DNA of 64,000 bases from an uncultured Poribacteria bacterium (lineage in GTDB: Bacteria > Poribacteria > WGA-4E > WGA-3G): the NCBI GenBank assembly GCA_951828515.1, contig OX639992.1, positions 2,014,008-2,078,007 on the forward strand. The letters run 5' to 3'. Position 1 is the first letter of the stretch; each line of letters begins with the position of its first letter. The notes beneath the pieces were generated by a model. It was not told the DNA's origin. It did not search any database and was given only the letters and a program-made list of their open reading frames with translations. Positions 1 through 64,000 of the stretch are shown here, piece by piece. The translations under genes were made by a program, and so were the position numbers.

Positions 1-347
1 AAAATGGGGCAGGGTCTACATGCCACTATCCAAAACAGTGCAGATTTGACCAGTCGTTAGGGATACTGCAGAAAATCTATCAAGTCGAATTTACATCAAG
101 GTACTTAGACAGACTTCTCTAACCTTTTGTTCATCTTAAGTGATAACGCAAGTTGCCACTTATTTATAGACATAGCACCCCTAATGAGGATTAAGAATTT
201 AATCGGGTAGTTTTTACCGATACCCGGTGCGGTTAGGAAACCGCACCTACCGGGTCTGGGGGAACATAGAATTACCCAAATATTTTATTAAACTTCATAC
301 GGGGTGAGGAAGGATGTCAACTACCCAAGCCTAAAGACTTGGGTTAA
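1..347. repeat. Repeat-rich intergenic region with nested MITE-like element
   Basis: No convincing complete gene. Bases 1-60 are open in frame 1 to a TAG and could be the tail of a truncated upstream gene, but 20 codons are too few to call. Bases 176-306 look like a MITE: a left arm beginning CACCCCTAATGAGG and containing AATCGGGTAG, and an inverted right arm containing ATTACCCAAA and ending ATACGGGGTG. Nested inside, at 222-255, is the dispersed hairpin GGTGCGGTT, 4-nt loop, AACCGCACC, flanked by ACCC and GGGT. Bases 323-344 form another hairpin with ACCCAAG and CTTGGGT arms, a design reminiscent of IS200/IS605 ends. Relatives of these pieces recur at 6236, 6633, 30603-30765 and 56781-57020. 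Confidence 0.6.
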
Positions 348-1292
348 TTAATAACCGCTGTTGTCACCAAAAAGACCGGAACGTGCGATAGCCACACCGA
401 TTGCAATAACGACGGGCAGCGCAATCGCTGCTATCTGGACAAACATAGAACGCCGCGCACCAAGTCTCTGAATTGTCTCTATTCGTCCGACGGGTGCCAA
501 AAATAGTGAGATCGCTAACAAAATAGCACTTGCCGCCGGAACCTCTTCAAAAAAATAGCCGTTCATCCAGATACCCGCAAGTAGGAGTGTCACGACCGGC
601 GATGCGCTGAGTGGAAAGACGCTCCAACTACTGGAATGCCGCTGTAGAACGAGCGCAACAATCCAACTCGCCACGAAAATCGCTACCAGAATACCACCGT
701 GTTGCGCTAACCGCAGCGTACCGGAGACAGCAAGGACGAAGGCAGTGCCGCCAGAAAGTCCAAAATATACAAATGGACTCGAAGCACCAGACGGAAACCA
801 GGTAGTGAAACTCTGCTGGACAAAATTCCAAAAGATAAAAATCACAACGGCGAGACATACCCACCAGATGACGCCTTCAAGTTGTCCCCATGTATACTTA
901 AATGCTGAATTCAGAAGGAACCGCGGTATAACAATCGAGACCACCACTTGGGCCAACAAGCGTCCCCAAAGTGAAAAATGCCAAAAACACCCAAGAATCA
1001 CCCCAAGAATAGCGAGATAGCAGAGCCAATGGACACCCTCACGGGGTGGGAAAGGAGGCAAACCCTCTAAACCGATATATCCAACGATGTATCCAACACC
1101 CAACGCGACAGCGATGAGCCATCCCGATGATATACCGGTTTCCCTTCCAGTGCTCTCTCCCTGTCCTTTAGAAGCCGAAGCTTTTGCAAACACAAGGATT
1201 CCGCCGGTGACAATAGCCGGTAGGAGTAAACCAAGTATCAGTTGTTTGAATATTAACACTGCTGAAAAAAGCCTATTTTTGCGCCGCTTCAA
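348..1292 (-). CDS. Polytopic membrane protein, function unknown
   Basis: A 314-residue protein consisting almost entirely of hydrophobic segments (roughly nine or ten predicted membrane spans), with a basic N-terminus (MKRRKNR) typical of an inner-membrane protein. I recognise no family motif. Its start lies inside the end of the upstream YceI gene: the two reading frames overlap by 20 bases, which suggests translational coupling and a shared transcript. The codon pattern and the absence of a competing frame make it a real gene, but no function can be given. It could be a transport or lipid-related protein; nothing in the sequence decides. Confidence 0.7.
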   Translation of the reverse strand: MKRRKNRLFSAVLIFKQLILGLLLPAIVTGGILVFAKASASKGQGESTGRETGISSGWLIAVALGVGYIVGYIGLEGLPPFPPREGVHWLCYLAILGVILGCFWHFSLWGRLLAQVVVSIVIPRFLLNSAFKYTWGQLEGVIWWVCLAVVIFIFWNFVQQSFTTWFPSGASSPFVYFGLSGGTAFVLAVSGTLRLAQHGGILVAIFVASWIVALVLQRHSSSWSVFPLSASPVVTLLLAGIWMNGYFFEEVPAASAILLAISLFLAPVGRIETIQRLGARRSMFVQIAAIALPVVIAIGVAIARSGLFGDNSGY

Positions 1293-1887
1293 TACTGACG
1301 GTGATTCGGATGTCGTCGCTGACGGAACCCATCCCGTAAGTCATACCAAACTCGCTTCGATTAATCGTAAAGGTGCTCTCAAACCCGATGAGGGATTCAC
1401 CCTCTCTTCCTTTAGCTTGCCCCGTAATTTCAACGTCCACCGTGATCGATTTTTTAACACCGTGCAGTTCGAGGTCGCCCGTGACCTCGAACACATCCTC
1501 TTCCCCTTCTTTCGCACTGACTTTTGTGCTCTTGAAGGTGATGACGGGAAACTGCTTTGCACTAAAGAAGTCGGAACTTCTGAGATGCTGATCTCGCTTT
1601 TCGTTGCCAGTATCAACACTCGCTGCCTTGACCTCAAATTCCACCATGCTGTCGATACCCATTGGGTCCATCACGATCTGGCCGGTGAACTCATTAAATC
1701 TGCCGTAATTGTAACTAACCGCATTATGCTTTGCTCGAAAAATGATCATTGAGTGCGCTGTGTCAATTTCATACGTATCTGCTGCATCCGCACGTTGTAT
1801 GTTTCCAGTGAAGCCGCTGATGAGTAAGGCAAAAACAAGAGCAGCAGTATAGGGGATTCGTATGTTGTGTCCTAAGCCTGTTTTCAT
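1273..1887 (-). CDS. YceI family protein, exported
   Basis: A 204-residue protein with a signal peptide (about residues 1-35, ending near ADA) followed by a YceI domain, an eight-stranded lipocalin-like barrel that binds isoprenoid or amphipathic lipids in the periplasm. Family hallmarks are the N-terminal YEIDTAHSMIIFRAKH, the central segment MDSMVEFEVKAASVDTG-like region with RDQHLRSSDFF, and the C-terminal DDIRITVSIEA. The length is normal for the family. A ribosome-binding site (AAGGAGA) lies just upstream of the ATG. The last 20 bases overlap the start of the downstream membrane protein gene, so the two are probably cotranscribed. The exact ligand cannot be inferred. Confidence 0.9.
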   Translation of the reverse strand: MKTGLGHNIRIPYTAALVFALLISGFTGNIQRADAADTYEIDTAHSMIIFRAKHNAVSYNYGRFNEFTGQIVMDPMGIDSMVEFEVKAASVDTGNEKRDQHLRSSDFFSAKQFPVITFKSTKVSAKEGEEDVFEVTGDLELHGVKKSITVDVEITGQAKGREGESLIGFESTFTINRSEFGMTYGMGSVSDDIRITVSIEAAQK

Positions 1888-2017
1888 TGAAAAGAGATCT
1901 CCTTAATCCAGTTGATAGTTAAGTTTTGTTATAGAGTGTATTGTCTTGTATTCGGCAAAAGAAGTATACCGTATTTTCTGACAGATGTCAATCTGAAATG
2001 TTCGGCACAAAATTTTC

Positions 2018-2047
2018 TTGAATTTCATTACAAAATTGTGATATAAT
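2018..2047 (+). promoter_or_regulatory. Candidate sigma70-type promoter for the HMA selenoprotein gene
   Basis: TTGAAT at 2018-2023, an 18-base spacer, and a perfect TATAAT at 2042-2047 in an AT-rich stretch. It is the best promoter-like match in the 240-base region between the divergent YceI gene and the gene starting at 2132. The leader then contains two short hairpins (GTCC/GGAC and CACCA/TGGTG) of unknown role. Confidence 0.45.
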
Positions 2048-2131
2048 TATTAAATAAAGTTATATTAACTGCGTCCTTTTTGGGACAGTTCACCAAAGTG
2101 GTGTAACAAGAGGGAGGGTTTTTCAACAAAC

Positions 2132-3730
2132 ATGAAAGTATCACGACCAAGGTTTGCAATTTATTTAGGGGTGTATCTGTTCTGTTTTGTAGCATTGAGT
2201 CCGTACGGAATAGCAGACCAGCACGCCACAGATTCAGCCGTTAGTTACCATTCTCAGGTCGTCCCACTCCTCAAACGGAGTTGTCAAGGATGCCATCACC
2301 CTGGCGATCCGAACGGCGACCTGATTGTGACAAGTTACGCAGATCTCAAGCGAGGTGGAATGGCGGGTGATGCGATTGTCCCTGGGGAACCGGATGAAAG
2401 CCTCCTTATTGAACTTATCTCCGGCGATGAACCGGCAATGCCACAGAACCAAGAACCGCTCTCAACCGAAGAGGTCGAATTATTTCGACGTTGGATTCTC
2501 GAAGGCGCGCACGACGACACGCCCGATGAAGTCGACGATATGGATGAAGGAAACCACCCGATTTACACAGTGCCTCCGGTGGTTACCGCCCTGGCATATT
2601 CGCCTGATGGTAGCACACTCGCGGTGTCAGGATTCCGTGAAATTTTGTTGTATGACACAACGAATTTTGAACTCAAAGCAAGATTGGTAGGCAAAGCACA
2701 TCGCATAGAATCGCTGATGTATACGGCAGATGGAAAGATCTTAGGTATGGCAGGTGGTTCCCCAGCGCAATTTGGCGAAGTGCAGTTATGGGATACCGCA
2801 ACGAATTCCCTCATCAAAGCGATACGTTCCAGTTATGACACTGTATATGGGCTCTCTTTCTCGCCAGACGCAAGCCGTGTCGCTTTCGGATGCTCAGACC
2901 AGACGGTCCGCGTCCTGTCCGTTGAAGGCGAGAAAGAGCTGATTAAATTTGATAACCACAGCGATTGGGTGTTCGGAACGGTGTTTTCTACGGATGGCTC
3001 TCATTTCGTGAGTGCCGGACGGGATACTGCCCTCAAATTGGTTGAAGTAGACACAGGCTCTTTCGTTGACGACATCAACTCCAGCAACAAGGGTTATGGA
3101 GAAATCAACACCATCGCACGGCACCCGACTGAAGACTGGGTTCTCAATGGCGGTGAAGACCGTATTCCACGTCTCTATAAAATCTTTCGTGAAATACGGA
3201 GAGATGTAGGTAATACGGACTTTAATCTCATCCAGGCGTACGAAGCACAATCGGGTACCATTGAAGGTGTCGCGTTTTCAGCAGACGGGAGTCAGTTTGC
3301 AACTGGCAGCGGAGGCGGTGAAGCACGTATCTACAACACGGAAGACGGAACGCGTTTAGCAAGCATGCAAGGCGATGCGGTTGGTGTTTTCTCAGTGTCG
3401 TTCCATCCAAATGGCACACAGCTCGCCACAGGCGGTTTTGACGGAAAGATTCGGATATTTGATACCGCCACCGGTAAACTCCTGAATGCCTTTATGTCTG
3501 TACCGATTGAACCCGCGGGAAGCGAGGATGTCGCTCTCGTAGTGACAGGTATGACGTGAGGGGCTTGCGTCGCTAAAGTGCAGGATGCACTTACACAACA
3601 CCAGAGCGTTATCAGCGTTGAGGTTTCTCTCCCCGATCAAGCCATCATTAAAGTTCGGAAGAACACTGTTACTGCAGACGACCTCGCGGACCTCGTTAAA
3701 GAGACCGGATTCAGCGCGAAAACTAAATAG
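2132..3730 (+). CDS. Secreted cytochrome/WD40/HMA fusion selenoprotein (Sec at residue 476)
   Basis: A 532-residue protein if TGA at 3557-3559 is read as selenocysteine; read as stop it would end at residue 475. Order of parts: signal peptide (1-29), planctomycete-type cytochrome c domain with CQGCH at 51-55 and a candidate Met ligand near 103, WD40-like blades from about 150 to 460, then a heavy-metal-associated domain. That domain reads VTGMT-Sec-GACVAKVQDAL and ends KETGFSAKTK, so Sec takes the place of the first cysteine of the GMTCxxC metal-binding motif. The codons after TGA continue in frame for 56 residues with all HMA landmarks. A hairpin 16 nt after the TGA fits a bacterial SECIS. 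The sulfatase gene starts 21 bases later. Likely exported and involved in metal or redox sensing or transfer; the exact role is unknown. Confidence 0.85.
3576..3592 (+). promoter_or_regulatory. Candidate bacterial SECIS element (HMA selenoprotein)
   Basis: A perfect 7-bp stem AAGTGCA/TGCACTT closing a GGA loop, starting 16 nt after the in-frame TGA at 3557-3559. Bacterial SECIS hairpins lie just after the UGA and present a G-rich apical loop to SelB. The position and the GG in the loop match that pattern. Confidence 0.65.
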
Positions 3731-3751
3731 TACGCGTGAAGAGGCTAATAT

Positions 3752-5200
3752 ATGGCTGTTAAGGCACCCAATATACTCTGGGTTTGCACAGATCAGCAGC
3801 GTTACGACACAATTGGCGCATTAGGTAACCCGTATGTGTCAACACCGAACATCGACAATTTAGTGGCGGAAGGTGTTGCATTTACACATGCCTATTGTCA
3901 AAGTCCCATCTGTACGCCGAGTCGAGCGAGCTTTCTCACAGGCATGTACCCAAACGCAACACACGCGATTCGCAACGGGAACGACTTTTTTCCAGAGGCA
4001 TATCCGCTTGTAACGCGTACCCTCGCAGACATCGGTTATGATTGCGGACTGATTGGCAAACTCCATCTTGCGAGTGCTTACCGTCGGGTGGAACCACGCG
4101 TAAACGACGGTTACCGTTACTGGCAATACAGTCATGCGCCACGCGATGACTGGGAACACGGACATGACTACGCTGATTGGGTCCGTACGCGGGGGTACAT
4201 TTTAGGTGAGTTGAACCAGAATCCAGAAGGCGTTCCAGCGGAGTTGCATCAGACGACATGGTGCGCGGAAAAGACGATTGAGTTCATTCGCGAAGACCGA
4301 GATTGCCCGTGGCTCGCGAGTGTCAATATCTACGACCCGCATCCGCCTTTCAATCCACCACAAACACACCGAGAACAATATAATCCGGCAGAAATGCCAG
4401 AACCACTTTTCCGAAACAGCGATCTCGAACAGCAGACCCGACTACAAGCGGTCGATTTTCAATCCAAAGTACGTACACCCGATGAGCTGGACATTCGGAG
4501 TCCAATCTTACCGCAGACCCCGCGTCAAGAAGCAGAGGCAGTCGGGGCAAGAGATGCCAAAACACTTATAGCCGCCTATTACGCGATGATTCAACTGATT
4601 GACGAGCAATTGGGCAGGATCCTTGAAACGCTTGACGAAACAGGACAACGGGAAAACACCGTCATCATTTTTACGAGTGACCATGGAGAGACACTCGGCG
4701 ACCATGGACTCATCCAAAAGGGTTGTAGGTTTTACGAAGGCTTGGTCAGGGTGCCGCTGATTTTCTCATGGCAGGAGCAGTTTGCGAACGGACTTAAGAG
4801 TGACGCGCTTGTCGAACTCGTTGACAAAGCACCAACGCTCTTGGAATTGGCAGGCTTAACAGTCCCCGAGGAGATGCACGGCAAATCACTTCTGCCTCTT
4901 CTCCGCGGTGAAGCGGATCCGAACCATCACCGCGATTTCGTCCGATGCGAGTATTATGACGCTGTGGACCTGCCGGATCACACTTTCGCAACAATGTACC
5001 GAAATGAACGTTACAAATTAGTAGTTTATCACGGACACGAAGAGGGTGAACTCTACGACCTCATTAATGACCCAGACGAGTTTGAAAATCTCTGGCATGT
5101 CAATACGAAACAGGACATCAAATTTGAACTTTTAAAACAAAATTTTGATGCATCTATGCTTGCCATGGACAGAGGATCGCGACGCGTGGGACCGATGTAA
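3752..5200 (+). CDS. Sulfatase (alkaline phosphatase superfamily)
   Basis: A 482-residue type I sulfatase. Metal ligand region near the N-terminus (NILWVCTDQQRYDT), then the formylglycine-generating motif CTPSR with the modified Cys at about residue 54, followed by ASFLTGMYP; the second metal/histidine region is TSDHGETLGDHG in the middle. No signal peptide is visible, so the enzyme may be cytoplasmic. RBS AAGAGG sits 7 bases before the ATG. It follows the HMA selenoprotein gene by 21 bases and may be cotranscribed. Substrate (sulfated glycan, choline sulfate, aryl sulfate) cannot be told from sequence. It needs maturation of Cys to formylglycine by an enzyme not identified in this window. 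Confidence 0.92.
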   Translation: MAVKAPNILWVCTDQQRYDTIGALGNPYVSTPNIDNLVAEGVAFTHAYCQSPICTPSRASFLTGMYPNATHAIRNGNDFFPEAYPLVTRTLADIGYDCGLIGKLHLASAYRRVEPRVNDGYRYWQYSHAPRDDWEHGHDYADWVRTRGYILGELNQNPEGVPAELHQTTWCAEKTIEFIREDRDCPWLASVNIYDPHPPFNPPQTHREQYNPAEMPEPLFRNSDLEQQTRLQAVDFQSKVRTPDELDIRSPILPQTPRQEAEAVGARDAKTLIAAYYAMIQLIDEQLGRILETLDETGQRENTVIIFTSDHGETLGDHGLIQKGCRFYEGLVRVPLIFSWQEQFANGLKSDALVELVDKAPTLLELAGLTVPEEMHGKSLLPLLRGEADPNHHRDFVRCEYYDAVDLPDHTFATMYRNERYKLVVYHGHEEGELYDLINDPDEFENLWHVNTKQDIKFELLKQNFDASMLAMDRGSRRVGPM

Positions 5201-5218
5201 ACTCTTGGAGGAATTATA

Positions 5219-5311
5219 ATGGAATGGGTTGCAATTACTACGTTTGCAGTGTTTATCATTGGGCTCGGGATAGTCGCTGGAAAGGCGATACACCACGCCA
5301 GTAAAGATTGA
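5219..5311 (+). CDS. 30-residue single-span membrane protein
   Basis: A very short ORF encoding MEWVAITTFAVFIIGLGIVA followed by a short basic tail GKAIHHASKD. A clear ribosome-binding site (GGAGG, 7 bases before the ATG) supports translation. One hydrophobic segment fills most of the protein. It starts 18 bases after the sulfatase stop and ends 14 bases before the methyltransferase start, so it may ride in the same operon. No family recognised; could be a small membrane peptide or a chance ORF. Confidence 0.4.
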   Translation: MEWVAITTFAVFIIGLGIVAGKAIHHASKD

Positions 5312-5325
5312 GATAAAACGAAATT

Positions 5326-6117
5326 ATGCTTCAACCCAACACCATCCATTGTGGCGATACGTTTAATCTACTGAAAGAGGTAGAAGATGCCTCTGTGGAT
5401 CTGATTGTGTGTGATGGACCATACGGCGTAATGGACGAGCCGTGGGACAGGATCCCCTCAATTCAAGAATTTAACCTCACGCTTATCAAAAATTTCGCAC
5501 CGAAACTGAAGGACGGCGGTGCCCTCTATCTGTTTGGAAAACCGGACTGTATCGACTTTATAGACTATCGAGAATACTTAAATCTTCGTTCAAAGATCGT
5601 ATGGTATCAACCGAGTCGACTTGCACAAGGACGAATCAGTTACACCAATAACTACGATATTATCTGTTACTTCATCAAGGGCAAAAAGCCGAGGTGCTAT
5701 AACTTAGATGCCATCAGAGTCGCCCAACTTGTCGAGTTAGAGCATCGGAGTCGATGCGAAAATGTACCATCCGTAACGAACGGTAAATTTGGCAAGACGA
5801 AATACAATCCGAAAGGAAAGAATCCTGGCGATGTCTGGGGTGATATAAAGCAGTTAACCTACAAATCCAAGGAGTTAGTTTGTAGGGCAGCCCTTAACAC
5901 GATCCAAAAACCGGAGAAGCTAATTGAGCGGATCGTATTAGCGAGTTCATCACCCAGAGACTTGGTTTTGGATCCTTTTGCGGGAGTTGGCACTTGTCCG
6001 GTAGTGTGCAAGCGGCATCAGCGAGATTTCATTGGATTTGAGATTGAACCCAGTTTCGTGCAGGCGGGCAATAAACGGCTTCGTGAGTGCTATAAGGACT
6101 CAGACTTGTCTTTATAG
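5326..6117 (+). CDS. Beta-class DNA methyltransferase (orphan)
   Basis: A 263-residue DNA amino-methyltransferase of the N4-cytosine/N6-adenine group. The catalytic motif comes first (LIVCDGPYGVM, a DGPY variant of the usual DPPY) and the AdoMet-binding motif last (LDPFAGVGTCPVVCKR and FIGFEIEP), the order of the beta class. The N-terminus NTIHCGDTFNLLKEV is also typical. No restriction endonuclease gene lies beside it, so it is an orphan methylase, perhaps regulatory or phage-derived. The recognition sequence cannot be predicted. The DGPY variant is seen in some family members, so I expect it to be active. Confidence 0.85.
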   Translation: MLQPNTIHCGDTFNLLKEVEDASVDLIVCDGPYGVMDEPWDRIPSIQEFNLTLIKNFAPKLKDGGALYLFGKPDCIDFIDYREYLNLRSKIVWYQPSRLAQGRISYTNNYDIICYFIKGKKPRCYNLDAIRVAQLVELEHRSRCENVPSVTNGKFGKTKYNPKGKNPGDVWGDIKQLTYKSKELVCRAALNTIQKPEKLIERIVLASSSPRDLVLDPFAGVGTCPVVCKRHQRDFIGFEIEPSFVQAGNKRLRECYKDSDLSL

Positions 6118-6740
6118 GGGCAATATTTGTGAATTCCACGCCAAAGACTTGACAAAAACGTTATTTTATGTTACTATTTGTGGAGGACCAGAGGAAAGAG
6201 AACCTGATACGAGCATCAACGCTATTTGTCAATGTACCCAAGCCTAAAGACTTGTTCTTGTAGCAAAAAGCAATAACTGTTTTGCGTTTTGTAGGTCCCG
6301 TGTCTCGTGCTTCGTTCTTGTTTCTCGTTTCATAGAGGTCAGTAACCCGACGCTCTCCACGAAGGGTGCAAGCCACCTAAAAAGATACGAGTGCTATTTT
6401 GGGAACGTGCAGTTACGCAATTTCTGTTCCCGATACACTCAAGTTGTCCTCCAGCAGCGTTGTCTGTTTCTTTTCCGTATAGTGCTGTAGCTTTACACAA
6501 GTCGCACACGGGGATAGCGAACAGCAGCATAACTTGCAACCTTACACTACAAGGAACATTGTAGCATAACAAAGACTTTGTGTCAAGGGAAAAATGAACG
6601 CTTTGGTCCTTTCCAAGAGGGCGGTTTTTCCTCCCAAACCTAAAGGATTGGGATTCCAAAACCGACAATTCCCTTGAAGAATGTTATCAGTAGGGATAAT
6701 CATCCGCGCGCCACTTCGTGTAAATATATAAGGAGCAATC
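6118..6740. repeat. Non-coding region with hairpin repeats
   Basis: No gene supported. At 6236-6255 is half of the CCCAAGCCTAAAGACTT hairpin that is complete at 323-344, and at 6633-6653 a related hairpin with TCCCAA and TTGGGA arms around CCTAAAGG. The two lie 400 bases apart and could be relics of the ends of a lost IS200/IS605-like element. The DNA between them has no recognisable protein remnant. Confidence 0.4.
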
Positions 6741-7595
6741 ATGGGATGGACTTTTAAATGGCAAGATTTGGCGAAACTTGTAAGCCAAATCGCATTTTGT
6801 TTGGCATTTCTTCTCTTTTGTGGTATAAGTATTGGTAACGCGGCGGTGGAAGTCGGGTTCATCCACCTCGGCGACAAGGGTGACTTTACTTCACCCGCAT
6901 TGGCATTTGCTGAAAAAACCTTCAAAACACAAGAACTTGCGAAAGCGGACTTGAAAAGTGACACATTCAAGCAGTTTGGGGTTATCTGGTGGCACGAAGG
7001 CGATACCGATCCGGGTGCCTTGTCCAATGCAGAAATTGATGCGTTTTTAGACTACGCTGAAAGTGGCGGTGCAGTACTTTTGACAGGTTGGGCAATCCGT
7101 TATGCTACGCCATTGGGATTAGAAGACGCGCAAGCACGCGCATTTGGACCCGTTGAAAACGATGGAAGCAATGTCGGTATTATCGTCCTCAAAGAGACAC
7201 TGGCACTCGGGTTAGTAGACGGACTCAAGAATGTTGACGGGAAAACACCGCAAGTCGAGGATTGGATTCAGGTCAATTCAACTGGATATCCGAAAAGTGG
7301 TGACTATTACGACAAGCTTTGGAAGAATTTTACGACGCTTGCGCATGCTTGGGAGAGAGGTACCAATTACACGGATAGGATTGCAGCGTTCGGTTATTGG
7401 GAAGCTGGAGACGGTAAGGTATTCAACATGAATTGGCGACTCCCGAATTATCACAAGAACAATAAGGATATTGATCAAATACAGAAACTTACAGAAAACG
7501 TCATTAATTGGTTAGCAAGTGAATCGGAATACGCAGAGGTTTCCGCTGGTGGTAAACTGCCAATCGTATGGGGACGACTAAAGAATAGCCATTAA
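6741..7595 (+). CDS. Exported protein, possible amidotransferase-like (ThuA-type) fold
   Basis: A 284-residue protein with an N-terminal signal or anchor (about 20-37, LAFLLFCGISIGNAA). The mature part has alternating beta/alpha text such as FGVIWWHEGDTDPG, LSNAEIDAFLDYAESGGAVLLTGWA and a C-terminal KVFNMNWRLPNYHKNN..VINWLA. This pattern (a segment asking whether a line of residues is displayed in a sheet, then GGxxLLTG) is common in glutamine-amidotransferase-like proteins of the ThuA/DUF4350 type, but catalytic residues are not evident, so this is a fold-level guess. RBS AAGGAG precedes the ATG by 7 bases. It stands alone between two repeat-bearing gaps. Confidence 0.6.
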   Translation: MGWTFKWQDLAKLVSQIAFCLAFLLFCGISIGNAAVEVGFIHLGDKGDFTSPALAFAEKTFKTQELAKADLKSDTFKQFGVIWWHEGDTDPGALSNAEIDAFLDYAESGGAVLLTGWAIRYATPLGLEDAQARAFGPVENDGSNVGIIVLKETLALGLVDGLKNVDGKTPQVEDWIQVNSTGYPKSGDYYDKLWKNFTTLAHAWERGTNYTDRIAAFGYWEAGDGKVFNMNWRLPNYHKNNKDIDQIQKLTENVINWLASESEYAEVSAGGKLPIVWGRLKNSH

Positions 7596-7797
7596 CAGTC
7601 AGGTCGGATTTTTTAGAAAAAAACCTTTCAGTCATCAGTAGGATGGAGCTCCGATTCCCGGCTTCTGATATGCCTAACACCTCCTGTAACTGATGGATGA
7701 CTGTGATTCATACTTGTATCGGTAATTGTAAAATCTATCGCAAAGACAGCAATAATAACAAATTTTAGTTTGATTACCTCAAAAGGATACTTTAGCA

Positions 7798-8718
7798 TTG
7801 GATACTCTAAACGCTCAGACAAACTCACAATCGAATCTACCCGAAGGTGTCATAGTACGCCTCGACCAAGGAAACTTAACCGGAGATATAGCATTTTCAC
7901 CGGATGGAACGCAACTTGCAGTCGCCTGTGACATCGGAGTTTGGGTCTATGATGTGGACAGCGGTCTCGGACTTAACCTCCTCGTTGAGCATAGGGAATA
8001 TGTCAGATGCGTCGCGTATTCTCCCGATGGGAGTGCAATTGCCAGCGGGAGTACAGACAATACGGTGGTTTTATGGGACGCGACCATTGGATCTCCGACA
8101 GCAACGCTCGTCGGACATACGGACGCTGTTAGGAGTGTTGCATATTCCGTGGACGGTGCCACCGTCGCAAGTGGAAGCCCTGATGGGACCGTGCGGTTAT
8201 GGGATACCAGCACAGGAGAGGCTAAAAATACACTCACAGGGCGTGCAGACTCTATCAGATGTGTTAAATATTCCCCAGATGGAAGCACCCTCGCCGCTGG
8301 AACCGGAGACGACACAGTGGAATTGTGGGACGCTGCTACCGGAAGGCACAAAGCGACACTCAAGGGACATACACATATTGTCGATTCGATCGCCTATTCA
8401 CCCGATGGAGCAGTTCTTGTGAGCGGAAGTATTGATGGCACGGTTCGGTTGTGGAATACAGACTCAAGGGAATTGATAACGACCCTGACAGGACATGCCG
8501 GTTATGTTTGGGGTGTCGCTTACGCACCTGATGGCAAAAGCGTCGCAAGTGGCGGGAATGACAACACGATTCGTTTATGGGATATCGAGGCAGAGGAACT
8601 TAAACGAACGCTCACAGGACATACAGGTAGCGTCAGGAATGTCGCGTATTCTCCGAATGGAAGTGTCCTCGCCAGCGGAAGTGATGACCACACCGTACTC
8701 ATCTGGGATATCGCGTAA
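7798..8718 (+). CDS. WD40 repeat protein, one seven-bladed propeller
   Basis: A 306-residue protein made of exactly seven WD40 repeats, each with a version of GHTxxVxxVAYSPDG and DxTVRLWD, predicting one closed beta-propeller used as a protein-binding platform. There is no signal peptide and no fused enzymatic domain. The start is a TTG at 7798, with AAAAGGA about 10 bases upstream; no ATG alternative lies before the first blade. The blades are very similar to one another, a sign of recent internal duplication. Partner unknown; the downstream cytochrome/DUF1549 gene has no fused propeller and often occurs near such proteins. Confidence 0.8.
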   Translation: MDTLNAQTNSQSNLPEGVIVRLDQGNLTGDIAFSPDGTQLAVACDIGVWVYDVDSGLGLNLLVEHREYVRCVAYSPDGSAIASGSTDNTVVLWDATIGSPTATLVGHTDAVRSVAYSVDGATVASGSPDGTVRLWDTSTGEAKNTLTGRADSIRCVKYSPDGSTLAAGTGDDTVELWDAATGRHKATLKGHTHIVDSIAYSPDGAVLVSGSIDGTVRLWNTDSRELITTLTGHAGYVWGVAYAPDGKSVASGGNDNTIRLWDIEAEELKRTLTGHTGSVRNVAYSPNGSVLASGSDDHTVLIWDIA

Positions 8719-9012
8719 ATCATTAACATAGAACGAAGATAGATAATAACTTGAGGCAAATTAACGGCGACCAAGTTTTCATTACGCAATTACGCTATCT
8801 TGGCGTGGCTTACAGGTCAACCGTCTAAAATAGCACAATTTAATTACCAGTGAGGACCAGTGAGGTTTTCTTAGGGAAACCCCCTATCAAAAACACTTCG
8901 CTACCAATTAGGCAGAAACCAGTTTCAAAAACTCAATCGTTAAAATCAGATTTAAGGAGGACGGCGTCTCCTCCGTCGATCACAATCGGAGGCTCCCACG
9001 CCGAGTTTTTTG
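8719..9012. other. Intergenic leader before the DUF1549/1553 gene
   Basis: No gene seen. Contains a tandem duplication of CCAGTGAGG near 8850-8866 and an inverted repeat around GGAGGACGGCGTCTCCTCC near 8957-8975, followed by CGGAGG close to the next gene. These could be leader hairpins; none is a clear terminator. Confidence 0.3.
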
Positions 9013-11487
9013 ATGAAACCCAGGTCTAACCTTGTAACAACATTCCTTGTTGCATTCTCTATCTGTTTCGCGTTCCAACTGACAGCGTCAAGCGAGATGG
9101 AGCAGCCTGTGAGTGTAGAAGTTCCAACGGTGAAAGCGTTGAAAGTTCATCCTGAGTCACTGACATTGGAGCACGCGCGTGACGGTAGACGGGTGCTCGT
9201 GTCAGGAAAGACGAAAGATGGCATGTATGTAGATGTAACACCATGGGCTACATTGACACCCACCACCGCAGGTGTGAAGGTACATGAAGATGGTTATATC
9301 TTCCCGATGGCGGTTGGCACAACAAAAATTACGGTGACTGTCAAAGGTGTCAGCACCGAATTGCCCGTGAACGTCAAAAGCATGGAAGCACGCCCTGTCA
9401 GTTTCGTGCGAGATGTCATGCCTCTTCTGAGCCATGCTGGGTGTAATAACGGCACATGTCACGGTGCAGCAAAGGGCAAAAATGGGTTCAAACTCTCACT
9501 CCGTGGCTACGACCCCGATTTCGACTATGAACTCTTGATTGAGGACATATCCGGACGACGGTTTAACCGGGCATTTCCCGAACAAAGTTTGATGTTGCTA
9601 AAAACGACATCCGAAGTCCCGCACAAAGGCGGACAGACAATTGCGCCAGGCTCACGGGATTATGAAGTCATCCGTCAATGGATAGCAGAAGGGGCTATTC
9701 CTGACGTTGAAACTACAAAACGCGTGGAAAGGCTGGAGGTCATACCAGATTCTGCTGAACTCGTGATGCCGGGTGTGAAACAGCAGTTTTTAGTGATCGC
9801 ACACTATCCCGATGGCACAACACGGGATGTCACCCGTGAAGCGAAGTTTACGAGTAGCCTCAATGAAGTCGCTAAAGTTACAGACGACGGCGTGGTAACC
9901 GCAGAACGCCGCGGCGAAACTGCTATTCTCACCCGATACGAAGGTGCCTATAGCACCAACGGCATCATCGTTATGGGGGACAGGAGCGGTTACAAGTGGG
10001 TTAAAACCCCTGAATATAATTATATTGATACGTACGTACACAATAAACTAAAGCGGATGAAAATCCTACCTTCTGAACTCTGTACGGATGAAGAATTTGT
10101 ACGGCGCATCTATTTCGATCTGACAGGTCTCCCACCGACTCCTGCACAGGTCCGGAGTTTCTTGACCGATACCACTACCTCTAAAACCAAACGAGAAAAA
10201 CTCATCGATACCCTCGCCGAGACATCGGAGTTTGTCGATCACTGGACACATAAATGGGGTGATCTGCTGCAGTCTAACCGTAAATTTCTCGGGGAGCGCG
10301 GGATATGGCTCTTCCAACAGTGGATCTATCAAACTATCGCCCAGAATCGTCCCTATGACGAGTTTGTACGAGATCTGATTACGGCAACCGGTAGCACCTA
10401 CACGAATCCGGCAGCGAACTATTTCCGCGTCTCCCGTGAATACACGGCTGCGGTGGAAAATACGACGCAGCTTTTCTTAGGCGTCCGGTTTTCCTGCAAC
10501 AAATGTCACGACCATCCGTTTGAAAAATGGACGCAGAACCAGTACTACGAACTCGGTGCGTTCTTCGCGGATGTCAAGGTCAAACCAGGACAACTCCCCG
10601 GCGATGAGGTCGTCTATGCTAATTATACCCCTGAACCTGTGAAACATCCCCGAACGTTAGCTGTGGTTGAACCGTCAGTACCGTTCGGAGAAGTTGCAGC
10701 GGAAACCGACGACAAACGCGAAATGCTCGCAGAGTGGCTCACCTCCGAAGAGAATCCGATGTTTGCTCGGGCAGGTGCGAACCGCATCTGGAGTTACTTC
10801 ATGGGACGTGGGATTATCGAACCTGTAGATGATATTCGCACAAGTAACCCACCTACTAACCCTGAATTGCTTGATGCATTGACAAAGGACTTCGTGGACA
10901 GCGGATTTGACATGAAACATATCATGAAGACAATCACACGTTCTCGAACCTATCAACAGAGTATCATAACGAATAAGTGGAACAAGGCTGATACGATTAA
11001 CTTTTCGCACGCAGCTGCGAGACGCTTGACGGCAGAACAGTTGTTAGATGCCATCGGTGTTGCGACAGGAAGCCGACCACGGTTTGAAGAGATTCCGAAA
11101 AAATTCCGCGCAGTGCAATTGCCAGACAGCAAGGTCAAAGATGACGGATTTTTGAAATTGTTTGGCAGACCTGAACGTGAAACTTCGTGCGAATGTGAAC
11201 GTACCACCGAGGTCAGCCTCGCACACGCAATGAATCTTATTAATGGACCGACGGTTGCAGAGTCACTCATCGATCCAGAAGGACGTATTGCACAACTCAT
11301 CGAAACGAATCATGATGACCGAGTTCTCGTTGAGGAACTCTATCTCGCGACGCTTTCTCGGTTACCGGAGAAGAACGAATACGCAGTAGCGATTGAGCAC
11401 CTTGCGAACGCCGAATCTAAGGAAGAAGGCGCGCAAGACTTGTTGTGGGCACTCATTAACAGTCCCGCCTTCTTATTCAATCGCTAA
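9013..11487 (+). CDS. Cytochrome c-like, Big-2, DUF1549 and DUF1553 domain protein
   Basis: An 824-residue exported protein of the planctomycete-type family. Order: signal peptide (about 1-28), a bacterial Ig-like region (about 35-125), a planctomycete cytochrome-like segment with CNNGTCHG near 155, a second Ig-like region (about 250-310), then DUF1549 (YIDTYVHNKLKRMKI, DLTGLPPTPAQV, CNKCHDHPFEKW) and DUF1553 (MFARAGANRIWSYFMGRGI, RRLTAEQLLDAI). The CxxCH motifs may bind heme, but function of the family is unknown. The first start is TTG at 9010; I prefer the ATG at 9013. It heads a plus-strand run with DUF1501, the usual partner, and then selenoprotein N and a PPC protein. Confidence 0.9.
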   Translation: MKPRSNLVTTFLVAFSICFAFQLTASSEMEQPVSVEVPTVKALKVHPESLTLEHARDGRRVLVSGKTKDGMYVDVTPWATLTPTTAGVKVHEDGYIFPMAVGTTKITVTVKGVSTELPVNVKSMEARPVSFVRDVMPLLSHAGCNNGTCHGAAKGKNGFKLSLRGYDPDFDYELLIEDISGRRFNRAFPEQSLMLLKTTSEVPHKGGQTIAPGSRDYEVIRQWIAEGAIPDVETTKRVERLEVIPDSAELVMPGVKQQFLVIAHYPDGTTRDVTREAKFTSSLNEVAKVTDDGVVTAERRGETAILTRYEGAYSTNGIIVMGDRSGYKWVKTPEYNYIDTYVHNKLKRMKILPSELCTDEEFVRRIYFDLTGLPPTPAQVRSFLTDTTTSKTKREKLIDTLAETSEFVDHWTHKWGDLLQSNRKFLGERGIWLFQQWIYQTIAQNRPYDEFVRDLITATGSTYTNPAANYFRVSREYTAAVENTTQLFLGVRFSCNKCHDHPFEKWTQNQYYELGAFFADVKVKPGQLPGDEVVYANYTPEPVKHPRTLAVVEPSVPFGEVAAETDDKREMLAEWLTSEENPMFARAGANRIWSYFMGRGIIEPVDDIRTSNPPTNPELLDALTKDFVDSGFDMKHIMKTITRSRTYQQSIITNKWNKADTINFSHAAARRLTAEQLLDAIGVATGSRPRFEEIPKKFRAVQLPDSKVKDDGFLKLFGRPERETSCECERTTEVSLAHAMNLINGPTVAESLIDPEGRIAQLIETNHDDRVLVEELYLATLSRLPEKNEYAVAIEHLANAESKEEGAQDLLWALINSPAFLFNR

Positions 11488-11489
11488 AT

Positions 11490-11575
11490 AGCCATCAGCC
11501 TTCGGCAGTCGGCTATCAGCAGTCCAACAATCAGAGACTCGCTGACCGCTAACTGCTGATGGCTGACAGCCATTC
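11490..11575. repeat. TCAGC-type dispersed inverted repeat
   Basis: Alternating GGCAGTCGGCTATCAGC and CTGACCGCTAACTGCTGATGG blocks forming an imperfect inverted repeat. The same element family recurs at 13045, 17590, 20297, 22617, 23490, 42395, 63005 and 63925. Most copies lie between genes in this window. Confidence 0.7.
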
Positions 11576-11593
11576 CAATGGAGGAAACAATAG

Positions 11594-13039
11594 ATGTTAT
11601 CGTTACCACAACTACCCGGACGCTTATGTGACGGGTTCTCACGTCGTGAATTTCTACGTGTCGGTGGTGCGGCGATGCTCGGCATTAGTTTGCCACAGGT
11701 ATTGTCACTCCAAGCCAACGCGAATACAACAGTTGACCCCGCCAAGCCGCTCAACGGATGGGGAAAAGCCAACTCGGTCATTCTTCTTTTCTTGCAAGGT
11801 GGTCCGAGCCATCTCGACATCTGGGATCCGAAACCGGAAGCTCCGTCGAACATCCGCGGTGAATTCAGTCCGATCCCGACGAACGTGCCGGGAATCCAAT
11901 TATCTGAAACGATGCCGCGTTTGGCACAACAGATGGATAAAGCTTGCCTTATCCGCTCCGTAAGTTACACACCGGCGGGACTTTTCAACCACACCGCTGC
12001 GATGTACCAAATGGTAACCGGTGAAACGCCGGATAAGGTCGCGCCTTCGGGTCAGCTCGATCCGCCGTCCCCCGCCGATCATCCGAATGCCGCATCGCAT
12101 ATCGCAAACTATCGTCCACCCGATGAACCGATGCTCGCGGCAGTGCAACTTCCGCGTCCGATGCAGGAGAGTAATATCATCGGTAAAGGTGGAAACGCTG
12201 GTTTCCTTGGTAGAGCGTATGATCCGTATTTCCTCTTCCAAGATCCAAATGAGGAGATTAACCTCGATGATCTGAGTTTACGTCCAGAGGTGCCACCGGT
12301 CCGTCTGAAACGGCGTAAAAATCTCCTTGAGACGATTAACAAAGGGATGCCCGAAATTGATAAGGTTGCCGACTCTTACGCTTTGAATGAGTATTATGAG
12401 AAGGCGTATAATCTCATCTTGTCGCAGCGGGCACGCAATGCCTTTGACTTGTCCCAAGAACCAGACGAGATGCGAGATAAGTACGGTAGACACACGTTCG
12501 GTCAGAGTGCACTCCTCGCTCGGCGGTTAGTGGAAGCGGGCACCCGTTTCGTACAGGTGAACTGGCCCTCTGTTGCTAACGGTGATCCGAATACCACGGC
12601 ATGGGATACGCACGCGACCAACTTTGGTCCGTTGAAAAACATTCACTGCCCGAAGTTAGACAGTGCCGTCTCCTCACTGCTGGAAGACTTGGACCAACGC
12701 GGTATGTTGGAAGACACCCTCGTCTTAACGATCGGTGAATTCGGACGCTCGCCGCGGATGGGTATTAGTACCTCCGGTAACAGCAACGCGCCTGATGGAC
12801 GCGATCACTGGCCCTATTGTTACACAGGTCTGATTGCAGGTGCTGGCGTTAAAGGTGGGCAGGTCTACGGGAAGTCCGATGCGACAGGTTCAACACCACT
12901 TGAGAACCCGGTGCATCCGCGAGACATCCTCGCCACGGTCTACCATACGCTCGGTATTGACCCGCACACCATCGTGTATAACCACTTGGAGCAGCCACGC
13001 GAATTGGTGAAAGGCGAACCGATTGCTGGGATATTCTAA
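11594..13039 (+). CDS. DUF1501 protein with Tat signal
   Basis: A 481-residue DUF1501 protein, a member of the alkaline-phosphatase/sulfatase superfamily that is nearly always encoded beside DUF1549/DUF1553 proteins. A twin-arginine signal (SRREFLRVGGAAMLG, about residues 16-30) directs folded export. Other family text: VILLFLQGGPSHLDIWDPKP, RLVEAGTRFVQVNW, TAWDTHATNF, LVLTIGEFGRSPRM and GRDHWPYCYTGLIAGAGVKGG. Metal-binding Asp/His positions are present in these motifs. The enzymatic activity is not established for the family. It lies 106 bases after the cytochrome gene, separated only by the TCAGC repeat. Confidence 0.93.
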   Translation: MLSLPQLPGRLCDGFSRREFLRVGGAAMLGISLPQVLSLQANANTTVDPAKPLNGWGKANSVILLFLQGGPSHLDIWDPKPEAPSNIRGEFSPIPTNVPGIQLSETMPRLAQQMDKACLIRSVSYTPAGLFNHTAAMYQMVTGETPDKVAPSGQLDPPSPADHPNAASHIANYRPPDEPMLAAVQLPRPMQESNIIGKGGNAGFLGRAYDPYFLFQDPNEEINLDDLSLRPEVPPVRLKRRKNLLETINKGMPEIDKVADSYALNEYYEKAYNLILSQRARNAFDLSQEPDEMRDKYGRHTFGQSALLARRLVEAGTRFVQVNWPSVANGDPNTTAWDTHATNFGPLKNIHCPKLDSAVSSLLEDLDQRGMLEDTLVLTIGEFGRSPRMGISTSGNSNAPDGRDHWPYCYTGLIAGAGVKGGQVYGKSDATGSTPLENPVHPRDILATVYHTLGIDPHTIVYNHLEQPRELVKGEPIAGIF

Positions 13040-13044
13040 TTGGT

Positions 13045-13152
13045 TATTAGTGCATTGGCTATCGGCTTTCAGCTGTCGGCTTTCAGTAAAGAGGTTTTTG
13101 GTGAACCTATCGCCTCTTGCTGATTGCTGACCGCTGTTTGCTGACTGCTATT
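13045..13152. repeat. TCAGC-type dispersed inverted repeat
   Basis: Left arm rich in CGGCTTTCAGC, a centre with AAAGAGG and CCTCTT arms around TTTTTGGTGAACC, right arm CTGATTGCTGACCGCTG. The whole unit can fold on itself. It is one of the best examples of this repeat family and lies just before the selenoprotein N gene. Confidence 0.75.
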
Positions 13153-13175
13153 CTTCCGATAATCCTTTTACAAAC

Positions 13176-14828
13176 ATGAACCCGAATCCCAACAAAATTA
13201 CGCTTAATATTGATGGTGATACCAAAGTTTCTATCAAAGGTTTCATCGCTCCGATTGAATACACCGAATCCAACTACCATGTGGATTTTGAGTGGGACGA
13301 GTTAGCGAATCTCCGAGTCGCCGTTCCAGAAAAGGTGTATTCGGCATCCGTTTTTCGAGCATTCCTCCCAGACGAAGCGGTGTCTGTTGGAGATTTGTGG
13401 CAGATTGAAGAAGCGGGTGCCCTTGAACTGCTGCGGCAATTTCACCCGACCCCACATTTGGACATGCGCGGTTACGGGAATCCCGGGTTGTGGGCATGCT
13501 TACGTGCCTACACCGATGAATTCGCAGATATTGTGTTTCGAGTTCATGCAGAATTTCAGTTAGGCGATGGCTGGTTCACGCCTTCACAGTTTACCGGACA
13601 TCTCGCTATCAACCGTCTGGAAGCGACGGTCGCGCTCTTTCAGATGCACGTTCCAGAAGGTCCCGTGAACTTTGAGGTCGGCTGGCAGGACGAAAGGAGT
13701 TGGGATGATTCCAACTGGATTATGGATACCGGTTTCTGCGCACAAATGGAACTGTGTGCTGGGACCGAAGACATTCTGCAAGACATCATAACCCGTTTGG
13801 ATAGCGAAATGAGCGATTCTATCGCCATTACACAGGCGGAAGCTGAGCGTGTGTTAAACTGCCAGTTTTACAAATCGGAGCACATCGATTGGGTTTCGAT
13901 GGAGTCGGCATTGGAATTAGCACAAGCACAGCAGAAACCGATTCACGTTATTTCTATAGACGGTCCCTTGGCAGACGAGGTTTGCTGAGGGAGTGGCAAA
14001 GCCCTGAGGTCAGGTGCTCTCTCCGACGAACAAAACATCACATTCTTGAACGAACATTTTATTAACACATGGGTGTCCAATGTCGCCTTCGGACGCACAC
14101 CAAACAAGCGCGCCTACCTTGCACAGAGAAGCCAGCACGGCTTCAAGGGAGTTGACACAACACACTCGTTGGCACAAGCGATCATAAGCGGGTGGCAGCT
14201 ACACTCACCAGTAGATTCTCTGGTTATCTCACCTGAACTTGAAGTGATGGGCAGGCAAGATGCCAATCGGCTCCACGGAGATAGTAGGGATCGGGGAGTC
14301 TCCGAAATGGAGGGGTACCGTCTATTTTTATCGGAAGCCTTAGAAAGAAATCGCCCTGGTTTGGATAGAATTGTCCTCACCGGCTCGTGTCCGTCAGTGG
14401 AGATAATGGACACTTTTCAGACACCTATGGTCCCCCATCAAGACTACACCGTCGTAGAGATTGATACCACGACGTTTGAAAACGGCGGCACACTTACACT
14501 GGATATCGGTGTCGGGAGAAGTAAGGCAGCAGGAACTTTCTACCTGTTTGATGGCGACAAAGACCTCCCGACAGAAAAAGCACCCGAAGGCGTACCTACC
14601 TCTGTTTGGGAGAGTCAAGTAGGCGAGGTTTATTTGGAAACTCTCGAAGCTCTCGCCATGGAATGGTATATCGGTCCCGAAGAAACGGGGAAAATCACCT
14701 ACCCTTTTGACCAAGGCAAGTTGTTTCGCTTGTGCGTTACCGGGAGCCCATACAGTGCGAAAGGGAGCCGCAACGCTTTCAGCCTCAAAATCTCTATAGA
14801 AGAGAGAATGACAGAGATACCTTCTTGA
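13176..14828 (+). CDS. Bacterial selenoprotein N homologue (Sec at residue 271)
   Basis: Read through the TGA at 13986-13988 this is one 550-residue protein; a standard ORF caller gives two pieces in the same frame. It matches the layout of animal selenoprotein N (SELENON) from end to end. The first part carries FRVHAEFQLGDGWFTPSQFTGH and MDTGFCAQMEL; then DWVSMESALELAQAQQKP; then the redox site DEVC-Sec-GSGKALRSGALSD followed by FLNEHFINTWV, equivalent to the SCUG motif; then LVISPELEVMG and a helix before about residue 390. About 150 extra C-terminal residues are not recognised. No signal peptide or membrane span is seen, unlike the ER-membrane animal protein. A thioredoxin-like role is inferred. 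A SECIS-like hairpin follows the TGA. Confidence 0.9.
14001..14017 (+). promoter_or_regulatory. Candidate bacterial SECIS element (selenoprotein N)
   Basis: Stem GCCCTG pairs with CAGG plus GC across one bulged T, closing the apical loop AGGT. It begins 12 nt after the TGA. The GGU in the loop and a bulged U in the upper stem recall the E. coli fdhF SECIS, where the loop is AGGUCU. It is coding sequence at the same time, as in other bacteria. Confidence 0.7.
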
Positions 14829-14922
14829 GTCCCTCAAAAAACTGATAACTATTAAAAGAGGCTTACGATATGCCCAACACCTCTTGTACCCGACAACTCT
14901 CACTGCGAGGCAAACCGATAAC

Positions 14923-14977
14923 TTTAACCATCAACTCGACTCCGTTAGAAATGTTAAAGCACGAGTTGATGGTTAAA
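14923..14977. repeat. Perfect 16-bp inverted repeat before the PPC protein gene
   Basis: TTTAACCATCAACTCG at 14923-14938 and its exact complement at 14962-14977, with a 23-nt loop. It ends 22 bases before the start of the next gene, so it could be an operator or an RNA hairpin controlling translation. A 52-codon ORF with an AAGAGG ribosome-binding site (14870-15028) runs through it and overlaps the next gene; I do not regard it as proven. Confidence 0.55.
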
Positions 14978-14999
14978 ACCACTAATGAGGTAATCAAAA

Positions 15000-17588
15000 A
15001 TGCCGAATACGCTATTTCGGAAACATAGAAGACAGGTCCCTGATCTGTTAATAAAACAGTCCTTTCTCGTCATAGCGATCTTTCTCCTAACGATTGGTTT
15101 CACACACGCTCAGGTTCAACCTACCTTGACGGCTGTCTTCCCCCAAGGCGGTCAACAGGGACGCAGCGTAGAAGTCACACTCACAGGCACACACCTCGGC
15201 ACAGCAACAGCGGTGTGGTTCAGTGGGAAGGGTATCACCGCGGAAATCAAAGAAAAAACGGGGCAAGCCGCTGTCGTTTTCAACGGTATCGGCGTTTCTG
15301 GAAGTATTCCGAGCGACGCGCAGTTGGTCGCATTGCTGACGATTGCCCCAGACGCACCGTTAGGTATCCAAGAGATACGCGTCGTTACGCCTTATGGTGT
15401 TTCCAACGCAGGCAGCTTCGTCGTTGGAAATCTGCGAGAAATCATTGAAGAAGAAACAGCGGAATCAGAGTTGGAAACCCCATCTACAATGGAAGCCGAC
15501 TGGCTTGCGTTGCCGGTTACCGTGAACGGCACAATTGCTTCAATCGATGATGAAGACAGTTTCACCTTTCAACTGAAAAAGGATGTCCGGCTTATTTGTG
15601 AAGTGGTAGCACAGCAAATAGGATCGTTGTTGGATTCCTACCTCGTTCTCCGCGATGCCAACGGGACTGAGGTCGCTAACAGCGGTCTTGGTAATGCCTT
15701 TGACTCCGTTTTGGATTACACAGCCCTTGAAACTGGAAAATACACGCTCCACATTCGCGATATTCGTTACAAAGGCGGAGATGGCTACGGTTATCGATTG
15801 AGTATCGGTGAATTGCCGTATCTTGAGACGATCTTTCCCCTTGGTGGACAACGCGGCACCGAAAATACAGTTACTGTCACTGGTGCGAACCTTGAGACGG
15901 TAGAATCTATACAGATTTCAATAGGTGCTGAAACACCAGCAGGCGAACAGTCTCTGCGGGTCCAGACGCCCTCCGGGTTGGCTACCAACCCACATTCGTT
16001 TGCTATCGGCAATTGGGCGGAAATGGTGGAGACTGAACCGAATAACGCGACTGGAAATGCGAATGCTGTAACTACACCGATAACACTCAATGGGAAAATC
16101 GACAAATCCGGTGATGTTGACTGGTTTTCGTTTGAGATTGCAGAACCGCAACTCCTCGTTTTTGAGGTAGAAGGAAATAAACTGTCATCAAACCTCGATG
16201 CCTTGCTTACGCTCTACGGACCGGGAAAACCGATGGAAGGCTCGGAAGAAATGGCAAATAGCGAGCGAGGTTGGGAAACCTCGCCAGCGGAACAGGTCTT
16301 AATGGTAAACGACGATGCCATCAATGCAGATGCACGTATTGACTGGACTTTTGAAGAGGCTGGAAAGTACTCTGTCGCTATTCGAGATCTGAACAAGCAA
16401 GGCGGTGAGACCTATCCATACCGATTAAACATCCGTCCATTGGAACCAGACTGCCAACTCAGTGTAGTGGCACTTGACATCCGGAATCGCCCGATCGCTA
16501 TGGATAACCCGCGCGTCAGCAGAGGCAGCAGCGTTACATTGCAGGTTGATGTTACTCGTCTTGACCTATTCGATGGTCCAATTCGCCTACTGTGTCCAGA
16601 CGTTCCGAAAACGTTTAATGTGAGTCCAACTATTGTTGGCGCAGACCAAAACCGAGCGATGCTCACGATAACGGCTCCGCCGGATGCCCCACTCGGACTC
16701 ATGCCGCTCTCTATCGTTGGGGTTTGTGCCGTTGGTGGTCGCCAGATAGAGCGGACCGCTACCCCTTCTCCGATCCTGCTTACTGTGATGGATGCACCGG
16801 AATTCACCCTAACGCTTGCAGAGATCGGCTTAAGCACTGTGCACAACAAAGTCGTTGACCTCCACGTGACGGCGGATCGGCGCGATGACTTCGTCGGTCC
16901 TATCACTCTGTCGGTATCAGGACTTCCAAATCGCGTTTCGGCTCTTCCTGATCCTGTTTCCGAAAAACCTGTCACTATTGCAGAAGGCGAAACAGAAGCG
17001 AAGGTTTCGGTTAAAGCTGGGACCTTTGAGCGGAGAGAGGAATTTTCTGTTCTGCCGACACCCGGTACAAGTTATGTTTCAGTTACTGGAACGGCGACTG
17101 TTAATGGCGAGGCAGTGAAACAATCGACCCCTGCCATTCCTTTGACCATCGTCGAGGCACCCTTTATTGTAACGGTTGAGCCTCTGCGCTTTAGTATTGT
17201 TTTCCCCGCAACGGGAGCCTCCGCAAAAAGCGACCCAACCACAGGGTCTGAAGTCGAGACTGTGGCACTTGCGGGAAACCCAGTAGCAGGCACCGAAACA
17301 TCAAAAAATGATGATCCGCAAACAAAGGAAGCGATATTGACGTTAACGGTCGTCCGACAAGGCGGCTTCACAGATGAAATCATACTCACACCGATCGATG
17401 TCCCAGAAGGTTTTACCACGGAAGCGGTTACTATCCCGGCGAATGAGACGGAGGTCAAAGTTCCACTAAAAGCACTCAACTCCTTAACGCCGGAGACGTA
17501 CGAGTTTAAATTCCGTGGCTCTGTGATGATTAACGATAAACCGTTTAAACAGGATAGTCCTCCTGTCAAAGTAAAGATTATTCATTAG
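15000..17588 (+). CDS. Exported protein with PPC and IPT/TIG-like domains
   Basis: An 862-residue protein with signal peptide (about 20-38, ending THAQ). Repeated beta-rich modules follow: IPT/TIG-like segments starting LTAVFPQGGQQGRSVEVTLTG and, near 280, LETIFPLGGQRG; and two pre-peptidase C-terminal (PPC) domains around 155-275 and 345-475, marked by DEDSFTFQLK, DSYLVLRDANGTE, GKYTLHIRD and by SGDVDWFSFEI, LDALLTLYGPG, GKYSVAIRD. The last 370 residues are Ig-like. Such proteins accompany DUF1549/DUF1501 genes in planctomycete-type bacteria. Probably extracellular binding rather than catalysis. RBS GAGG precedes the ATG. Confidence 0.85.
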   Translation: MPNTLFRKHRRQVPDLLIKQSFLVIAIFLLTIGFTHAQVQPTLTAVFPQGGQQGRSVEVTLTGTHLGTATAVWFSGKGITAEIKEKTGQAAVVFNGIGVSGSIPSDAQLVALLTIAPDAPLGIQEIRVVTPYGVSNAGSFVVGNLREIIEEETAESELETPSTMEADWLALPVTVNGTIASIDDEDSFTFQLKKDVRLICEVVAQQIGSLLDSYLVLRDANGTEVANSGLGNAFDSVLDYTALETGKYTLHIRDIRYKGGDGYGYRLSIGELPYLETIFPLGGQRGTENTVTVTGANLETVESIQISIGAETPAGEQSLRVQTPSGLATNPHSFAIGNWAEMVETEPNNATGNANAVTTPITLNGKIDKSGDVDWFSFEIAEPQLLVFEVEGNKLSSNLDALLTLYGPGKPMEGSEEMANSERGWETSPAEQVLMVNDDAINADARIDWTFEEAGKYSVAIRDLNKQGGETYPYRLNIRPLEPDCQLSVVALDIRNRPIAMDNPRVSRGSSVTLQVDVTRLDLFDGPIRLLCPDVPKTFNVSPTIVGADQNRAMLTITAPPDAPLGLMPLSIVGVCAVGGRQIERTATPSPILLTVMDAPEFTLTLAEIGLSTVHNKVVDLHVTADRRDDFVGPITLSVSGLPNRVSALPDPVSEKPVTIAEGETEAKVSVKAGTFERREEFSVLPTPGTSYVSVTGTATVNGEAVKQSTPAIPLTIVEAPFIVTVEPLRFSIVFPATGASAKSDPTTGSEVETVALAGNPVAGTETSKNDDPQTKEAILTLTVVRQGGFTDEIILTPIDVPEGFTTEAVTIPANETEVKVPLKALNSLTPETYEFKFRGSVMINDKPFKQDSPPVKVKIIH

Positions 17589-17589
17589 C

Positions 17590-18843
<1,254 letters not shown>

Positions 18844-19133
18844 TTGTGATAGAGAACTGTCTTGAATCTGCATCTAATGTAGGTCCTACGCATGCTGTTC
18901 TTTTGTAGCATAAACCGACATCCGTTCTTCTGTAGGGACATCGGTGCGGTTAGGAAACCGCACCTACCGATTAGATGAGAGCATCGGGAATCGGTGGAAA
19001 AATTGTCTGAAGTGCGGATTTACAGGATTGAAAGAATCGCGAGTAAAACTCGCTCCTACAAAGAGGTTTTCAGGGGTCGGTGGGAATTGTCTGAAATGCG
19101 GATTTATCAGATTTCGCAGATTTCTCGGACAGG
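18844..19133. repeat. Intergenic repeat cluster
   Basis: No gene. Holds the GGTGCGGTT/AACCGCACC hairpin with TCGGT and ACCGA flanks (18941-18970), a GCGAGT-AAA-ACTCGC hairpin (19039-19053), and a direct repeat: a 35-base stretch containing ATTGTCTGAAGTGCGGATTT at about 18993 returns near 19077 with a few changes. The same GCGAGT hairpin recurs at 42561-42575. Confidence 0.65.
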
Positions 19134-20099
19134 TTACCCAACAAGATATTTAAACACAGAGGAAAGATTATCATCAGGTGAGTAGAGTTGGGAGACACTC
19201 AGTTCGTTCTCGATCAGCAGTTCGGGGAGCCGTGCGTAGAAGGCATCTGGTTTGGCGGTTTCTATGATAATATTGCCTGATTCTTTTTCTTCTGGCAATT
19301 CGCTGACAGCCCCATCACTATCAACAAAGGTAACACTCAGAATATCCTCAAAGGGGAGACAGACCTGCGCTAAACGGCGGGGTTCATCCGTACTCAAGTA
19401 GACTTTGTGTGGGTGTTCATCAATGAGTTCTCGGATATCGGAGATGGTGCCTTCCGCGAGAATACGCCCTTGATGGATGAGCAGGATGGTCTCTGTCAAC
19501 GCCTCAATCTCATAGAGGATATGACTTGAAACGATGATGTTAATTTCCTGAGCAGCAAGTTCCTGTAGAAGTGTGATAACATGCCGTCTTCCATTGGGAT
19601 CTAAACCGGTGAGAGGTTCGTCAAGAAAGAGAAGTTCCGGTTCATGGACTAACGCTTGCGCGAGTTTGATACGCTGCCGCATCCCCTTACTATAGGAGGC
19701 GATAGGACGATCCTTTGCGGGTAGCATATCCACTGTTTCAAGAACGCGTAGACTCCGAGATTCAACCTCTGATTTATCATATCCGTTCAGCGTGGCGAAA
19801 AACGTGATAAACTCAAAGCCAGTCATGAATTGATACGCCAACTCTATATCTGGGCAGTAGCCGACCCGTCTCGTGAGTTCCGGATTATTCCATACTGGCT
19901 GGTCCAGCACTTTGACCTCGCCCTGGTTGGGTTTGAGTTGCCCTGTCATGAGCTTAATTAAACTCGTTTTTCCCGCGCCGTTCGGACCCAGCAAACCAGT
20001 TATTCCGGGATGAATTGTGAGAGTTACATCGTTTACCCCCATCACCTCGCCATACCATTTGGATAGGTTTTCCGTTTGAACAATTTTTAATTTTTCCAT
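19134..20099 (-). CDS. ABC transporter ATP-binding protein
   Basis: A 321-residue ATPase of the ABC-2/export type. Walker A GPNGAGKTSL near 38-47, signature YSKGMRQRIKLAQAL near 140, Walker B LLFLDEPLTGLDP followed by the H-loop VSSHIL. The extra C-terminal 100 residues resemble the variable domain of YxlF/CcmA-like exporters. No permease gene lies next to it in the window, so its membrane partner is unknown. The start ATG is preceded by the dispersed leader element with CGCAAGGTAAAATTAAAA, which supplies an AAGG ribosome-binding site. The 3' end lies at a repeat cluster. Confidence 0.92.
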   Translation of the reverse strand: MEKLKIVQTENLSKWYGEVMGVNDVTLTIHPGITGLLGPNGAGKTSLIKLMTGQLKPNQGEVKVLDQPVWNNPELTRRVGYCPDIELAYQFMTGFEFITFFATLNGYDKSEVESRSLRVLETVDMLPAKDRPIASYSKGMRQRIKLAQALVHEPELLFLDEPLTGLDPNGRRHVITLLQELAAQEINIIVSSHILYEIEALTETILLIHQGRILAEGTISDIRELIDEHPHKVYLSTDEPRRLAQVCLPFEDILSVTFVDSDGAVSELPEEKESGNIIIETAKPDAFYARLPELLIENELSVSQLYSPDDNLSSVFKYLVG

Positions 20100-20293
20100 T
20101 TTTAATTTTACCTTGCGGTTCGGTCAGGTGGGTTTCAAGTTTAACGTTCCTTTCCGTATATCCGCCTGCGCCGTTGTTGCAGGCTACGGGTTTTGAGGCT
20201 ATTGTAAAATAACCTGTTAGGTTTTGCATCTTCGCGCAGGAAACCAAAAGTTTCCTATACTACAAAGAGAACACTTTGTTAGACGAAACCTCT
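20100..20293. repeat. Leader-type dispersed repeat
   Basis: Upstream of the ABC ATPase on the minus strand: a TTAATTTTACCTTGCGG element (20101-20118) directly against the start codon, then CGTATATCCGCCTGCGCCG at about 20154, which is found again at 41404. A TTTCC/GGAAA inverted repeat lies near 20238-20256. No gene seen. Confidence 0.6.
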
Positions 20294-21256
20294 TTACTGA
20301 CTGCTGACTGCTGACTGCTGACTGCTATTCTTCTGACGACTAATTTTTAAGGTTTCTTCAAGATTTTGGATACCGGCAGTTGTACCGATGGCGGTGACAC
20401 AAGCGGCACCGGTTGCGGAAGCCAATTCCGCCGTTGCTTTTAAATCCCAGCCCATGAGAGTCCCCGCGAGGAAACCGGCGACATAAGCATCCCCTGCTCC
20501 TGTCGCATCAACGGTGTTCACAGGATATGCTGACGCAAAGTGTTCCCTCTCCGGTGTGGAGACGTAACTGCCGTTTTCACCCATTTTAATTGCAATCGTG
20601 TGGATACCGTAGCGACTCCGCAAAAATTGGACGATTTCGCGAGCATCAGATATACCGGTGAGATGTTGCGCTTCGACGATGCTTGGCATAAACATGTCTA
20701 TATAGGGTAAACACGGTTCGAGTGTCTCCATCCACTTCCCAGTCGCATCATAGGCTGTGTCGAGTGAGGTAGTTATCCCCAAACTTTTCGCTTCCCGGAG
20801 GACGTTCGCCATCGGTACACCGTCAAAACGTGGCATGATAAGTGCACCAGCGATGTGCAAAATTTTGGCACGCTTTATGACCTCCCAATTGAGATCCACC
20901 TCACAGAGTTCACCGTTCGCCCCGATGTAATGGTAGAAAGTTCGTTCCCCATCGGAGGCGATCGCGACAAATGTAAAGGAAGTACTGATGTTCGGATCCT
21001 GTTGCATGCCCGCCGTGTCTACACCATTATCTATGAGGGTTTGCAGGATCAGGTCGCCAAAAGCATCAGTGCCAACTTTACCCATCGCGCCAGCGGAGAT
21101 CCCTAAGCGCGCGAGTGCAATAGCCGTATTGTTAGCACAACCTCCTGCATGGATTTCGAGTTCATCAAAGAGGACTAATTTTCCCTTTTCGGGAAACTGA
21201 TCTATTGGTCGTCCCAACACATCAGTGACATAAATGCCGAGCGATAGCACATCCAT
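20294..21256 (-). CDS. PfkB family carbohydrate kinase
   Basis: A 320-residue sugar kinase of the ribokinase/PfkB family. The N-terminal signature is GGCANNTAIALARLG near 37-51 and the C-terminal ATP/anion-hole motif DATGAGDAYVAGFLAG near 257-272, with the catalytic Asp of GAGD. Substrate cannot be assigned; ribose, fructose and 2-keto-3-deoxygluconate kinases all look like this. The last eleven residues (NSSQQSAVSSQ) are encoded by a copy of the dispersed CTGACTGCTGACTGCTG repeat, which also supplies the stop. Two tandem copies of the leader element lie directly upstream of the ATG. Confidence 0.92.
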   Translation of the reverse strand: MDVLSLGIYVTDVLGRPIDQFPEKGKLVLFDELEIHAGGCANNTAIALARLGISAGAMGKVGTDAFGDLILQTLIDNGVDTAGMQQDPNISTSFTFVAIASDGERTFYHYIGANGELCEVDLNWEVIKRAKILHIAGALIMPRFDGVPMANVLREAKSLGITTSLDTAYDATGKWMETLEPCLPYIDMFMPSIVEAQHLTGISDAREIVQFLRSRYGIHTIAIKMGENGSYVSTPEREHFASAYPVNTVDATGAGDAYVAGFLAGTLMGWDLKATAELASATGAACVTAIGTTAGIQNLEETLKISRQKNSSQQSAVSSQ

Positions 21257-21431
21257 TTTTTTAACTTACCTTGCGGATTTTTAATTATTCCTTGCGGTTC
21301 GTTCAGGTGAGTTAACGACTTAACGCGCCTCTCCGTAGGACCGTCCTCCACTTCGTTACGGACTATGCTTTTTGTATGACACCAAGAACCTGTGCGTAAG
21401 CGCAGCGGAGCGTAGTCCAGGAGCCCACAAA
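21257..21431. repeat. Leader-type dispersed repeats
   Basis: Two CTTGCGG leader elements in tandem (21268-21297) and a further block CTCCGTAGGACCGTCCTCC, then CAGGAGCCCACAAATTAAAAA at 21419-21438 leading into the end of the next gene. The same CAGGAGCCCATAAATTAAAA block lies directly before the start codon at 38084. Confidence 0.55.
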
Positions 21432-23486
21432 TTAAAAAGCACCCGGACGAAAAATTACTAAAGTTTCATCGTTTGTGTTAATATTTCCATCTGCTATCCC
21501 ATCAGTAAAACCCTGAGAAATCCACCCAATGAAGTAAGGCGGCGGATTCAGGTCCGCCTCTGTCGCCAAATATCGCAACACGTAATCTCGTTGTAGGATT
21601 CTCGCAAACGTCTTTCGGACACCATCCAATTCCTCATCAGGCGGCATTTGGGGTGTCACTTTCAGTCGAAGACGTGCAATTGAAGGATCGAATGTAGAAG
21701 GTGTTTCCACCCCTGCTCCGTCTTTTAACGCGACATTTCCTAAGTAAGTCATCTCTTTTCCCGCAACGCGCCAAGCGTTCTCAAGAGTGTTCGGAAGTTG
21801 CTGGGTATCCAACGCAAAAAATTTCTCCTCTACATAAGTCGTCGGATGCCACGGTTCCACCGATACGTCTCGAAGTTGAACGTGTGAATCTTGAACCAAC
21901 GTCCCAATTTTTTGAAGGCGTTCTCCGTTTGATTCCTCAACCTCCTGATAACGAACGAAAGTCCCTTCTGTAAAGTCTATAGATGTTTCGGCGCGCGATG
22001 CGGCTCTGAGGGACACATAACTTAACAAGTGTGCGCGCTGTCGTTGAGGATAAACCGATAAAATTGACAATCTGTCAACTGTAACAGTGTTTGGAAACCA
22101 AACTGTCCGCGCCGATGCAATTGCACTCACCGACAGCAGAACGAAGAGACATCCGCCTACCCAATAGGTGCGTGATTTTTGTCTCGACTTCCCAAAATAG
22201 AGCAAAAAACCACCAAAACCCAGTAGGTATATTGGCAAAACTACAGCCAACAGTTTAATGAGCGGTACCCGGGTAGGCATCTCTGATAGAAAGTGCTTAT
22301 GAATTTCCTCCTCATGTTGGAGTGAAAGCACATACCGATCCGGGAGATGTCGCGGGGATTTCCCGTATTTACTCAGTAATCCGTGCCAGAACGTTTCAGT
22401 GAGAGAGGAATCGGGGTATTTTTGCTTGGGTGTCTCCTCAGACCCCACCCCTACATTATTTTTCTGGCTTACGCCAAACGGAGGTGCATTGTAATCAAAG
22501 GCAAGGCAGATAATCTGTCCATCTCCAAAGTTCCGTTTCGCGACATAAATTTGCTCTGCCGTGCCAATCAATACCTCACATCCAGCTTTCGGCGCAAATT
22601 GGATACACTCACATTGGCTTTCAGCCATCGGCTGTCGGCTTTCAGTTAAGAAGTCCTCTGGTGAAGTTACGCCCTCTTGCTGACCGTTGACTGCAATTCT
22701 GTTAAGTTGTTGCAGCACGGCAACTGGGAGCGTATCCACTTTTTTCACACCCTTTAATTCAACAGGAAGAAAGGGTTCGATAAAACTGCCTTTCAGGTAG
22801 TTAAAACTGCTACCGCCGGAGACAATAAGCGTACCGCCACGCTGTATCCAATCAAGCATTGCTGTCTGTTGTGCTTTAAAGATACGCCTTTCGGTCAATC
22901 GGACCTCACGAACAACGAGTACATCAACTGCACTGTAACCTATCCAGTCGCGCGGCAGCGATCTCGAATTCGGAAGGTACCTGACATACGCCTGCGCGCC
23001 ACCAGAAACCGCTAACTGTTTCTTATTAACAAATCGTTTCAACGTGTCGCCGCTCGAAGCCAATACCAACACGAAGTAATCCTTGCGGGCAAGGGGTGTT
23101 GGGAGCAGTATATCTTTCACCAGATCGGTTGCTGTACTACGTACCCCTGCCGCCTCTGAAGGTGTGACGGGTACAAGTCGAATGACAAGCTGCGTAGCAT
23201 TTTTCGGGCAGTAAATATAGAAGTCTTTCCGTTGGGACCCAGGCCCGATCAGGTGCAGGGACGTTGCGTAACGCTCGATAGGGATGTCGGAAGAGAAGTT
23301 CCGCACCTCGACAACCAATTCTCCACTAAACAGAGTATGCTCATCTTGATTCCGTACAGTTATCGTTAAAGGTGCCCATGTACCTATTCGGTAACCATCA
23401 CCGAATCCGAATGTCACATTCTCAACTTCTACTGCACCAACAGCAACAGATACCACAAAAAATGAGAGAATAAGGGCAATTTTCAT
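21432..23486 (-). CDS. Exported membrane protein with amidotransferase-like region
   Basis: A 684-residue protein with signal peptide (1-18). The N-terminal part is beta-rich (WAPLTITVRNQDE, LVVEVRNFSSDIP), followed by a region with WIQRGGTLIVSGGSSFNYL that resembles the amidotransferase-like domain of large Gram-negative membrane proteins, and two membrane spans near 420-470 (LLAVVLPIYLLGFGGFLLY, VGGCLFVLLSVSAIA). An approximately 30-residue stretch from about 265 to 293, including SRQPMAESQ, is encoded by a copy of the dispersed TCAGC repeat and looks like an in-frame insertion. Function unknown. Confidence 0.75.
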   Translation of the reverse strand: MKIALILSFFVVSVAVGAVEVENVTFGFGDGYRIGTWAPLTITVRNQDEHTLFSGELVVEVRNFSSDIPIERYATSLHLIGPGSQRKDFYIYCPKNATQLVIRLVPVTPSEAAGVRSTATDLVKDILLPTPLARKDYFVLVLASSGDTLKRFVNKKQLAVSGGAQAYVRYLPNSRSLPRDWIGYSAVDVLVVREVRLTERRIFKAQQTAMLDWIQRGGTLIVSGGSSFNYLKGSFIEPFLPVELKGVKKVDTLPVAVLQQLNRIAVNGQQEGVTSPEDFLTESRQPMAESQCECIQFAPKAGCEVLIGTAEQIYVAKRNFGDGQIICLAFDYNAPPFGVSQKNNVGVGSEETPKQKYPDSSLTETFWHGLLSKYGKSPRHLPDRYVLSLQHEEEIHKHFLSEMPTRVPLIKLLAVVLPIYLLGFGGFLLYFGKSRQKSRTYWVGGCLFVLLSVSAIASARTVWFPNTVTVDRLSILSVYPQRQRAHLLSYVSLRAASRAETSIDFTEGTFVRYQEVEESNGERLQKIGTLVQDSHVQLRDVSVEPWHPTTYVEEKFFALDTQQLPNTLENAWRVAGKEMTYLGNVALKDGAGVETPSTFDPSIARLRLKVTPQMPPDEELDGVRKTFARILQRDYVLRYLATEADLNPPPYFIGWISQGFTDGIADGNINTNDETLVIFRPGAF
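22612..22695. repeat. TCAGC repeat copy inside a coding sequence
   Basis: GGCTTTCAGCCATCGGCTGT, GGCTTTCAGTTAAGAAG, then CCCTCTTGCTGACCGTTGACTGC form the same element seen between genes. Here it keeps the reading frame of the 684-residue protein open. Confidence 0.75.
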
Positions 23487-23489
23487 TTT

Positions 23490-23632
23490 GGCTATCGGCT
23501 GTCAGCCATCGGCTGTCAGCAGGTTCCCTTCCGGTATATTGGCTATTAGCCGTAGGCTTCAATAAAGAGGTTTTCTGATAAAATAGAACCCTCTTGCTAA
23601 TTGCTGACTGCTAACGACTGACGGCTACTCGG
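23490..23632. repeat. TCAGC-type dispersed inverted repeat
   Basis: Two left-arm blocks (GGCTATCGGCTGTCAGCCAT and a diverged copy with GGCTATTAGCCGTAGG), AAAGAGG and CCTCTT centre, and right arm TTGCTAATTGCTGACTGC. Lies between the membrane protein gene and the kinase gene. Confidence 0.7.
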
Positions 23633-24478
23633 CTATATGAGCCGTGCTGGATTATGAACAAGTTTTGTTTCCACTGCCTCCTGAAATGGATGCGTGCTAA
23701 AAACGCCGTTCCCTAACATAATCATTGAAGCGACACCGCCCTCCGCCTCAATATGTTCGATTGTCTCTATCACACGTGCATCACTGAGCAAGCCGCTCTC
23801 CACTGAAAACTGTTTTGATACCTCAAAGCAGGCGTTAAAGAGTCCGGCACTCGGTTTGGCACTGGTAAGCGTCTGTAAAACGCTTAACGCAGCATCGGCG
23901 GCGCGATTGATTCGGATCGTCTGTTTTCTGTTTCCGAGCACCTCGCTGGTCTGAATCGGTCCGAAGTAGCGGTAATAGATGGGTTGCTCTGTTATCGGTA
24001 ACCTATCGGCAACCAATGGCGCGCCTTCCGTCAACTTGACGAGGCACCCCCCGTGATATTGCGAGCAAACATCACCTAATCCAGTGCGATTTTCAACTTC
24101 TGCAACGTGCGCCACCATCGCGAGTATCTCTGTATCCTTGTGAAGATGGAGCAGTTCATTGAGTGCGTATGCCGTTGCGAGCGAAGCCGCACCGCTGAGT
24201 CCAAAGCCGCAACCGAGAGGCAGTGGAGAAACTATGTCTACCTCCATACCTGCCGCACCCGTGTTTCGGGTTAACCGATCAACGACAGCCTGTACTGTGG
24301 GAAAATCGATGCTTTGCCCGTTAAACAGCACTTTTGTCTCATGGTGTTCAGAAACGGTGACTTCTACACCCTCTTTAACGGTGAACCCCATGCCGAGCGA
24401 GTGCATACGGGTTGCATCGGCGTGCGGAATAATTTTGAAAACACACGAAATGTTGCCGGGGGCAAAGGCTTTCGCCAT
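23633..24478 (-). CDS. Pantoate kinase-like GHMP kinase (archaeal type)
   Basis: A 281-residue kinase. The start chosen (ATG at 24476-24478) gives MAKAFAPGNI and has AAAGGAAGG just upstream; an upstream start would add 16 residues with no family match. Motifs: AFAPGNISCVFKI, PLPLGCGFGLSGAASLATAYALN (GHMP phosphate-binding loop) and RTGLGDVCSQYHGG. This combination is the hallmark of COG1829, characterised in archaea as pantoate kinase, which makes 4-phosphopantoate for CoA synthesis. Bacterial examples are unusual and the archaeal partner phosphopantothenate synthetase is not in this window. Assignment to pantoate is therefore by family, not proof. Confidence 0.8.
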   Translation of the reverse strand: MAKAFAPGNISCVFKIIPHADATRMHSLGMGFTVKEGVEVTVSEHHETKVLFNGQSIDFPTVQAVVDRLTRNTGAAGMEVDIVSPLPLGCGFGLSGAASLATAYALNELLHLHKDTEILAMVAHVAEVENRTGLGDVCSQYHGGCLVKLTEGAPLVADRLPITEQPIYYRYFGPIQTSEVLGNRKQTIRINRAADAALSVLQTLTSAKPSAGLFNACFEVSKQFSVESGLLSDARVIETIEHIEAEGGVASMIMLGNGVFSTHPFQEAVETKLVHNPARLI

Positions 24479-24528
24479 TTCCTTCCTTTCAGCAATAACC
24501 ATCGGGAGTCTGTAAAAAGTTTGCAAAT

Positions 24529-24645
24529 TATAGTAAAGTTAAGAATTAATTAGACACTCCAAAGAGGAGAGGATACAATCCTCGCCAGCGGGGGTGGAGT
24601 GCTTATTTATTGAAAACTGTCTACATATTTTTAGGTTTTACTATA
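24529..24645. repeat. 117-bp MITE, copy 1
   Basis: Ends in terminal inverted repeats TATAGTAAA and TTTACTATA, typical of Tc1/IS630-like MITEs inserting at TA. Interior has TAATTAGACACTCC and a GGAT/ATCC hairpin. The copy at 61114-61230 is the same length and differs at about six positions. No coding capacity. Confidence 0.8.
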
Positions 24646-24708
24646 TATAACGTCTGCTAAAATGCCTAAAGTTAGAAATAGGACTTACAAAGTGAATCTA
24701 CGGCAGGA

Positions 24709-25290
24709 TTAGGGGATATCTGTAAATTTGACGCGTCTATAGATGTGCTCCAAAGGCAGTTCACAACGAATTGAATCCAGCGGCAGTATATCCGTAAGCC
24801 TCTGAAATTCGATCGCTCTCCACTGGGTTCCTAAGCGAAAATGGCGTTCAACGTTTACCCTGTCTTGCGAAACAAGGATGTATCCTTGCAAGGATACGAT
24901 CTGCTTATAGGCCTCGAATTTCTCTCCCTTGTCATAAGCCGGAGTTGAGCGGGAAAGCACTTCTACGACAACAGTTGGGTTGAGGAGCGTGTCAAACACA
25001 TCATCTTCAAAACGGGGTTCATCACAGACGACGGCGACATCTGGATAGAAGTAAGAGGTTATTGGTCTCGCCTTCACGCGCATTTCGCCAGTAAAGGTTA
25101 TACACTCCCGTTCCATCACTTGGTTGTAAAGACCATTAAATATATTGCCTGTGATGAGATTATGCGCGAGGCTTGCTCCGGACATCGCCAGTATTTGTCC
25201 ACTGAGATATTCATTCTTGAAAGGGGCTTTGCGTTCCCAAGCGAGGTATTCCTTAGGTGTCAGTTGAGTTTGGACGGCAATAGCTGTCAT
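24709..25290 (-). CDS. Uma2 family (DUF820) protein
   Basis: A 193-residue protein of the Uma2/DUF820 family, PD-(D/E)XK nuclease-like proteins common in cyanobacteria and planctomycete-type bacteria. Markers: LTPKEYLAWERKAPFKNEYL, GQILAMSGAS, FYPDVAVVCDEPRF (the Asp of the core) and LLNPTVVVEVLSRSTPAYDKGEKF (the ExK-like core), then YKQIVSLQGYILVSQ. Length is normal. Nuclease activity is predicted from the fold but not known. It stands alone, 128 bases from the MITE. Confidence 0.9.
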   Translation of the reverse strand: MTAIAVQTQLTPKEYLAWERKAPFKNEYLSGQILAMSGASLAHNLITGNIFNGLYNQVMERECITFTGEMRVKARPITSYFYPDVAVVCDEPRFEDDVFDTLLNPTVVVEVLSRSTPAYDKGEKFEAYKQIVSLQGYILVSQDRVNVERHFRLGTQWRAIEFQRLTDILPLDSIRCELPLEHIYRRVKFTDIP

Positions 25291-25412
25291 GATATTCTCC
25301 CTAACATACGGAAAATCTGCGTCTCTTGTGGTTTCGGTTGCTGTTATATAGCATACACAAAGTTTGTCCTGATGTCAAGGACATCTAAAGATGTAGTCAT
25401 GGTTGGGTTTTC

Positions 25413-26831
25413 CTACACATTCCTTTGAGGTGGGGCATATCTCGGATGGAAAGCACCTTCACCACATTGATTCGTCTCTATCTTTGCCGCTTGCCCGCCA
25501 CCGGTAACGGAACACCTCGCGCCATCTAATTCCGGTAAGACGTATCGTTGAAACCATGCTCCCATCTGTTGACGCATGTCAGTTATGCGGGCATTCTGAG
25601 ACTTATCATCTATCAAATTACTCCGTTCACCTGGATCGTTTACCAAGTCGTACAACTCATGTGGACCATAAGGATACCTATGGACATACTTCCACTCCTG
25701 TGTTCGGATCATGCGGACGGGCCCGTATTCATCGAAGACGACGATCTCGTCTTTCGCGTCGTTCGTCTCACCAGAAAGCGCTGGCACAAAACTTCTGCCG
25801 GGTGACATATCATCATTCGGGTCGGGCAAGCCGAGATAATCGAGGAGTGTCGGCATGAAATCGTATTGGCTCACCATCGCTTCACTGACGCGACCTTCCG
25901 GAATACTGCCGGGTTGGCTGACAATGAAGGGGACTTTGACGGAATTTTCATACATATTCAGCGGGAATGTTCCATTTCCTTTATGCCAAAACCCGTGATG
26001 TCCGCACGAATAGCCGTTGTCACTACTAAAGACAACGAGTGTATTCTCGCGAATCCCTAACTGTGCAAGCCTCTCTAAAATGCGTCCAACGTTCAAATCA
26101 AGTGCGGTAATCGCCGCGAAATAGCCTTTCAACGACTCACGATTGCCCATGTGCACCGCTGCGCCTTGCACAGCCCACGGGTGTAACGCCTCCTGTGGAC
26201 ATGTTTTGAAGGGACAATCGTCATAGGAGTCAACAATATCTTGAGGGTGTCCTGTAAACGGTGTATGTGGTGCGTTATAGTTGACACTGAGATAGAAGGG
26301 TCCCTCCTGATTCGCTGAAATGAAGCCCAACGCATCATCAGTAATGACATCGGTAAGATAGCCGGGTTGCATTTCAACCTGTCCTTCTGAAGTGGGGGTG
26401 GCTCGGATCATATCCGCATCGTTGTATTGACTCCCGCCTGTAAGCAAAGCGAACCAGTGGCTGAACCCGTGTTGTGGGGTCAAACTATCGCCGAGGTGCC
26501 ACTTGCCACTCAGTCCAACAGTATAGTCATTGTCGGCTAAAACATCGGTATAACAGGTCAATCCGTCAAGGTATTGAGCGGGATCTGGCGGCATATTTCC
26601 GTCGCGGATCCAGTCGTGTACGCCGTGTGCTGAAGGGATGCGACCGGTCATGAGACTTGCACGCGCCGGTGAACAAACGGGACTTGTACAGAAGAAATTG
26701 GGGAAGCGGGTCCCCTCTGAGGCTAACTGGTCAAGATAAGGGGTCCTGATTTCATCGTTGCCGCAACAGCCTGCTGCCCACGGTCCTTGGTCGTCGGTTA
26801 AAACAAAGATGACATTCGGTTTGTTTTCCAT
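25413..26831 (-). CDS. Sulfatase
   Basis: A 472-residue type I sulfatase. Starts NVIFVLTDDQGPWAAGCCGN with the first Asp pair, then the formylglycine motif CSPAR at about 53-57 followed by ASLMTGRIPSAHG; later SGKWHLGD and the HG metal region SSDNGYSCGHHGFWHKGNG. No signal peptide. Substrate unknown. The first three residues of its start are preceded by AGGAGG-like bases (complement of CCTCC). It lies 121 bases after the Uma2 gene in the same orientation and 58 bases downstream of the DUF4276 gene. Confidence 0.94.
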   Translation of the reverse strand: MENKPNVIFVLTDDQGPWAAGCCGNDEIRTPYLDQLASEGTRFPNFFCTSPVCSPARASLMTGRIPSAHGVHDWIRDGNMPPDPAQYLDGLTCYTDVLADNDYTVGLSGKWHLGDSLTPQHGFSHWFALLTGGSQYNDADMIRATPTSEGQVEMQPGYLTDVITDDALGFISANQEGPFYLSVNYNAPHTPFTGHPQDIVDSYDDCPFKTCPQEALHPWAVQGAAVHMGNRESLKGYFAAITALDLNVGRILERLAQLGIRENTLVVFSSDNGYSCGHHGFWHKGNGTFPLNMYENSVKVPFIVSQPGSIPEGRVSEAMVSQYDFMPTLLDYLGLPDPNDDMSPGRSFVPALSGETNDAKDEIVVFDEYGPVRMIRTQEWKYVHRYPYGPHELYDLVNDPGERSNLIDDKSQNARITDMRQQMGAWFQRYVLPELDGARCSVTGGGQAAKIETNQCGEGAFHPRYAPPQRNV

Positions 26832-26889
26832 ATAAAATCCTCCATCTTACCAATAAAGTGGGGCGATTGATTATATTTTTTCCTTAAGT

Positions 26890-27507
26890 TTATTCGCTGG
26901 TTTGATGATTCGCTTCTTGCAATTTTTCGAGGAGACTAACAATATCTCGGTAGCATTTATCAAACGAATCTGCTTGACGTGCCTGTTCCATATCAAAAAG
27001 TGCTGCGAGTGCGGGTTGGTCGTGTGTTTCACTATACGTTCTGCTGCCCTCCATTCGATGGGTTAACCATTCCTTTGCCCCACGGATTGTCTCTGGCTCG
27101 TTGGGAGGTTGAATATTATCTTTTAACCCTCTTTGCCCACGGAGTGACTCAGCTGATGCCAGAAACCATGCCTCAAACTCATATTTTGCCAGCACAACGG
27201 CAATTGGTAGATCGCTGCGAGTCTGTGATACCCGATTAATCAGTTCAGGGCCTAGCTGTGCAGGGCAGGCATCGTCAGCGTCAAGGACAATAAATATGGC
27301 TCCTTGTCCATCAATTCTCTGAGTCGCTAATTCAACCCTCCGCTCAAGCTTATCCGCTTGAACAACTTGATTTCTATGAACACGAATCGGGCGTGGCGTT
27401 TCAATCACCAAGTCTGGATGAAGTTCTGCAGCGATGCGGCGAATCAGGAGTGGCACAGCTACTACATCCCCATGTCCTTCAACAATGCAACCGATTTTGA
27501 CCGTCAT
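26890..27507 (-). CDS. DUF4276 family protein (Toprim-like, RloB-type)
   Basis: A 205-residue protein. N-terminal IGCIVEGHGDVVAVPLLIRRI carries the Toprim-like catalytic Glu (VEG) and IFIVLDADDACPAQLG the DxD-like acidic pair, followed by AKYEFEAWFLAS and a conserved middle EWLTHRMEG-like segment; the last part is helical. These are the marks of DUF4276. Its ATG overlaps the stop of the ATPase gene by four bases (ATGA), so the two are translationally coupled. ATPase plus Toprim-like partners are typical of phage-defence or OLD-type systems. The nuclease role is inference. Confidence 0.85.
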   Translation of the reverse strand: MTVKIGCIVEGHGDVVAVPLLIRRIAAELHPDLVIETPRPIRVHRNQVVQADKLERRVELATQRIDGQGAIFIVLDADDACPAQLGPELINRVSQTRSDLPIAVVLAKYEFEAWFLASAESLRGQRGLKDNIQPPNEPETIRGAKEWLTHRMEGSRTYSETHDQPALAALFDMEQARQADSFDKCYRDIVSLLEKLQEANHQTSE

Positions 27508-28754
27508 CCGTGTCTTTCCTTATTCTTCGTTTTGTCAGAATTTCTTCCCTCAAAATCGAACAAACGGAGTTGTTTCGCTTTTTCAGCGGAAACCACGGAT
27601 GCCGCATCAGGTTGTAATTGATCTATACGTAGCAGCTCCCCTATTGTAAACAGTTTGTCGTGCACGACAGACCTTCCAACTTCGTCCACAGGAGCGATTG
27701 TTGTATTCCCACCATGTGCTTCAACTGCAAGAATTGATTCCACATCCAAGTGCTTGTTCTCAAGCAAGTCTGGACTGTGGGTGGTGACAATAACCTGCGT
27801 CCTATGGGCAGCGTCTTGAATCCCATCTAACAATACACCTGCTGCTGCCGGATGAAGAGCGATCTCCGGTTCTTCAATCCCGACGAGCACCACGCGTTTT
27901 TGTCCTTCATGATTTCCTTGGAATAGCGCTACCAGAATTCCCAAGGCGCGGAGTGTGCCATCAGACATATTGTTTGCAAGAAACCGCCATGGGTGTTTAT
28001 CGCCCGTGACAGCCTGCCTGAATTCCAATGTTTCTTTCGGTCCAAAATCTTTGACATCTACTACATGAACACCAGGGACAACCACGGACAGATACTCCTC
28101 AATATCCTTCTTCACAACGGGAGAAAGTTGGGTAAGAATACTTGTCAGGTTACTCCCATCACGCATGAGTACCTCGCCCGGTTCTGGTGCCTGAAGATCT
28201 CGGATTCTATCGGGATTAAGGTTATAAAACCCCATCCGAGAAAAGGCTTCATAGGCAGGGCGAAACTCCGGTAGGCCGGAAGCATTTACTAAGTAGAGTC
28301 GATCGGTTGCAGCCGCCGGCATTACCCCCACACTTTTGCCTGTCACGGCCCCATCCTCAACACGGAAATATTCCTCTGGTGTGAGGCATAACTCATTTTG
28401 AATTCTACATTCCTCAGTCTGAACCTCGTACCCACCCGGCGAACGCGTCCCGATTCGAAAGGCGTAGTGTCCCGTAACACCTGCAGGCAGGGCGAACTCA
28501 AGACGAATGTTGAAATGATTTGGATGCCCACGGGAGCGACGGCGAACATCATTGATGCCCCCGCGATCGCGTATCGCGTGATCGAGTGATGTATTCAACG
28601 CATCCGCAACAAATCGCAGCGCATCCAGAAAATTGCTCTTACCCGAACCGTTGCGACCTACCAGGAATGTCAAGGGCCCCAACCGGACATCGCAGGCGGC
28701 GATACTCTTATAGTTTTTCAGAACAACTCTTGTGATGAACGTCGAATCTTTCAT
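27504..28754 (-). CDS. AAA15/AAA21-type ATPase (OLD/SMC-like)
   Basis: A 416-residue ATP-binding protein. The chosen ATG (28752-28754) has GAGG nine bases upstream; the longer start would begin within that site. N-terminal FITRVVLKNYKSIAACDVRLGPLTFLVGRNGSGKSNFLDALRF-like region contains Walker A GRNGSGKS; the C-terminal half has the ABC-like signature DNMSDGTLRALGILVALF, Walker B VVLVGIEEPEIALHP, and the H-loop VIVTTHSPDLLE. Together with DUF4276 it forms a likely two-gene defence cassette. It follows the dioxygenase gene by 52 bases in the same orientation. Confidence 0.9.
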   Translation of the reverse strand: MKDSTFITRVVLKNYKSIAACDVRLGPLTFLVGRNGSGKSNFLDALRFVADALNTSLDHAIRDRGGINDVRRRSRGHPNHFNIRLEFALPAGVTGHYAFRIGTRSPGGYEVQTEECRIQNELCLTPEEYFRVEDGAVTGKSVGVMPAAATDRLYLVNASGLPEFRPAYEAFSRMGFYNLNPDRIRDLQAPEPGEVLMRDGSNLTSILTQLSPVVKKDIEEYLSVVVPGVHVVDVKDFGPKETLEFRQAVTGDKHPWRFLANNMSDGTLRALGILVALFQGNHEGQKRVVLVGIEEPEIALHPAAAGVLLDGIQDAAHRTQVIVTTHSPDLLENKHLDVESILAVEAHGGNTTIAPVDEVGRSVVHDKLFTIGELLRIDQLQPDAASVVSAEKAKQLRLFDFEGRNSDKTKNKERHG

Positions 28755-28806
28755 GTTATTAAACCTCACCTTGGTGCCTCGCTGGAGTAAGGATGCTCAT
28801 GCAGAG

Positions 28807-29658
28807 TTACGCTATTGGGAATCCTGCGCCAACGAGCGGTTCACCATCCTCGACCTCGATTGTTGGAACGAGGACGTGGTTCGGCGATTGCGTGTTGTTA
28901 TAGCAGACGTCTTGCGCCATGAAAATCATGACGAATGCGCGGCGTTGACGCTCCGTGACATTCGGTGGCGTGCCGTGGAAGTTCAGGCAATGATGAAACA
29001 TGCACTCACCGGCTTTCAATTCCACTGGCATACCGTGGCTGATGTCCAAGTCGCGTCTCTCCGTCCACTGGTCACGGGGCGGTTCTCGTCCCTCTTCGCG
29101 CGCCTTTGCCGCTGCTGCATCTGCTGCGGCTCTTGCTGCGATAGAGAAGCGTTTGTCTGTGTGGCTCTTCGGCATAACATGCATGCACCCGCTATCCACC
29201 GTGGCGTCATCCAAAGCGAGCCAGCAGCTCACTATGTTCGGTGGACTGAGGGGCCAAAAGAAAAAATCGTGATGGAATGCGAAATGTCCGTTATCCTCTG
29301 GAGGTTTAGAGATAACCTGATCGTGCCAGAGACGGACCTCAGGTGTATCCAATAGGGCGCGTGCCGTCCCAGCGATGAGCGGGTGATGAATGGCTGCCTC
29401 ATAATGTGGTTCCCGCTTCCACATGTTCACGTATTGATGAATTGCACGCGGGTGTCCGCTTCCTCGATTGAGTTGGTTCTCGCGTCGGTCATGTCCATAT
29501 TTGAACTCTGGCGAGGAATCGTCGCCCTCGTTAAGTTCCAATTCAATGACTGCATCTAACCCCGCGCGCATGGCTTCAACGCCATCGCTATCTAAGACTC
29601 TCCCAAAATTGAGATAGCCGTTTTCCTGAAAAAAATCGACCTGTTCTTGTGTTACCAT
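28807..29658 (-). CDS. Phytanoyl-CoA dioxygenase family protein
   Basis: A 283-residue Fe(II)/2-oxoglutarate oxygenase. N-terminus VTQEQVDFFQENGYLNFGRVL is the family start. Iron ligands: the HxD of FAFHHDFFFW and the distal His of CLNFHGTPPNVTERQRRAF, with the conserved Arg just after. LLALDDATVDSGCMHVMPKSH is the characteristic loop. Substrate cannot be inferred; this family is greatly expanded in Poribacteria-like genomes. It follows an SDR gene 60 bases upstream, suggesting a small oxidation operon. Confidence 0.92.
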   Translation of the reverse strand: MVTQEQVDFFQENGYLNFGRVLDSDGVEAMRAGLDAVIELELNEGDDSSPEFKYGHDRRENQLNRGSGHPRAIHQYVNMWKREPHYEAAIHHPLIAGTARALLDTPEVRLWHDQVISKPPEDNGHFAFHHDFFFWPLSPPNIVSCWLALDDATVDSGCMHVMPKSHTDKRFSIAARAAADAAAAKAREEGREPPRDQWTERRDLDISHGMPVELKAGECMFHHCLNFHGTPPNVTERQRRAFVMIFMAQDVCYNNTQSPNHVLVPTIEVEDGEPLVGAGFPIA

Positions 29659-29718
29659 TGTGTTTCTCCGTGTTCTAATTGTCCTGCATCTGAATTAGGT
29701 GTTTCCTTCTATCAGTCG

Positions 29719-30477
29719 TCAGATTGGAAATTGATGATTGCCTGCGGTCAACCCACCATCAATGACGAAGACTGCCCCCGTTGCAAAACTGGCTTCATCT
29801 GATGCGAGGAAGAGCGCGGCATTCGCGATGTCAATAGGTTGTCCAATCCGTCCTAACGGATACCACGGCGTGATTTCGTCGAGGATCTGTGGATTGCGTT
29901 CAAGCATCGGTTCCCAGACTTCAGTTTGAATTGTTCCGGGACAGATACAGTTGATACGGATGTTGTCTTTACCGTGTGCGACTGCCATCGAGCGGGTTAA
30001 GGCGATAACGCCACCTTTCGCAGCAGAATACGCATGGATAGCCTGTAACCCGATGAGTCCATTGACAGAAGCGATATTGATGATGCCACCGCCTCCAGCC
30101 TCTTGCATTATAGGGATAACGGCGTTAGAACAGTGGCTGGTACCTTGGAGGGCGACCGCTAAGTTTGCGTCCCAATTGTTGTTCAGCACATCGGCTGTGG
30201 AACAGATAGCATTGTTCACGAAAATATCAACAGTGCCGTAAGTGTCAACGGTCTCAGCAATGAGTCTTTGGGCATCCGCAACATTGGAGACATCAGCGTT
30301 GATAAACAGTGCTTCGCCGCCCGTATCAGTAATCGCAGAAACGGTTGCTGTGCCGAGGGCATCGTTCACGTCGTCAACAACGACTTTCGCTCCTTCCTCG
30401 GCGAACCGAAGGGCAACGGCTCTGCCGATACCGCGTCCGCCTCCTGTGACAATGGCTATTTTATCGTTCAACCGCAT
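29719..30477 (-). CDS. SDR family oxidoreductase
   Basis: A 252-residue short-chain dehydrogenase. I take the ATG at 30475-30477 because AGAGGA lies eight bases upstream and the family begins at MRLNDKIAIVTGGGRGIG; an upstream frame would add 35 unrelated residues. TGGGRGIG binds NAD(P), NNAI follows, catalytic Ser in IINIASVNG and the YSAAKGG Tyr/Lys pair, ending DGGLTAGN. A tetramer with 3-oxoacyl- or glucose-type substrates is usual, but the substrate is unknown. Lies upstream of the phytanoyl-CoA dioxygenase. Confidence 0.93.
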   Translation of the reverse strand: MRLNDKIAIVTGGGRGIGRAVALRFAEEGAKVVVDDVNDALGTATVSAITDTGGEALFINADVSNVADAQRLIAETVDTYGTVDIFVNNAICSTADVLNNNWDANLAVALQGTSHCSNAVIPIMQEAGGGGIINIASVNGLIGLQAIHAYSAAKGGVIALTRSMAVAHGKDNIRINCICPGTIQTEVWEPMLERNPQILDEITPWYPLGRIGQPIDIANAALFLASDEASFATGAVFVIDGGLTAGNHQFPI

Positions 30478-30599
30478 CTTTTGTCCTCTGTCTTTTTCGT
30501 GAGAGTTGAGGATATTAAAGACGGCTTTTGAATTGTAGAATCTGCCGCGTTCACCCTCTGAAAAATCATATTTTGTCTTCATTTATTTTATATGACCCA

Positions 30600-30765
30600 A
30601 GCCACTTTTTATTCACATAGCACCCCTACGGGGTGCAGTTCCTTGAATGTCCACTTTTCTATAGACATAACACCCCTATGGGGTGTAAAGAGAAGTTTTA
30701 CTTGGAAAATCTGTGTTTAAACGTCCAAGACCTATTAGGTGGCAACTTGGGTTTATATGGTATAA
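30600..30765. repeat. Dispersed repeat related to 56933-57017
   Basis: Two CACCCCTACGGGGTG-like palindromes, each preceded by TATTCACATAGC or TATAGACATAAC, then about 80 bases (30678-30757) shared with 56933-57017, including GGGGTGTAAAGAGA, TAAACG and TTAGGTGGCAACTTGGGTT. The first part also matches 153-182. No gene. Confidence 0.65.
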
Positions 30766-30792
30766 GGAGATATACGTTTTTGCAATATGTCG

Positions 30793-31554
30793 CTAATGTT
30801 GCAGCGTTTGCGAAATGAAAAGTTTCGTGCGCTCGTGTTGTGGGTTATCGAAGAAATCTGCGGGTGCTGCGTCCTCAACAATCGCTCCCTCATCAAAGAA
30901 GAGGATCCGATCGGCGACTTCACGTGCAAACCCCATTTCATGCGTCACAACCAGCATCGTCATGCCAGAGCGCGCAAGCTCACGCATCACATCCAACACC
31001 TCTGTAATCATCTCCGGGTCGAGTGCACTTGTCGGTTCATCGAAGAGCATAATTTTGGGTTCCATCGCCAGTGCTCTTGCGATTGCGACCCGCTGCTGTT
31101 GACCCCCTGAAATTTCTGAGGGGTACTTGTACGCCTGATCTGCGATATCCACCCGTTCTAAAAGCGATAAAGCGATCTCTTCGGCTTCACTTTTCGTCAT
31201 CTTCCTGACCCGGATGGGACCTAAGGTGATATTTTGTAGGTTCGACAGGTGCGGAAACAGGTTGAACTGTTGGAACACCATACCGACTTCCTGACGGATA
31301 AGATTGATATTGCGGAGGTCATCACTCAGTTCAACGCCATCAACGATAATTGTGCCACGCTGATGCTCCTCCAAACGGTTCAGTGTCCGAATGAACGTAG
31401 ATTTTCCCGATCCAGAGGGACCACAGATTACTGCTCTTTCGCCCGTTTGGAATGAGGTTGTAATCCCTCTGAGAACATGGAAATCGTCAAACCATTTGTG
31501 TACATCCTCACAGATAATAATAGGATCATTCGGCGCGTTTTCGTGTCCTGCCAT
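30793..31554 (-). CDS. aapP: General amino-acid ABC transporter ATPase (AapP-like)
   Basis: A 253-residue ATPase. Walker [11 protein letters not shown], signature [19 protein letters not shown], Walker [16 protein letters not shown], and H-loop VVTHEMGFA. It is the last gene of a four-gene minus-strand operon (binding protein, two permeases, ATPase) with the gene order of the general L-amino-acid transporter AapJQMP of proteobacteria. Cytoplasmic, drives uptake of amino acids. The gene symbol rests on operon order and domain architecture rather than a measured substrate. Confidence 0.9.
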
Positions 31555-31610
31555 ATTATTTCATTCCCTCCTAAGTATTCCAAATTTGGCACAGGCTGAA
31601 TCTACAAGTT

Positions 31611-32813
31611 TTAGTGCTCCCCGACTCCAAGTGCTGTTTCAATTTCCTGACTGCCGTAGGACATCGAATAACTGAAAATGAAATAGATAATTGCAGCGAA
31701 CAGATAGACCTCAGCTTGCAGTCCGAACCAGTCTGGATTGGCAATAACGCTTCTGGCGACACCTAAGAGGTCAATGAGTCCGATGATAGCAACTAAGGAT
31801 GTGTCCTTAAACAAGGCGATGAATTGTCCAACAATCGCTGGAATGACCGACCGGAGTGCTTGCGGTAAGACGATAAACAGCATTGTCTGCACGTAGTTAA
31901 GTCCTACCGCTTGTGCGGCCTCATGTTGTCCGCGCGGAATCCCTTGGAGTCCCCCACGAACGTTCTCTGCCATGTAGGCAGCAGAGAAGAAGGTGATTCC
32001 GAGCATCATCCGTAAAACTTGGTTAATATCAAGCCCCGGCATGAAGATCGGTACCAAGATATTCCCCATGAATAGGATTGTTATCAACGGCACACCGCGG
32101 ACCGCCTCAATATAAGCCGTTGAAATCCATCGGATAGCAGGAAGATCGCTCTGACGGCAGAGTGCTAAAAACACACCAAGCGGAAAAGAGACGACGATAC
32201 CGACAACCGCTAAAATCAGGGTCAATAAAAGTCCACCCCAATTGCTTGTGAGAACACCATTCTCCCCGAACCCGCGTAACACTATCATTATCAAGGGAAA
32301 GGAGAGCAGCCATCCCCCCAAAATCCAAGGGCGTAAATTTGTTCTCCCACGTCCAAGCAAAAGAGAAACTACCGTTGTGGCGACGGCACCTAAAAACCAT
32401 CCTCGCGTTGAGAGTTCAAAGGGGGAAAGCGCACCAATAAACCAAATACCTCCAAGCACAAGGGCAAATCGGAGGGTTAAGGCACCCCAGATGCCGGCAC
32501 TCAAACCCACAAGCACGCAGAAAATATAAATCACACTCCATACGCGCCATATCTGTTCCCGTGGATAAGACCCGACACCAAAGAGCTGAAGGTTCGCTGG
32601 AATAACGCCCCACTTTGCCTCTGTGAAAGCCCATGTCAAAAGCACCTTAAAAACAAAGAAAAGGACTACAAGCACCAAGCAACTCAAAAGCACGTTGTAC
32701 CACGTGTTAAATAAGTTGTCCTTAAGCCATCGCGCGGGACTTTTTGTATGGGCTGGGGGCTTCATTTCTTGCGTAAACTCTCGTTCTTCCACTGTGTGAT
32801 GCGCCTTCCTCAT
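31611..32813 (-). CDS. aapM: Amino-acid ABC transporter permease (AapM-like)
   Basis: A 400-residue membrane protein with a long hydrophobic N-terminal half and a C-terminal transport domain (five to six spans). The EAA loop is AYMAENVRGGLQGIPRGQHEAAQAVGLN with the GQxEAAxxxG signature that contacts the ATPase, plus FIVLPQALRSVIPAIVGQ. Length matches AapM of the long type. A start at the internal Met of MKPPAHTK is possible. It lies 57 bases before aapP and 25 bases after aapQ. Confidence 0.9.
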   Translation of the reverse strand: MRKAHHTVEEREFTQEMKPPAHTKSPARWLKDNLFNTWYNVLLSCLVLVVLFFVFKVLLTWAFTEAKWGVIPANLQLFGVGSYPREQIWRVWSVIYIFCVLVGLSAGIWGALTLRFALVLGGIWFIGALSPFELSTRGWFLGAVATTVVSLLLGRGRTNLRPWILGGWLLSFPLIMIVLRGFGENGVLTSNWGGLLLTLILAVVGIVVSFPLGVFLALCRQSDLPAIRWISTAYIEAVRGVPLITILFMGNILVPIFMPGLDINQVLRMMLGITFFSAAYMAENVRGGLQGIPRGQHEAAQAVGLNYVQTMLFIVLPQALRSVIPAIVGQFIALFKDTSLVAIIGLIDLLGVARSVIANPDWFGLQAEVYLFAAIIYFIFSYSMSYGSQEIETALGVGEH

Positions 32814-32838
32814 GGGGTATCAGTGATTGATAATTCAA

Positions 32839-34023
32839 TCACCGCCCAACGCGGTTAATCCAACGGTTGTACCAATTCATGGCTGCTGATGTTGTCAAAC
32901 TCATCACCAGATAACTCGTCATAATCATTGCAAAAACGGGAATTGATTGTCCCGTCTGAGTCATCATCGTATTTCCGACGCTCACCAGATCGGGGAAACC
33001 GATTGCAACAGCCAAACTTGAATTTTTCGTGAGGTTCAAGTACTGACTTGTCAGCGGTGGCACAATGATCGGGATAGACTGGGGTAGAACGATTAACCGC
33101 AATGTCTGCGATTCATTCAAACCGACGGCTTTCGCGGCTTCCCGTTGGCCCTTAACGACCGATTGTATACCGCTTCTCACGATTTCGGCAATAAAAGCCC
33201 CTGTATACACAGAAAGTGCAATTAAAAGGGCAGAAAACTCTGGTGAAAAGCGCATCCCGCCTTTGAAGTTGAAACCTTGTAACACCGGTAAATCCAGCGT
33301 GAACGGTCTGCCTGGGGTGAGAAACCATCCACAAAGTGCCACGATCAGGAAGGCAGGCAGTGCCCACTTGGCACGAAAACCGGGGCGGTCCAACTGTTGG
33401 AGTTTCCGCCATCGCACAACATAGAGGACCACCGCCAGGAGTAAACCCACGCCAAGAAAACCGAGCCAAATTCCCAGACCTGAGGTAGGCTCAGGCGACG
33501 GTAGGTATATCCCTCGGTTGTTAATGAACACGCCTCCGAACAGGGCTATACTCTCCCTAACTCTGGGAAGTTGACCGACGACGGCAGTGTACCAAAACAG
33601 AATCTGAAGCAGGAGCGGAATGTTCCGGAAACATTCAACATAAGCGGTCGCTATCGTTCGGATTAACCAGTTACTCGACAGTCGAGCGATGCCGAAAAAG
33701 AGTCCCAGCAGCGTCGCACAGACGATCCCTATGACGCTGACTTTAAGGGTATTCAGGATCCCAACCCAGAACGCTTTGAGGTACACATCCGAAGGTTCAT
33801 AGGGAATCCCCTCCGAAATGTCAAACCCGGCTTCGTCCTGAAGAAAATCAAGATTCAGCGTTAGTCCAAGCCCACGAAGCCCCTTTAACATGTTCGTGTA
33901 AAGAATGACTAACAACAAAATCACACCGAGCAAGAAAATAACCTGAAACAGGATCCGCAAAACTCGGATATCTCGCCAGAAGGGGATTTTTCCCGATACA
34001 ACTTTCGGTGAATTATTTTCCAT
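32839..34023 (-). CDS. aapQ: Amino-acid ABC transporter permease (AapQ-like)
   Basis: A 394-residue membrane protein, second permease of the heterodimer. The start MENNSPKV is chosen because it lies two bases from the aapJ stop; a longer frame would extend into aapJ. EAA loop AFIAEIVRSGIQSVVKGQREAAKAVGLN, then LIVLPQSIPIIVPPLTSQYLNL. The central part of about 100 residues between spans is typical of this long subfamily. Translationally coupled to aapJ. Confidence 0.9.
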   Translation of the reverse strand: MENNSPKVVSGKIPFWRDIRVLRILFQVIFLLGVILLLVILYTNMLKGLRGLGLTLNLDFLQDEAGFDISEGIPYEPSDVYLKAFWVGILNTLKVSVIGIVCATLLGLFFGIARLSSNWLIRTIATAYVECFRNIPLLLQILFWYTAVVGQLPRVRESIALFGGVFINNRGIYLPSPEPTSGLGIWLGFLGVGLLLAVVLYVVRWRKLQQLDRPGFRAKWALPAFLIVALCGWFLTPGRPFTLDLPVLQGFNFKGGMRFSPEFSALLIALSVYTGAFIAEIVRSGIQSVVKGQREAAKAVGLNESQTLRLIVLPQSIPIIVPPLTSQYLNLTKNSSLAVAIGFPDLVSVGNTMMTQTGQSIPVFAMIMTSYLVMSLTTSAAMNWYNRWINRVGR

Positions 34024-34025
34024 CT

Positions 34026-35057
34026 TTAACGGAATGGCATCGCGTAGAGTAAACCACCTTGCGTCCACGGCTTATTGACGCCACGCGGCAGGCCCAGTGG
34101 TGTCAGATTACGGTCAAAAATTTCGCCATAGTTGCCAACAGCAGCGATGACTTGGCGCGCCCAATCTTTCGACAGTCCGAGTTTTTCACCCATACCTCCA
34201 CTTTCATCTAAACCCAAGAACCGCTTGATTTCGGGATTCTCTGTACTCTCTGGTTTAAAGGTGCTGACGTTGGCTTGCGTAATGCCGTGCTCCTCGGCGG
34301 AGAACGTGGCATAAACGACCCAACTCACGACATCATTCCACTTGTTATCTCCATGGACGGTAACGGGACCCAACGGTTCCTTAGAAATGGTTACGTCAAG
34401 AATACTATGTGCATCAGGGTCTTTTAAGGATTGGCGGCGTGAGAGTAATTGGGACTTGTCGCTTGTCACGGCATCGCAACGTCCCTGATCGTAACTTTGA
34501 TAAAGCGTTTCAGTTTCCTCAAAGACGATAGACTCAACTTCGATCCCTAAGGCGCGGGTGGTATCGGCGAGGTTTAATTCGGTCGTACTGCCAGCAGTGA
34601 CACCGATAGTGGCACCCGCCAGCTCCTTGAGTGATGTTATCCCAAGCTCCTTGCGGAGCATGAAACCTTGGCCGTCGTAAAAGGTCGGTGGGCAGAAGTC
34701 AGCACCGAGATCCGTGTCGCGAGTCAGTGTCCAAGTGGTGTTACGGATAAGAACATCTATTTCGCCTGTCTGGAGAGCAGGGAAACGTTCAGCGGCCTTT
34801 AAGGGACGGAACTCAACCTTATTCGGGTCCCCCAGAACGGCAGCGGCAATCGCCCGACCATAATCTACGTCAAACCCCTTCCATTCACCATTTTGACCAA
34901 GGAAACCGAAACCGGGCAATTCCTTGTTCACACCACAAATCAACCGACCTCTGTTTTTAACTTTGTCCAGAATACCTTTCTCACCTTCGGCGAGTAATGG
35001 AACTACCAATGCAATTGCTAAAACCAATGCGGAAACGCGAAACAATAATTTACGCAC
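34026..35057 (-). CDS. aapJ: Amino-acid ABC transporter substrate-binding protein (AapJ-like)
   Basis: A 343-residue periplasmic binding protein with signal peptide (1-23, ending LLAEG). Family-3 solute-binding fold: GRLICGVNKELPGFGFLGQN, GFDVDYGRAIAAAVLG, FRPLKAAERFPALQTGEIDVLIRNTTWT and DLGADFCPPTFYDGQGFM. These match AapJ/BztA more closely than histidine or glutamine binding proteins. It is the first gene of the operon; a palindrome lies 22 bases upstream of its start and may regulate it. Confidence 0.92.
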   Translation of the reverse strand: MRKLLFRVSALVLAIALVVPLLAEGEKGILDKVKNRGRLICGVNKELPGFGFLGQNGEWKGFDVDYGRAIAAAVLGDPNKVEFRPLKAAERFPALQTGEIDVLIRNTTWTLTRDTDLGADFCPPTFYDGQGFMLRKELGITSLKELAGATIGVTAGSTTELNLADTTRALGIEVESIVFEETETLYQSYDQGRCDAVTSDKSQLLSRRQSLKDPDAHSILDVTISKEPLGPVTVHGDNKWNDVVSWVVYATFSAEEHGITQANVSTFKPESTENPEIKRFLGLDESGGMGEKLGLSKDWARQVIAAVGNYGEIFDRNLTPLGLPRGVNKPWTQGGLLYAMPFR

Positions 35058-35079
35058 AGAAATCCTCTCTTTTCAATGT

Positions 35080-35098
35080 GATCCCTACTATAGGGATC
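35080..35098. promoter_or_regulatory. Palindrome upstream of aapJ (operator or hairpin)
   Basis: GATCCCTA, 3-nt spacer CTA, TAGGGATC: a perfect 8-bp inverted repeat ending 22 bases before the aapJ start codon. Its place between start and probable promoter suggests repressor binding or an mRNA hairpin. No match to a named operator. Confidence 0.5.
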
Positions 35099-35628
35099 GT
35101 TTAATAATACATCTCAATTGATTAACATCTTTTATAATTGCTAACAATTCTACCAAAAATCTCTTTTAACGTGAGTTTGATAAAAGTGGAATGTCGGGTT
35201 TCGCTACCTGTACTTAGGCAGAAAGGGTTTCCTTGAAAAGTGGCATATTCGTCCCCTTACTCAGGCTTTTGGTGTGTATTTACCGCTCTACCTGCAGGAA
35301 ACACCCAAGCAAAAACACCTACAGATTTATTTTCAAACTGGCGTTTTTATGCTTTCCTCTGAAAAAGAAAAGCGATTGTTATACTTCCATACATTTTATC
35401 AAACCCCTCTCATGTTGTCAAGTAAATTAAAGGCTTGCCAATTTGCCCCATTCCGTGCAACTGAAGATAGCGTATGCCCTTTTTCGTGCAGTACACCCTC
35501 AATATTTGGCTAAGCATCGTAGCAGTTGATGTCGTCAGATCGGCACAGAATTTGCTAAAGTAAAGGCATATACTTCAGGATTCTATTATAAACTACGCTT
35601 GACACATTTTGGAAACCTTGTTAGTATA
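35099..35628. promoter_or_regulatory. Intergenic region with candidate promoter for the TPR gene
   Basis: About 530 bases between divergent genes with no convincing CDS; open frames at 35233-35513 show no family text and no ribosome-binding site. Near the right end TTGACA (35600) is followed 17 bases later by TAGTAT and overlapping TATAAT (near 35623), a good sigma70-type promoter for the TPR gene. Confidence 0.4.
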
Positions 35629-35660
35629 ATTTGAACCAATACTTGCCAAGGAGAAAAAAG

Positions 35661-36899
35661 ATGAAGAAGTTTATAATCGCAGAAATTTGTGTTGTGCTCG
35701 CGCTCGTCGTCGGGTTTTGGCTCGGGCGCATCACGGGTACCGACACGAGTTACGAAAATTACTACGACAACGCCGACAAAGCATGGACAGCAACACAAGC
35801 AATCGATAACCCACCAATAACGCTGGATGAACCAGACAAAAGCCGTTTACGCAAAGTTCGAGCTGCGTACCGCGCAGTCTTTGATCAATATCCCGACAGC
35901 CTCTGGGCAGACGACGCTATTTATCAACTCGCTTCACGCATTCCACGTACCGATGAAGAAGCGTTCGCACTCTTCCGTCGACTTATCAACAATTATCCAG
36001 ATAGTGAGTGGGCAGATGACTCAATGTACGCCATCGCTTTCGCCTCTTATCAGATCGCGGAACAGTTAAAAAAGACGGGAACGCTTGAATCCGTGGATGC
36101 TTACTATGACCGTGCCCTCGCGCTTTACAACCAATTAATCGCGGTGTATCCGGGTAGTGAACTGTCAGATCAGGCACAGTTTAACACGGCAATGTGTTAC
36201 TATGGAAAGGGTGAATTGAACCTTGCACTCGCTCAGTTTGATGCGCTCAGAGAGCCGTTCAGCGACAGCCCATTGCTCTATCAGATTCTATACGTTACCG
36301 GCGAAATTTACCTCAAGAAACAGGACTATGAAAGCGCGCGAGTGGAATTTACAAACGTCGTTGATTCCGGAGACCCGGACCTTGCGCCGATTGCGAGTTT
36401 CGGTATCCCGCAATCACATCTCGCCGAAGGGAAATATCAGGAGGCAATCGACGGCTACCAGAAAGTCATAGACCTCTATCCAGACGCCAAGGTAGGGCAG
36501 GATGCGTATTTTTATATGGGATGGGCGTATGAACGGCTTGGTAAATATGACGAAGCTATTGCCCGACTTGAAGAAGCCATTGACCTGTATCCGCGTAATG
36601 AAAACGCCGCCAACTCACAGATTTATATCGGGCAAATTGCCTATGCTAATAACGATATGGCAAGTGCCGTTGACGCGTATCAGAAGGTTGCGGACAACAG
36701 TAACTACGATTACGACACCCGACGGGCAGCACAATACTCGGTTGGCAAAATCTATGAGGACGGTGGTGATACGGATTTAGCGGTAGACGCATATCAGAAG
36801 TTAATCACAGAATTTCCGGAACCCCACAAAGAGGCAACCCATCCGTCGAATAATATCAATGAGAATTACATCCAAAATTTAAGGAGTGTAGGACTCTAA
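35661..36899 (+). CDS. Exported or anchored TPR protein
   Basis: A 412-residue protein starting MKKFIIAEIC, with AAGGAG eight bases upstream. One N-terminal membrane span (about 4-24, VVLALVVGFWLGRI), then tetratricopeptide repeats to the C-terminus, of the YbgF/BamD type (AxxxFxxVIDLYPDAKxG, KYDEAIARLEEAIDLYP). Probably a periplasmic scaffold attached to the inner membrane. The gene end overlaps the end of the convergent PLP enzyme gene by 21 bases. Confidence 0.88.
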   Translation: MKKFIIAEICVVLALVVGFWLGRITGTDTSYENYYDNADKAWTATQAIDNPPITLDEPDKSRLRKVRAAYRAVFDQYPDSLWADDAIYQLASRIPRTDEEAFALFRRLINNYPDSEWADDSMYAIAFASYQIAEQLKKTGTLESVDAYYDRALALYNQLIAVYPGSELSDQAQFNTAMCYYGKGELNLALAQFDALREPFSDSPLLYQILYVTGEIYLKKQDYESARVEFTNVVDSGDPDLAPIASFGIPQSHLAEGKYQEAIDGYQKVIDLYPDAKVGQDAYFYMGWAYERLGKYDEAIARLEEAIDLYPRNENAANSQIYIGQIAYANNDMASAVDAYQKVADNSNYDYDTRRAAQYSVGKIYEDGGDTDLAVDAYQKLITEFPEPHKEATHPSNNINENYIQNLRSVGL

Positions 36900-38084
36900 C
36901 GCCTGTCCGAGGTCGGCGATAATATCTTCGGCATCTTCCAGCCCAATGGAAATCCTGACCAAGCCATCCGTAATTCCGGTCCGCCGACGGATCTCTGCGG
37001 GGACCTCTGAATGCGTTGTTGACGCAGAATGGCAGATGAGGGTGCGCACGTCCCCCAAACTGACTGCCAACGAACAGAGTTGGAGGTGATCGACAAAATG
37101 TTCACCCGCGGCGCGTCCACCTTTCAACTCCAACGTTATCATCCCCCCAAACGCATCCATCTGGCATTTGGCGAGTTCATGTTGCGGGTGACTCGGTAAA
37201 CTGGGGTGGCGTGCCCATGCTACTGCCGGATGCGCCTCAAGAAACGCTGCGACACGTGTAGCGTTTTCACTGTGTCGTGCAAACCGCAGTGGTAAAGTGG
37301 TGAGACCGTGAAGCGTTAACCATGCGTTGAACGGACTGATAACTGCGCCAAAGTTGCGGAGTGCCCCTTCCTTGGCACGTACCACGAATTCCTTTTGCCC
37401 AATAATCGCACCGGCGATAACAGCACCAGAACCACTCATGTACTTCGTCATGCTGTGAACGACGACATCAATGCCAAAGGTTATCGGTTGCTGACCACAT
37501 GGTGTGGCGAAGGTATTGTCAATGATTGAGGTTAATCCGTGTGCTTTTGCAATCTCGGCAGACGCTCGTAAGTCAATAAGTTTTAGGAGTGGGTTTGTTG
37601 GGCTTTCAAGATAAATGACTTTGGTATCCGCTCGGATAGCGCGTTCAATTTGTGTGGTGTCTGTGGCATCAACAAACGTAGTCTCAATCCCGAATCGCGG
37701 GAACTCCTCATTGAGGATTTGGAACGTAGCGGAATAGAGGTTTTCCATCGCGACGACATGTCCACCATCTGCTAAGGCGGTAAGTAACGCTGTGCTGACT
37801 GCCCCCATCCCCGACGCAGTCGCGAGCGCGGCTTCACCGGCTTCAAGGACAGCGAGTTTCTGCTCTAATACCTCCTGCGTCGGATTCCCCCAGCGCGTAT
37901 AGATATAGCCGCTCTCCTCATCTCGGACCGCTTCAGCGCACTCAGCAGCTGTAGCGAAACGGAACGTACTGTTCTGATAGATAGGTGGTATCAGAGGGAC
38001 TCCGGTTTTCTCGGTGGAGGCTGTTCGTGCCTCACCCGCATGGATGGCTTGGGTGGCTTTACCTAAATTTCTTTGAGATGTCAT
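36879..38084 (-). CDS. Cys/Met metabolism PLP-dependent enzyme (homoserine sulfhydrylase or gamma-lyase type)
   Basis: A 401-residue trans-sulfuration-family enzyme. N-terminal AIHAGEAR and PLIPPIYQNSTF, IYTRWGNPTQEVLEQKLA, PLP phosphate-binding FATASGMGAV region, VIYLESPTNPLLKLIDL, the Schiff-base Lys in VVHSMTKYMSGSG, and LGDVRTLICHSASTTHSEVP near the C-terminus. These suit O-acetyl/O-succinylhomoserine sulfhydrylase or methionine gamma-lyase; the residues that separate them cannot be judged safely. The leader contains CAGGAGCCCATAAATTAAAA next to the ATG, a dispersed block seen also at 21419. Confidence 0.9.
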   Translation of the reverse strand: MTSQRNLGKATQAIHAGEARTASTEKTGVPLIPPIYQNSTFRFATAAECAEAVRDEESGYIYTRWGNPTQEVLEQKLAVLEAGEAALATASGMGAVSTALLTALADGGHVVAMENLYSATFQILNEEFPRFGIETTFVDATDTTQIERAIRADTKVIYLESPTNPLLKLIDLRASAEIAKAHGLTSIIDNTFATPCGQQPITFGIDVVVHSMTKYMSGSGAVIAGAIIGQKEFVVRAKEGALRNFGAVISPFNAWLTLHGLTTLPLRFARHSENATRVAAFLEAHPAVAWARHPSLPSHPQHELAKCQMDAFGGMITLELKGGRAAGEHFVDHLQLCSLAVSLGDVRTLICHSASTTHSEVPAEIRRRTGITDGLVRISIGLEDAEDIIADLGQALESYTP

Positions 38085-38291
38085 TTTTTAATTTATGGGC
38101 TCCTGAGCTGCCCTCCACTATGTTTCGGGCAGGTTTTCGCCTTTATAGTTACCAGTTACAAGAGGGGTCAGTCATCAGTTCCCAGCTACAAAAGGTTTGG
38201 AACTATCAGAATCCTCTTTAACTCTCACTGCAAGGCATGCTTGACTACTTGAAAGGGTTGCGTGGCAACCCGAACTAATAACACCGTACGC
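38085..38291. repeat. Intergenic repeats and a hairpin
   Basis: A diverged TCAGC-type repeat (AGTTACCAGTTACAAGAGGG ... AACTATCAGAATCCTCTTTAAC) and a strong hairpin GGGTTGC-GTG-GCAACCC at 38259-38275 between the PLP enzyme and ogt. The hairpin has no T-run, so it is not a typical intrinsic terminator. Confidence 0.5.
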
Positions 38292-38825
38292 TTATCTTAA
38301 TCTCCGGACAGGATAACCTTCAAATGCCAACAATAAACGTTTCCGTTCCAAACCGCCACCGTAGCCTCCCAATGCCCCATTGCTTCTAATAACACGATGA
38401 CACGGGTTGAGAATAGAGACTGGATTTGCGCCAACCGCACTGCCGACAGCCCGGACTGCTTTCGGTCTTCCTATCTGTTCTGCAATCCACTTGTAACTTC
38501 GCACCTCTCCATAAGGAATCTGTTGAATGGCATTCCAGACGTGCCGCTGAAAGTCTGTCGCGTGTGCGAATTGTACCGGTATCCCAGAGAAATCAACCGG
38601 TTGTCCACCAAAATAACGGTCAAGTAACTCAAACGTTTGGGCAAAAACGGGGATAATCGGTTGGGCAGTAGGTTCAGGAAAGGGCGTTACTTCGATAAAA
38701 GAAGCCCGCAAGACATGGTCCTCCTCCGCGATGATGTCTATCCATCCTATAGGAGACTTATAGCAGAAACTCGGGATACCGTCCGATGTCTCGGAGATGC
38801 GTTCAAGAGGGTTTAATCTATTCAT
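38292..38825 (-). CDS. ogt: Methylated-DNA--protein-cysteine methyltransferase
   Basis: A 177-residue suicide DNA repair protein that transfers the methyl group from O6-methylguanine to its own cysteine. The active site is PCHRVI in ILNPCHRVIRSNGALGGYGGGLERKRLLLAFE. FQRHVWNAIQQIPYGEVRSYKWIAEQIGRPKAVRAVGSAVGANP is the DNA-binding helix-turn-helix part. It has the N-terminal domain of Ogt and lacks the Ada zinc domain. RBS AGGAG seven bases before the ATG. Confidence 0.95.
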   Translation of the reverse strand: MNRLNPLERISETSDGIPSFCYKSPIGWIDIIAEEDHVLRASFIEVTPFPEPTAQPIIPVFAQTFELLDRYFGGQPVDFSGIPVQFAHATDFQRHVWNAIQQIPYGEVRSYKWIAEQIGRPKAVRAVGSAVGANPVSILNPCHRVIRSNGALGGYGGGLERKRLLLAFEGYPVRRLR

Positions 38826-38888
38826 TTTATACTCCTAAAAAAGTTACTTGACTTCATAGGTGTTATACGGTATGTTATACCGCAAACT

Positions 38889-39287
38889 ATGGCTATATTT
38901 GAAACACCCGATCAACTCTATAGTTATATCAGTGAAATGTTTGAAGAAATCGCCAAGCTACCGGAAGCAAAGGAGGCATTGAAGGCGGTGACGCTGAATG
39001 TTCAATTTAACTACAGCGCACCCGATTGCCAGATGACCCTAACGGCAGCAAATGGCGAATACACTATTGCCCGCGGTACCCGTGACGACACTTCTCCAGA
39101 TGTTGAACTCACTATGACAGGTGACGTTGCCTACAAATTTTGGACAGGCGAACTCAACGTTATGGGAGCGATAACAACACGCGAGATTGGTGTCGTCGGT
39201 TCCCTTGGTAAGGTGATGCGGCTCGCGCCACTCATCAAGACAGCAGTCCGTTACAACCGCGAGCGAGAAACAGGTTCCGATTCCTAA
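38889..39287 (+). CDS. SCP2 sterol-binding domain protein
   Basis: A 132-residue SCP2-like protein. Markers: LNVQFNYSAPDCQMTLTAANGEY, ARGTRDDTSPDVELTMTGDVAYKFWTGELN and the C-terminal ITTREIGVVGSLGKVMRLAPLIKTA. Such small proteins bind hydrophobic ligands in a tunnel. It is the first of three plus-strand genes with a phytanoyl-CoA dioxygenase and a VOC protein, the last starting after short gaps. Confidence 0.85.
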   Translation: MAIFETPDQLYSYISEMFEEIAKLPEAKEALKAVTLNVQFNYSAPDCQMTLTAANGEYTIARGTRDDTSPDVELTMTGDVAYKFWTGELNVMGAITTREIGVVGSLGKVMRLAPLIKTAVRYNRERETGSDS

Positions 39288-39304
39288 GGTCCAAGGAGGC
39301 ATCA

Positions 39305-40096
39305 ATGGAAACCGACAATCTATTAGAAACGACCAAACCTTACGCTACGCAACTACAGGAAGAGGGCTGGTGCGTCTTGGAGAACGTTATTCCCGCCGAT
39401 GTGATCGGTGAGGTTCGCGAAGAGGTCGAAACCTCGGAAGCGGACTATAACGAATTCAGAAAAGAGCACGGTGTATGGGGACGCAGCGTTATTAGTTTCA
39501 TGCCGAAGTTCGCCGCACATCTTGCGAACGAGCGGCTCCTCACGACTATCCAGCAGTTACTCGGACCACAAGTGCGTATTTCACAGACTGAGTACAAGAT
39601 TCGACCCCCACATTACGAATTGATGCGCGCATACCACTCCGATTTTCCATACGATCTGAACCAGAAGTGGCACATCCCACAACCGTTTCCAAGTGCTGTT
39701 ATCGGTATTACTACCCTCTGGATGCTTTCCGAATTTACAACAGAAAACGGAGGCACCTGGATCGTTCCGAAAACGCATGTGGACCTTCGGAATCCCAGAG
39801 GCAAAGAAGACGGCATCGGTGACCGGAATCCAATTGACGGGGAAATGCAAGCTATTGGGAGCGCGGGCAGTGTACTCATCATGGACAGCCGGATTTGGCA
39901 CTCCAACGCAGAAAATCCGAGTGCCGGTAAACGGACTGCGGTCGTCGTCAGATACGCACCATGGTGGTTGAATTTAGAACTCTTTGGTGCGAACACCGCC
40001 ACGATTCCCAGCGAAACATTCGATAAGTTACCAGATAATGTCAAATTGCTCTATGAGCATCGCGCAGAAAATCGGGAACCGACTGTCTGGATTTAA
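39305..40096 (+). CDS. Phytanoyl-CoA dioxygenase family protein
   Basis: A 263-residue Fe(II)/2-oxoglutarate oxygenase. Iron ligands are HSD in MRAYHSDFPYDLN and the later His in DSRIWHSNAENPSAGKRTAVVVRYAP, with the 2OG-binding Arg following. TTENGGTWIVPKTHVDLR is the conserved loop. Strong ribosome-binding site AAGGAGG before the ATG; only 17 bases after the SCP2 gene, so they share an operon. Substrate unknown, but lipid-like substrate would fit the SCP2 neighbour. Confidence 0.92.
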   Translation: METDNLLETTKPYATQLQEEGWCVLENVIPADVIGEVREEVETSEADYNEFRKEHGVWGRSVISFMPKFAAHLANERLLTTIQQLLGPQVRISQTEYKIRPPHYELMRAYHSDFPYDLNQKWHIPQPFPSAVIGITTLWMLSEFTTENGGTWIVPKTHVDLRNPRGKEDGIGDRNPIDGEMQAIGSAGSVLIMDSRIWHSNAENPSAGKRTAVVVRYAPWWLNLELFGANTATIPSETFDKLPDNVKLLYEHRAENREPTVWI

Positions 40097-40140
40097 AGTA
40101 GTAGGCATACTCTGTATGCCGTAACAAAAGGAAATTTCCC

Positions 40141-40569
40141 ATGTCAACAACACTTGTACACATCGGTGTCCGTACGACGGACTTAGAAAAAAGTATTCGC
40201 TTCTGGCGCGATGCGCTCGGATTGAGGGTCTTCTCAACGATGAATGGATGCTATGACCTTACGGACGGTTATCACAACTTCCGTGTGTTTCAGCACCGCG
40301 GTCCCAATCGTCCGCAACATGTCGGTGGTATGTTAGACTACCTCCACATCGGGGTCCGTGTCCCGAATCTGCGAGAAGCGGCACAGCGGTGTGAGGACCT
40401 CGGTTTCACAATCACTTGGGAAGGGTTAGGTGGTGACAAACCTTACGATCCGAATTCGGATGAGTTGCCTTCAGAAGCCTTCAAGATAGAGGACCCGGAC
40501 GGCATCGTCGTTGATATTACTGAACAAGACGGCCAGTGGCCCGGTGTGGACATTGATAGCAAGAACTGA
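40141..40569 (+). CDS. VOC/glyoxalase family protein
   Basis: A 142-residue vicinal-oxygen-chelate protein: two beta-alpha-beta-beta-beta units beginning LVHIGVRTTDLEKSIRFWRDALGLRVF and LHIGVRVPNLREAAQRCEDLGFTITWEG, ending FKIEDPDGIVVDITEQ. Metal ligands are likely His (HIGV), His (LHIG) and Glu (DITE). RBS AAAGGAAA. Dioxygenase, lyase or isomerase activity cannot be distinguished. Last gene of the SCP2-PhyH-VOC group. Confidence 0.9.
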   Translation: MSTTLVHIGVRTTDLEKSIRFWRDALGLRVFSTMNGCYDLTDGYHNFRVFQHRGPNRPQHVGGMLDYLHIGVRVPNLREAAQRCEDLGFTITWEGLGGDKPYDPNSDELPSEAFKIEDPDGIVVDITEQDGQWPGVDIDSKN

Positions 40570-40626
40570 ATCGGTAACGCATCGCGATACTGATAGGCGC
40601 GGTTTCACGCCGCGCCATCCATATAA

Positions 40627-41331
40627 TTACTCATCACCGCCACCCAATAACCCCAATCGGAATAGGTAGTAGAGCAGTGTAAGGAGACTTGTCACTGCCG
40701 CCGCGAGATACGTCAAAAATGCAGCGTTAAGTACCTTACTGGCGTGCTGGTTCTCTTCTTGCGTGAGCATTCCTGCTTCCGCCATTGCGACTTTGGCACG
40801 TTTACTTGCGTCCCACTCAACGGGAAGCGTTATCAACGAAAAAACAACACCTACCGCAAAGAGTCCGACACCGAACAGCAGAAAGGGTTGAATAAAGAAA
40901 CCGACCATTATCAGAATATAAGAGGCCATCGAACTAAAATTCGTCGCCGGGACGAGGGCAGTACGGAGGTTTAGCATCGCATAACCGTGTGCATCCTGCA
41001 TCGCATGTCCGGCTTCATGGCAGGCGACCCCTATTGCGGAAAGAGATTGACTTGAATAGACCTCATCGGATAACCTGAGTGCTTTCTGACCTGGATCATA
41101 GTGGTCACTTAACCAGCCACTTGAACGTTCGATCCGTACGCCGCTAACACCGTGCCGTTTTAGCATCAGATCGGCGGCTTGCGCGCCCGTCATCCCGCTA
41201 CGCGATCCGACTTGTGAATATTTTGAGAATGTCGATTTTGTGCGAAACGTCGCGTAGAGGGACAGTGCCAGTCCCGGTGCGAGGAACACGAAATAGAGTG
41301 GATCAAAGAAACCTAAAAACATGATAGACAC
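40627..41331 (-). CDS. Zinc metallopeptidase of the YugP family
   Basis: A 234-residue membrane protease of the YugP/DUF2268-like neutral zinc metallopeptidase group. Catalytic HEAGH lies in GVACHEAGHAMQDAHGY near residue 97. Hydrophobic segments at the N-terminus (FLGFFDPLYFVFLAPGLALSLYATF) and in the C-terminal half (IMVGFFIQPFLLFGVGLFAVGVVFSLITL) anchor it; KSTFSKYSQVGSRSGMTGAQAADLMLK is typical. Its start is preceded by two copies of the TTAATTTTACC leader element, the second with CTTGCGG, further upstream. Confidence 0.93.
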   Translation of the reverse strand: MSIMFLGFFDPLYFVFLAPGLALSLYATFRTKSTFSKYSQVGSRSGMTGAQAADLMLKRHGVSGVRIERSSGWLSDHYDPGQKALRLSDEVYSSQSLSAIGVACHEAGHAMQDAHGYAMLNLRTALVPATNFSSMASYILIMVGFFIQPFLLFGVGLFAVGVVFSLITLPVEWDASKRAKVAMAEAGMLTQEENQHASKVLNAAFLTYLAAAVTSLLTLLYYLFRLGLLGGGDE

Positions 41332-41551
41332 CCCTTTTAATTTTACCTTTTTTTAATTTTACCTTGCGGTTCGGTTAGATGGGTTGGATATATCGCGTTA
41401 CTCGGCGTATATCCGCCTGCGCCGTTGTTGCAGGCTTGCGGTTCGATTTCAAGAAGAACGTTTGATTGCTGCTGTTGAATATCTGTTCGGTTAAGAAATT
41501 ATACAGGATATTCTGACGAAATTCAAATCATTTTCAGGTGAGGAGCGATAA
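41332..41551. repeat. Leader-type repeat between divergent genes
   Basis: The TTAATTTTACCTTGCGGTTCGGT element (41352-41371) and CGTATATCCGCCTGCGCCGTT (41403-41423) form the same pair seen at 20101-20174 upstream of the ABC ATPase. The divergent amidohydrolase promoter must also be here; no clear -35/-10 stands out. Confidence 0.55.
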
Positions 41552-42391
41552 ATGCTTAGAATAATTGATACCCACCAACACCTCTGGGATACCTCCAATT
41601 TGGAATATCCTTGGTTAGAAGGGTTCGACCTCTTGGGAAAGCGATACACAGCGGAAGATTACCGCGAGGCGATTGGGGACCTTAACGTCGTCAGATCGGT
41701 ACACGTTGAAGGAGATCCCGCCGAAGCGGATGTCGTTAAGGAGGTCGAGTGGCTCACACATATCTCCGAGACAGATGGGATGATAGGCGCGATAGCGGCG
41801 GCGGCACCGCTTGAAAAACCGAACGCCGAGGCTATTCTTGAGCAACTCACAGGATTTGGACTTGTCGTGGGGGTGCGTCGAATGGCGTGGCATCATCCGG
41901 ATCCCCAGTTTTATGCCACGCCTGAACTGATGAATGGCGTGAAATTGCTGACGAAGTATGATCTCTCTTTTGAACTCTGTGCGAATCATGCACAACTTCC
42001 GGCGGCAATCGAACTCGTCAAGGCGACACCGGACGTTCGGCATGCTCTTAACCACTGCGGGGGTCCGGACATAAAAGGCGGACAATTCGAGCCGTGGGCA
42101 ACGCACATCAACGAACTCGCCGCCTTTGAGAACGTCCACTGCAAAGTATCAGGGATTGTAACGACTGCGAGTGAGAACTGGACGCGTGAGGAATTAAAGC
42201 CGTATATCCAACATCTGGTAGCGGCTTTCGGCTATGAACGTCTGATGTTTGGGAGTGATTGGCCCGTGTGTACCTTGGCGGCGACATATCAGGAATGGGT
42301 CGCGGCACTTTTAGGGACCGTTGCGGACGCGTCGGACGCGGAGAGAAATAGGCTCTTTTATGAAAACGCTTCGGAATTTTATTCGGTATAA
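41552..42391 (+). CDS. Amidohydrolase family 2 protein
   Basis: A 279-residue TIM-barrel hydrolase. Metal ligands: DTHQHLWD at residues 6-13 (HxH), a middle His (HHPDPQFYATPEL region and LNHCGGPD), and Asp in LMFGSDWPVC near 236. This is the lactonase branch, similar to L-fuconolactonase and 2-pyrone-4,6-dicarboxylate hydrolase-like proteins, which hydrolyse sugar lactones. Substrate unknown. RBS GAGGAG nine bases before the ATG. Alone on the plus strand between two repeat regions. Confidence 0.92.
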   Translation: MLRIIDTHQHLWDTSNLEYPWLEGFDLLGKRYTAEDYREAIGDLNVVRSVHVEGDPAEADVVKEVEWLTHISETDGMIGAIAAAAPLEKPNAEAILEQLTGFGLVVGVRRMAWHHPDPQFYATPELMNGVKLLTKYDLSFELCANHAQLPAAIELVKATPDVRHALNHCGGPDIKGGQFEPWATHINELAAFENVHCKVSGIVTTASENWTREELKPYIQHLVAAFGYERLMFGSDWPVCTLAATYQEWVAALLGTVADASDAERNRLFYENASEFYSV

Positions 42392-42711
42392 AATGGCAAT
42401 CAGCAGTCAGCAATCAGCGGGCAACTGTCGGTGATTTGGGTGTCCATCGTCTGAATCAGGATTTTCAAGATTTTAGGATGACCAGGATTGCGGTCTCAAC
42501 CTTGATTGGTGAGTGTTGTTGGGGAAAAGCGAGATTAGAAACTTCGCCAGTGGGAGTATCGCGAGTAAAACTCGCTCCTACAAAAAGAAAGGGTGCGGTT
42601 ACAAACCGCACCTACCAGATTGGAGTAGTACGGTTACAAACCGCACCTACCAGATTGGAGTAGTACGGTTACAAACCGCACCTACCGCCGTTCGGGAAAA
42701 GGACAAAGGCA
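42392..42711. repeat. Repeat cluster with a 35-bp tandem array
   Basis: No gene. Contains TCAGC-type bases (42395-42425), a GTCTGAATCAGGATTTTCAA block, a GCGAGT-AAA-ACTCGC hairpin (42561-42575), and at about 42592-42690 three copies of a CGGTTACAAACCGCACCTAC unit repeated every 35 bases with the spacer CAGATTGGAGTAGTA. Each unit carries the GGTT/AACC palindrome core of the GGTGCGGTT hairpin family. Confidence 0.75.
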
Positions 42712-44658
42712 CTATTGGAGCGCAATCAATACTGGTTCTATGCCGAGGGTCTCTTGAATGTGTTGTTTCAACGCTGCTGATTCTGCCCGTGTGCTGAATT
42801 CACCGATCGTTACGCGATGCATAGTTCGTCCGCCAACAGTAGCGACACGGAGAGCGACCTTCTGATCCGGGTTCTGCAACTGTAATCTTTCCTCCATCGC
42901 TTCTGCATAGTAAAGCTCGACAAACGAACCTACCATGAGCGTCATCTTACTGGGTACCGACGCTCTTTTTGGCTGACTGTTCACACCAAACTGGAGCTGC
43001 GCCTGTTCCGTGCTCTGATTGCCAGCAATGTCCTGAACGTGTAACTTGCCAGTGTAAACGGCACTCGGATCCGCTTGAATCTTGTTCAAGACGACCTCGG
43101 TGGGAGGCGAACCGTTTCCCTCCGCCTGCTCAATAAGTGCGTTTTCTGTATCGAAAAGTTCAAGTTTCCAATGGTCAAGCGGATTGATGTCCCACGCCTT
43201 CACACCGACAGTTGTGGGTGTCTTCGCGAAAAGATCCAAGGTCGTCGGAATGAGATCCACTGTCACTGTCTCAGTATCCATGAAGTGTAGTGTGTCTTGT
43301 GCGTCAAGAATGTAGAGCTGAACCTCATAATTTCCGTCAGGGACCAAGTTCCCGGTATCTGCAAAGCCGTCCCAGACGATACCTTCCGTTGGCACACCTG
43401 TCCCAGATTTTTTCCATACACTTTCGGTATACTCATCTTGGATGTCCAACTGCCATCGTAAGGGTGCGGTGCCATCTTCTCCAAGACGCAAACGAAATGT
43501 GGTGCTATCGGACACACCATCGCCATTCGGCGAAATTGCGGGTTCGGAGAGATCCAATTCTCCATCAATGGTTTCAGGGTCTATTTCGAGCGTTTCCGGC
43601 ATTAAAATCGGTCCAGCTTTCTCGGCATCTGACGGCTCGGTGCGAGTTGCCACCGATACGGGTGCCATTTCGTCTCCATCCCAACGCAACGTTGCCGAGA
43701 TCCAATGCACGCCTTGTTCCAATTCACTGCCGGTCACATAAGCATAATCGAGTTGTCCCGAAGAATTTCGGAAACTCAGCCCGCGCGCCAACTCACCGCT
43801 CCAGAACCTTTCAGAAGCGGTTAAAGCGGTATAACCGAAGCGCAACCCGATGTGACTATCAATGAACCAATGCTCTGCTCCGAAGTGCAATCGGAGTCGT
43901 TCCCCCCAGTTTACGTCATTCGCACCCCGAACAGCGAGATCTGCCGAAAAGAGTGTGTCCCTACCTAATTCATAAGTTGTCCCAAAGCGTGCGGCTAAGG
44001 GTGCGCTCTCAAGAAGTACACCGTTATCGCGAATGCCGTTGCTCAATTCAGAGAAATTCATGCCCACAGTTACCAAATCACCCCATTTTTGCACCGGGTA
44101 GGCGAACTGCATCCCTAAGTCCACACTCCATAGAAAATTGGTTCTGATAGGTGTATTATTCTGATAGTAGCGCAGGTTCGCCCCCGCCGAGGCACGCTGT
44201 CCGAGCGCAAGCCCGTACCCTAAAAGGACAATCTGTGTAGACTCCGTCGTGTTATTTTTCCACCCGTCAAGCCATGTCGCAAAGGAGACATTTCCTAAAT
44301 TTCTGTTCGTCACTCCGAACGTTTGTGGATTCGCGGCGACAGAGAACGCCTGATCGCGGCTTGAGAAGTTTCCCGGAAACGGCATTCCACCCATATTGAC
44401 TTCCACACCCTCCATAAATCCTAATGAAGACGGGTTCCATAGAAAACCGTTGGTCGCGGAGGGACCTGCGGTGAACGCACTGCCCATCCCGACGGCGCGG
44501 GCACTTGCCCCCACAAAAATATCCCGTTGGCTTATACTGGAAGTCCCCGCAGAAACGGATACGGCTGCCAATATCATTCCGACGATACCGATTCTTTGAA
44601 TGATTTGCTGCAGACGTTGCCTACGCCCTCGAAGAAAATTGAATTGCATCGGATACAC
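42712..44658 (-). CDS. PorV-like outer-membrane protein fused to FlgD-Ig and SPOR domains
   Basis: A 648-residue exported protein. After an N-terminal segment ending SAGTSSISQ, residues about 45-330 are PorV/UPF0164-like beta-barrel text (VGASARAVGMGSAFTAG, FLWNPSSLGFMEGVEVN, YGLALGQRASAGANLRYY, LHFGAEHWFIDSHIGLRFGY). Then SPNGDGVSDSTTFRL and WDGFADTGNLVPDGNYEVQLY, a FlgD-type Ig domain, and finally a SPOR-like domain of about 75 residues with MLVGSFVELYYAEAMEERL-type start and HRVTIGEFSTRAESAALKQHI. This combination would place a surface beta-barrel with a peptidoglycan-binding end. A start at the second Met is also possible. Confidence 0.8.
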   Translation of the reverse strand: MYPMQFNFLRGRRQRLQQIIQRIGIVGMILAAVSVSAGTSSISQRDIFVGASARAVGMGSAFTAGPSATNGFLWNPSSLGFMEGVEVNMGGMPFPGNFSSRDQAFSVAANPQTFGVTNRNLGNVSFATWLDGWKNNTTESTQIVLLGYGLALGQRASAGANLRYYQNNTPIRTNFLWSVDLGMQFAYPVQKWGDLVTVGMNFSELSNGIRDNGVLLESAPLAARFGTTYELGRDTLFSADLAVRGANDVNWGERLRLHFGAEHWFIDSHIGLRFGYTALTASERFWSGELARGLSFRNSSGQLDYAYVTGSELEQGVHWISATLRWDGDEMAPVSVATRTEPSDAEKAGPILMPETLEIDPETIDGELDLSEPAISPNGDGVSDSTTFRLRLGEDGTAPLRWQLDIQDEYTESVWKKSGTGVPTEGIVWDGFADTGNLVPDGNYEVQLYILDAQDTLHFMDTETVTVDLIPTTLDLFAKTPTTVGVKAWDINPLDHWKLELFDTENALIEQAEGNGSPPTEVVLNKIQADPSAVYTGKLHVQDIAGNQSTEQAQLQFGVNSQPKRASVPSKMTLMVGSFVELYYAEAMEERLQLQNPDQKVALRVATVGGRTMHRVTIGEFSTRAESAALKQHIQETLGIEPVLIALQ

Positions 44659-44840
44659 CCCATTGCTGTTTTGAGTTAGTGATATACGTATCTACAACGT
44701 TTAACGTTGAATCTATGAAAATGGGTACAGATGGGAGGGTTTGTGATTTACATAGAGAGGGAACGGACATAAGAAAAGAGTGAGACTAAGCGGAGGGAAA
44801 TAAAGATTAAGAAAATTAATGTGGTGACTTTCCAGCGACG

Positions 44841-44872
44841 ACCGGTGCGGTTGGAAACCGCACCTACCGGGT
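44841..44872. repeat. GGTGCGGTT-type hairpin repeat
   Basis: ACCGGTGCGGTT, short loop, AACCGCACC followed by TACCGGGT. Same family as 222-255 and 18941-18970. It lies 20 bases from the end of the next gene and could act as a terminator-like hairpin. Confidence 0.7.
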
Positions 44873-44892
44873 CAAAGATGAACTTATCCTTT

Positions 44893-46671
44893 TTAGTCCG
44901 TTGGTTGGAGGGCATACTTGAGAACGCCGTCTGCGTCCGTGAAGCGCAAATAGAGTCCCCACGACCAACCGAGATCGACTTTTTGGCACAGAACCGTATT
45001 CCATCCTGCTTTTAGCTGACACGGAACCGCATCTGCATCTGCCCATGCCCCAGCGTCAATACTTGTCCGATGAATCTCAGTTCCGTTCAACCAAACAGCG
45101 ATTTCGTCATCACTTCCAATCAACATCACAGAATCGGTCGCCTTCGACGCGTGGATGTATACCAATGTGTACCCGACAGTCCTTGGCGTCGGACTGAGGT
45201 CTCTGCGTAAATCGAGATAACCGTCCCCCCTTGAAGTTACTTCCTGCCAACGGACAGGTTTACCATCAACGCCTGTGTAAGTTTTCTCCAAATCCAATCG
45301 ACTGCCAGACTGCAGCAATTTATTAAGGGTAGCAATATCCGTGTTGGGGAACGGACCCAAAACCGCGTAGCGTTCCACATAAGGAGAGGCGTTCAATACT
45401 TGATAGGAATCGATGCCAACTTTATAGTCTGTGGCTTCGGATGCCTTTCCGACAATACTGAGCACGATCCGATTTTCACCGGCGTTTAAAGGGGCAGTCC
45501 CAAATGAAACCAACGTCCCGGCTCTCGGCTCAGGAGTATAGCAGTCGTAAGGAACACCGACCGTTGTGTCATCTACAGACAATTGGACGTGTGCATACGC
45601 CAGTCCACGCATTAAAACGGCACGAATTTCATAAACATCCCTGTAAGGCACTTCAATTGGAACAGTCAAGGAAGCCGCCTGTCCAGCAGTTTCCTGCGTG
45701 AGAGTGATATAGCTTCCACCAATATCAATACCCTCCGCGCGGTAGCTTTTTGTCTGGACTGCTACGCCGTGTGTTGTTGTCTTAGGTAATAGGTCAATAG
45801 CCGAGTGGGTGTTCTTGGGTGGTAAGGTCCATTCCTTCTCATACCAAAATTGCGGGAGATGATAGAGGTCTCGCGCCTCATTTGTCAAGATGAGACCGTA
45901 GTCATCAAAACAGACCGCTTCCCCATAGAAACTGTGAGGTAAGTGCCACGGTGTACTCTGAATCATCTGTGCTAAATCATCTGTCGTGCCGCGATATACC
46001 CAGAGTGCGTCGTAAGTACAGACAGCAAGTCGGGTTCCGTCTTCGGATACCCCGGCACCTGTAACGAACTTCGCTCCGATGAATTCGCCAACCCTTTCCA
46101 ATACCTGTTTTGTATCCGTTTGCAGCGAAGGGAACCGGTAAAGCACTGCGCGTTCGCGCTCTTTAGAGACGATATACGGAATACCTTCCACGATAAAAAG
46201 TCCTTCCGCATCTACATTCTCATTCGGGTACCGATATGGATAACTTGCGATGACCTCCGCTTCCGTCTCAGTGTATGGATCTGGCTCTGCGACGACCACG
46301 ACCTTCAGATCGAATCGCAACCTGCTGTTATTCCCAATCTCGCCGATCCAGAGTTGATTTTTGTCATCAATTCCGAGTGCTTCCCAATCGAAGTTCCGGG
46401 AGCCGTTTATTGCGATCTTTTGGATTAATTCGCCATTGAGTTTCGTGGCATAAAGTGCCGCGGGGTTACCAGAGTCGTTGAGCGTCCAATAGACGCCTTC
46501 AAACTGTCGACTTGCGACGATGCCGGAGCTTTCTCGGATATCGGGATGTGTATATTGTCCTGTGGGTTGCCAAGGAGGTGTGTCAATAGAGTCTTGGGGT
46601 GCTGCCGCTACAGCGGTGCAAAATCCGATGCTTATCGCGAACATCAGTAGAAGGGAAGGTAATTTCATCAA
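44893..46671 (-). CDS. Secreted beta-propeller-like protein with C-terminal carbohydrate-binding-like domain
   Basis: A 592-residue protein with signal peptide (1-24, ending AVAAAP). Residues 35-300 contain propeller-like segments (SSGIVASRQFEGVYWTLND, DWEALGIDDKNQLWIGEIG, VDAEGLFIVEGIPYIVSKE). The rest has galactose-binding-like text: TQETAGQAASLTVPIEVPY, then DSVMLIGSDDEIAVWLNGTEI and LKAGWNTVLCQKVDLG near the C-terminus. Likely extracellular. No catalytic residues are recognised. The family is unknown to me. Confidence 0.75.
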   Translation of the reverse strand: MMKLPSLLLMFAISIGFCTAVAAAPQDSIDTPPWQPTGQYTHPDIRESSGIVASRQFEGVYWTLNDSGNPAALYATKLNGELIQKIAINGSRNFDWEALGIDDKNQLWIGEIGNNSRLRFDLKVVVVAEPDPYTETEAEVIASYPYRYPNENVDAEGLFIVEGIPYIVSKERERAVLYRFPSLQTDTKQVLERVGEFIGAKFVTGAGVSEDGTRLAVCTYDALWVYRGTTDDLAQMIQSTPWHLPHSFYGEAVCFDDYGLILTNEARDLYHLPQFWYEKEWTLPPKNTHSAIDLLPKTTTHGVAVQTKSYRAEGIDIGGSYITLTQETAGQAASLTVPIEVPYRDVYEIRAVLMRGLAYAHVQLSVDDTTVGVPYDCYTPEPRAGTLVSFGTAPLNAGENRIVLSIVGKASEATDYKVGIDSYQVLNASPYVERYAVLGPFPNTDIATLNKLLQSGSRLDLEKTYTGVDGKPVRWQEVTSRGDGYLDLRRDLSPTPRTVGYTLVYIHASKATDSVMLIGSDDEIAVWLNGTEIHRTSIDAGAWADADAVPCQLKAGWNTVLCQKVDLGWSWGLYLRFTDADGVLKYALQPTD

Positions 46672-46932
46672 GCATTCTCCTTTGATATATTTTACAGGCT
46701 TTAGTGAAATTTAAGTTTTTGCAGTTAGAAAGTCTAATCCTGATTTCAGAGTATTCATGTAAAGATAGATAAAAGGTGCTATAAACCCAGTGTTTATGTG
46801 TGTTTATTTTCTGAAAGTGACGTTTTCGTGTTTGTGTAAAGTTCGCAAATCCTTGCCACACCTACCTTCCCCGGCAAAGCCCTTAGCTTTTTGTAAAGTT
46901 CAACGCCGCCGTAATATCCCGCTTGGGTGTCA
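46672..46932. other. Intergenic region, nothing recognised
   Basis: About 260 bases between two minus-strand genes. It is A/T-rich; I see no gene, hairpin repeat or clear promoter pattern. Confidence 0.3.
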
Positions 46933-49779
46933 TCACGTCTTACCTATTGGGTTTTGCTCTGTTTTGCGTGCATATACCGCCCGTTTGACCTTTACAATCT
47001 CCCCGGCATCGACGAGTTCTTTGAGCCTATTTTTTATTGTCGTTGGATAGCCATCGACGGCTGCAACGATTTCAGCCGTTTTCATTTCGCCATCGGCAAG
47101 CGCATCGAGGATCTGATCCCGGAGTGGCACACGCAGGGCTTTTCCGCCTCTCAGCTTTTTCAATACACGGTTTGCCTGCCTTGATGAGCACCCCAGAACA
47201 CGCTCTACTTCTTCTCTGCGGGTGTCAGCGGTTAGATTCTCGCGTTCCATTTCAAACTGCTGGCGTATAGCGATGACCTCAGCAAGTTTGTCGAGTCCAC
47301 CGGCAACCTGAAGATCCTCCCAGTCGAAAAGGAGCGTCTCAGGTCTGTCGGTGATGTTCGGCAGCCGCATCCCCGTGAGCAAGACCACTTTCTTGGAGGT
47401 CTTGTCGTTGAACTTGACAGCCTCGAAAATCTCTGTGAGTAGGGTACCAACGTTCTGTTCGTAAACGCTCTGTATCCGTGGATCTGTATAAGCGTTAGAC
47501 CCGGTTTCTGTCTCATAAGAGAGGGGTATCTCGTGATTGCCAAACAAGATTTGCGCACGCCGCCACATCAAACCAGGGGGTCGTTCTGGCGCGCCGAGAA
47601 TCCAAATGACTTCTGCTTGTTGAAAAGCTTGAAAAGGAAAGTCACGTTTTACCATTTTTTGGAAGGGTCTCAGGAAACAGACGTTTTCGCTTCCAGTCGT
47701 AATATCCTGCAAGGGTTCGATGACTTCTGAATCGGCAATAATGGCGTGCTTCACGTTTGGATCCCTCTGAATCTCGGCACGGATACCGAAAAGAAAGCAC
47801 TGCCCCGTTTGAGAGGTGGCAATCACGTCCCAGGAGCTGTCGTAATCTAAAAGCGTCTCTCGTGGATAGGTGCCTGTGCGAATCTGAAAGACTTGGTTGC
47901 CAGCAACTGGTGCAGTTGGCTGGGTGCGAAAAACTTCAATTGTCTCATCAGGGAATGCCCTGCGTAAATGTGCTTCAGAGATGTCTGAGGACATTACCAA
48001 AAGGCGTTTGATACTCGGATGTAGCACCGGTGGCACCCAGAAATGCAGCCCCTCTCCATCCCAGCGAATCGGTGCGTCAGCATCCCGTGTGTAATGCGCA
48101 AAGAAACGCTTCAGCTGATGCCAAAACGTCCAGTTTGGATCCGAATAGACGGTCGGGGGTTCTTTCGTGTCATGGACAGTTTTCGTGTCCTGGATTTGGC
48201 ACATTTGACGGATGATTTCTTCTGCCTGCCATTCAAAGGACTGTATGACTGCGCGGACACCTTTGACGGCATCAGAATGGTGCTTGCCTTTGATTTCTAA
48301 GGCATTGCGTAAGGTCTTGGCAAAGTTGCCTAAGGCACGCCCTTGCCAGTTGACCTCCCACGCTTGTAATGTGTTTGTTAATATCATACATTTGGGAAAG
48401 AGTTCGGGTGCTGTTCCGACCTTGATGGTACAAAGGGTTTCATCTACGGATTCAAGCATTTCTGGCATCCGGACTTGAAAGTGTTCGTCTATTTCCGCTT
48501 TATAGTGCTTCGCCACGCCCGTCTCGGAAACCATAAGTCCAAGAACTCGCGCCGGACTCTCGAAAACACGACGTATCTCGATAGCATTGTTGTCAAGGGT
48601 CTGATGAGCCTTTTCGGTGACTTCTGTCTTCTGTAGGATCGCAGGCGAGCGTTTTATTGCTAACGGGCTGAGTCCTTCTCGGACTGCGAGCACCTTCTCG
48701 CAGACTCGCAGCCCCGTGCTGGGCACCGGTGGGACGATACCGGTATCGTCCCAGACATCTGTTATGGGTGTAGCCGTCGTGGGAATCCCCACGTTTGCGG
48801 ACGGCGTAGTCGCGCGCACCCACACCGTTCCAGTGTCCTCCCAGAGCAACACTTCTACATCGTCAACTGCCTTGTTAACGGATGCGATCCAGTGGTGAAA
48901 ATCATCATCTCGGCGAACATAAGAAAAACCGCGCTTCATAAATGCCTGTTTTGCGAGATCGAGTTGATACGAACCCAGACGTAATGGTGCAGCAGGGATC
49001 GTCGGTGTCGGCTTTACTGTTTCCGGGACGGGTTGGTGAAGCGCAGCACGCAGGGCATTAATGGGTGCAAAGAGTGCCTCTTTGACAATAACAGGTGGCT
49101 CTAAGAGATTGCCAAGCAGAATTTCATAGCGCGCATCCCAACGGCTATAGCCCTTATTCCCACGGATTTCGAGATACACATCTCGTTGCTGTGGATTGTC
49201 CGGGGTCGGTGTATGCTTATAGATATACAACTCCTCGGCTTCAGAATCCCGATGCAGGTAGTTTGGAATTCTCAAAGAGAGGCGAAGTCCCCCCGACTTT
49301 GTAAGCGTTAGCAGTGGGTTGGCAACGCTGTTGAGCAGGACATCAATACAGGTAAGCACCGCATCGGGTGCGTCACATAATGCCTGATATGTAAAGTTCA
49401 GATCGTGCCAGTGTGCGCCTGCGCGTTCAGAAGGGATACCCGTATAGACCTGAATGCCCCATGATGTCTCCCATCGCCTAAAGCCCCAGTTTTCTGCCTT
49501 TGTGCGCCTGCGGAAGAGTTCACCGCCAAAATGCCTTGGACCGCGGTCGTTCTCCGGGGCGCGTCCTATCGGCATAAATGAAATATCGGCAGCCTCCAGA
49601 TCATCGAGCAGGACAGGGGCGTTGTGCGCACAATAGACCCTATACTGATAAAAATGACCTTTGGTGAACATGGAAGGCATTGCCACGGTCTTTCGCTGTC
49701 GAAGTGGTTTTGCGTGCCGTTCATGGCAGCGTTGAATAATATCTTTCAAGGGATTCATGGACAGATTCTCATTAAGCAA
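46933..49779 (-). CDS. Large unrecognised protein with C-terminal helix-turn-helix segments
   Basis: A 948-residue cytoplasmic protein. A basic N-terminus (MNPLKDIIQRCHERHAKPLRQRK) is followed by long stretches with no family I recognise. The last 120 residues read like two winged-helix motifs: EVERVLGCSSRQANRVLKKLRGGK, then LADGEMKTAEIVAAVDGYPTTIKNRLKELVDAGEI. The middle has VIWILGAPERPPGLMWRRAQILFGN and LLFDWEDLQVAGGL. A plasmid or phage replication or regulation role is only a guess. Start could be TTG at 49779 or ATG at 49758; AGGAGA precedes the TTG. Confidence 0.6.
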   Translation of the reverse strand: MLNENLSMNPLKDIIQRCHERHAKPLRQRKTVAMPSMFTKGHFYQYRVYCAHNAPVLLDDLEAADISFMPIGRAPENDRGPRHFGGELFRRRTKAENWGFRRWETSWGIQVYTGIPSERAGAHWHDLNFTYQALCDAPDAVLTCIDVLLNSVANPLLTLTKSGGLRLSLRIPNYLHRDSEAEELYIYKHTPTPDNPQQRDVYLEIRGNKGYSRWDARYEILLGNLLEPPVIVKEALFAPINALRAALHQPVPETVKPTPTIPAAPLRLGSYQLDLAKQAFMKRGFSYVRRDDDFHHWIASVNKAVDDVEVLLWEDTGTVWVRATTPSANVGIPTTATPITDVWDDTGIVPPVPSTGLRVCEKVLAVREGLSPLAIKRSPAILQKTEVTEKAHQTLDNNAIEIRRVFESPARVLGLMVSETGVAKHYKAEIDEHFQVRMPEMLESVDETLCTIKVGTAPELFPKCMILTNTLQAWEVNWQGRALGNFAKTLRNALEIKGKHHSDAVKGVRAVIQSFEWQAEEIIRQMCQIQDTKTVHDTKEPPTVYSDPNWTFWHQLKRFFAHYTRDADAPIRWDGEGLHFWVPPVLHPSIKRLLVMSSDISEAHLRRAFPDETIEVFRTQPTAPVAGNQVFQIRTGTYPRETLLDYDSSWDVIATSQTGQCFLFGIRAEIQRDPNVKHAIIADSEVIEPLQDITTGSENVCFLRPFQKMVKRDFPFQAFQQAEVIWILGAPERPPGLMWRRAQILFGNHEIPLSYETETGSNAYTDPRIQSVYEQNVGTLLTEIFEAVKFNDKTSKKVVLLTGMRLPNITDRPETLLFDWEDLQVAGGLDKLAEVIAIRQQFEMERENLTADTRREEVERVLGCSSRQANRVLKKLRGGKALRVPLRDQILDALADGEMKTAEIVAAVDGYPTTIKNRLKELVDAGEIVKVKRAVYARKTEQNPIGKT

Positions 49780-50051
49780 AGCTAAAAAATTCTCCTATCC
49801 CACATTGGGTTAATTTGTTATTAACAAAGGCGTTTTCGTTTCTATTATACCACACAGATATGGAAAAGTCAGATTTATTTTGCCAAAAAACGGCTCGTGA
49901 TTCGCACGGGATATTTTTCGGCATACTTGTGAGCAACCTGCAAAAATGTGCCGCCAAAACCAATTTGTGCTTTGGAATTCGGAAAAATTGGGGGTTTTTT
50001 TATCAAAATGGATAAAATTCGCAGAATTATGCCTTATGTTTCAAATTTAAT

Positions 50052-50080
50052 TTGACGTGTGTATCAAAACAGTATATAAT
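50052..50080 (+). promoter_or_regulatory. Strong sigma70-type promoter for the Sec-peroxiredoxin gene
   Basis: TTGACG at 50052-50057, 17-base spacer, TATAAT at 50075-50080. This is the best consensus promoter seen in the window and lies about 160 bases before the next start codon, leaving a long leader. Confidence 0.65.
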
Positions 50081-50101
50081 TTTGTCGTTTTAAGACAATT
50101 A

Positions 50102-50128
50102 ATTATAATAAATAACAATTATTATAAT
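50102..50128. promoter_or_regulatory. AT-rich 10-bp inverted repeat in the leader
   Basis: ATTATAATAA and its complement TTATTATAAT around a 7-nt loop. It is in the predicted leader, about 20-50 bases after the likely transcription start, so it could be an operator or RNA hairpin. Confidence 0.4.
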
Positions 50129-50238
50129 ATGTCCTATAACTATTATTTTCCCCTTACGCTCTCTGCAGGTGATTTTTCTGCTACAAAGAAAATGTTGTTC
50201 ACGAAAAATCATAAGGATTAGACCTGAAAGGAGGTTTT

Positions 50239-50856
50239 TTGATGAAACAGACAGCAACATTCACAGTATTCGTGTTTTTACTTTTGGCAGCATTGGGTTG
50301 TGGGACAGCGGACAATCCGATGAGTGAGATTAAAGAATTTGAAACTTCGGAGGGAGCTGCGTCTGAATCGGCGCATTTGGAGATAGGTCAAGGCATAAGC
50401 ATTGGCAGCGAAGCACCGGCGTTTGCGTTGTCCGATGGAGACGGTCAGTTACACGCTCTGTCGGACTATATCCAAAACGACAAAAAGGTAGTAATCGTCT
50501 TTTACCGAACGGGTGGCTGACGGACGTGTATAAGTCAACTCGTTGAGTTACAACAGTATTATTCCGAAATTCAGGGTGCAGACGCAGAACTTATTGCTAT
50601 CAGTTCCGAAAATGCTCACATGACAAAACGGATTGTTCAAGACAATGGACTCACATATCCCGTGCTATGTGATAACAAACTCAAGACAATTAATGATTAC
50701 AATGTGATAGATCCAAATAACTCCAGGATAGCACGCCCCGCAACTTATATTCTTGATGAGAATGGAACGGTTGCCTGGATAACGCTTGATCCTGAGAAAA
50801 CTCGGGTGCCAACAACGACCCTCCTGGCAGAATTGTTATCGATGGATCGTTTCTGA
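50239..50856 (+). CDS. Lipoprotein peroxiredoxin-like selenoprotein (Sec at residue 94)
   Basis: A 205-residue protein when TGA at 50518-50520 is read as Sec. N-terminal lipobox LAALGC at about 16-21 would lipidate it. Prx/AhpC fold: SIGSEAPAFALSDGDG, VVIVFYRTGG-Sec-RTC, LIAISSENAHMTKRI, LTYPVLCDN, ATYILDENGTVAWI. In related proteins FYRGGWCPYC carries the peroxidatic Cys; here Sec takes its place with Cys three residues later. The frame downstream is intact for 111 codons. Strong RBS AAAGGAGG seven bases before the ATG. A short SECIS-like hairpin follows. Predicted peroxide or disulfide reduction at the cell envelope. Confidence 0.88.
50537..50549 (+). promoter_or_regulatory. Candidate bacterial SECIS element (peroxiredoxin)
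   Basis: AACTC/GAGTT stem with loop GTT, starting 16 nt after the TGA, exactly the spacing seen in the HMA selenoprotein. CGGA directly after the TGA can pair with TCCG downstream to extend a lower stem. It is the weakest of the three candidate SECIS structures. Confidence 0.5.
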
Positions 50857-50903
50857 GTTGGAACGGTGTTTTACGGATACACAGTTAAGAGGAGTAAATT
50901 TTT

Positions 50904-51776
50904 ATGAGGACACATATCAATCTCTTTACGCTTATATATTTCAGTTTCGCTACCATTTTTCTCAGTGGTATAGTCGGTTGTGATACTGAAGATGCACTCG
51001 AAGATCCGTTTGACATATCTTCCGATAGCATGGTGCTCATCCCCGCAGGCGAATTTGAGATGGGCAGTAACGATAATGAAGCAGGAAGCGACGAACAGCC
51101 CGTCCATACTGTCTATGTAGACGCATTCTACATGGACAAATATGAAGTAACTAACCTTGAATTCAAGGAGTTCCTACTGCAGAATCCGCACTGGCAAAAG
51201 GACCGAATTGAGAAAAGTTTTCGAGATGCCAATTATCTCAAAGACTGGAATGGAAATGACTATCCGGATGGTAAAGGCGACCATCCTGTCGTTAACGTGA
51301 GTTGGTATGCAGCGATGGCGTATGCACAATGGGCAAACAAACGGCTACCAACAGAAGCGGAATGGGAGCGTGCAGCGCGCGGTGGCTTGGTAGGTAAAAA
51401 GTATCCCCATGGGAATGCACTTATCGCAATGCATGCTAACTACAACAAAAATGTTGGTGATACAACCCGTGTGGGTGAGTATCCTGCGAACAACTATAGT
51501 TTGCATGATATGGCAGGGAACGTATGGGAATGGTGTCTTGATGAGTATAATAAAGATTTTTATCTTCTATCACCGCGTGAAAACCCATTAGCCGGTGCGA
51601 GCAGTATAGAGGAAATAATGGATGATTTTATCAGCGTTAAATCGTCCCGTATCTTGCGCGGTGGCTCTTGGTTTGATATAGCACGGAACGTGCGCGTTAC
51701 CCCTCGCAACTGGAATACACCTCCGAATTCTTATTTCAACATCGGTTTTCGTTGTGTGATGCCCATAACTCCCTAA
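50904..51776 (+). CDS. SUMF1/FGE-sulfatase domain lipoprotein
   Basis: A 290-residue protein with lipobox LSGIVGC at about 20-26. A formylglycine-generating-enzyme-like domain follows: MVLIPAGEFEMGSND, VHTVYVDAFYMDKYEVTNLEFKEFL, HPVVNVSWYAAMAYAQWANKRLPTEAEWERAARGG, NSYSLHDMAGNVWEWCLD and RILRGGSWFD, ending GFRCV. It keeps the fold and calcium-site text but lacks the second catalytic cysteine of true FGE (position before the last arginine-rich turn reads NVRVTPRNW). It is therefore a SUMF1-like protein of unknown activity, not a proven sulfatase-maturing enzyme. RBS AGAGGAG before the ATG, 48 bases after the selenoprotein. Confidence 0.88.
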   Translation: MRTHINLFTLIYFSFATIFLSGIVGCDTEDALEDPFDISSDSMVLIPAGEFEMGSNDNEAGSDEQPVHTVYVDAFYMDKYEVTNLEFKEFLLQNPHWQKDRIEKSFRDANYLKDWNGNDYPDGKGDHPVVNVSWYAAMAYAQWANKRLPTEAEWERAARGGLVGKKYPHGNALIAMHANYNKNVGDTTRVGEYPANNYSLHDMAGNVWEWCLDEYNKDFYLLSPRENPLAGASSIEEIMDDFISVKSSRILRGGSWFDIARNVRVTPRNWNTPPNSYFNIGFRCVMPITP

Positions 51777-51845
51777 ATCTTTGTGCAAAGATGCTTTGAA
51801 AGGACAGCCATTAATTGGTCCTGACGGAACGAATCAGCGATATAA

Positions 51846-52013
51846 TCGCTGGAGGATACACCAAGGGGTGGCGGGTGTTTGGTGTTTCATTGTAATCCCG
51901 ATCGTATTGATGCCACAAGGAGAGCATTTAGCAAATTCGGGGTACAAGTGATTCCTTTTCGTTTTGACTTTGAAGGTCTTCGGATATGGTCTCCTGAGTC
52001 GTTTAGCGAATAG
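51846..52013 (+). pseudogene. Remnant of a GHMP-kinase-like C-terminus
   Basis: An in-frame stretch open from a stop at 51843-51845 to TAG at 52011-52013 encodes GGGCLVFHCNPDRIDA, FGVQVIPFRFDFEGLRIW and SPESFSE. This looks like the C-terminal GG(F/C)LVF ... PFRFDFEG of the heptose-kinase-like GHMP family. The rest of the gene is missing upstream, where stops interrupt all frames, so this is a decayed fragment. Assignment is by pattern only. Confidence 0.4.
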
Positions 52014-52086
52014 AATACCTTTTTAAGTGCTTATTGAGAATCAAGCAATATTGAGCAATATTACAACCCAAAAGGAAAGACCCCTG

Positions 52087-52254
52087 ATGCGGGATCGCTA
52101 TGCACAATCCATAGAAGAGGGTTTGGCACTGGCACTTCTTAGAAAACACAGTCGACATGAAGTTGAAGCCGTGTTACATCATCTTTGTGGTGCAGAGAGA
52201 ACCAAAGCGACTCTTGAAAAGGTCTTGGGTTTTGAAGCGTCAGTGAACGGATAG
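52087..52254 (+). CDS. 55-residue protein resembling the end of the neighbouring glycosyltransferase
   Basis: Chosen start MRDRYAQSI at 52087, with AAGGAAAG eight bases upstream. Its central part YAQSIEEGLALALLRKHSRHEVEAVLHHLCG-like matches the C-terminal module of the gene at 52266-53910 (AIGMTLLEEYTPMEVKTVLHSICKEPERAEKILENLL region), so this is a stand-alone copy of that module. It lies 11 bases before the next gene and is probably cotranscribed. Function unknown. Confidence 0.5.
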   Translation: MRDRYAQSIEEGLALALLRKHSRHEVEAVLHHLCGAERTKATLEKVLGFEASVNG

Positions 52255-52265
52255 AGGAGCGTAAA

Positions 52266-53910
52266 ATGATCCAATTTCCTCGCAATTTGCATAACCTTCA
52301 TCAATTCAGACGAGATGACGAGCAATTTGTTGTCGATCTCGATGCCGGTGTTGTCGTCTCAGTGAATGAAGTTATCTGTGATATCCTGAAAGCCTGTGGT
52401 TTTTCGGAGACAGATGCCATTATCGAAACCCTCGCCGACAAATATGGTTCCCGTTCTGAGATTCTTGAAGCACTCGCTTTTCTCTCTAAACTTTCAGAAA
52501 TGGGGATTCTGTTTTCGTCAGATCAATCTGACATTCGACTATCTCAGTGTAATGAGCGACCCAAAATCTATGTAACACCCGGTGTTTTCGAGAACAGGGA
52601 GACGACCCCTTTTTTATTGAGTGCCGCAAATCATAACCTGATAACAGTTTTGGCAGGTCACGCAGATCTTTATCTGCCACTGTCTGAAACGGACAACAAT
52701 CGCCAGGAAATTGAAGGAAGCTTGCAGATGGAAGGTGTTCACCCGATTTTCTTTGAAAGCAATCGCACATTTTCGCCAGCAAAATCTATTCCAAAAAACT
52801 GCGATGGTGTCCTCGCTCTATCACCACTCACCGATGGGGAACAGGTCTTTCTAAAAATTTAACACACTTCCAGTTATAATGCGCCTTTCCAACGAGACTT
52901 TGACGAGTCATGAAGCGAGAAACACAACCCTTGAGAGATGTGCAGCGTTGAGAGATTTCGACACCTTTGCTTGTGATGCTTCTTGGACGCAAACCTTTTT
53001 TTCAGATTTCGTTTCCGATCCGAGTATTTTTCAGCATGTCCCTTATGGTGTTGATACATCTATTTTCAAACCGATGGATAAAACGCAATGTAAGCGTCAA
53101 TTGTCTCAGGCACTCGGGCATGAGGCGATTTTGCAAAAGCCGTTGATAGGTATTGTGCCAGGACTCAATTCGCACGAAACGCTTCGCTTCATGCGCAAAC
53201 TACGGTTTGCCAACCCAGATTTCAACTATCTGGTCATTCATTCCACTGAGATGGACAATTTTACAAGTGATGGTTGCGTTAACTTTTTTAGTATTGCATC
53301 TCTGCAGGACAAAGAAGCAAGTCCCTTCATCTTTAATGCGTTAGATGCGTTGGTCTTTCCAACGATTCTCGGGTCATCCCCGCTACTTCTGCTTGAGGTC
53401 GCTGCGTGTGGTATTCCAACGGTTGTCTGTGGCTATTCCGAGCCTGAAGAGATTTCAGGCGCGTGTCGGTTTATTCAAATTTCGCCAAGTTTTTTCGATC
53501 CAGTGGATCTACCCGTTGAATCAATATCGCAAGAACTCAGATTTTTGCTCGAAAATCCTAACGAACAGAAAGATTTGGTGCGAGCAGGATTAAAGGCAAT
53601 TTCAACTTGGACAGGGGAAGAGACGACCCAGCGAATCCTCAACTTATTTGGATATCTTCAAAATCGTAAGATGCTTCAGCCTAAACATAGAAACCATAAA
53701 CTTCTTTTTAGGAAACATTACAATTTGGTATCTGGCGAAATTGAGTCAGAAGCATTAGTACTATCGCAGGTTCCAACTCCAGTTGATGTGGAGCAGGCTA
53801 TTGGCATGACACTCTTGGAGGAATATACGCCGATGGAGGTCAAAACTGTCCTTCACTCCATCTGCAAAGAACCGGAACGTGCCGAAAAAATCTTAGAAAA
53901 TCTTCTCTGA
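52266..53910 (+). pseudogene. PqqD-like domain fused to a glycosyltransferase, broken by a one-base frameshift
   Basis: Two abutting ORFs (52266-52862 and 52879-53910) are best read as one gene. The first half starts with a PqqD/RRE-like fold (QFVVDLDAGVVVSVNEVICDILKAC, LADKYGSRSEILEALAFLSKLSEMGILF), which in peptide-maturation systems binds a leader peptide. The second half is a GT4-like glycosyltransferase (QHVPYGVDTSIFKP, VAACGIPTVVCGYSEPEE). Removing one A from the A-run at 52853-52857 joins them as EQVFLKFNTLPVIMRLSNET without a stop. A module at the end matches the 55-residue protein upstream. Might be a sequencing error, a real lesion or programmed frameshift. Confidence 0.6.
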
Positions 53911-54015
53911 ATTTGGGATCATACACATCAGAATCCTTACAGCGGGCGGGAAACTCTCTACACGCTGGGGAGCGTTGAAAATGGAACCTCAAAGTCAACC
54001 TTAAGGAATTGAAAA

Positions 54016-54096
54016 ATGCTAAACTACCAGAATTTGTTCATCGGTCTTCTTCTACTTTTTTGTTGCTATGCGACCTATACAGATTTACGAGAATGA
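54016..54096 (+). pseudogene. Remnant of a prepilin peptidase-like N-terminus
   Basis: A 26-codon ORF MLNYQNLFIGLLLLFCCYAT followed by YTDLRE and a TGA. AAGGA is nine bases before the ATG. A hydrophobic helix followed by YTDLR, with its catalytic Asp, is the opening of A24-type prepilin peptidases. The gene stops after this and the IS4-like element lies about 75 bases further on, so the rest has been lost. Resemblance over so few residues is weak evidence. Confidence 0.3.
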
Positions 54097-54227
54097 TGAA
54101 ACAACTGCGGAGATTATTAAACTCGGTGATGTGGTGTACTGCCTACGGTTTTTTAGACCACTCCCTAATATAACTAAAGTTTGGACAATTTTAAGAATTA
54201 AGATGTTTGAAAGCAGAAAAGCAGGTA

Positions 54228-54260
54228 TCCTTTCATAAACATTCCACTATTTTGAAAGGA
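54228..54260 (+). promoter_or_regulatory. Hairpin covering the transposase ribosome-binding site
   Basis: TCCTTTCA (54228-54235) and its complement TGAAAGGA (54253-54260) form an 8-bp stem. The right arm overlaps AAGGAAGG used to start the transposase at 54270. Transcription reading in from outside would fold this hairpin and hide the site, a device known from other insertion sequences. Confidence 0.6.
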
Positions 54261-54269
54261 AGGCAAAAA

Positions 54270-55553
54270 ATGCCCCTGCTTCTCCACTTAGAAGGTATTC
54301 TATCGGATTTTCGACATTTGTTCAACTCCCAAAACTTCGCACTTTTCCAAGCGTTTCTCTTCGGATTCATCGCCACAAGCGGGCGTGGAACGCTGACGGA
54401 ACTTTATCAATCGAGTGCTTCGCAGACGCGGTATTGGTCGTTTCCGAAGTTTCTTTCTCGGGGAAACTGGGATCCCGATGCCATCGCCATCTGCCTTCTC
54501 AAAAGGATCCAAGACGTGTTTTCTAACTGGGTTTACGTCTATGATACCACCAAAGCCCTGAAGACGGGTAAAACCCAATGGGGTTTACATTTTTTCCGCA
54601 ACTTCAGTTATCAAGGGCATCGCGTGAATCAATCAAAGTTTCACTTCGGACACGAGTTTGGGGCCCTGGGTTTACTGTGTGCGACCCCCAAGGAGTGGCT
54701 CCTTTTTCCCGTCTGGGTAAAACTCGTCGTGCCTCAGACGGTTCGAGATAAAGGGGATGCGGTGTTGAAACGTATCTGTTCAAAGATCCCCCGGGGCTTG
54801 ATCCTCTTTGATAGGGGGTTCGCCCGCCGCAGCGTCTTTGAAATGCTCTTGGGACTCGGACATGATATCTTGTGTCGTGCCAAGTCCAATGCGGTGTTCT
54901 ATCGTTTACCGAAACGTCCGAAGCGGCCGGGGCGCGGGCGTCCGAAGAAATATGGCGACCGTCTGCAGATCCACCGCTTACGGTATAAAGAACTTTCGAT
55001 CCTCGAGAAACCCTATCAGGTCGCCTCAGAGGTCGTGCGGACGAAAATGTGTCCGGCAGATGTCCGACTCGTCGTGATACGCACGCGACCCAAACGCTCG
55101 AAACCGTATCGGTATTTCTGTGTCTTTACAACAGACGTGGCACTCGAGATACCCAAGATCGTTGAATACTATCGACACAGATGGCAGATCGAAACTGCCT
55201 TCCGAGATGCCAAGCAGCATTTCGGGTTTGATGCCTATCGGGTGAAATCCCGCAAAAGCATCAATCGGTTCGTGCAGTTGAGTTTCGTTGCGGCTTCGCT
55301 GACGAAGCTAATCTTCTCGATACCCGCTCCACACGCCTCGGATCAGAGACCCAGTGTCAAGGAGGTCTGCGAGCATCTCGGTATTCATTGGTATCATCCG
55401 AGGCACCTCACGCAAGGGTTACGGGTCGCTTATTTACAATCGCACCTCAGAGCGTTGGAATATTCTGCGAGTTGCCAAGAAAAGACTAACTCACAGAATA
55501 TTCATCCTATATCTCAACACGATACCACGCTGCCTTTCGACAAAGCAGCTTGA
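54270..55553 (+). CDS. IS4-family-like transposase
   Basis: A 427-residue DDE transposase. I start at the ATG at 54270 (PLLLHLEGILSDF) because AAGGAAGG lies just before it; a TTG frame runs further upstream. The C-terminal motif YRHRWQIETAFRDAKQHFG fits the Y-(2)-R-(3)-E-(6)-K signature of the IS4 superfamily, and DRGFARRSVFEMLLG carries an earlier catalytic Asp. It appears intact. Catalyses cut-and-paste movement of the element 54173-55580. Confidence 0.9.
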   Translation: MPLLLHLEGILSDFRHLFNSQNFALFQAFLFGFIATSGRGTLTELYQSSASQTRYWSFPKFLSRGNWDPDAIAICLLKRIQDVFSNWVYVYDTTKALKTGKTQWGLHFFRNFSYQGHRVNQSKFHFGHEFGALGLLCATPKEWLLFPVWVKLVVPQTVRDKGDAVLKRICSKIPRGLILFDRGFARRSVFEMLLGLGHDILCRAKSNAVFYRLPKRPKRPGRGRPKKYGDRLQIHRLRYKELSILEKPYQVASEVVRTKMCPADVRLVVIRTRPKRSKPYRYFCVFTTDVALEIPKIVEYYRHRWQIETAFRDAKQHFGFDAYRVKSRKSINRFVQLSFVAASLTKLIFSIPAPHASDQRPSVKEVCEHLGIHWYHPRHLTQGLRVAYLQSHLRALEYSASCQEKTNSQNIHPISQHDTTLPFDKAA

Positions 55554-55626
55554 ATCTTACAATATCGTCCAAACTTTAGTAATATAAGATTGTGCTATAA
55601 TACAATCTCATTGAAAGGAGTATCCA

Positions 55627-55911
55627 ATGGCGAAACGAAGAACCTTCACCCCTGAGTTTAAAGCTGAACTGGTTTTCGAAGTCCTCAGTGGTGCGAGTTC
55701 CCAAGCAGAAGTGTGTCGGCGTCATAATCTCACCGAAAATCAACTCTCACAGTGGAAGCGACAGGTGCTTGAAAATGCGCCCTCGCTGTTTGAATCTGCT
55801 GATAAGCAGTCGAGCGATGCCGAGAAGCGAATCGCCCACCTTGAGCAGCTCGTTGGGAGGATGGCGGTGGCGTTAGACATCCAAAAAAAACTATTGACAT
55901 GGCTGGACTAA
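55627..55911 (+). CDS. IS3-family transposase OrfA
   Basis: A 94-residue helix-turn-helix protein starting MAKRRTFTPEFKAELVFEVL, with the recognition helix around SQAEVCRRHNLTENQLSQWK and a leucine-rich C-terminal coiled coil. RBS AAAGGAG eight bases upstream. Its end overlaps the start of OrfB in the -1 frame, and the A8 run at 55883-55890 is a likely frameshift site to make the OrfAB fusion transposase. Confidence 0.9.
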   Translation: MAKRRTFTPEFKAELVFEVLSGASSQAEVCRRHNLTENQLSQWKRQVLENAPSLFESADKQSSDAEKRIAHLEQLVGRMAVALDIQKKLLTWLD

Positions 55912-56749
55912 CCCTATCTAAAAAGCGATGCTTCATTTCGGCATTACAGCAGGAGCATTGCGTGCGAGATATTTGTGGCATCCTCGGTGTCAACCGCAGC
56001 AGTTTCTATTATCACCCCAAAGAAGATCCGTCCGAAGATGTCCTGCGCGCTGAGATAGAGACACTTGCGGGACGGTATCCGAGATACGGATATAGGCGTA
56101 TCACAGAGTTGCTGGTGCGTCAGGGATACACCGTTGGGACCCGACGCGTCGCTCGGTTGATGAAAGAGAAGAATCTCTTGGTCTCCGTCAAGCGTGCGTG
56201 TCAAACCACAAAATCGCTTCAGGGCGATAAACCTTGGAGCAACCGGAACCTGAAACCCTTGAGGTCTCTCATCAGGATCAGGTCTGGGTCGCCGATATTA
56301 CTTATGTGCGGCTCAAAGGACGCTGCGTCTATGTCGCGCTCCTCATGGATGTTTTCACCCGAATGATCAAAGCGTGGCAAATCAGTCAGCACTTGGGCCA
56401 CTCTCTGACGCTCAAACCGCTCAAAGAAGCATTCTGCCACAGCGTCCCTGAGATTCATCATTCCGATCAAGGCGTGCAGTATCTTTCAAAAGCTTACATC
56501 ACAACGCTCGAAGCACATGGCGTTGAGATTTCCGTCGCACACCGAGGACGCCCTTGGGAGAACGGATACGCTGAAAGACTCATCCGCACCCTCAAAGAGG
56601 AAGAAGTTCACCTCAATGACTATCAAAGCATCACCGAGGCGAGAGATCGCATCGGGCATTTTATCACACAGGTGTATAATCAGAAACGCCCGCATTCGGC
56701 GTTAGGGTATTTGACACCTATGGAATTTCAACAGCAAACCTTCTCTTAA
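55899..56749 (+). pseudogene. IS3-family transposase OrfB, frameshifted
   Basis: Two ORFs in different frames together make OrfB. The first (to about 56230) holds the HTH_21 region (VRDICGILGVNRSSFYYHP, RYGYRRITELLVRQG). The second (from about 56234) holds the rve integrase core: DITYVRLKGRCVYVALLMDVF, HHSDQGVQYLS and ENGYAERLIRTLKEEE, giving all three acidic residues D, D, E. A one-base loss between about 56170 and 56240 explains the switch in frame. Without repair no complete OrfB is made. Confidence 0.8.
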
Positions 56750-56780
56750 CTTTGCGAAAAAGTGGTCTAAATAAGCGTAT

Positions 56781-57017
56781 GCACTTCAATTGCTTAATTA
56801 AGTTTAAGTATTTAATCGGGTAATTTCTGAACAGGTTATAAATAGCAAGATGACAAGCAAAACCGTTCATAGTAGTGCGATTCATCGCACGTTCTGTAGT
56901 CCAAGATTACCCAATTTATTTGTTAATCCTCATACGGGGTGTAAAGAGATGTTTGTCCTTGAAAAATTCGTGTCTAAACGCCCATGACTTATTAGGTAGC
57001 AACTTGGGTTAATATAC
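56781..57017. repeat. MITE-like element plus long repeat matching 30678-30757
   Basis: 56781-56941 has arms with AATCGGGTAA on the left and GATTACCCAA ... CATACGGGGTG on the right, like 176-306, but with a different interior. It is followed, overlapping the right end, by an 85-base block (56933-57017) shared with 30678-30757. No gene in 56750-57130. Confidence 0.65.
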
Positions 57018-57134
57018 TGTAAAAAACCTTAAAGCAAGGAACCGTTATCAAGAAATCAATTCTATAGCGATGTGTCGGGATTCGGAGATCCGTCCTAGGG
57101 AATCCCTAAATGTCTTAGGATTTCAGAAAAAATA

Positions 57135-57163
57135 TGGACAAACCCGATATTTTGTGGTATCAT
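57135..57163 (+). promoter_or_regulatory. Candidate promoter for rpsT
   Basis: TGGACA at 57135-57140, a 17-base spacer, TATCAT at 57158-57163. Good sigma70-type match about 95 bases before the rpsT start. Confidence 0.5.
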
Positions 57164-57203
57164 TAAGTACACAGAGTACACATAGTGTGAAAGACAGTTA
57201 ATA

Positions 57204-57230
57204 CCTCGATTGTCTTCGATATCATCGAGG
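57204..57230 (+). promoter_or_regulatory. Leader hairpin before rpsT
   Basis: CCTCGAT and ATCGAGG pair perfectly (7 bp) with a 13-nt loop, in the leader 27 bases before the start codon. Possible control site for autoregulation by S20. Confidence 0.4.
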
Positions 57231-57257
57231 GACAAGTTTTCAAAAGGAGCACTCGTT

Positions 57258-57530
57258 TTGCATCGACGATCTGCAAAGAAACACGCACGTGCGGACAACA
57301 CAAAGCGGATACGTAATCGACACCGTAAAGCAACGATTCGGACAGTGATGAAACAGACAGAAACCGCTCTGGCCGAAGGGAACGTTGAAACAGCACAGGA
57401 ACTGTGCCGAACCATAACCAGCCTTTTAGATAGAGCTGCCAGTAAAGGTGTCATCAAAAAAGGGACAGCAAACCGTCAAAAGTCCCGACTCATCCGCAAA
57501 TTGCATGCCCTCACTGCAGAAGCAGCGTAA
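57258..57530 (+). CDS. rpsT: 30S ribosomal protein S20
   Basis: A 90-residue basic protein that binds the 5' domain of 16S rRNA. The likely start is TTG at 57258, with AAAAGGAG eight bases upstream, giving LHRRSAKKHARADNTKR. E. coli rpsT also uses UUG and is translationally autoregulated. Family text: SAKKHARAD, RNRHRKATIRTVMKQTE, LDRAASKGVIKKGTANRQKSRL. A 106-residue version with an earlier start has no RBS. Confidence 0.95.
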   Translation: MHRRSAKKHARADNTKRIRNRHRKATIRTVMKQTETALAEGNVETAQELCRTITSLLDRAASKGVIKKGTANRQKSRLIRKLHALTAEAA

Positions 57531-57623
57531 TTTTGGCTTTCTGTTAGACGAATAGCTACCAAAACACAGGAGACTCGCGAGGCATCGGGACAGCGAATCC
57601 GACACCTCGCGTTATCGCGAGAT

Positions 57624-59003
57624 ATGAACGCGCGCATCGTCGCCTTAGAATGCCTGTTGACCCTCTCGCACAGCAATGCGTCAATAGCATCCGTTGTTGA
57701 TAGTGCATTCGGACGGCACGCGACTGAAGGGCGTGAACGCCGATTGGTAAACGGACTTGTCTACGGCGTTATTCGGTGGCAGAAGCAACTGGACTGGGTG
57801 CTTAATCAGTTTATCAATCCCAAATTTCAGTTAGACGCGAGGCATCGTAATATCCTACGACTCGGCGCGTTCCAACTGTTACATCTCGATGGGATACCTG
57901 CACATGCAGCGATCTTTGAAACCGTCCAACTCGCGACTTCGGACCGCCGCAAATCTTCAGGTAGAGGGAAAACCGCGGGGTTCATCAATGCAGTGCTCCG
58001 CTCCATCCAACGCGAAGGCACAAGAGTCGCCTATCCACCACTCGATACAAATCCGATTGAACACATTGCGTTCTCGCAGTCCTATCCAACATGGTTAGTA
58101 AAGCAATGGCTTCAAACACATGACGTTTCGTGGACGCTGGCGTTCTGCCGTGCAAGCAACCAAACCGCACCGCTCGCGTTCCGTGTAAATACCCTCCTGA
58201 CACAACGCGAAAAAGTTTGCCAATTTTTGGAAATGAAAGGCTTACCCGCGTCCCTTTCCAAAATCGCGCCCGATGGGATAGCACTTGAAAACCGCACAAT
58301 CACCACTTTCGACACTGCTGGCGAACTCACACTGAAGGACATCCTTAACCGAAATGACATCTATGTTCAAGACGAGAGTGCCATGTTAGTGGCACATCTG
58401 CTCTCACCGGAGGATGCCGGATTCATCGTAGATATCTGCGCATCACCGGGTGGTAAGACGACGCATTTGGCACATCTCATGAGGAATACCGGAAAAATTA
58501 TCGCCGTGGATGTCTCAGCAGAAAAAATAGCGTTGTTGCAAAAGAACTGCCGACGCGTCGAGGCACACAACGTTGAGACCCGTGTAATGGACGCGACGAA
58601 AGCTGACCTTGCGTTTATCAAAACAGCGGATGCTGTGCTTATTGACGCGCCTTGTTCAGGATTCGGAACGCTTCGGCGGCATCCTGACATCCGATGGAAC
58701 AAAACGCTCAAACAGGTTCGCGCCCTCAGCGAGATACAATATAATCTGCTGAAGAACGCAGCACCACATATCAAACCGGGCGGAATCCTCGTCTACAGTA
58801 CGTGTAGCATAGAACCGATGGAAAACGAGGAAGTCATCCAACGATTTCTGGCAGATTTTCCGATGTATACGGTGGAAAACGCACGACGTTTCCTGCCCGA
58901 TGTTCCGCTGAGTGCGATAACACCACAAGGTTTCGTCCAGACCTTCCCACACAAACATAGGATTGATGGAGCGTTCGCGGCACGTCTCCGAAAAGAAATG
59001 TAG
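57624..59003 (+). CDS. rsmB: 16S rRNA (cytosine967-C5)-methyltransferase
   Basis: A 459-residue enzyme. The N-terminal NusB-like RNA-binding domain (VALECLLTLSHSNASIASVV, ERRLVNGLVYGVIRWQKQLDWVLNQF) is followed by a SAM methyltransferase domain: VDICASPGGKTTHLAHLM, IIAVDVSAEKI, DAPCSGFGTLRRHPDIRW with the release Cys, and YSTCSIEPMENEEVI with the catalytic Cys. Methylates C967 of 16S rRNA (E. coli numbering). First gene of a plus-strand run with rpsT before and thiamine genes after. Confidence 0.95.
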   Translation: MNARIVALECLLTLSHSNASIASVVDSAFGRHATEGRERRLVNGLVYGVIRWQKQLDWVLNQFINPKFQLDARHRNILRLGAFQLLHLDGIPAHAAIFETVQLATSDRRKSSGRGKTAGFINAVLRSIQREGTRVAYPPLDTNPIEHIAFSQSYPTWLVKQWLQTHDVSWTLAFCRASNQTAPLAFRVNTLLTQREKVCQFLEMKGLPASLSKIAPDGIALENRTITTFDTAGELTLKDILNRNDIYVQDESAMLVAHLLSPEDAGFIVDICASPGGKTTHLAHLMRNTGKIIAVDVSAEKIALLQKNCRRVEAHNVETRVMDATKADLAFIKTADAVLIDAPCSGFGTLRRHPDIRWNKTLKQVRALSEIQYNLLKNAAPHIKPGGILVYSTCSIEPMENEEVIQRFLADFPMYTVENARRFLPDVPLSAITPQGFVQTFPHKHRIDGAFAARLRKEM

Positions 59004-59138
59004 AAGTGTGTGAAAACATGGAGGGCGGATCCACGGAACGGCACGTCAATATTCTTGGGGAATCCGCAGAAATACAGGATTTCGTCTATCCCCAGACCAA
59101 ATCCGGTGTTTTTTCAACTCGAAATCAAAAACTTTCAA

Positions 59139-59840
59139 ATGACAGACCATGTCACTTATCCGCAAGGTAAAATCAAAAGCGTCGATTTCAGGCTGTACGC
59201 CATCACTGATAGACACCGATGCGCGCCCACTCCATTAGTCAACATTGTATCAGCATTATTGGACGCAGGCATCACCGCTTTCCAATTACGCGAGAAAGAT
59301 TTAAGCGATACTGAATTGATTAAATTGGCACAACCGATTGCAGAATTGTGTCATAATTACGAAGCAAACCTTTTTATTAATACACATACGCGTATTGCCA
59401 GTGATGTCGGTGCTGCGGGGGTTCATCTTCCAGCAATTGTAGAATCCGTAGGTTCCGTAAAGGAAACCGAGATAGGCGACAACTTCTATATTGGGTGTTC
59501 GGTGCACTCTGTTGATGCAGCAAAAAAACGGGAAGCAGAAGGTGCCGATTTTCTGACCTACAGTCCTATCTACCCGACAGCAAGCAAACCGGGATACGGT
59601 CCGGCTGTCGGCGCAGCGAGTCTCGCTAAAGTGGCTGAAGCCGTGAAACTGCCAGTCTTCGCATTGGGAGGTATTACACCCGCCCGAGTGCCTGAATGCT
59701 TAACTGCGGGAGCTTTCGGGGTGGCTGTGATGTCAGGTGTTATGTCACCTAAAGGTGCGAGCATACAAGCGAAACACTATCTTGATTTTTTAACGAATGC
59801 TTCTGAAGTCAAAGTTCGTAATGAAATGGAGAACGGATAG
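59139..59840 (+). CDS. thiE: Thiamine-phosphate synthase
   Basis: A 233-residue TIM barrel that joins HMP-PP and THZ-P. FRLYAITDRHRCAP near the start, ITAFQLREKDLSD, LFINTHTRIASDVGAAGVHLP, CSVHSVDAAKKREAEGADFLTYSPIYPTASKPG and LGGITPARV are family hallmarks. I chose the ATG at 59139; an earlier GTG at 59010 would add 43 residues without homology. A copy of the CCGCAAGGTAAAATCAAAA repeat lies just after this ATG. No TPP riboswitch is seen in front. Confidence 0.93.
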   Translation: MTDHVTYPQGKIKSVDFRLYAITDRHRCAPTPLVNIVSALLDAGITAFQLREKDLSDTELIKLAQPIAELCHNYEANLFINTHTRIASDVGAAGVHLPAIVESVGSVKETEIGDNFYIGCSVHSVDAAKKREAEGADFLTYSPIYPTASKPGYGPAVGAASLAKVAEAVKLPVFALGGITPARVPECLTAGAFGVAVMSGVMSPKGASIQAKHYLDFLTNASEVKVRNEMENG

Positions 59841-59899
59841 GTGAAAGGCACTCTCAACATGAAACCCTCTCAATTACTCCGCAAGGTATAATTAAAAGA

Positions 59900-60685
59900 A
59901 TGAAACAGATTTTAACGATTGCAGGTTCAGATTCAGGTGGAGGTGCAGGCATACAGGCGGACATCAAAGCGATCTCGGCAAATGGTGGCTTCGCTATGTC
60001 AGCAATTACCTCCGTTACAGCACAGAACACAGTCGCGGTCACAGACGCTTTTGACTTGCCTATTTCACTGATTGAAGCACAGTTAGACGCTGTTTTCACA
60101 GATTTTGAGGTTGCCAGCGTCAAAACGGGGATGCTCTCCTCATCAGCGATCGTCGAAGCGGTTACAGGGAAATTGAGGGAACATACACCGCCAACTATTG
60201 TTGTAGACCCTGTGATGATCTCCAAAAGCAAGTTTCCACTATTGAAGGAGGAGGCAATTGATAGCCTCAAAACAGCGTTGATTCCGCTTGCGACAGTGAT
60301 TACGCCCAATGTTTACGAGGCAGAGCTCCTCGCGCAACAGGACATCCGAAACACAGACGACGCGAAAAGTGCCGCAAAAACAATCGCGGAACTTGGTTGT
60401 CATGCCGTACTTGTCAAAGGTGGACATCTTAGCGGAAACAAGGCAACCGATGTGCTTTACTGCGATGGTCAATGGACTTTCTTTGAGGCAGAACGGGTTG
60501 AGACAGAAAACACGCACGGTACGGGCTGCACCTATTCGGCGGCAATTGCGACACAACTCGCACACGGAAACCAAGATTTGCGCGACGCTATCAATACGGC
60601 AAAAGCGTATATCACCGGTGCCATCCAGCACGCTTTGGACATCGGACACGGGCACGGTCCGACGAACCATTTTTTCAGGTCGTAG
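59900..60685 (+). CDS. thiD: Hydroxymethylpyrimidine/phosphomethylpyrimidine kinase
   Basis: A 261-residue kinase of thiamine pyrimidine synthesis. [65 protein letters not shown] and [20 protein letters not shown] are the expected ATP- and substrate-binding motifs with the GTGC anion hole and catalytic Cys. Starts 59 bases after thiE and is preceded by the leader element CTCCGCAAGGTATAATTAAAAG directly at the ATG. Confidence 0.97.
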
Positions 60686-60694
60686 GTACGCTGA

Positions 60695-61075
60695 CTACAA
60701 CGGCTGCCGTCCCTCAAATCCGCCCTCAATTTCATGCCAGTAGCGGATATTCTTTTCACCCATCCGCCAACAGAGGTAGACCTCTTTGCCATCGCGGAGG
60801 TGTGGGAAATCGACTAACCCTGGGTCGAGTCCTTTCAGATGACACCCGCGTGTCTCAATCTGATCCAGAATTTCCTGAAAGCGTTTAGTCGCGTTGAGCA
60901 AGGCGGGTGTATGCTTACTGCCACCGTTGGAGGAAACCACCTCCAGGAGTGGGGTAATTTCTGCGTGGAGTCCTGCGAGTTGCGCTCTTATCGCTCTTAA
61001 CAGTGAAATTTCATCAACTAATTCGGGGATGCATTGATTTGCTTCTTCGAGCGTAAAATATCGCTTTTCCTGCAT
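60695..61075 (-). CDS. DUF2203 family protein
   Basis: A 126-residue cytoplasmic protein. KRYFTLEEANQCIPELVDEISLLRAIR, TRGCHLKGLDPGLVDFPHLRDGKEVYLCWRMGEKNIRYWHEIEGGF are the whole-family pattern of DUF2203. Function unknown. Convergent with thiD, 9 bases away; upstream is the MITE copy 2. Confidence 0.93.
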   Translation of the reverse strand: MQEKRYFTLEEANQCIPELVDEISLLRAIRAQLAGLHAEITPLLEVVSSNGGSKHTPALLNATKRFQEILDQIETRGCHLKGLDPGLVDFPHLRDGKEVYLCWRMGEKNIRYWHEIEGGFEGRQPL

Positions 61076-61113
61076 CTTTTTGTCTCCTTATGTTCACAGT
61101 GGATAATGTGTAT

Positions 61114-61230
61114 TATAGTAAAGTCAAGAATTAATTAGACACTCCAAAGAGGCGAGGATACAATCCTCGCCAGCGGGGGTGCGGTGCTTGTTTATTGAAA
61201 ACTGTCTACATATTTTTCGGTTTTACTATA
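61114..61230. repeat. 117-bp MITE, copy 2
   Basis: Same ends (TATAGTAAA ... TTTACTATA) and length as 24529-24645, with about six differences. Lies between the DUF2203 gene and murJ, in the shared upstream region. Confidence 0.8.
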
Positions 61231-61368
61231 AATTTGTATTAGCACTGCTCTAAAATTTACACTGAATCGCAAGCGATGTCAAGGAGAAGTAGTTTTCAGT
61301 TTTCGGTTAAGAGGTTTTCGGTTAAAGACGCTTCCTGCTGAAAACTGATAACCAATAACGAATATAAA
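61231..61368. repeat. Diverged TCAGC-type repeat upstream of murJ
   Basis: AGTTTTCAGTTTTCGGTTAAGAGGTTTTCGG and CGCTTCCTGCTGAAAACTGATAAC form a loose inverted repeat ending 16 bases before the murJ start. No obvious -10 box close to the gene. Confidence 0.45.
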
Positions 61369-63009
61369 ATGGAAAACGAAACGAAATCCACAGCGCAAGC
61401 GAATCAAAAGGTCACCCGTGCAGTGGGAATTGTCAGCATTGCTGTGATGGTATCTCGGATATTGGGACTCGCCCGTGAAACGGCGATAGGTTACTACTTC
61501 CCTGCAAAAGTCAGTGCGGACACCTTTTATCTTGCCTTCCGTATCCCAAACTTTCTACGCGATATGTTCGGCGAAGGCATCTTGAGCAAAGCATTTATTA
61601 CCACATTCCTTGCTACAGAGGCTGAAGATGGCGAAGAAGCAGCGTGGAATCTTACGAACCGCATCTTTAATCTAACGTTCCTCGTTTTACTTGGTATTAC
61701 AGCACTCGGTATCATCTTCGCTCCTGTTCTTGTCGATGTGTTGGCACGAGATAACTTTGATAGAAATTTAGATACCATCGAACATTTCGGATTTGACAGC
61801 AAGATTGAACTGGCAATTTATCTCACGCAATTGATGTTCCCGTATCTACTCTTCGTGTCGTTTGCGGCAATTGCCATGGGGTTATTGAATAGCAAGAGAC
61901 GATTTGGTATCCCAGCCTGCGCATCCACCTTCTTTAACGTGAGTTCTCTCGCTGTTGGAATAGGCGGTTACTATCTGTGTCCACTGGTAGCGATTCACCC
62001 AGTCACAGGCATGGCTATGGGTGTGATTATCGGCGGCATCGCCCAATTTCTAATTCAGGTGCCGTCTATGTATCGGGTTGGTTTTCGGTATCGTCCGCTG
62101 CTGAGTCTGCGAGATCCGAGAGTCCTCCAAGTTGTTCAGCTCATCGGGCCTGCTGTATTGGGGGTCGCGGCGGTACAGGTGAATCTACTCACGAACACGT
62201 TTTTTATTACTTCAGGTTCCGGATGGTTGACTTGGATCAGTAGGGCGTATCGTGTTATGCATCTCCCGATTGGGATATTTGGCGTTGCGATTTCAACAGT
62301 GGCACTGCCACAACTCGCGAGGCTCGTAACAGCAGGAGAGACGGAAAATTTTCGCAATGCTCTCTCTTATGCCCTCCGCTTAATGCTTGTCCTGACAATC
62401 CCCGCTGGAATTGGGCTCATGGTCCTCTCAGAACCGATCTGCCGTTTGCTTTACGAATGGGGTGTAACTATCGAAGAAGACACAATAGGAACAGCAGGGA
62501 TTTTATTCGTTTATGCCTTCGGTCTATGCGGATTTTCGACCCTTAAGATCGTTACAGATGGTTTCTACGCCTACAAAGATATCCGCGCCCCGGTTATCGT
62601 TAGCATTTGTGCTGTTATGCTCAATATCTGCCTCAACTATCTGTTTATTTATCAAGAATTCTTCTTGGACCCGCGTGCGGTGGTATTTTCAACGGTCTTG
62701 ACTGTAACGCTAAATTGCGGCGTTTTACTGCTACTACTCCGCCGCAAGGTTGGACGATTGGGACTTCGATCATTCATCCCGCTGACGCTCAAAATCTTAA
62801 CTGCTTCAGTGGTGATGGGGTTCATCTGCTGGCTGACAAACGGTGTCATTGAGCAGGATTGGCTCGGCACAGTCGGCATTATTCCACGTATTACCGGGGT
62901 GTTTGCCCCTATCGGATTGAGTCTGTTGGCACTCGCGGGAATGTATAAGTTTCTGAAGGTTTCGGAATTTGACGATATTCTGAATATATTTAAACATGGC
63001 AGTCGGTAG
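61369..63009 (+). CDS. murJ: Lipid II flippase MurJ
   Basis: A 546-residue inner-membrane protein with about 14 spans. N-terminal conserved segment VGIVSIAVMVSRILGLARETAIGYYFPAKVSADTFYLAFRIPNFLRDMFGEG, then the central hydrophobic cavity region and LPQLARLVTAGE. Moves lipid II across the membrane in peptidoglycan synthesis. Length and the RILGLARE/IPNFLRDMFGEG motifs fit well. Confidence 0.95.
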   Translation: MENETKSTAQANQKVTRAVGIVSIAVMVSRILGLARETAIGYYFPAKVSADTFYLAFRIPNFLRDMFGEGILSKAFITTFLATEAEDGEEAAWNLTNRIFNLTFLVLLGITALGIIFAPVLVDVLARDNFDRNLDTIEHFGFDSKIELAIYLTQLMFPYLLFVSFAAIAMGLLNSKRRFGIPACASTFFNVSSLAVGIGGYYLCPLVAIHPVTGMAMGVIIGGIAQFLIQVPSMYRVGFRYRPLLSLRDPRVLQVVQLIGPAVLGVAAVQVNLLTNTFFITSGSGWLTWISRAYRVMHLPIGIFGVAISTVALPQLARLVTAGETENFRNALSYALRLMLVLTIPAGIGLMVLSEPICRLLYEWGVTIEEDTIGTAGILFVYAFGLCGFSTLKIVTDGFYAYKDIRAPVIVSICAVMLNICLNYLFIYQEFFLDPRAVVFSTVLTVTLNCGVLLLLLRRKVGRLGLRSFIPLTLKILTASVVMGFICWLTNGVIEQDWLGTVGIIPRITGVFAPIGLSLLALAGMYKFLKVSEFDDILNIFKHGSR

Positions 63010-63125
63010 TCGGTAGTCGGTAAGAAAACCTGTGTCAGTTGCGATAGCTTTGTGTGCCACAAATTGCTTTTTACCGATGGTTTCCGAAATCCGAAAGCCA
63101 ATAGCCAAAAAATCATAGCGAGGTC
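63001..63125. repeat. Intergenic TCAGC/CGGTAGT-type repeat
   Basis: GCAGTCGGTAGTCGGTAGTCGG from the murJ end into the gap, then TTTTTACCGATGG and GAAAGCCAATAGCC; an imperfect inverted repeat covering the gap between murJ and hisF. The first nine bases are in the murJ stop region. Confidence 0.55.
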
Positions 63126-63138
63126 CCATAATTAAAAA

Positions 63139-63918
63139 ATGCTAACGAAACGGATAATTCCTTGTTTAGATGTGCGTGCGGGAAAGGTCACCAAAGGCAT
63201 CGCTTTCCAAGGCAATGTGGATGTCGGCGATCCCGTCGAGATGGCGCGGTTTTATTATGAAGGCGGTGCCGATGAACTCGTCTTTTACGACATCACGGCA
63301 AGCAATGAACGCCGTGATATTATGATCGACGTTGTTTCCGCTGTCGCCGCCGAAATCTTTATCCCGTTCTCTGTCGGCGGTGGGTTACGCACACTTGAAG
63401 ATATGCGCCGGGTCCTACTCGCAGGGGCAGAGAAAGTAAGCATAGACTCCGGTGCTGTGCGGAACCCTGAAATCATTGCGGAGGGGGCACGAGCCTTCGG
63501 GAGTCAGTGCGTCGTTCTGAGTATGCAGGTGAAGCGGGTCCCGAAAAGCGAACAGGTCCCAAGCGGCTATGAAATTTTCATAGATGGCGGGAGAACACCG
63601 GTCGGTTGGGATGCGCTGGAATGGTCGGCGCGTGGGGTTGATTTAGGTGCAGGCGAAATTGTCGTCAATAGCATCGATGCAGATGGCACAAAAGCCGGGT
63701 ATGAACTCGAATTGACGGGTGCTATCGCGGATCTGGTGCCGGTGCCGGTCATCGCCTCCGGTGGTGCGGGAAACCCACAGCACTTACGGGACGTTTTTGT
63801 CGAAAGCAACGCCGATGCAGCGATTGTCGCCTCTATCACACATTACGGCGAATTTACAATTGATAATATCAAAACCTACCTGACGGATGAAGGTGTGAGC
63901 GTCCGGGATACATGGTAG
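63139..63918 (+). CDS. hisF: Imidazole glycerol phosphate synthase subunit HisF, altered catalytic residue
   Basis: A 259-residue TIM barrel cyclase of histidine synthesis. [16 protein letters not shown] carries catalytic Asp11; [40 protein letters not shown] and [17 protein letters not shown] are normal. The second catalytic Asp (Asp130 in T. maritima HisF, in the VVAIDAKRV strand) is Gln here: [11 protein letters not shown]. That change would be expected to weaken or alter the reaction unless another residue serves. ATAATTAAAAA lies right before the ATG. It may instead act in another imidazole-type pathway. Confidence 0.9.
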
Positions 63919-63919
63919 G

Positions 63920-64000
63920 AATGGCCGTCAGCAGTCAGCAATCAGCCATCAGAAAGAGAATCTCCTGGTAGAAAGCATGCCACTGCCACATTCCGATAGT
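63920..64000. repeat. TCAGC-type dispersed repeat at window end
   Basis: GGCCGTCAGCAGTCAGCAAT and CAGCCATCAGAAAGAGAATCTCC are the left arm and centre of another copy. Cut by the end of the window. Confidence 0.6.

Follow-up and report, generated by a model that had tools for sequence, protein, structure and literature searches.

The gene at positions 13176-14828 of the window (the whole 64-kb stretch of 64,000 nucleotides that was analysed, from the single-contig, 5.85 Mb chromosome of a Candidatus Poribacteria, a phylum found in marine sponges) most probably codes for a selenoprotein belonging to the SELENON superfamily. According to this reading, to which we assign a probability of about 0.9, UGA codon 271 is read as selenocysteine (Sec) and forms a Cys-Sec redox pair, the protein carries a C-terminal beta-sandwich, and the gene has been multiplied in tandem in Poribacteria.

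Translation of 13176-14828 gave 270 codons, a TGA as codon 271, 279 further codons and a TGA terminator. This confirmed the initial annotation, which had described a gene that looks split as one 550-codon frame broken by TGA at residue 271; every motif quoted there was found in the translation. The sequence around codon 271 reads DEVC-TGA-GSGKALRSG. The features discussed below are as follows.

11594..13039, + strand: upstream neighbour, DUF1501 protein (PF07394; Pfam E 2e-105), order kept in L009-L015.
13176..14828, + strand: selenoprotein N-like gene of 550 codons followed by a TGA stop, with an ATG start that is conserved and collinear with 14 relatives.
13176..13766, + strand: N-terminal beta-rich domain, residues 1-197, with the FRVHAEFQL and WFTPSQFTGH motifs (AlphaFold).
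13302..14354, + strand: residues 43-393, which are homologous to the lumenal portion of animal SELENON (BLAST, multiple alignment).
13896..14345, + strand: thioredoxin-like domain, residues 241-390, with C270-U271 just before a helix (AlphaFold, Foldseek to 7tkv).
13986..13988, + strand: in-frame TGA, codon 271, proposed Sec in C270-U271-G-S-G-K.
13989..14024, + strand: proposed bacterial SECIS inside the coding sequence (synonymous constraint in codons +1 to +12, fit to the bSECIS model).
14003..14014, + strand: CCUG-AGGU-CAGG, the apical hairpin of the window's fold; in the other register the loop lies at 14012-14015.
14385..14825, + strand: C-terminal beta-sandwich, residues 404-550 (Foldseek; without a Pfam match).
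15000..17588, + strand: downstream neighbour, protein with TIG and PPC domains (Pfam), order kept in L009-L015.
17701-18843: tRNA-guanine transglycosylase-like gene, after the TIG/PPC gene.

The human SELENON used for comparison was an uncurated version of the 556-residue isoform; published residue numbers refer to the 590-residue form, an offset of 34. Only a few published SEPN1 mutation names were found for checking this sequence, which agrees with the published Sec462, G463, R466 and R469 and with a codon 315 that begins with G. BLAST of the window protein against this human sequence scored 131 bits, with E ~1e-31 when the effective database is set to 1e8 letters; the alignment spans 309 columns, is 31% identical and covers 257 window residues (43-299). 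A profile of the Poribacteria family scored 152 bits against it, with 0/500 shuffles reported. Two other members, L101 and the paralogue L034 from the same genome, reached 153 bits and 155 bits (E 9e-40), respectively, L034 being the closest to the uncurated human SELENON by BLAST of those compared. L034 retains VLLFGALDDESC-U-GTGKALR, aligned to the matching human segment. The multiple alignment matched human residues 151-556 with window residues ~43-393, and placed human G315, N340 and H293 on window G141, N165 and H124, all invariant in 14 diverse members; human G273 corresponded to window G104, kept in 13/14 of them, and Sec462 also fell on a conserved family position. Mutation of human SELENON (SEPN1) causes myopathy, and H293, N340 and G273 are residues that we take to be sites of such mutations. 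Collectively, these comparisons indicated genuine homology between the window gene and animal SELENON, covering both the N-terminal beta domain and the thioredoxin-like domain that holds the Cys-Sec pair. The initial annotation had proposed a relationship along the entire protein; the similarity does extend far outside the CxG motif (E 1e-31), but it is not full-length, as the EF-hand and the membrane anchor are missing from the window protein.

It is very unlikely that the protein is a thioredoxin-like selenoprotein unrelated to SELENON whose active site is alike by convergence. Such an origin could be argued from the family databases, which do not name the window protein, from fold matches that include Thioredox_DsbH and from the use of an uncurated human comparator. 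Against it, the collinear 309 columns take in the beta domain far from the active site, human G273, H293, G315, N340 and Sec462 fall on conserved positions, the paralogue L034 matches at E 9e-40, and the human sequence used agrees with the published residues listed above.

An AlphaFold model built from 35 relatives (mean pLDDT 83) replaced a poor 15-sequence model (pLDDT 65) and placed a helical link between the beta-rich and thioredoxin-like domains. Foldseek matched the middle part to the Thioredox_DsbH-domain protein 7tkv with a modest score, and the last part to beta-sandwiches of the pre-peptidase C-terminal and collagen-binding types, also with modest scores; its rows were given to domains by inference from aligned lengths. 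The protein sequence itself was unmatched in Pfam, NCBIfam and the PDB by single-sequence and profile searches. No signal peptide or membrane segment was apparent in the window protein, the N-terminus of which reads MNPNPNKITLNIDGD.

A second alternative is that the TGA is a real stop, leaving either a broken gene or a 270-residue product, with the remainder a relic or a separate ORF starting from TTG at 14046. The standard ORF listing does cut the gene in two (13176-13988 and 14046-14828). The homologous codon, however, was TGA in 18/18 Poribacteria loci from the peptide scan described below, and the 88 distinct active-site contexts gathered across many Poribacteria genomes likewise had TGA without exception, with TGC/TGT (Cys) in none. 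Comparison of the window gene with eight close relatives gave dN/dS of 0.17-0.23 for the part preceding the TGA and 0.21-0.34 for the part following it, indicating similar purifying selection on both sides and, since the latter values are so low, selection of the downstream part at the protein level. The stretch between the TGA and the second ORF is moreover among the most conserved of the protein, and family members with a Gly codon at this position are open throughout. We found no homologue with its halves split into separate genes, an arrangement that would have spoken against the initial annotation; the TGA-less copies examined read through with the Gly codon. Termination at codon 271 is highly improbable on these grounds.

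The sequence directly after the TGA appeared to be constrained at the RNA level. At conserved residues, codon entropy had a ratio of 0.33 in codons +1 to +12 versus 0.71-0.83 elsewhere (Mann-Whitney p = 8.5e-5, only indicative as the sequences are related). Codon choice was fairly free before the TGA and past codon +12, so that the RNA-level constraint was confined to codons +1 to +12. Arg+7 was AGG/AGA in 88/88 contexts, though AGR makes up ~29% of Arg codons elsewhere, and Ala+8 (GCA, 75/77), Gly+9 (GGT, 54/54) and Leu+11 (CTC, 85/88) were similarly fixed. With the bSECIS constraints as printed in PMC13188914, the model was passed by 79/82 distinct sequences; control sequences recoded synonymously in 20 rounds passed in a mean of 42/82 cases and a maximum of 52. 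Mean MFE was -12.3 kcal/mol for the natural and -8.5 kcal/mol for the recoded sequences. The best fold of the window (-14.1 kcal/mol) has its AGGU loop 18 nt after the UGA, whereas most relatives prefer a hairpin ~5 nt further on, with an AGGU/AGUU loop at offsets 26-29, 23 nt after the UGA. The AGGT-loop hairpin initially put forward as a SECIS is therefore present and the element fits the bSECIS model, but its exact register is not the one that most relatives favour. RNAalifold and pair counting found two competing registers with nearly invariant pairs and little compensatory change; because the pairs hardly vary, covariation speaks neither for nor against either register. At the gathering threshold, no SECIS family of Rfam was matched in the window, and the stretch tried after the selD UGA of the same genome did not pass the bSECIS check.

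The genes for Sec insertion, selA, selB, selC and selD, were all present in the same genome. SelA and SelB were detected with 594 bits and 347 bits (the latter over the cut-off), and selC, the tRNA-Sec gene (78 bits), begins 183 nt downstream of the selB match; selD (359 bits) has an in-frame TGA of its own. Among the Poribacteria genomes, selA was above the cut-off in 57/65 of those positive for the family and in 15/20 of the negative ones. Several of the 8/65 family-positive genomes lacking a selA match over the cut-off are incomplete MAGs. Reassignment of TGA to a sense amino acid, or non-specific read-through in Poribacteria, would likewise put a TGA in frame within a conserved gene; it is exceedingly improbable given the complete Sec system, the SECIS-like constraint directly after the TGA and the scarcity of comparable frames. 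Just two TGA-interrupted frames in the 64-kb window had at least 120 open codons before and at least 60 after the TGA, one of them being the SelN-like gene. Moreover, the gene itself terminates at a TGA, so this codon has not been reassigned to a sense meaning. We infer that codon 271 encodes Sec, an assignment that is well supported because the Sec genes are present, the codon is TGA in every context, dN/dS stays low beyond it and the gene ends in TGA. The other interrupted frame, at 43284-44144 with 193 and 93 codons around its internal TGA, probably arose by chance.

A peptide scan of 84,980 species, each represented by a single genome, reaches only close relatives; it returned 18 of them, all from Candidatus Poribacteria. 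The family was matched in 65/85 Poribacteria genomes and in 0/302 further genomes outside these 85; relatives were not found in the viral contigs and plasmids searched. The window's own genome has eight TGA-bearing copies, and the three relatives counted have 12, 13 and 15, so that one Sec family has grown to 12-15 copies per genome in them. At L124:4729-18084, eight consecutive Sec copies occupy ~13 kb on one strand; their frames touch or overlap, which suggests that the array is an operon of Sec genes from a single family.

The copies differ in architecture. Members of ~370 residues end where animal SELENON ends (L085, L086, L090), whereas the C-terminal beta-sandwich is present once in the window protein and twice in L020 and L021. 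A TlpA/AhpC-TSA domain is fused to the C-terminus of L034 (Pfam E 4.6e-20) and L092 (4.1e-22), a fusion that points to electron exchange with thioredoxin-type partners. L034 (L034:769-2493, - strand) lies near position 1513187 of the window's own genome; it has WNGFC where L092 keeps WCGFC. Signal-like N-termini were seen in L032 and L084, and some copies look exported. The absence of an anchor and the extra 150-residue C-terminus stressed in the initial annotation thus hold for the window copy but not for all members, L032, L084 and the L085 type being exceptions. Natural homologues that carry Cys at the Sec position support the assignment of a bacterial selenoprotein without strictly defining one. 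A search for them among the stop-free copies found none: the five non-TGA copies examined (L119, L120, L121, L122, L123) were exported-type proteins with Gly (GGA/GGC) at the Sec codon and a largely retained SECIS-like sequence. These Gly forms keep only C-G, which suggests that the redox pair is lost in them, and they appear to represent a Sec-to-Gly loss in place of the usual Sec-to-Cys change.

The order WD40, PSCyt2/PSD1, DUF1501, selenoprotein gene, TIG/PPC and tgt-like was found in L009, L010, L011, L012, L013 and L015; in L014 the shared order starts at PSCyt2. Within this syntenic block (7798-13039 and 15000-18843), the DUF1501 gene was 97-99% identical and the SelN-like gene 78-83%. 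The DUF1501, PSCyt2 and TIG/PPC neighbours do not explain the function of the SelN-like gene, because further copies occur at other loci, often within separate arrays. A perfect 16-nt inverted repeat (TTTAACCATCAACTCG / CGAGTTGATGGTTAAA, 23 nt between the arms) at 14923-14977, ~95 nt past the stop codon, is possibly a terminator or a small mobile element remnant, and a 14-nt direct repeat (GCTATCGGCTTTCA) occupies 13058-13085 in the upstream intergenic region. Poribacteria inhabit sponges (PMC3909097), and a SelN gene is known from the sponge Amphimedon (PMC3473315), yet the idea that a host gene was assembled into the bacterial genome is refuted for practical purposes because of this synteny across independent assemblies. 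The gene lacks introns and sits on a single 5.85 Mb contig between bacterial genes whose order recurs in seven other Poribacteria; its SECIS is at the bacterial position inside the coding sequence, and each genome contains many divergent paralogues.

A 2007 description regarded SelN as apparently animal-specific (PMC2375036). An inventory of 119 prokaryotic selenoprotein families and subfamilies from 2026 has no SelN entry, its examples shared with eukaryotes being SelD, GPX, deiodinase-like, SELENOW-like and MsrA (PMC13188914). We found no report of a bacterial SelN in a literature search whose coverage was thin for subscription journals and preprints, where an earlier report is possible. Two deep Poribacteria subfamilies showed 30-37% identity to the window protein, and either of them 26-31% to the human SELENON used here; divergence between the subfamilies is about equal to that from human, which speaks against recent acquisition of the gene from a sponge. 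A tree with this single uncurated human sequence gave a human branch of 2.21, and because of this long branch and the lack of an outgroup it does not settle the direction of transfer. The human SELENON mRNA contains a Sec redefinition element directly after the UGA (PMC3541580). It is conceivable, though on balance unlikely, that an early gene transfer between a sponge-type animal and its symbiont links SELENON and the Poribacteria family; the most interesting version would run from bacterium to animal, with the human Sec redefinition element a remnant of the bacterial SECIS. With this family it becomes possible to test where SELENON and its UGA-proximal recoding element came from, and to approach the chemistry of the human protein in bacteria. 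A bacterial relative that is soluble and has a deep natural alignment is also tractable material for the structure and enzymology of SELENON, for which no solved relative was detectable by sequence in the PDB copy searched.

We hypothesize that UGA codon 271 is decoded as Sec by the SelA, SelB, SelC and SelD of the genome, as conservation and the machinery suggest, and that this decoding is directed by a SECIS hairpin located in the 36 nt that follow. Cys270 and Sec271 most likely alternate between a selenylsulfide and the reduced form, so that the protein would reduce the disulfides of partners (or peroxides) with electrons supplied by a thioredoxin-type donor. The TlpA/AhpC-TSA domain of some paralogues could be this donor or partner in fused form. 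For the C-terminal sandwich, a role in binding or assembly is probable. Poribacteria have multiplied the gene into tandem arrays. The calcium-sensing and SERCA redox function of animal SELENON is not expected for the window protein, because the EF-hand is absent.

Compared with TlpA/AhpC-TSA/Redoxin thiol oxidoreductases, which share the thioredoxin fold and in L034 and L092 form fusions with the SelN module, the window protein has neither such a domain nor a CxxC, its pair being a vicinal Cys-Sec. The fold of the Cys-Sec domain resembles Thioredox_DsbH, the thioredoxin domain of Bab1_2064 (PDB 7tkv), but the sequence match is not significant and the partner domains differ. The closest likeness is to SELENON: the lumenal region is collinear with ~30% identity across 380 aligned positions, the Sec of the window protein lies in a C-U-G motif within a thioredoxin-like domain, both families have Sec in C-U-G-S-G-[KR] together with the FRIHAEF, QFTGH and LNExFI.TW motifs, and some Poribacteria members stop where the animal protein stops. 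Unlike SELENON, the window protein has no counterpart of the EF-hand region or of the N-terminal membrane anchor (ER lumen), and it carries an extra C-terminal beta-sandwich that the animal protein does not have. The SECIS lies in the coding region in the Poribacteria family and in the 3' UTR in eukaryotic SELENON, while the human Sec redefinition element takes the same place after the UGA as the bacterial SECIS. The Poribacteria family is also a tandem multigene family, which SELENON is not. Several Sec genes side by side are likewise known from the SAO and Tso multi-selenoprotein operons (PMC13188914), SAO with six being the largest with a stated count in that 2026 review, whereas the Poribacteria arrays consist of paralogues of one family, with up to eight in a row (L124).
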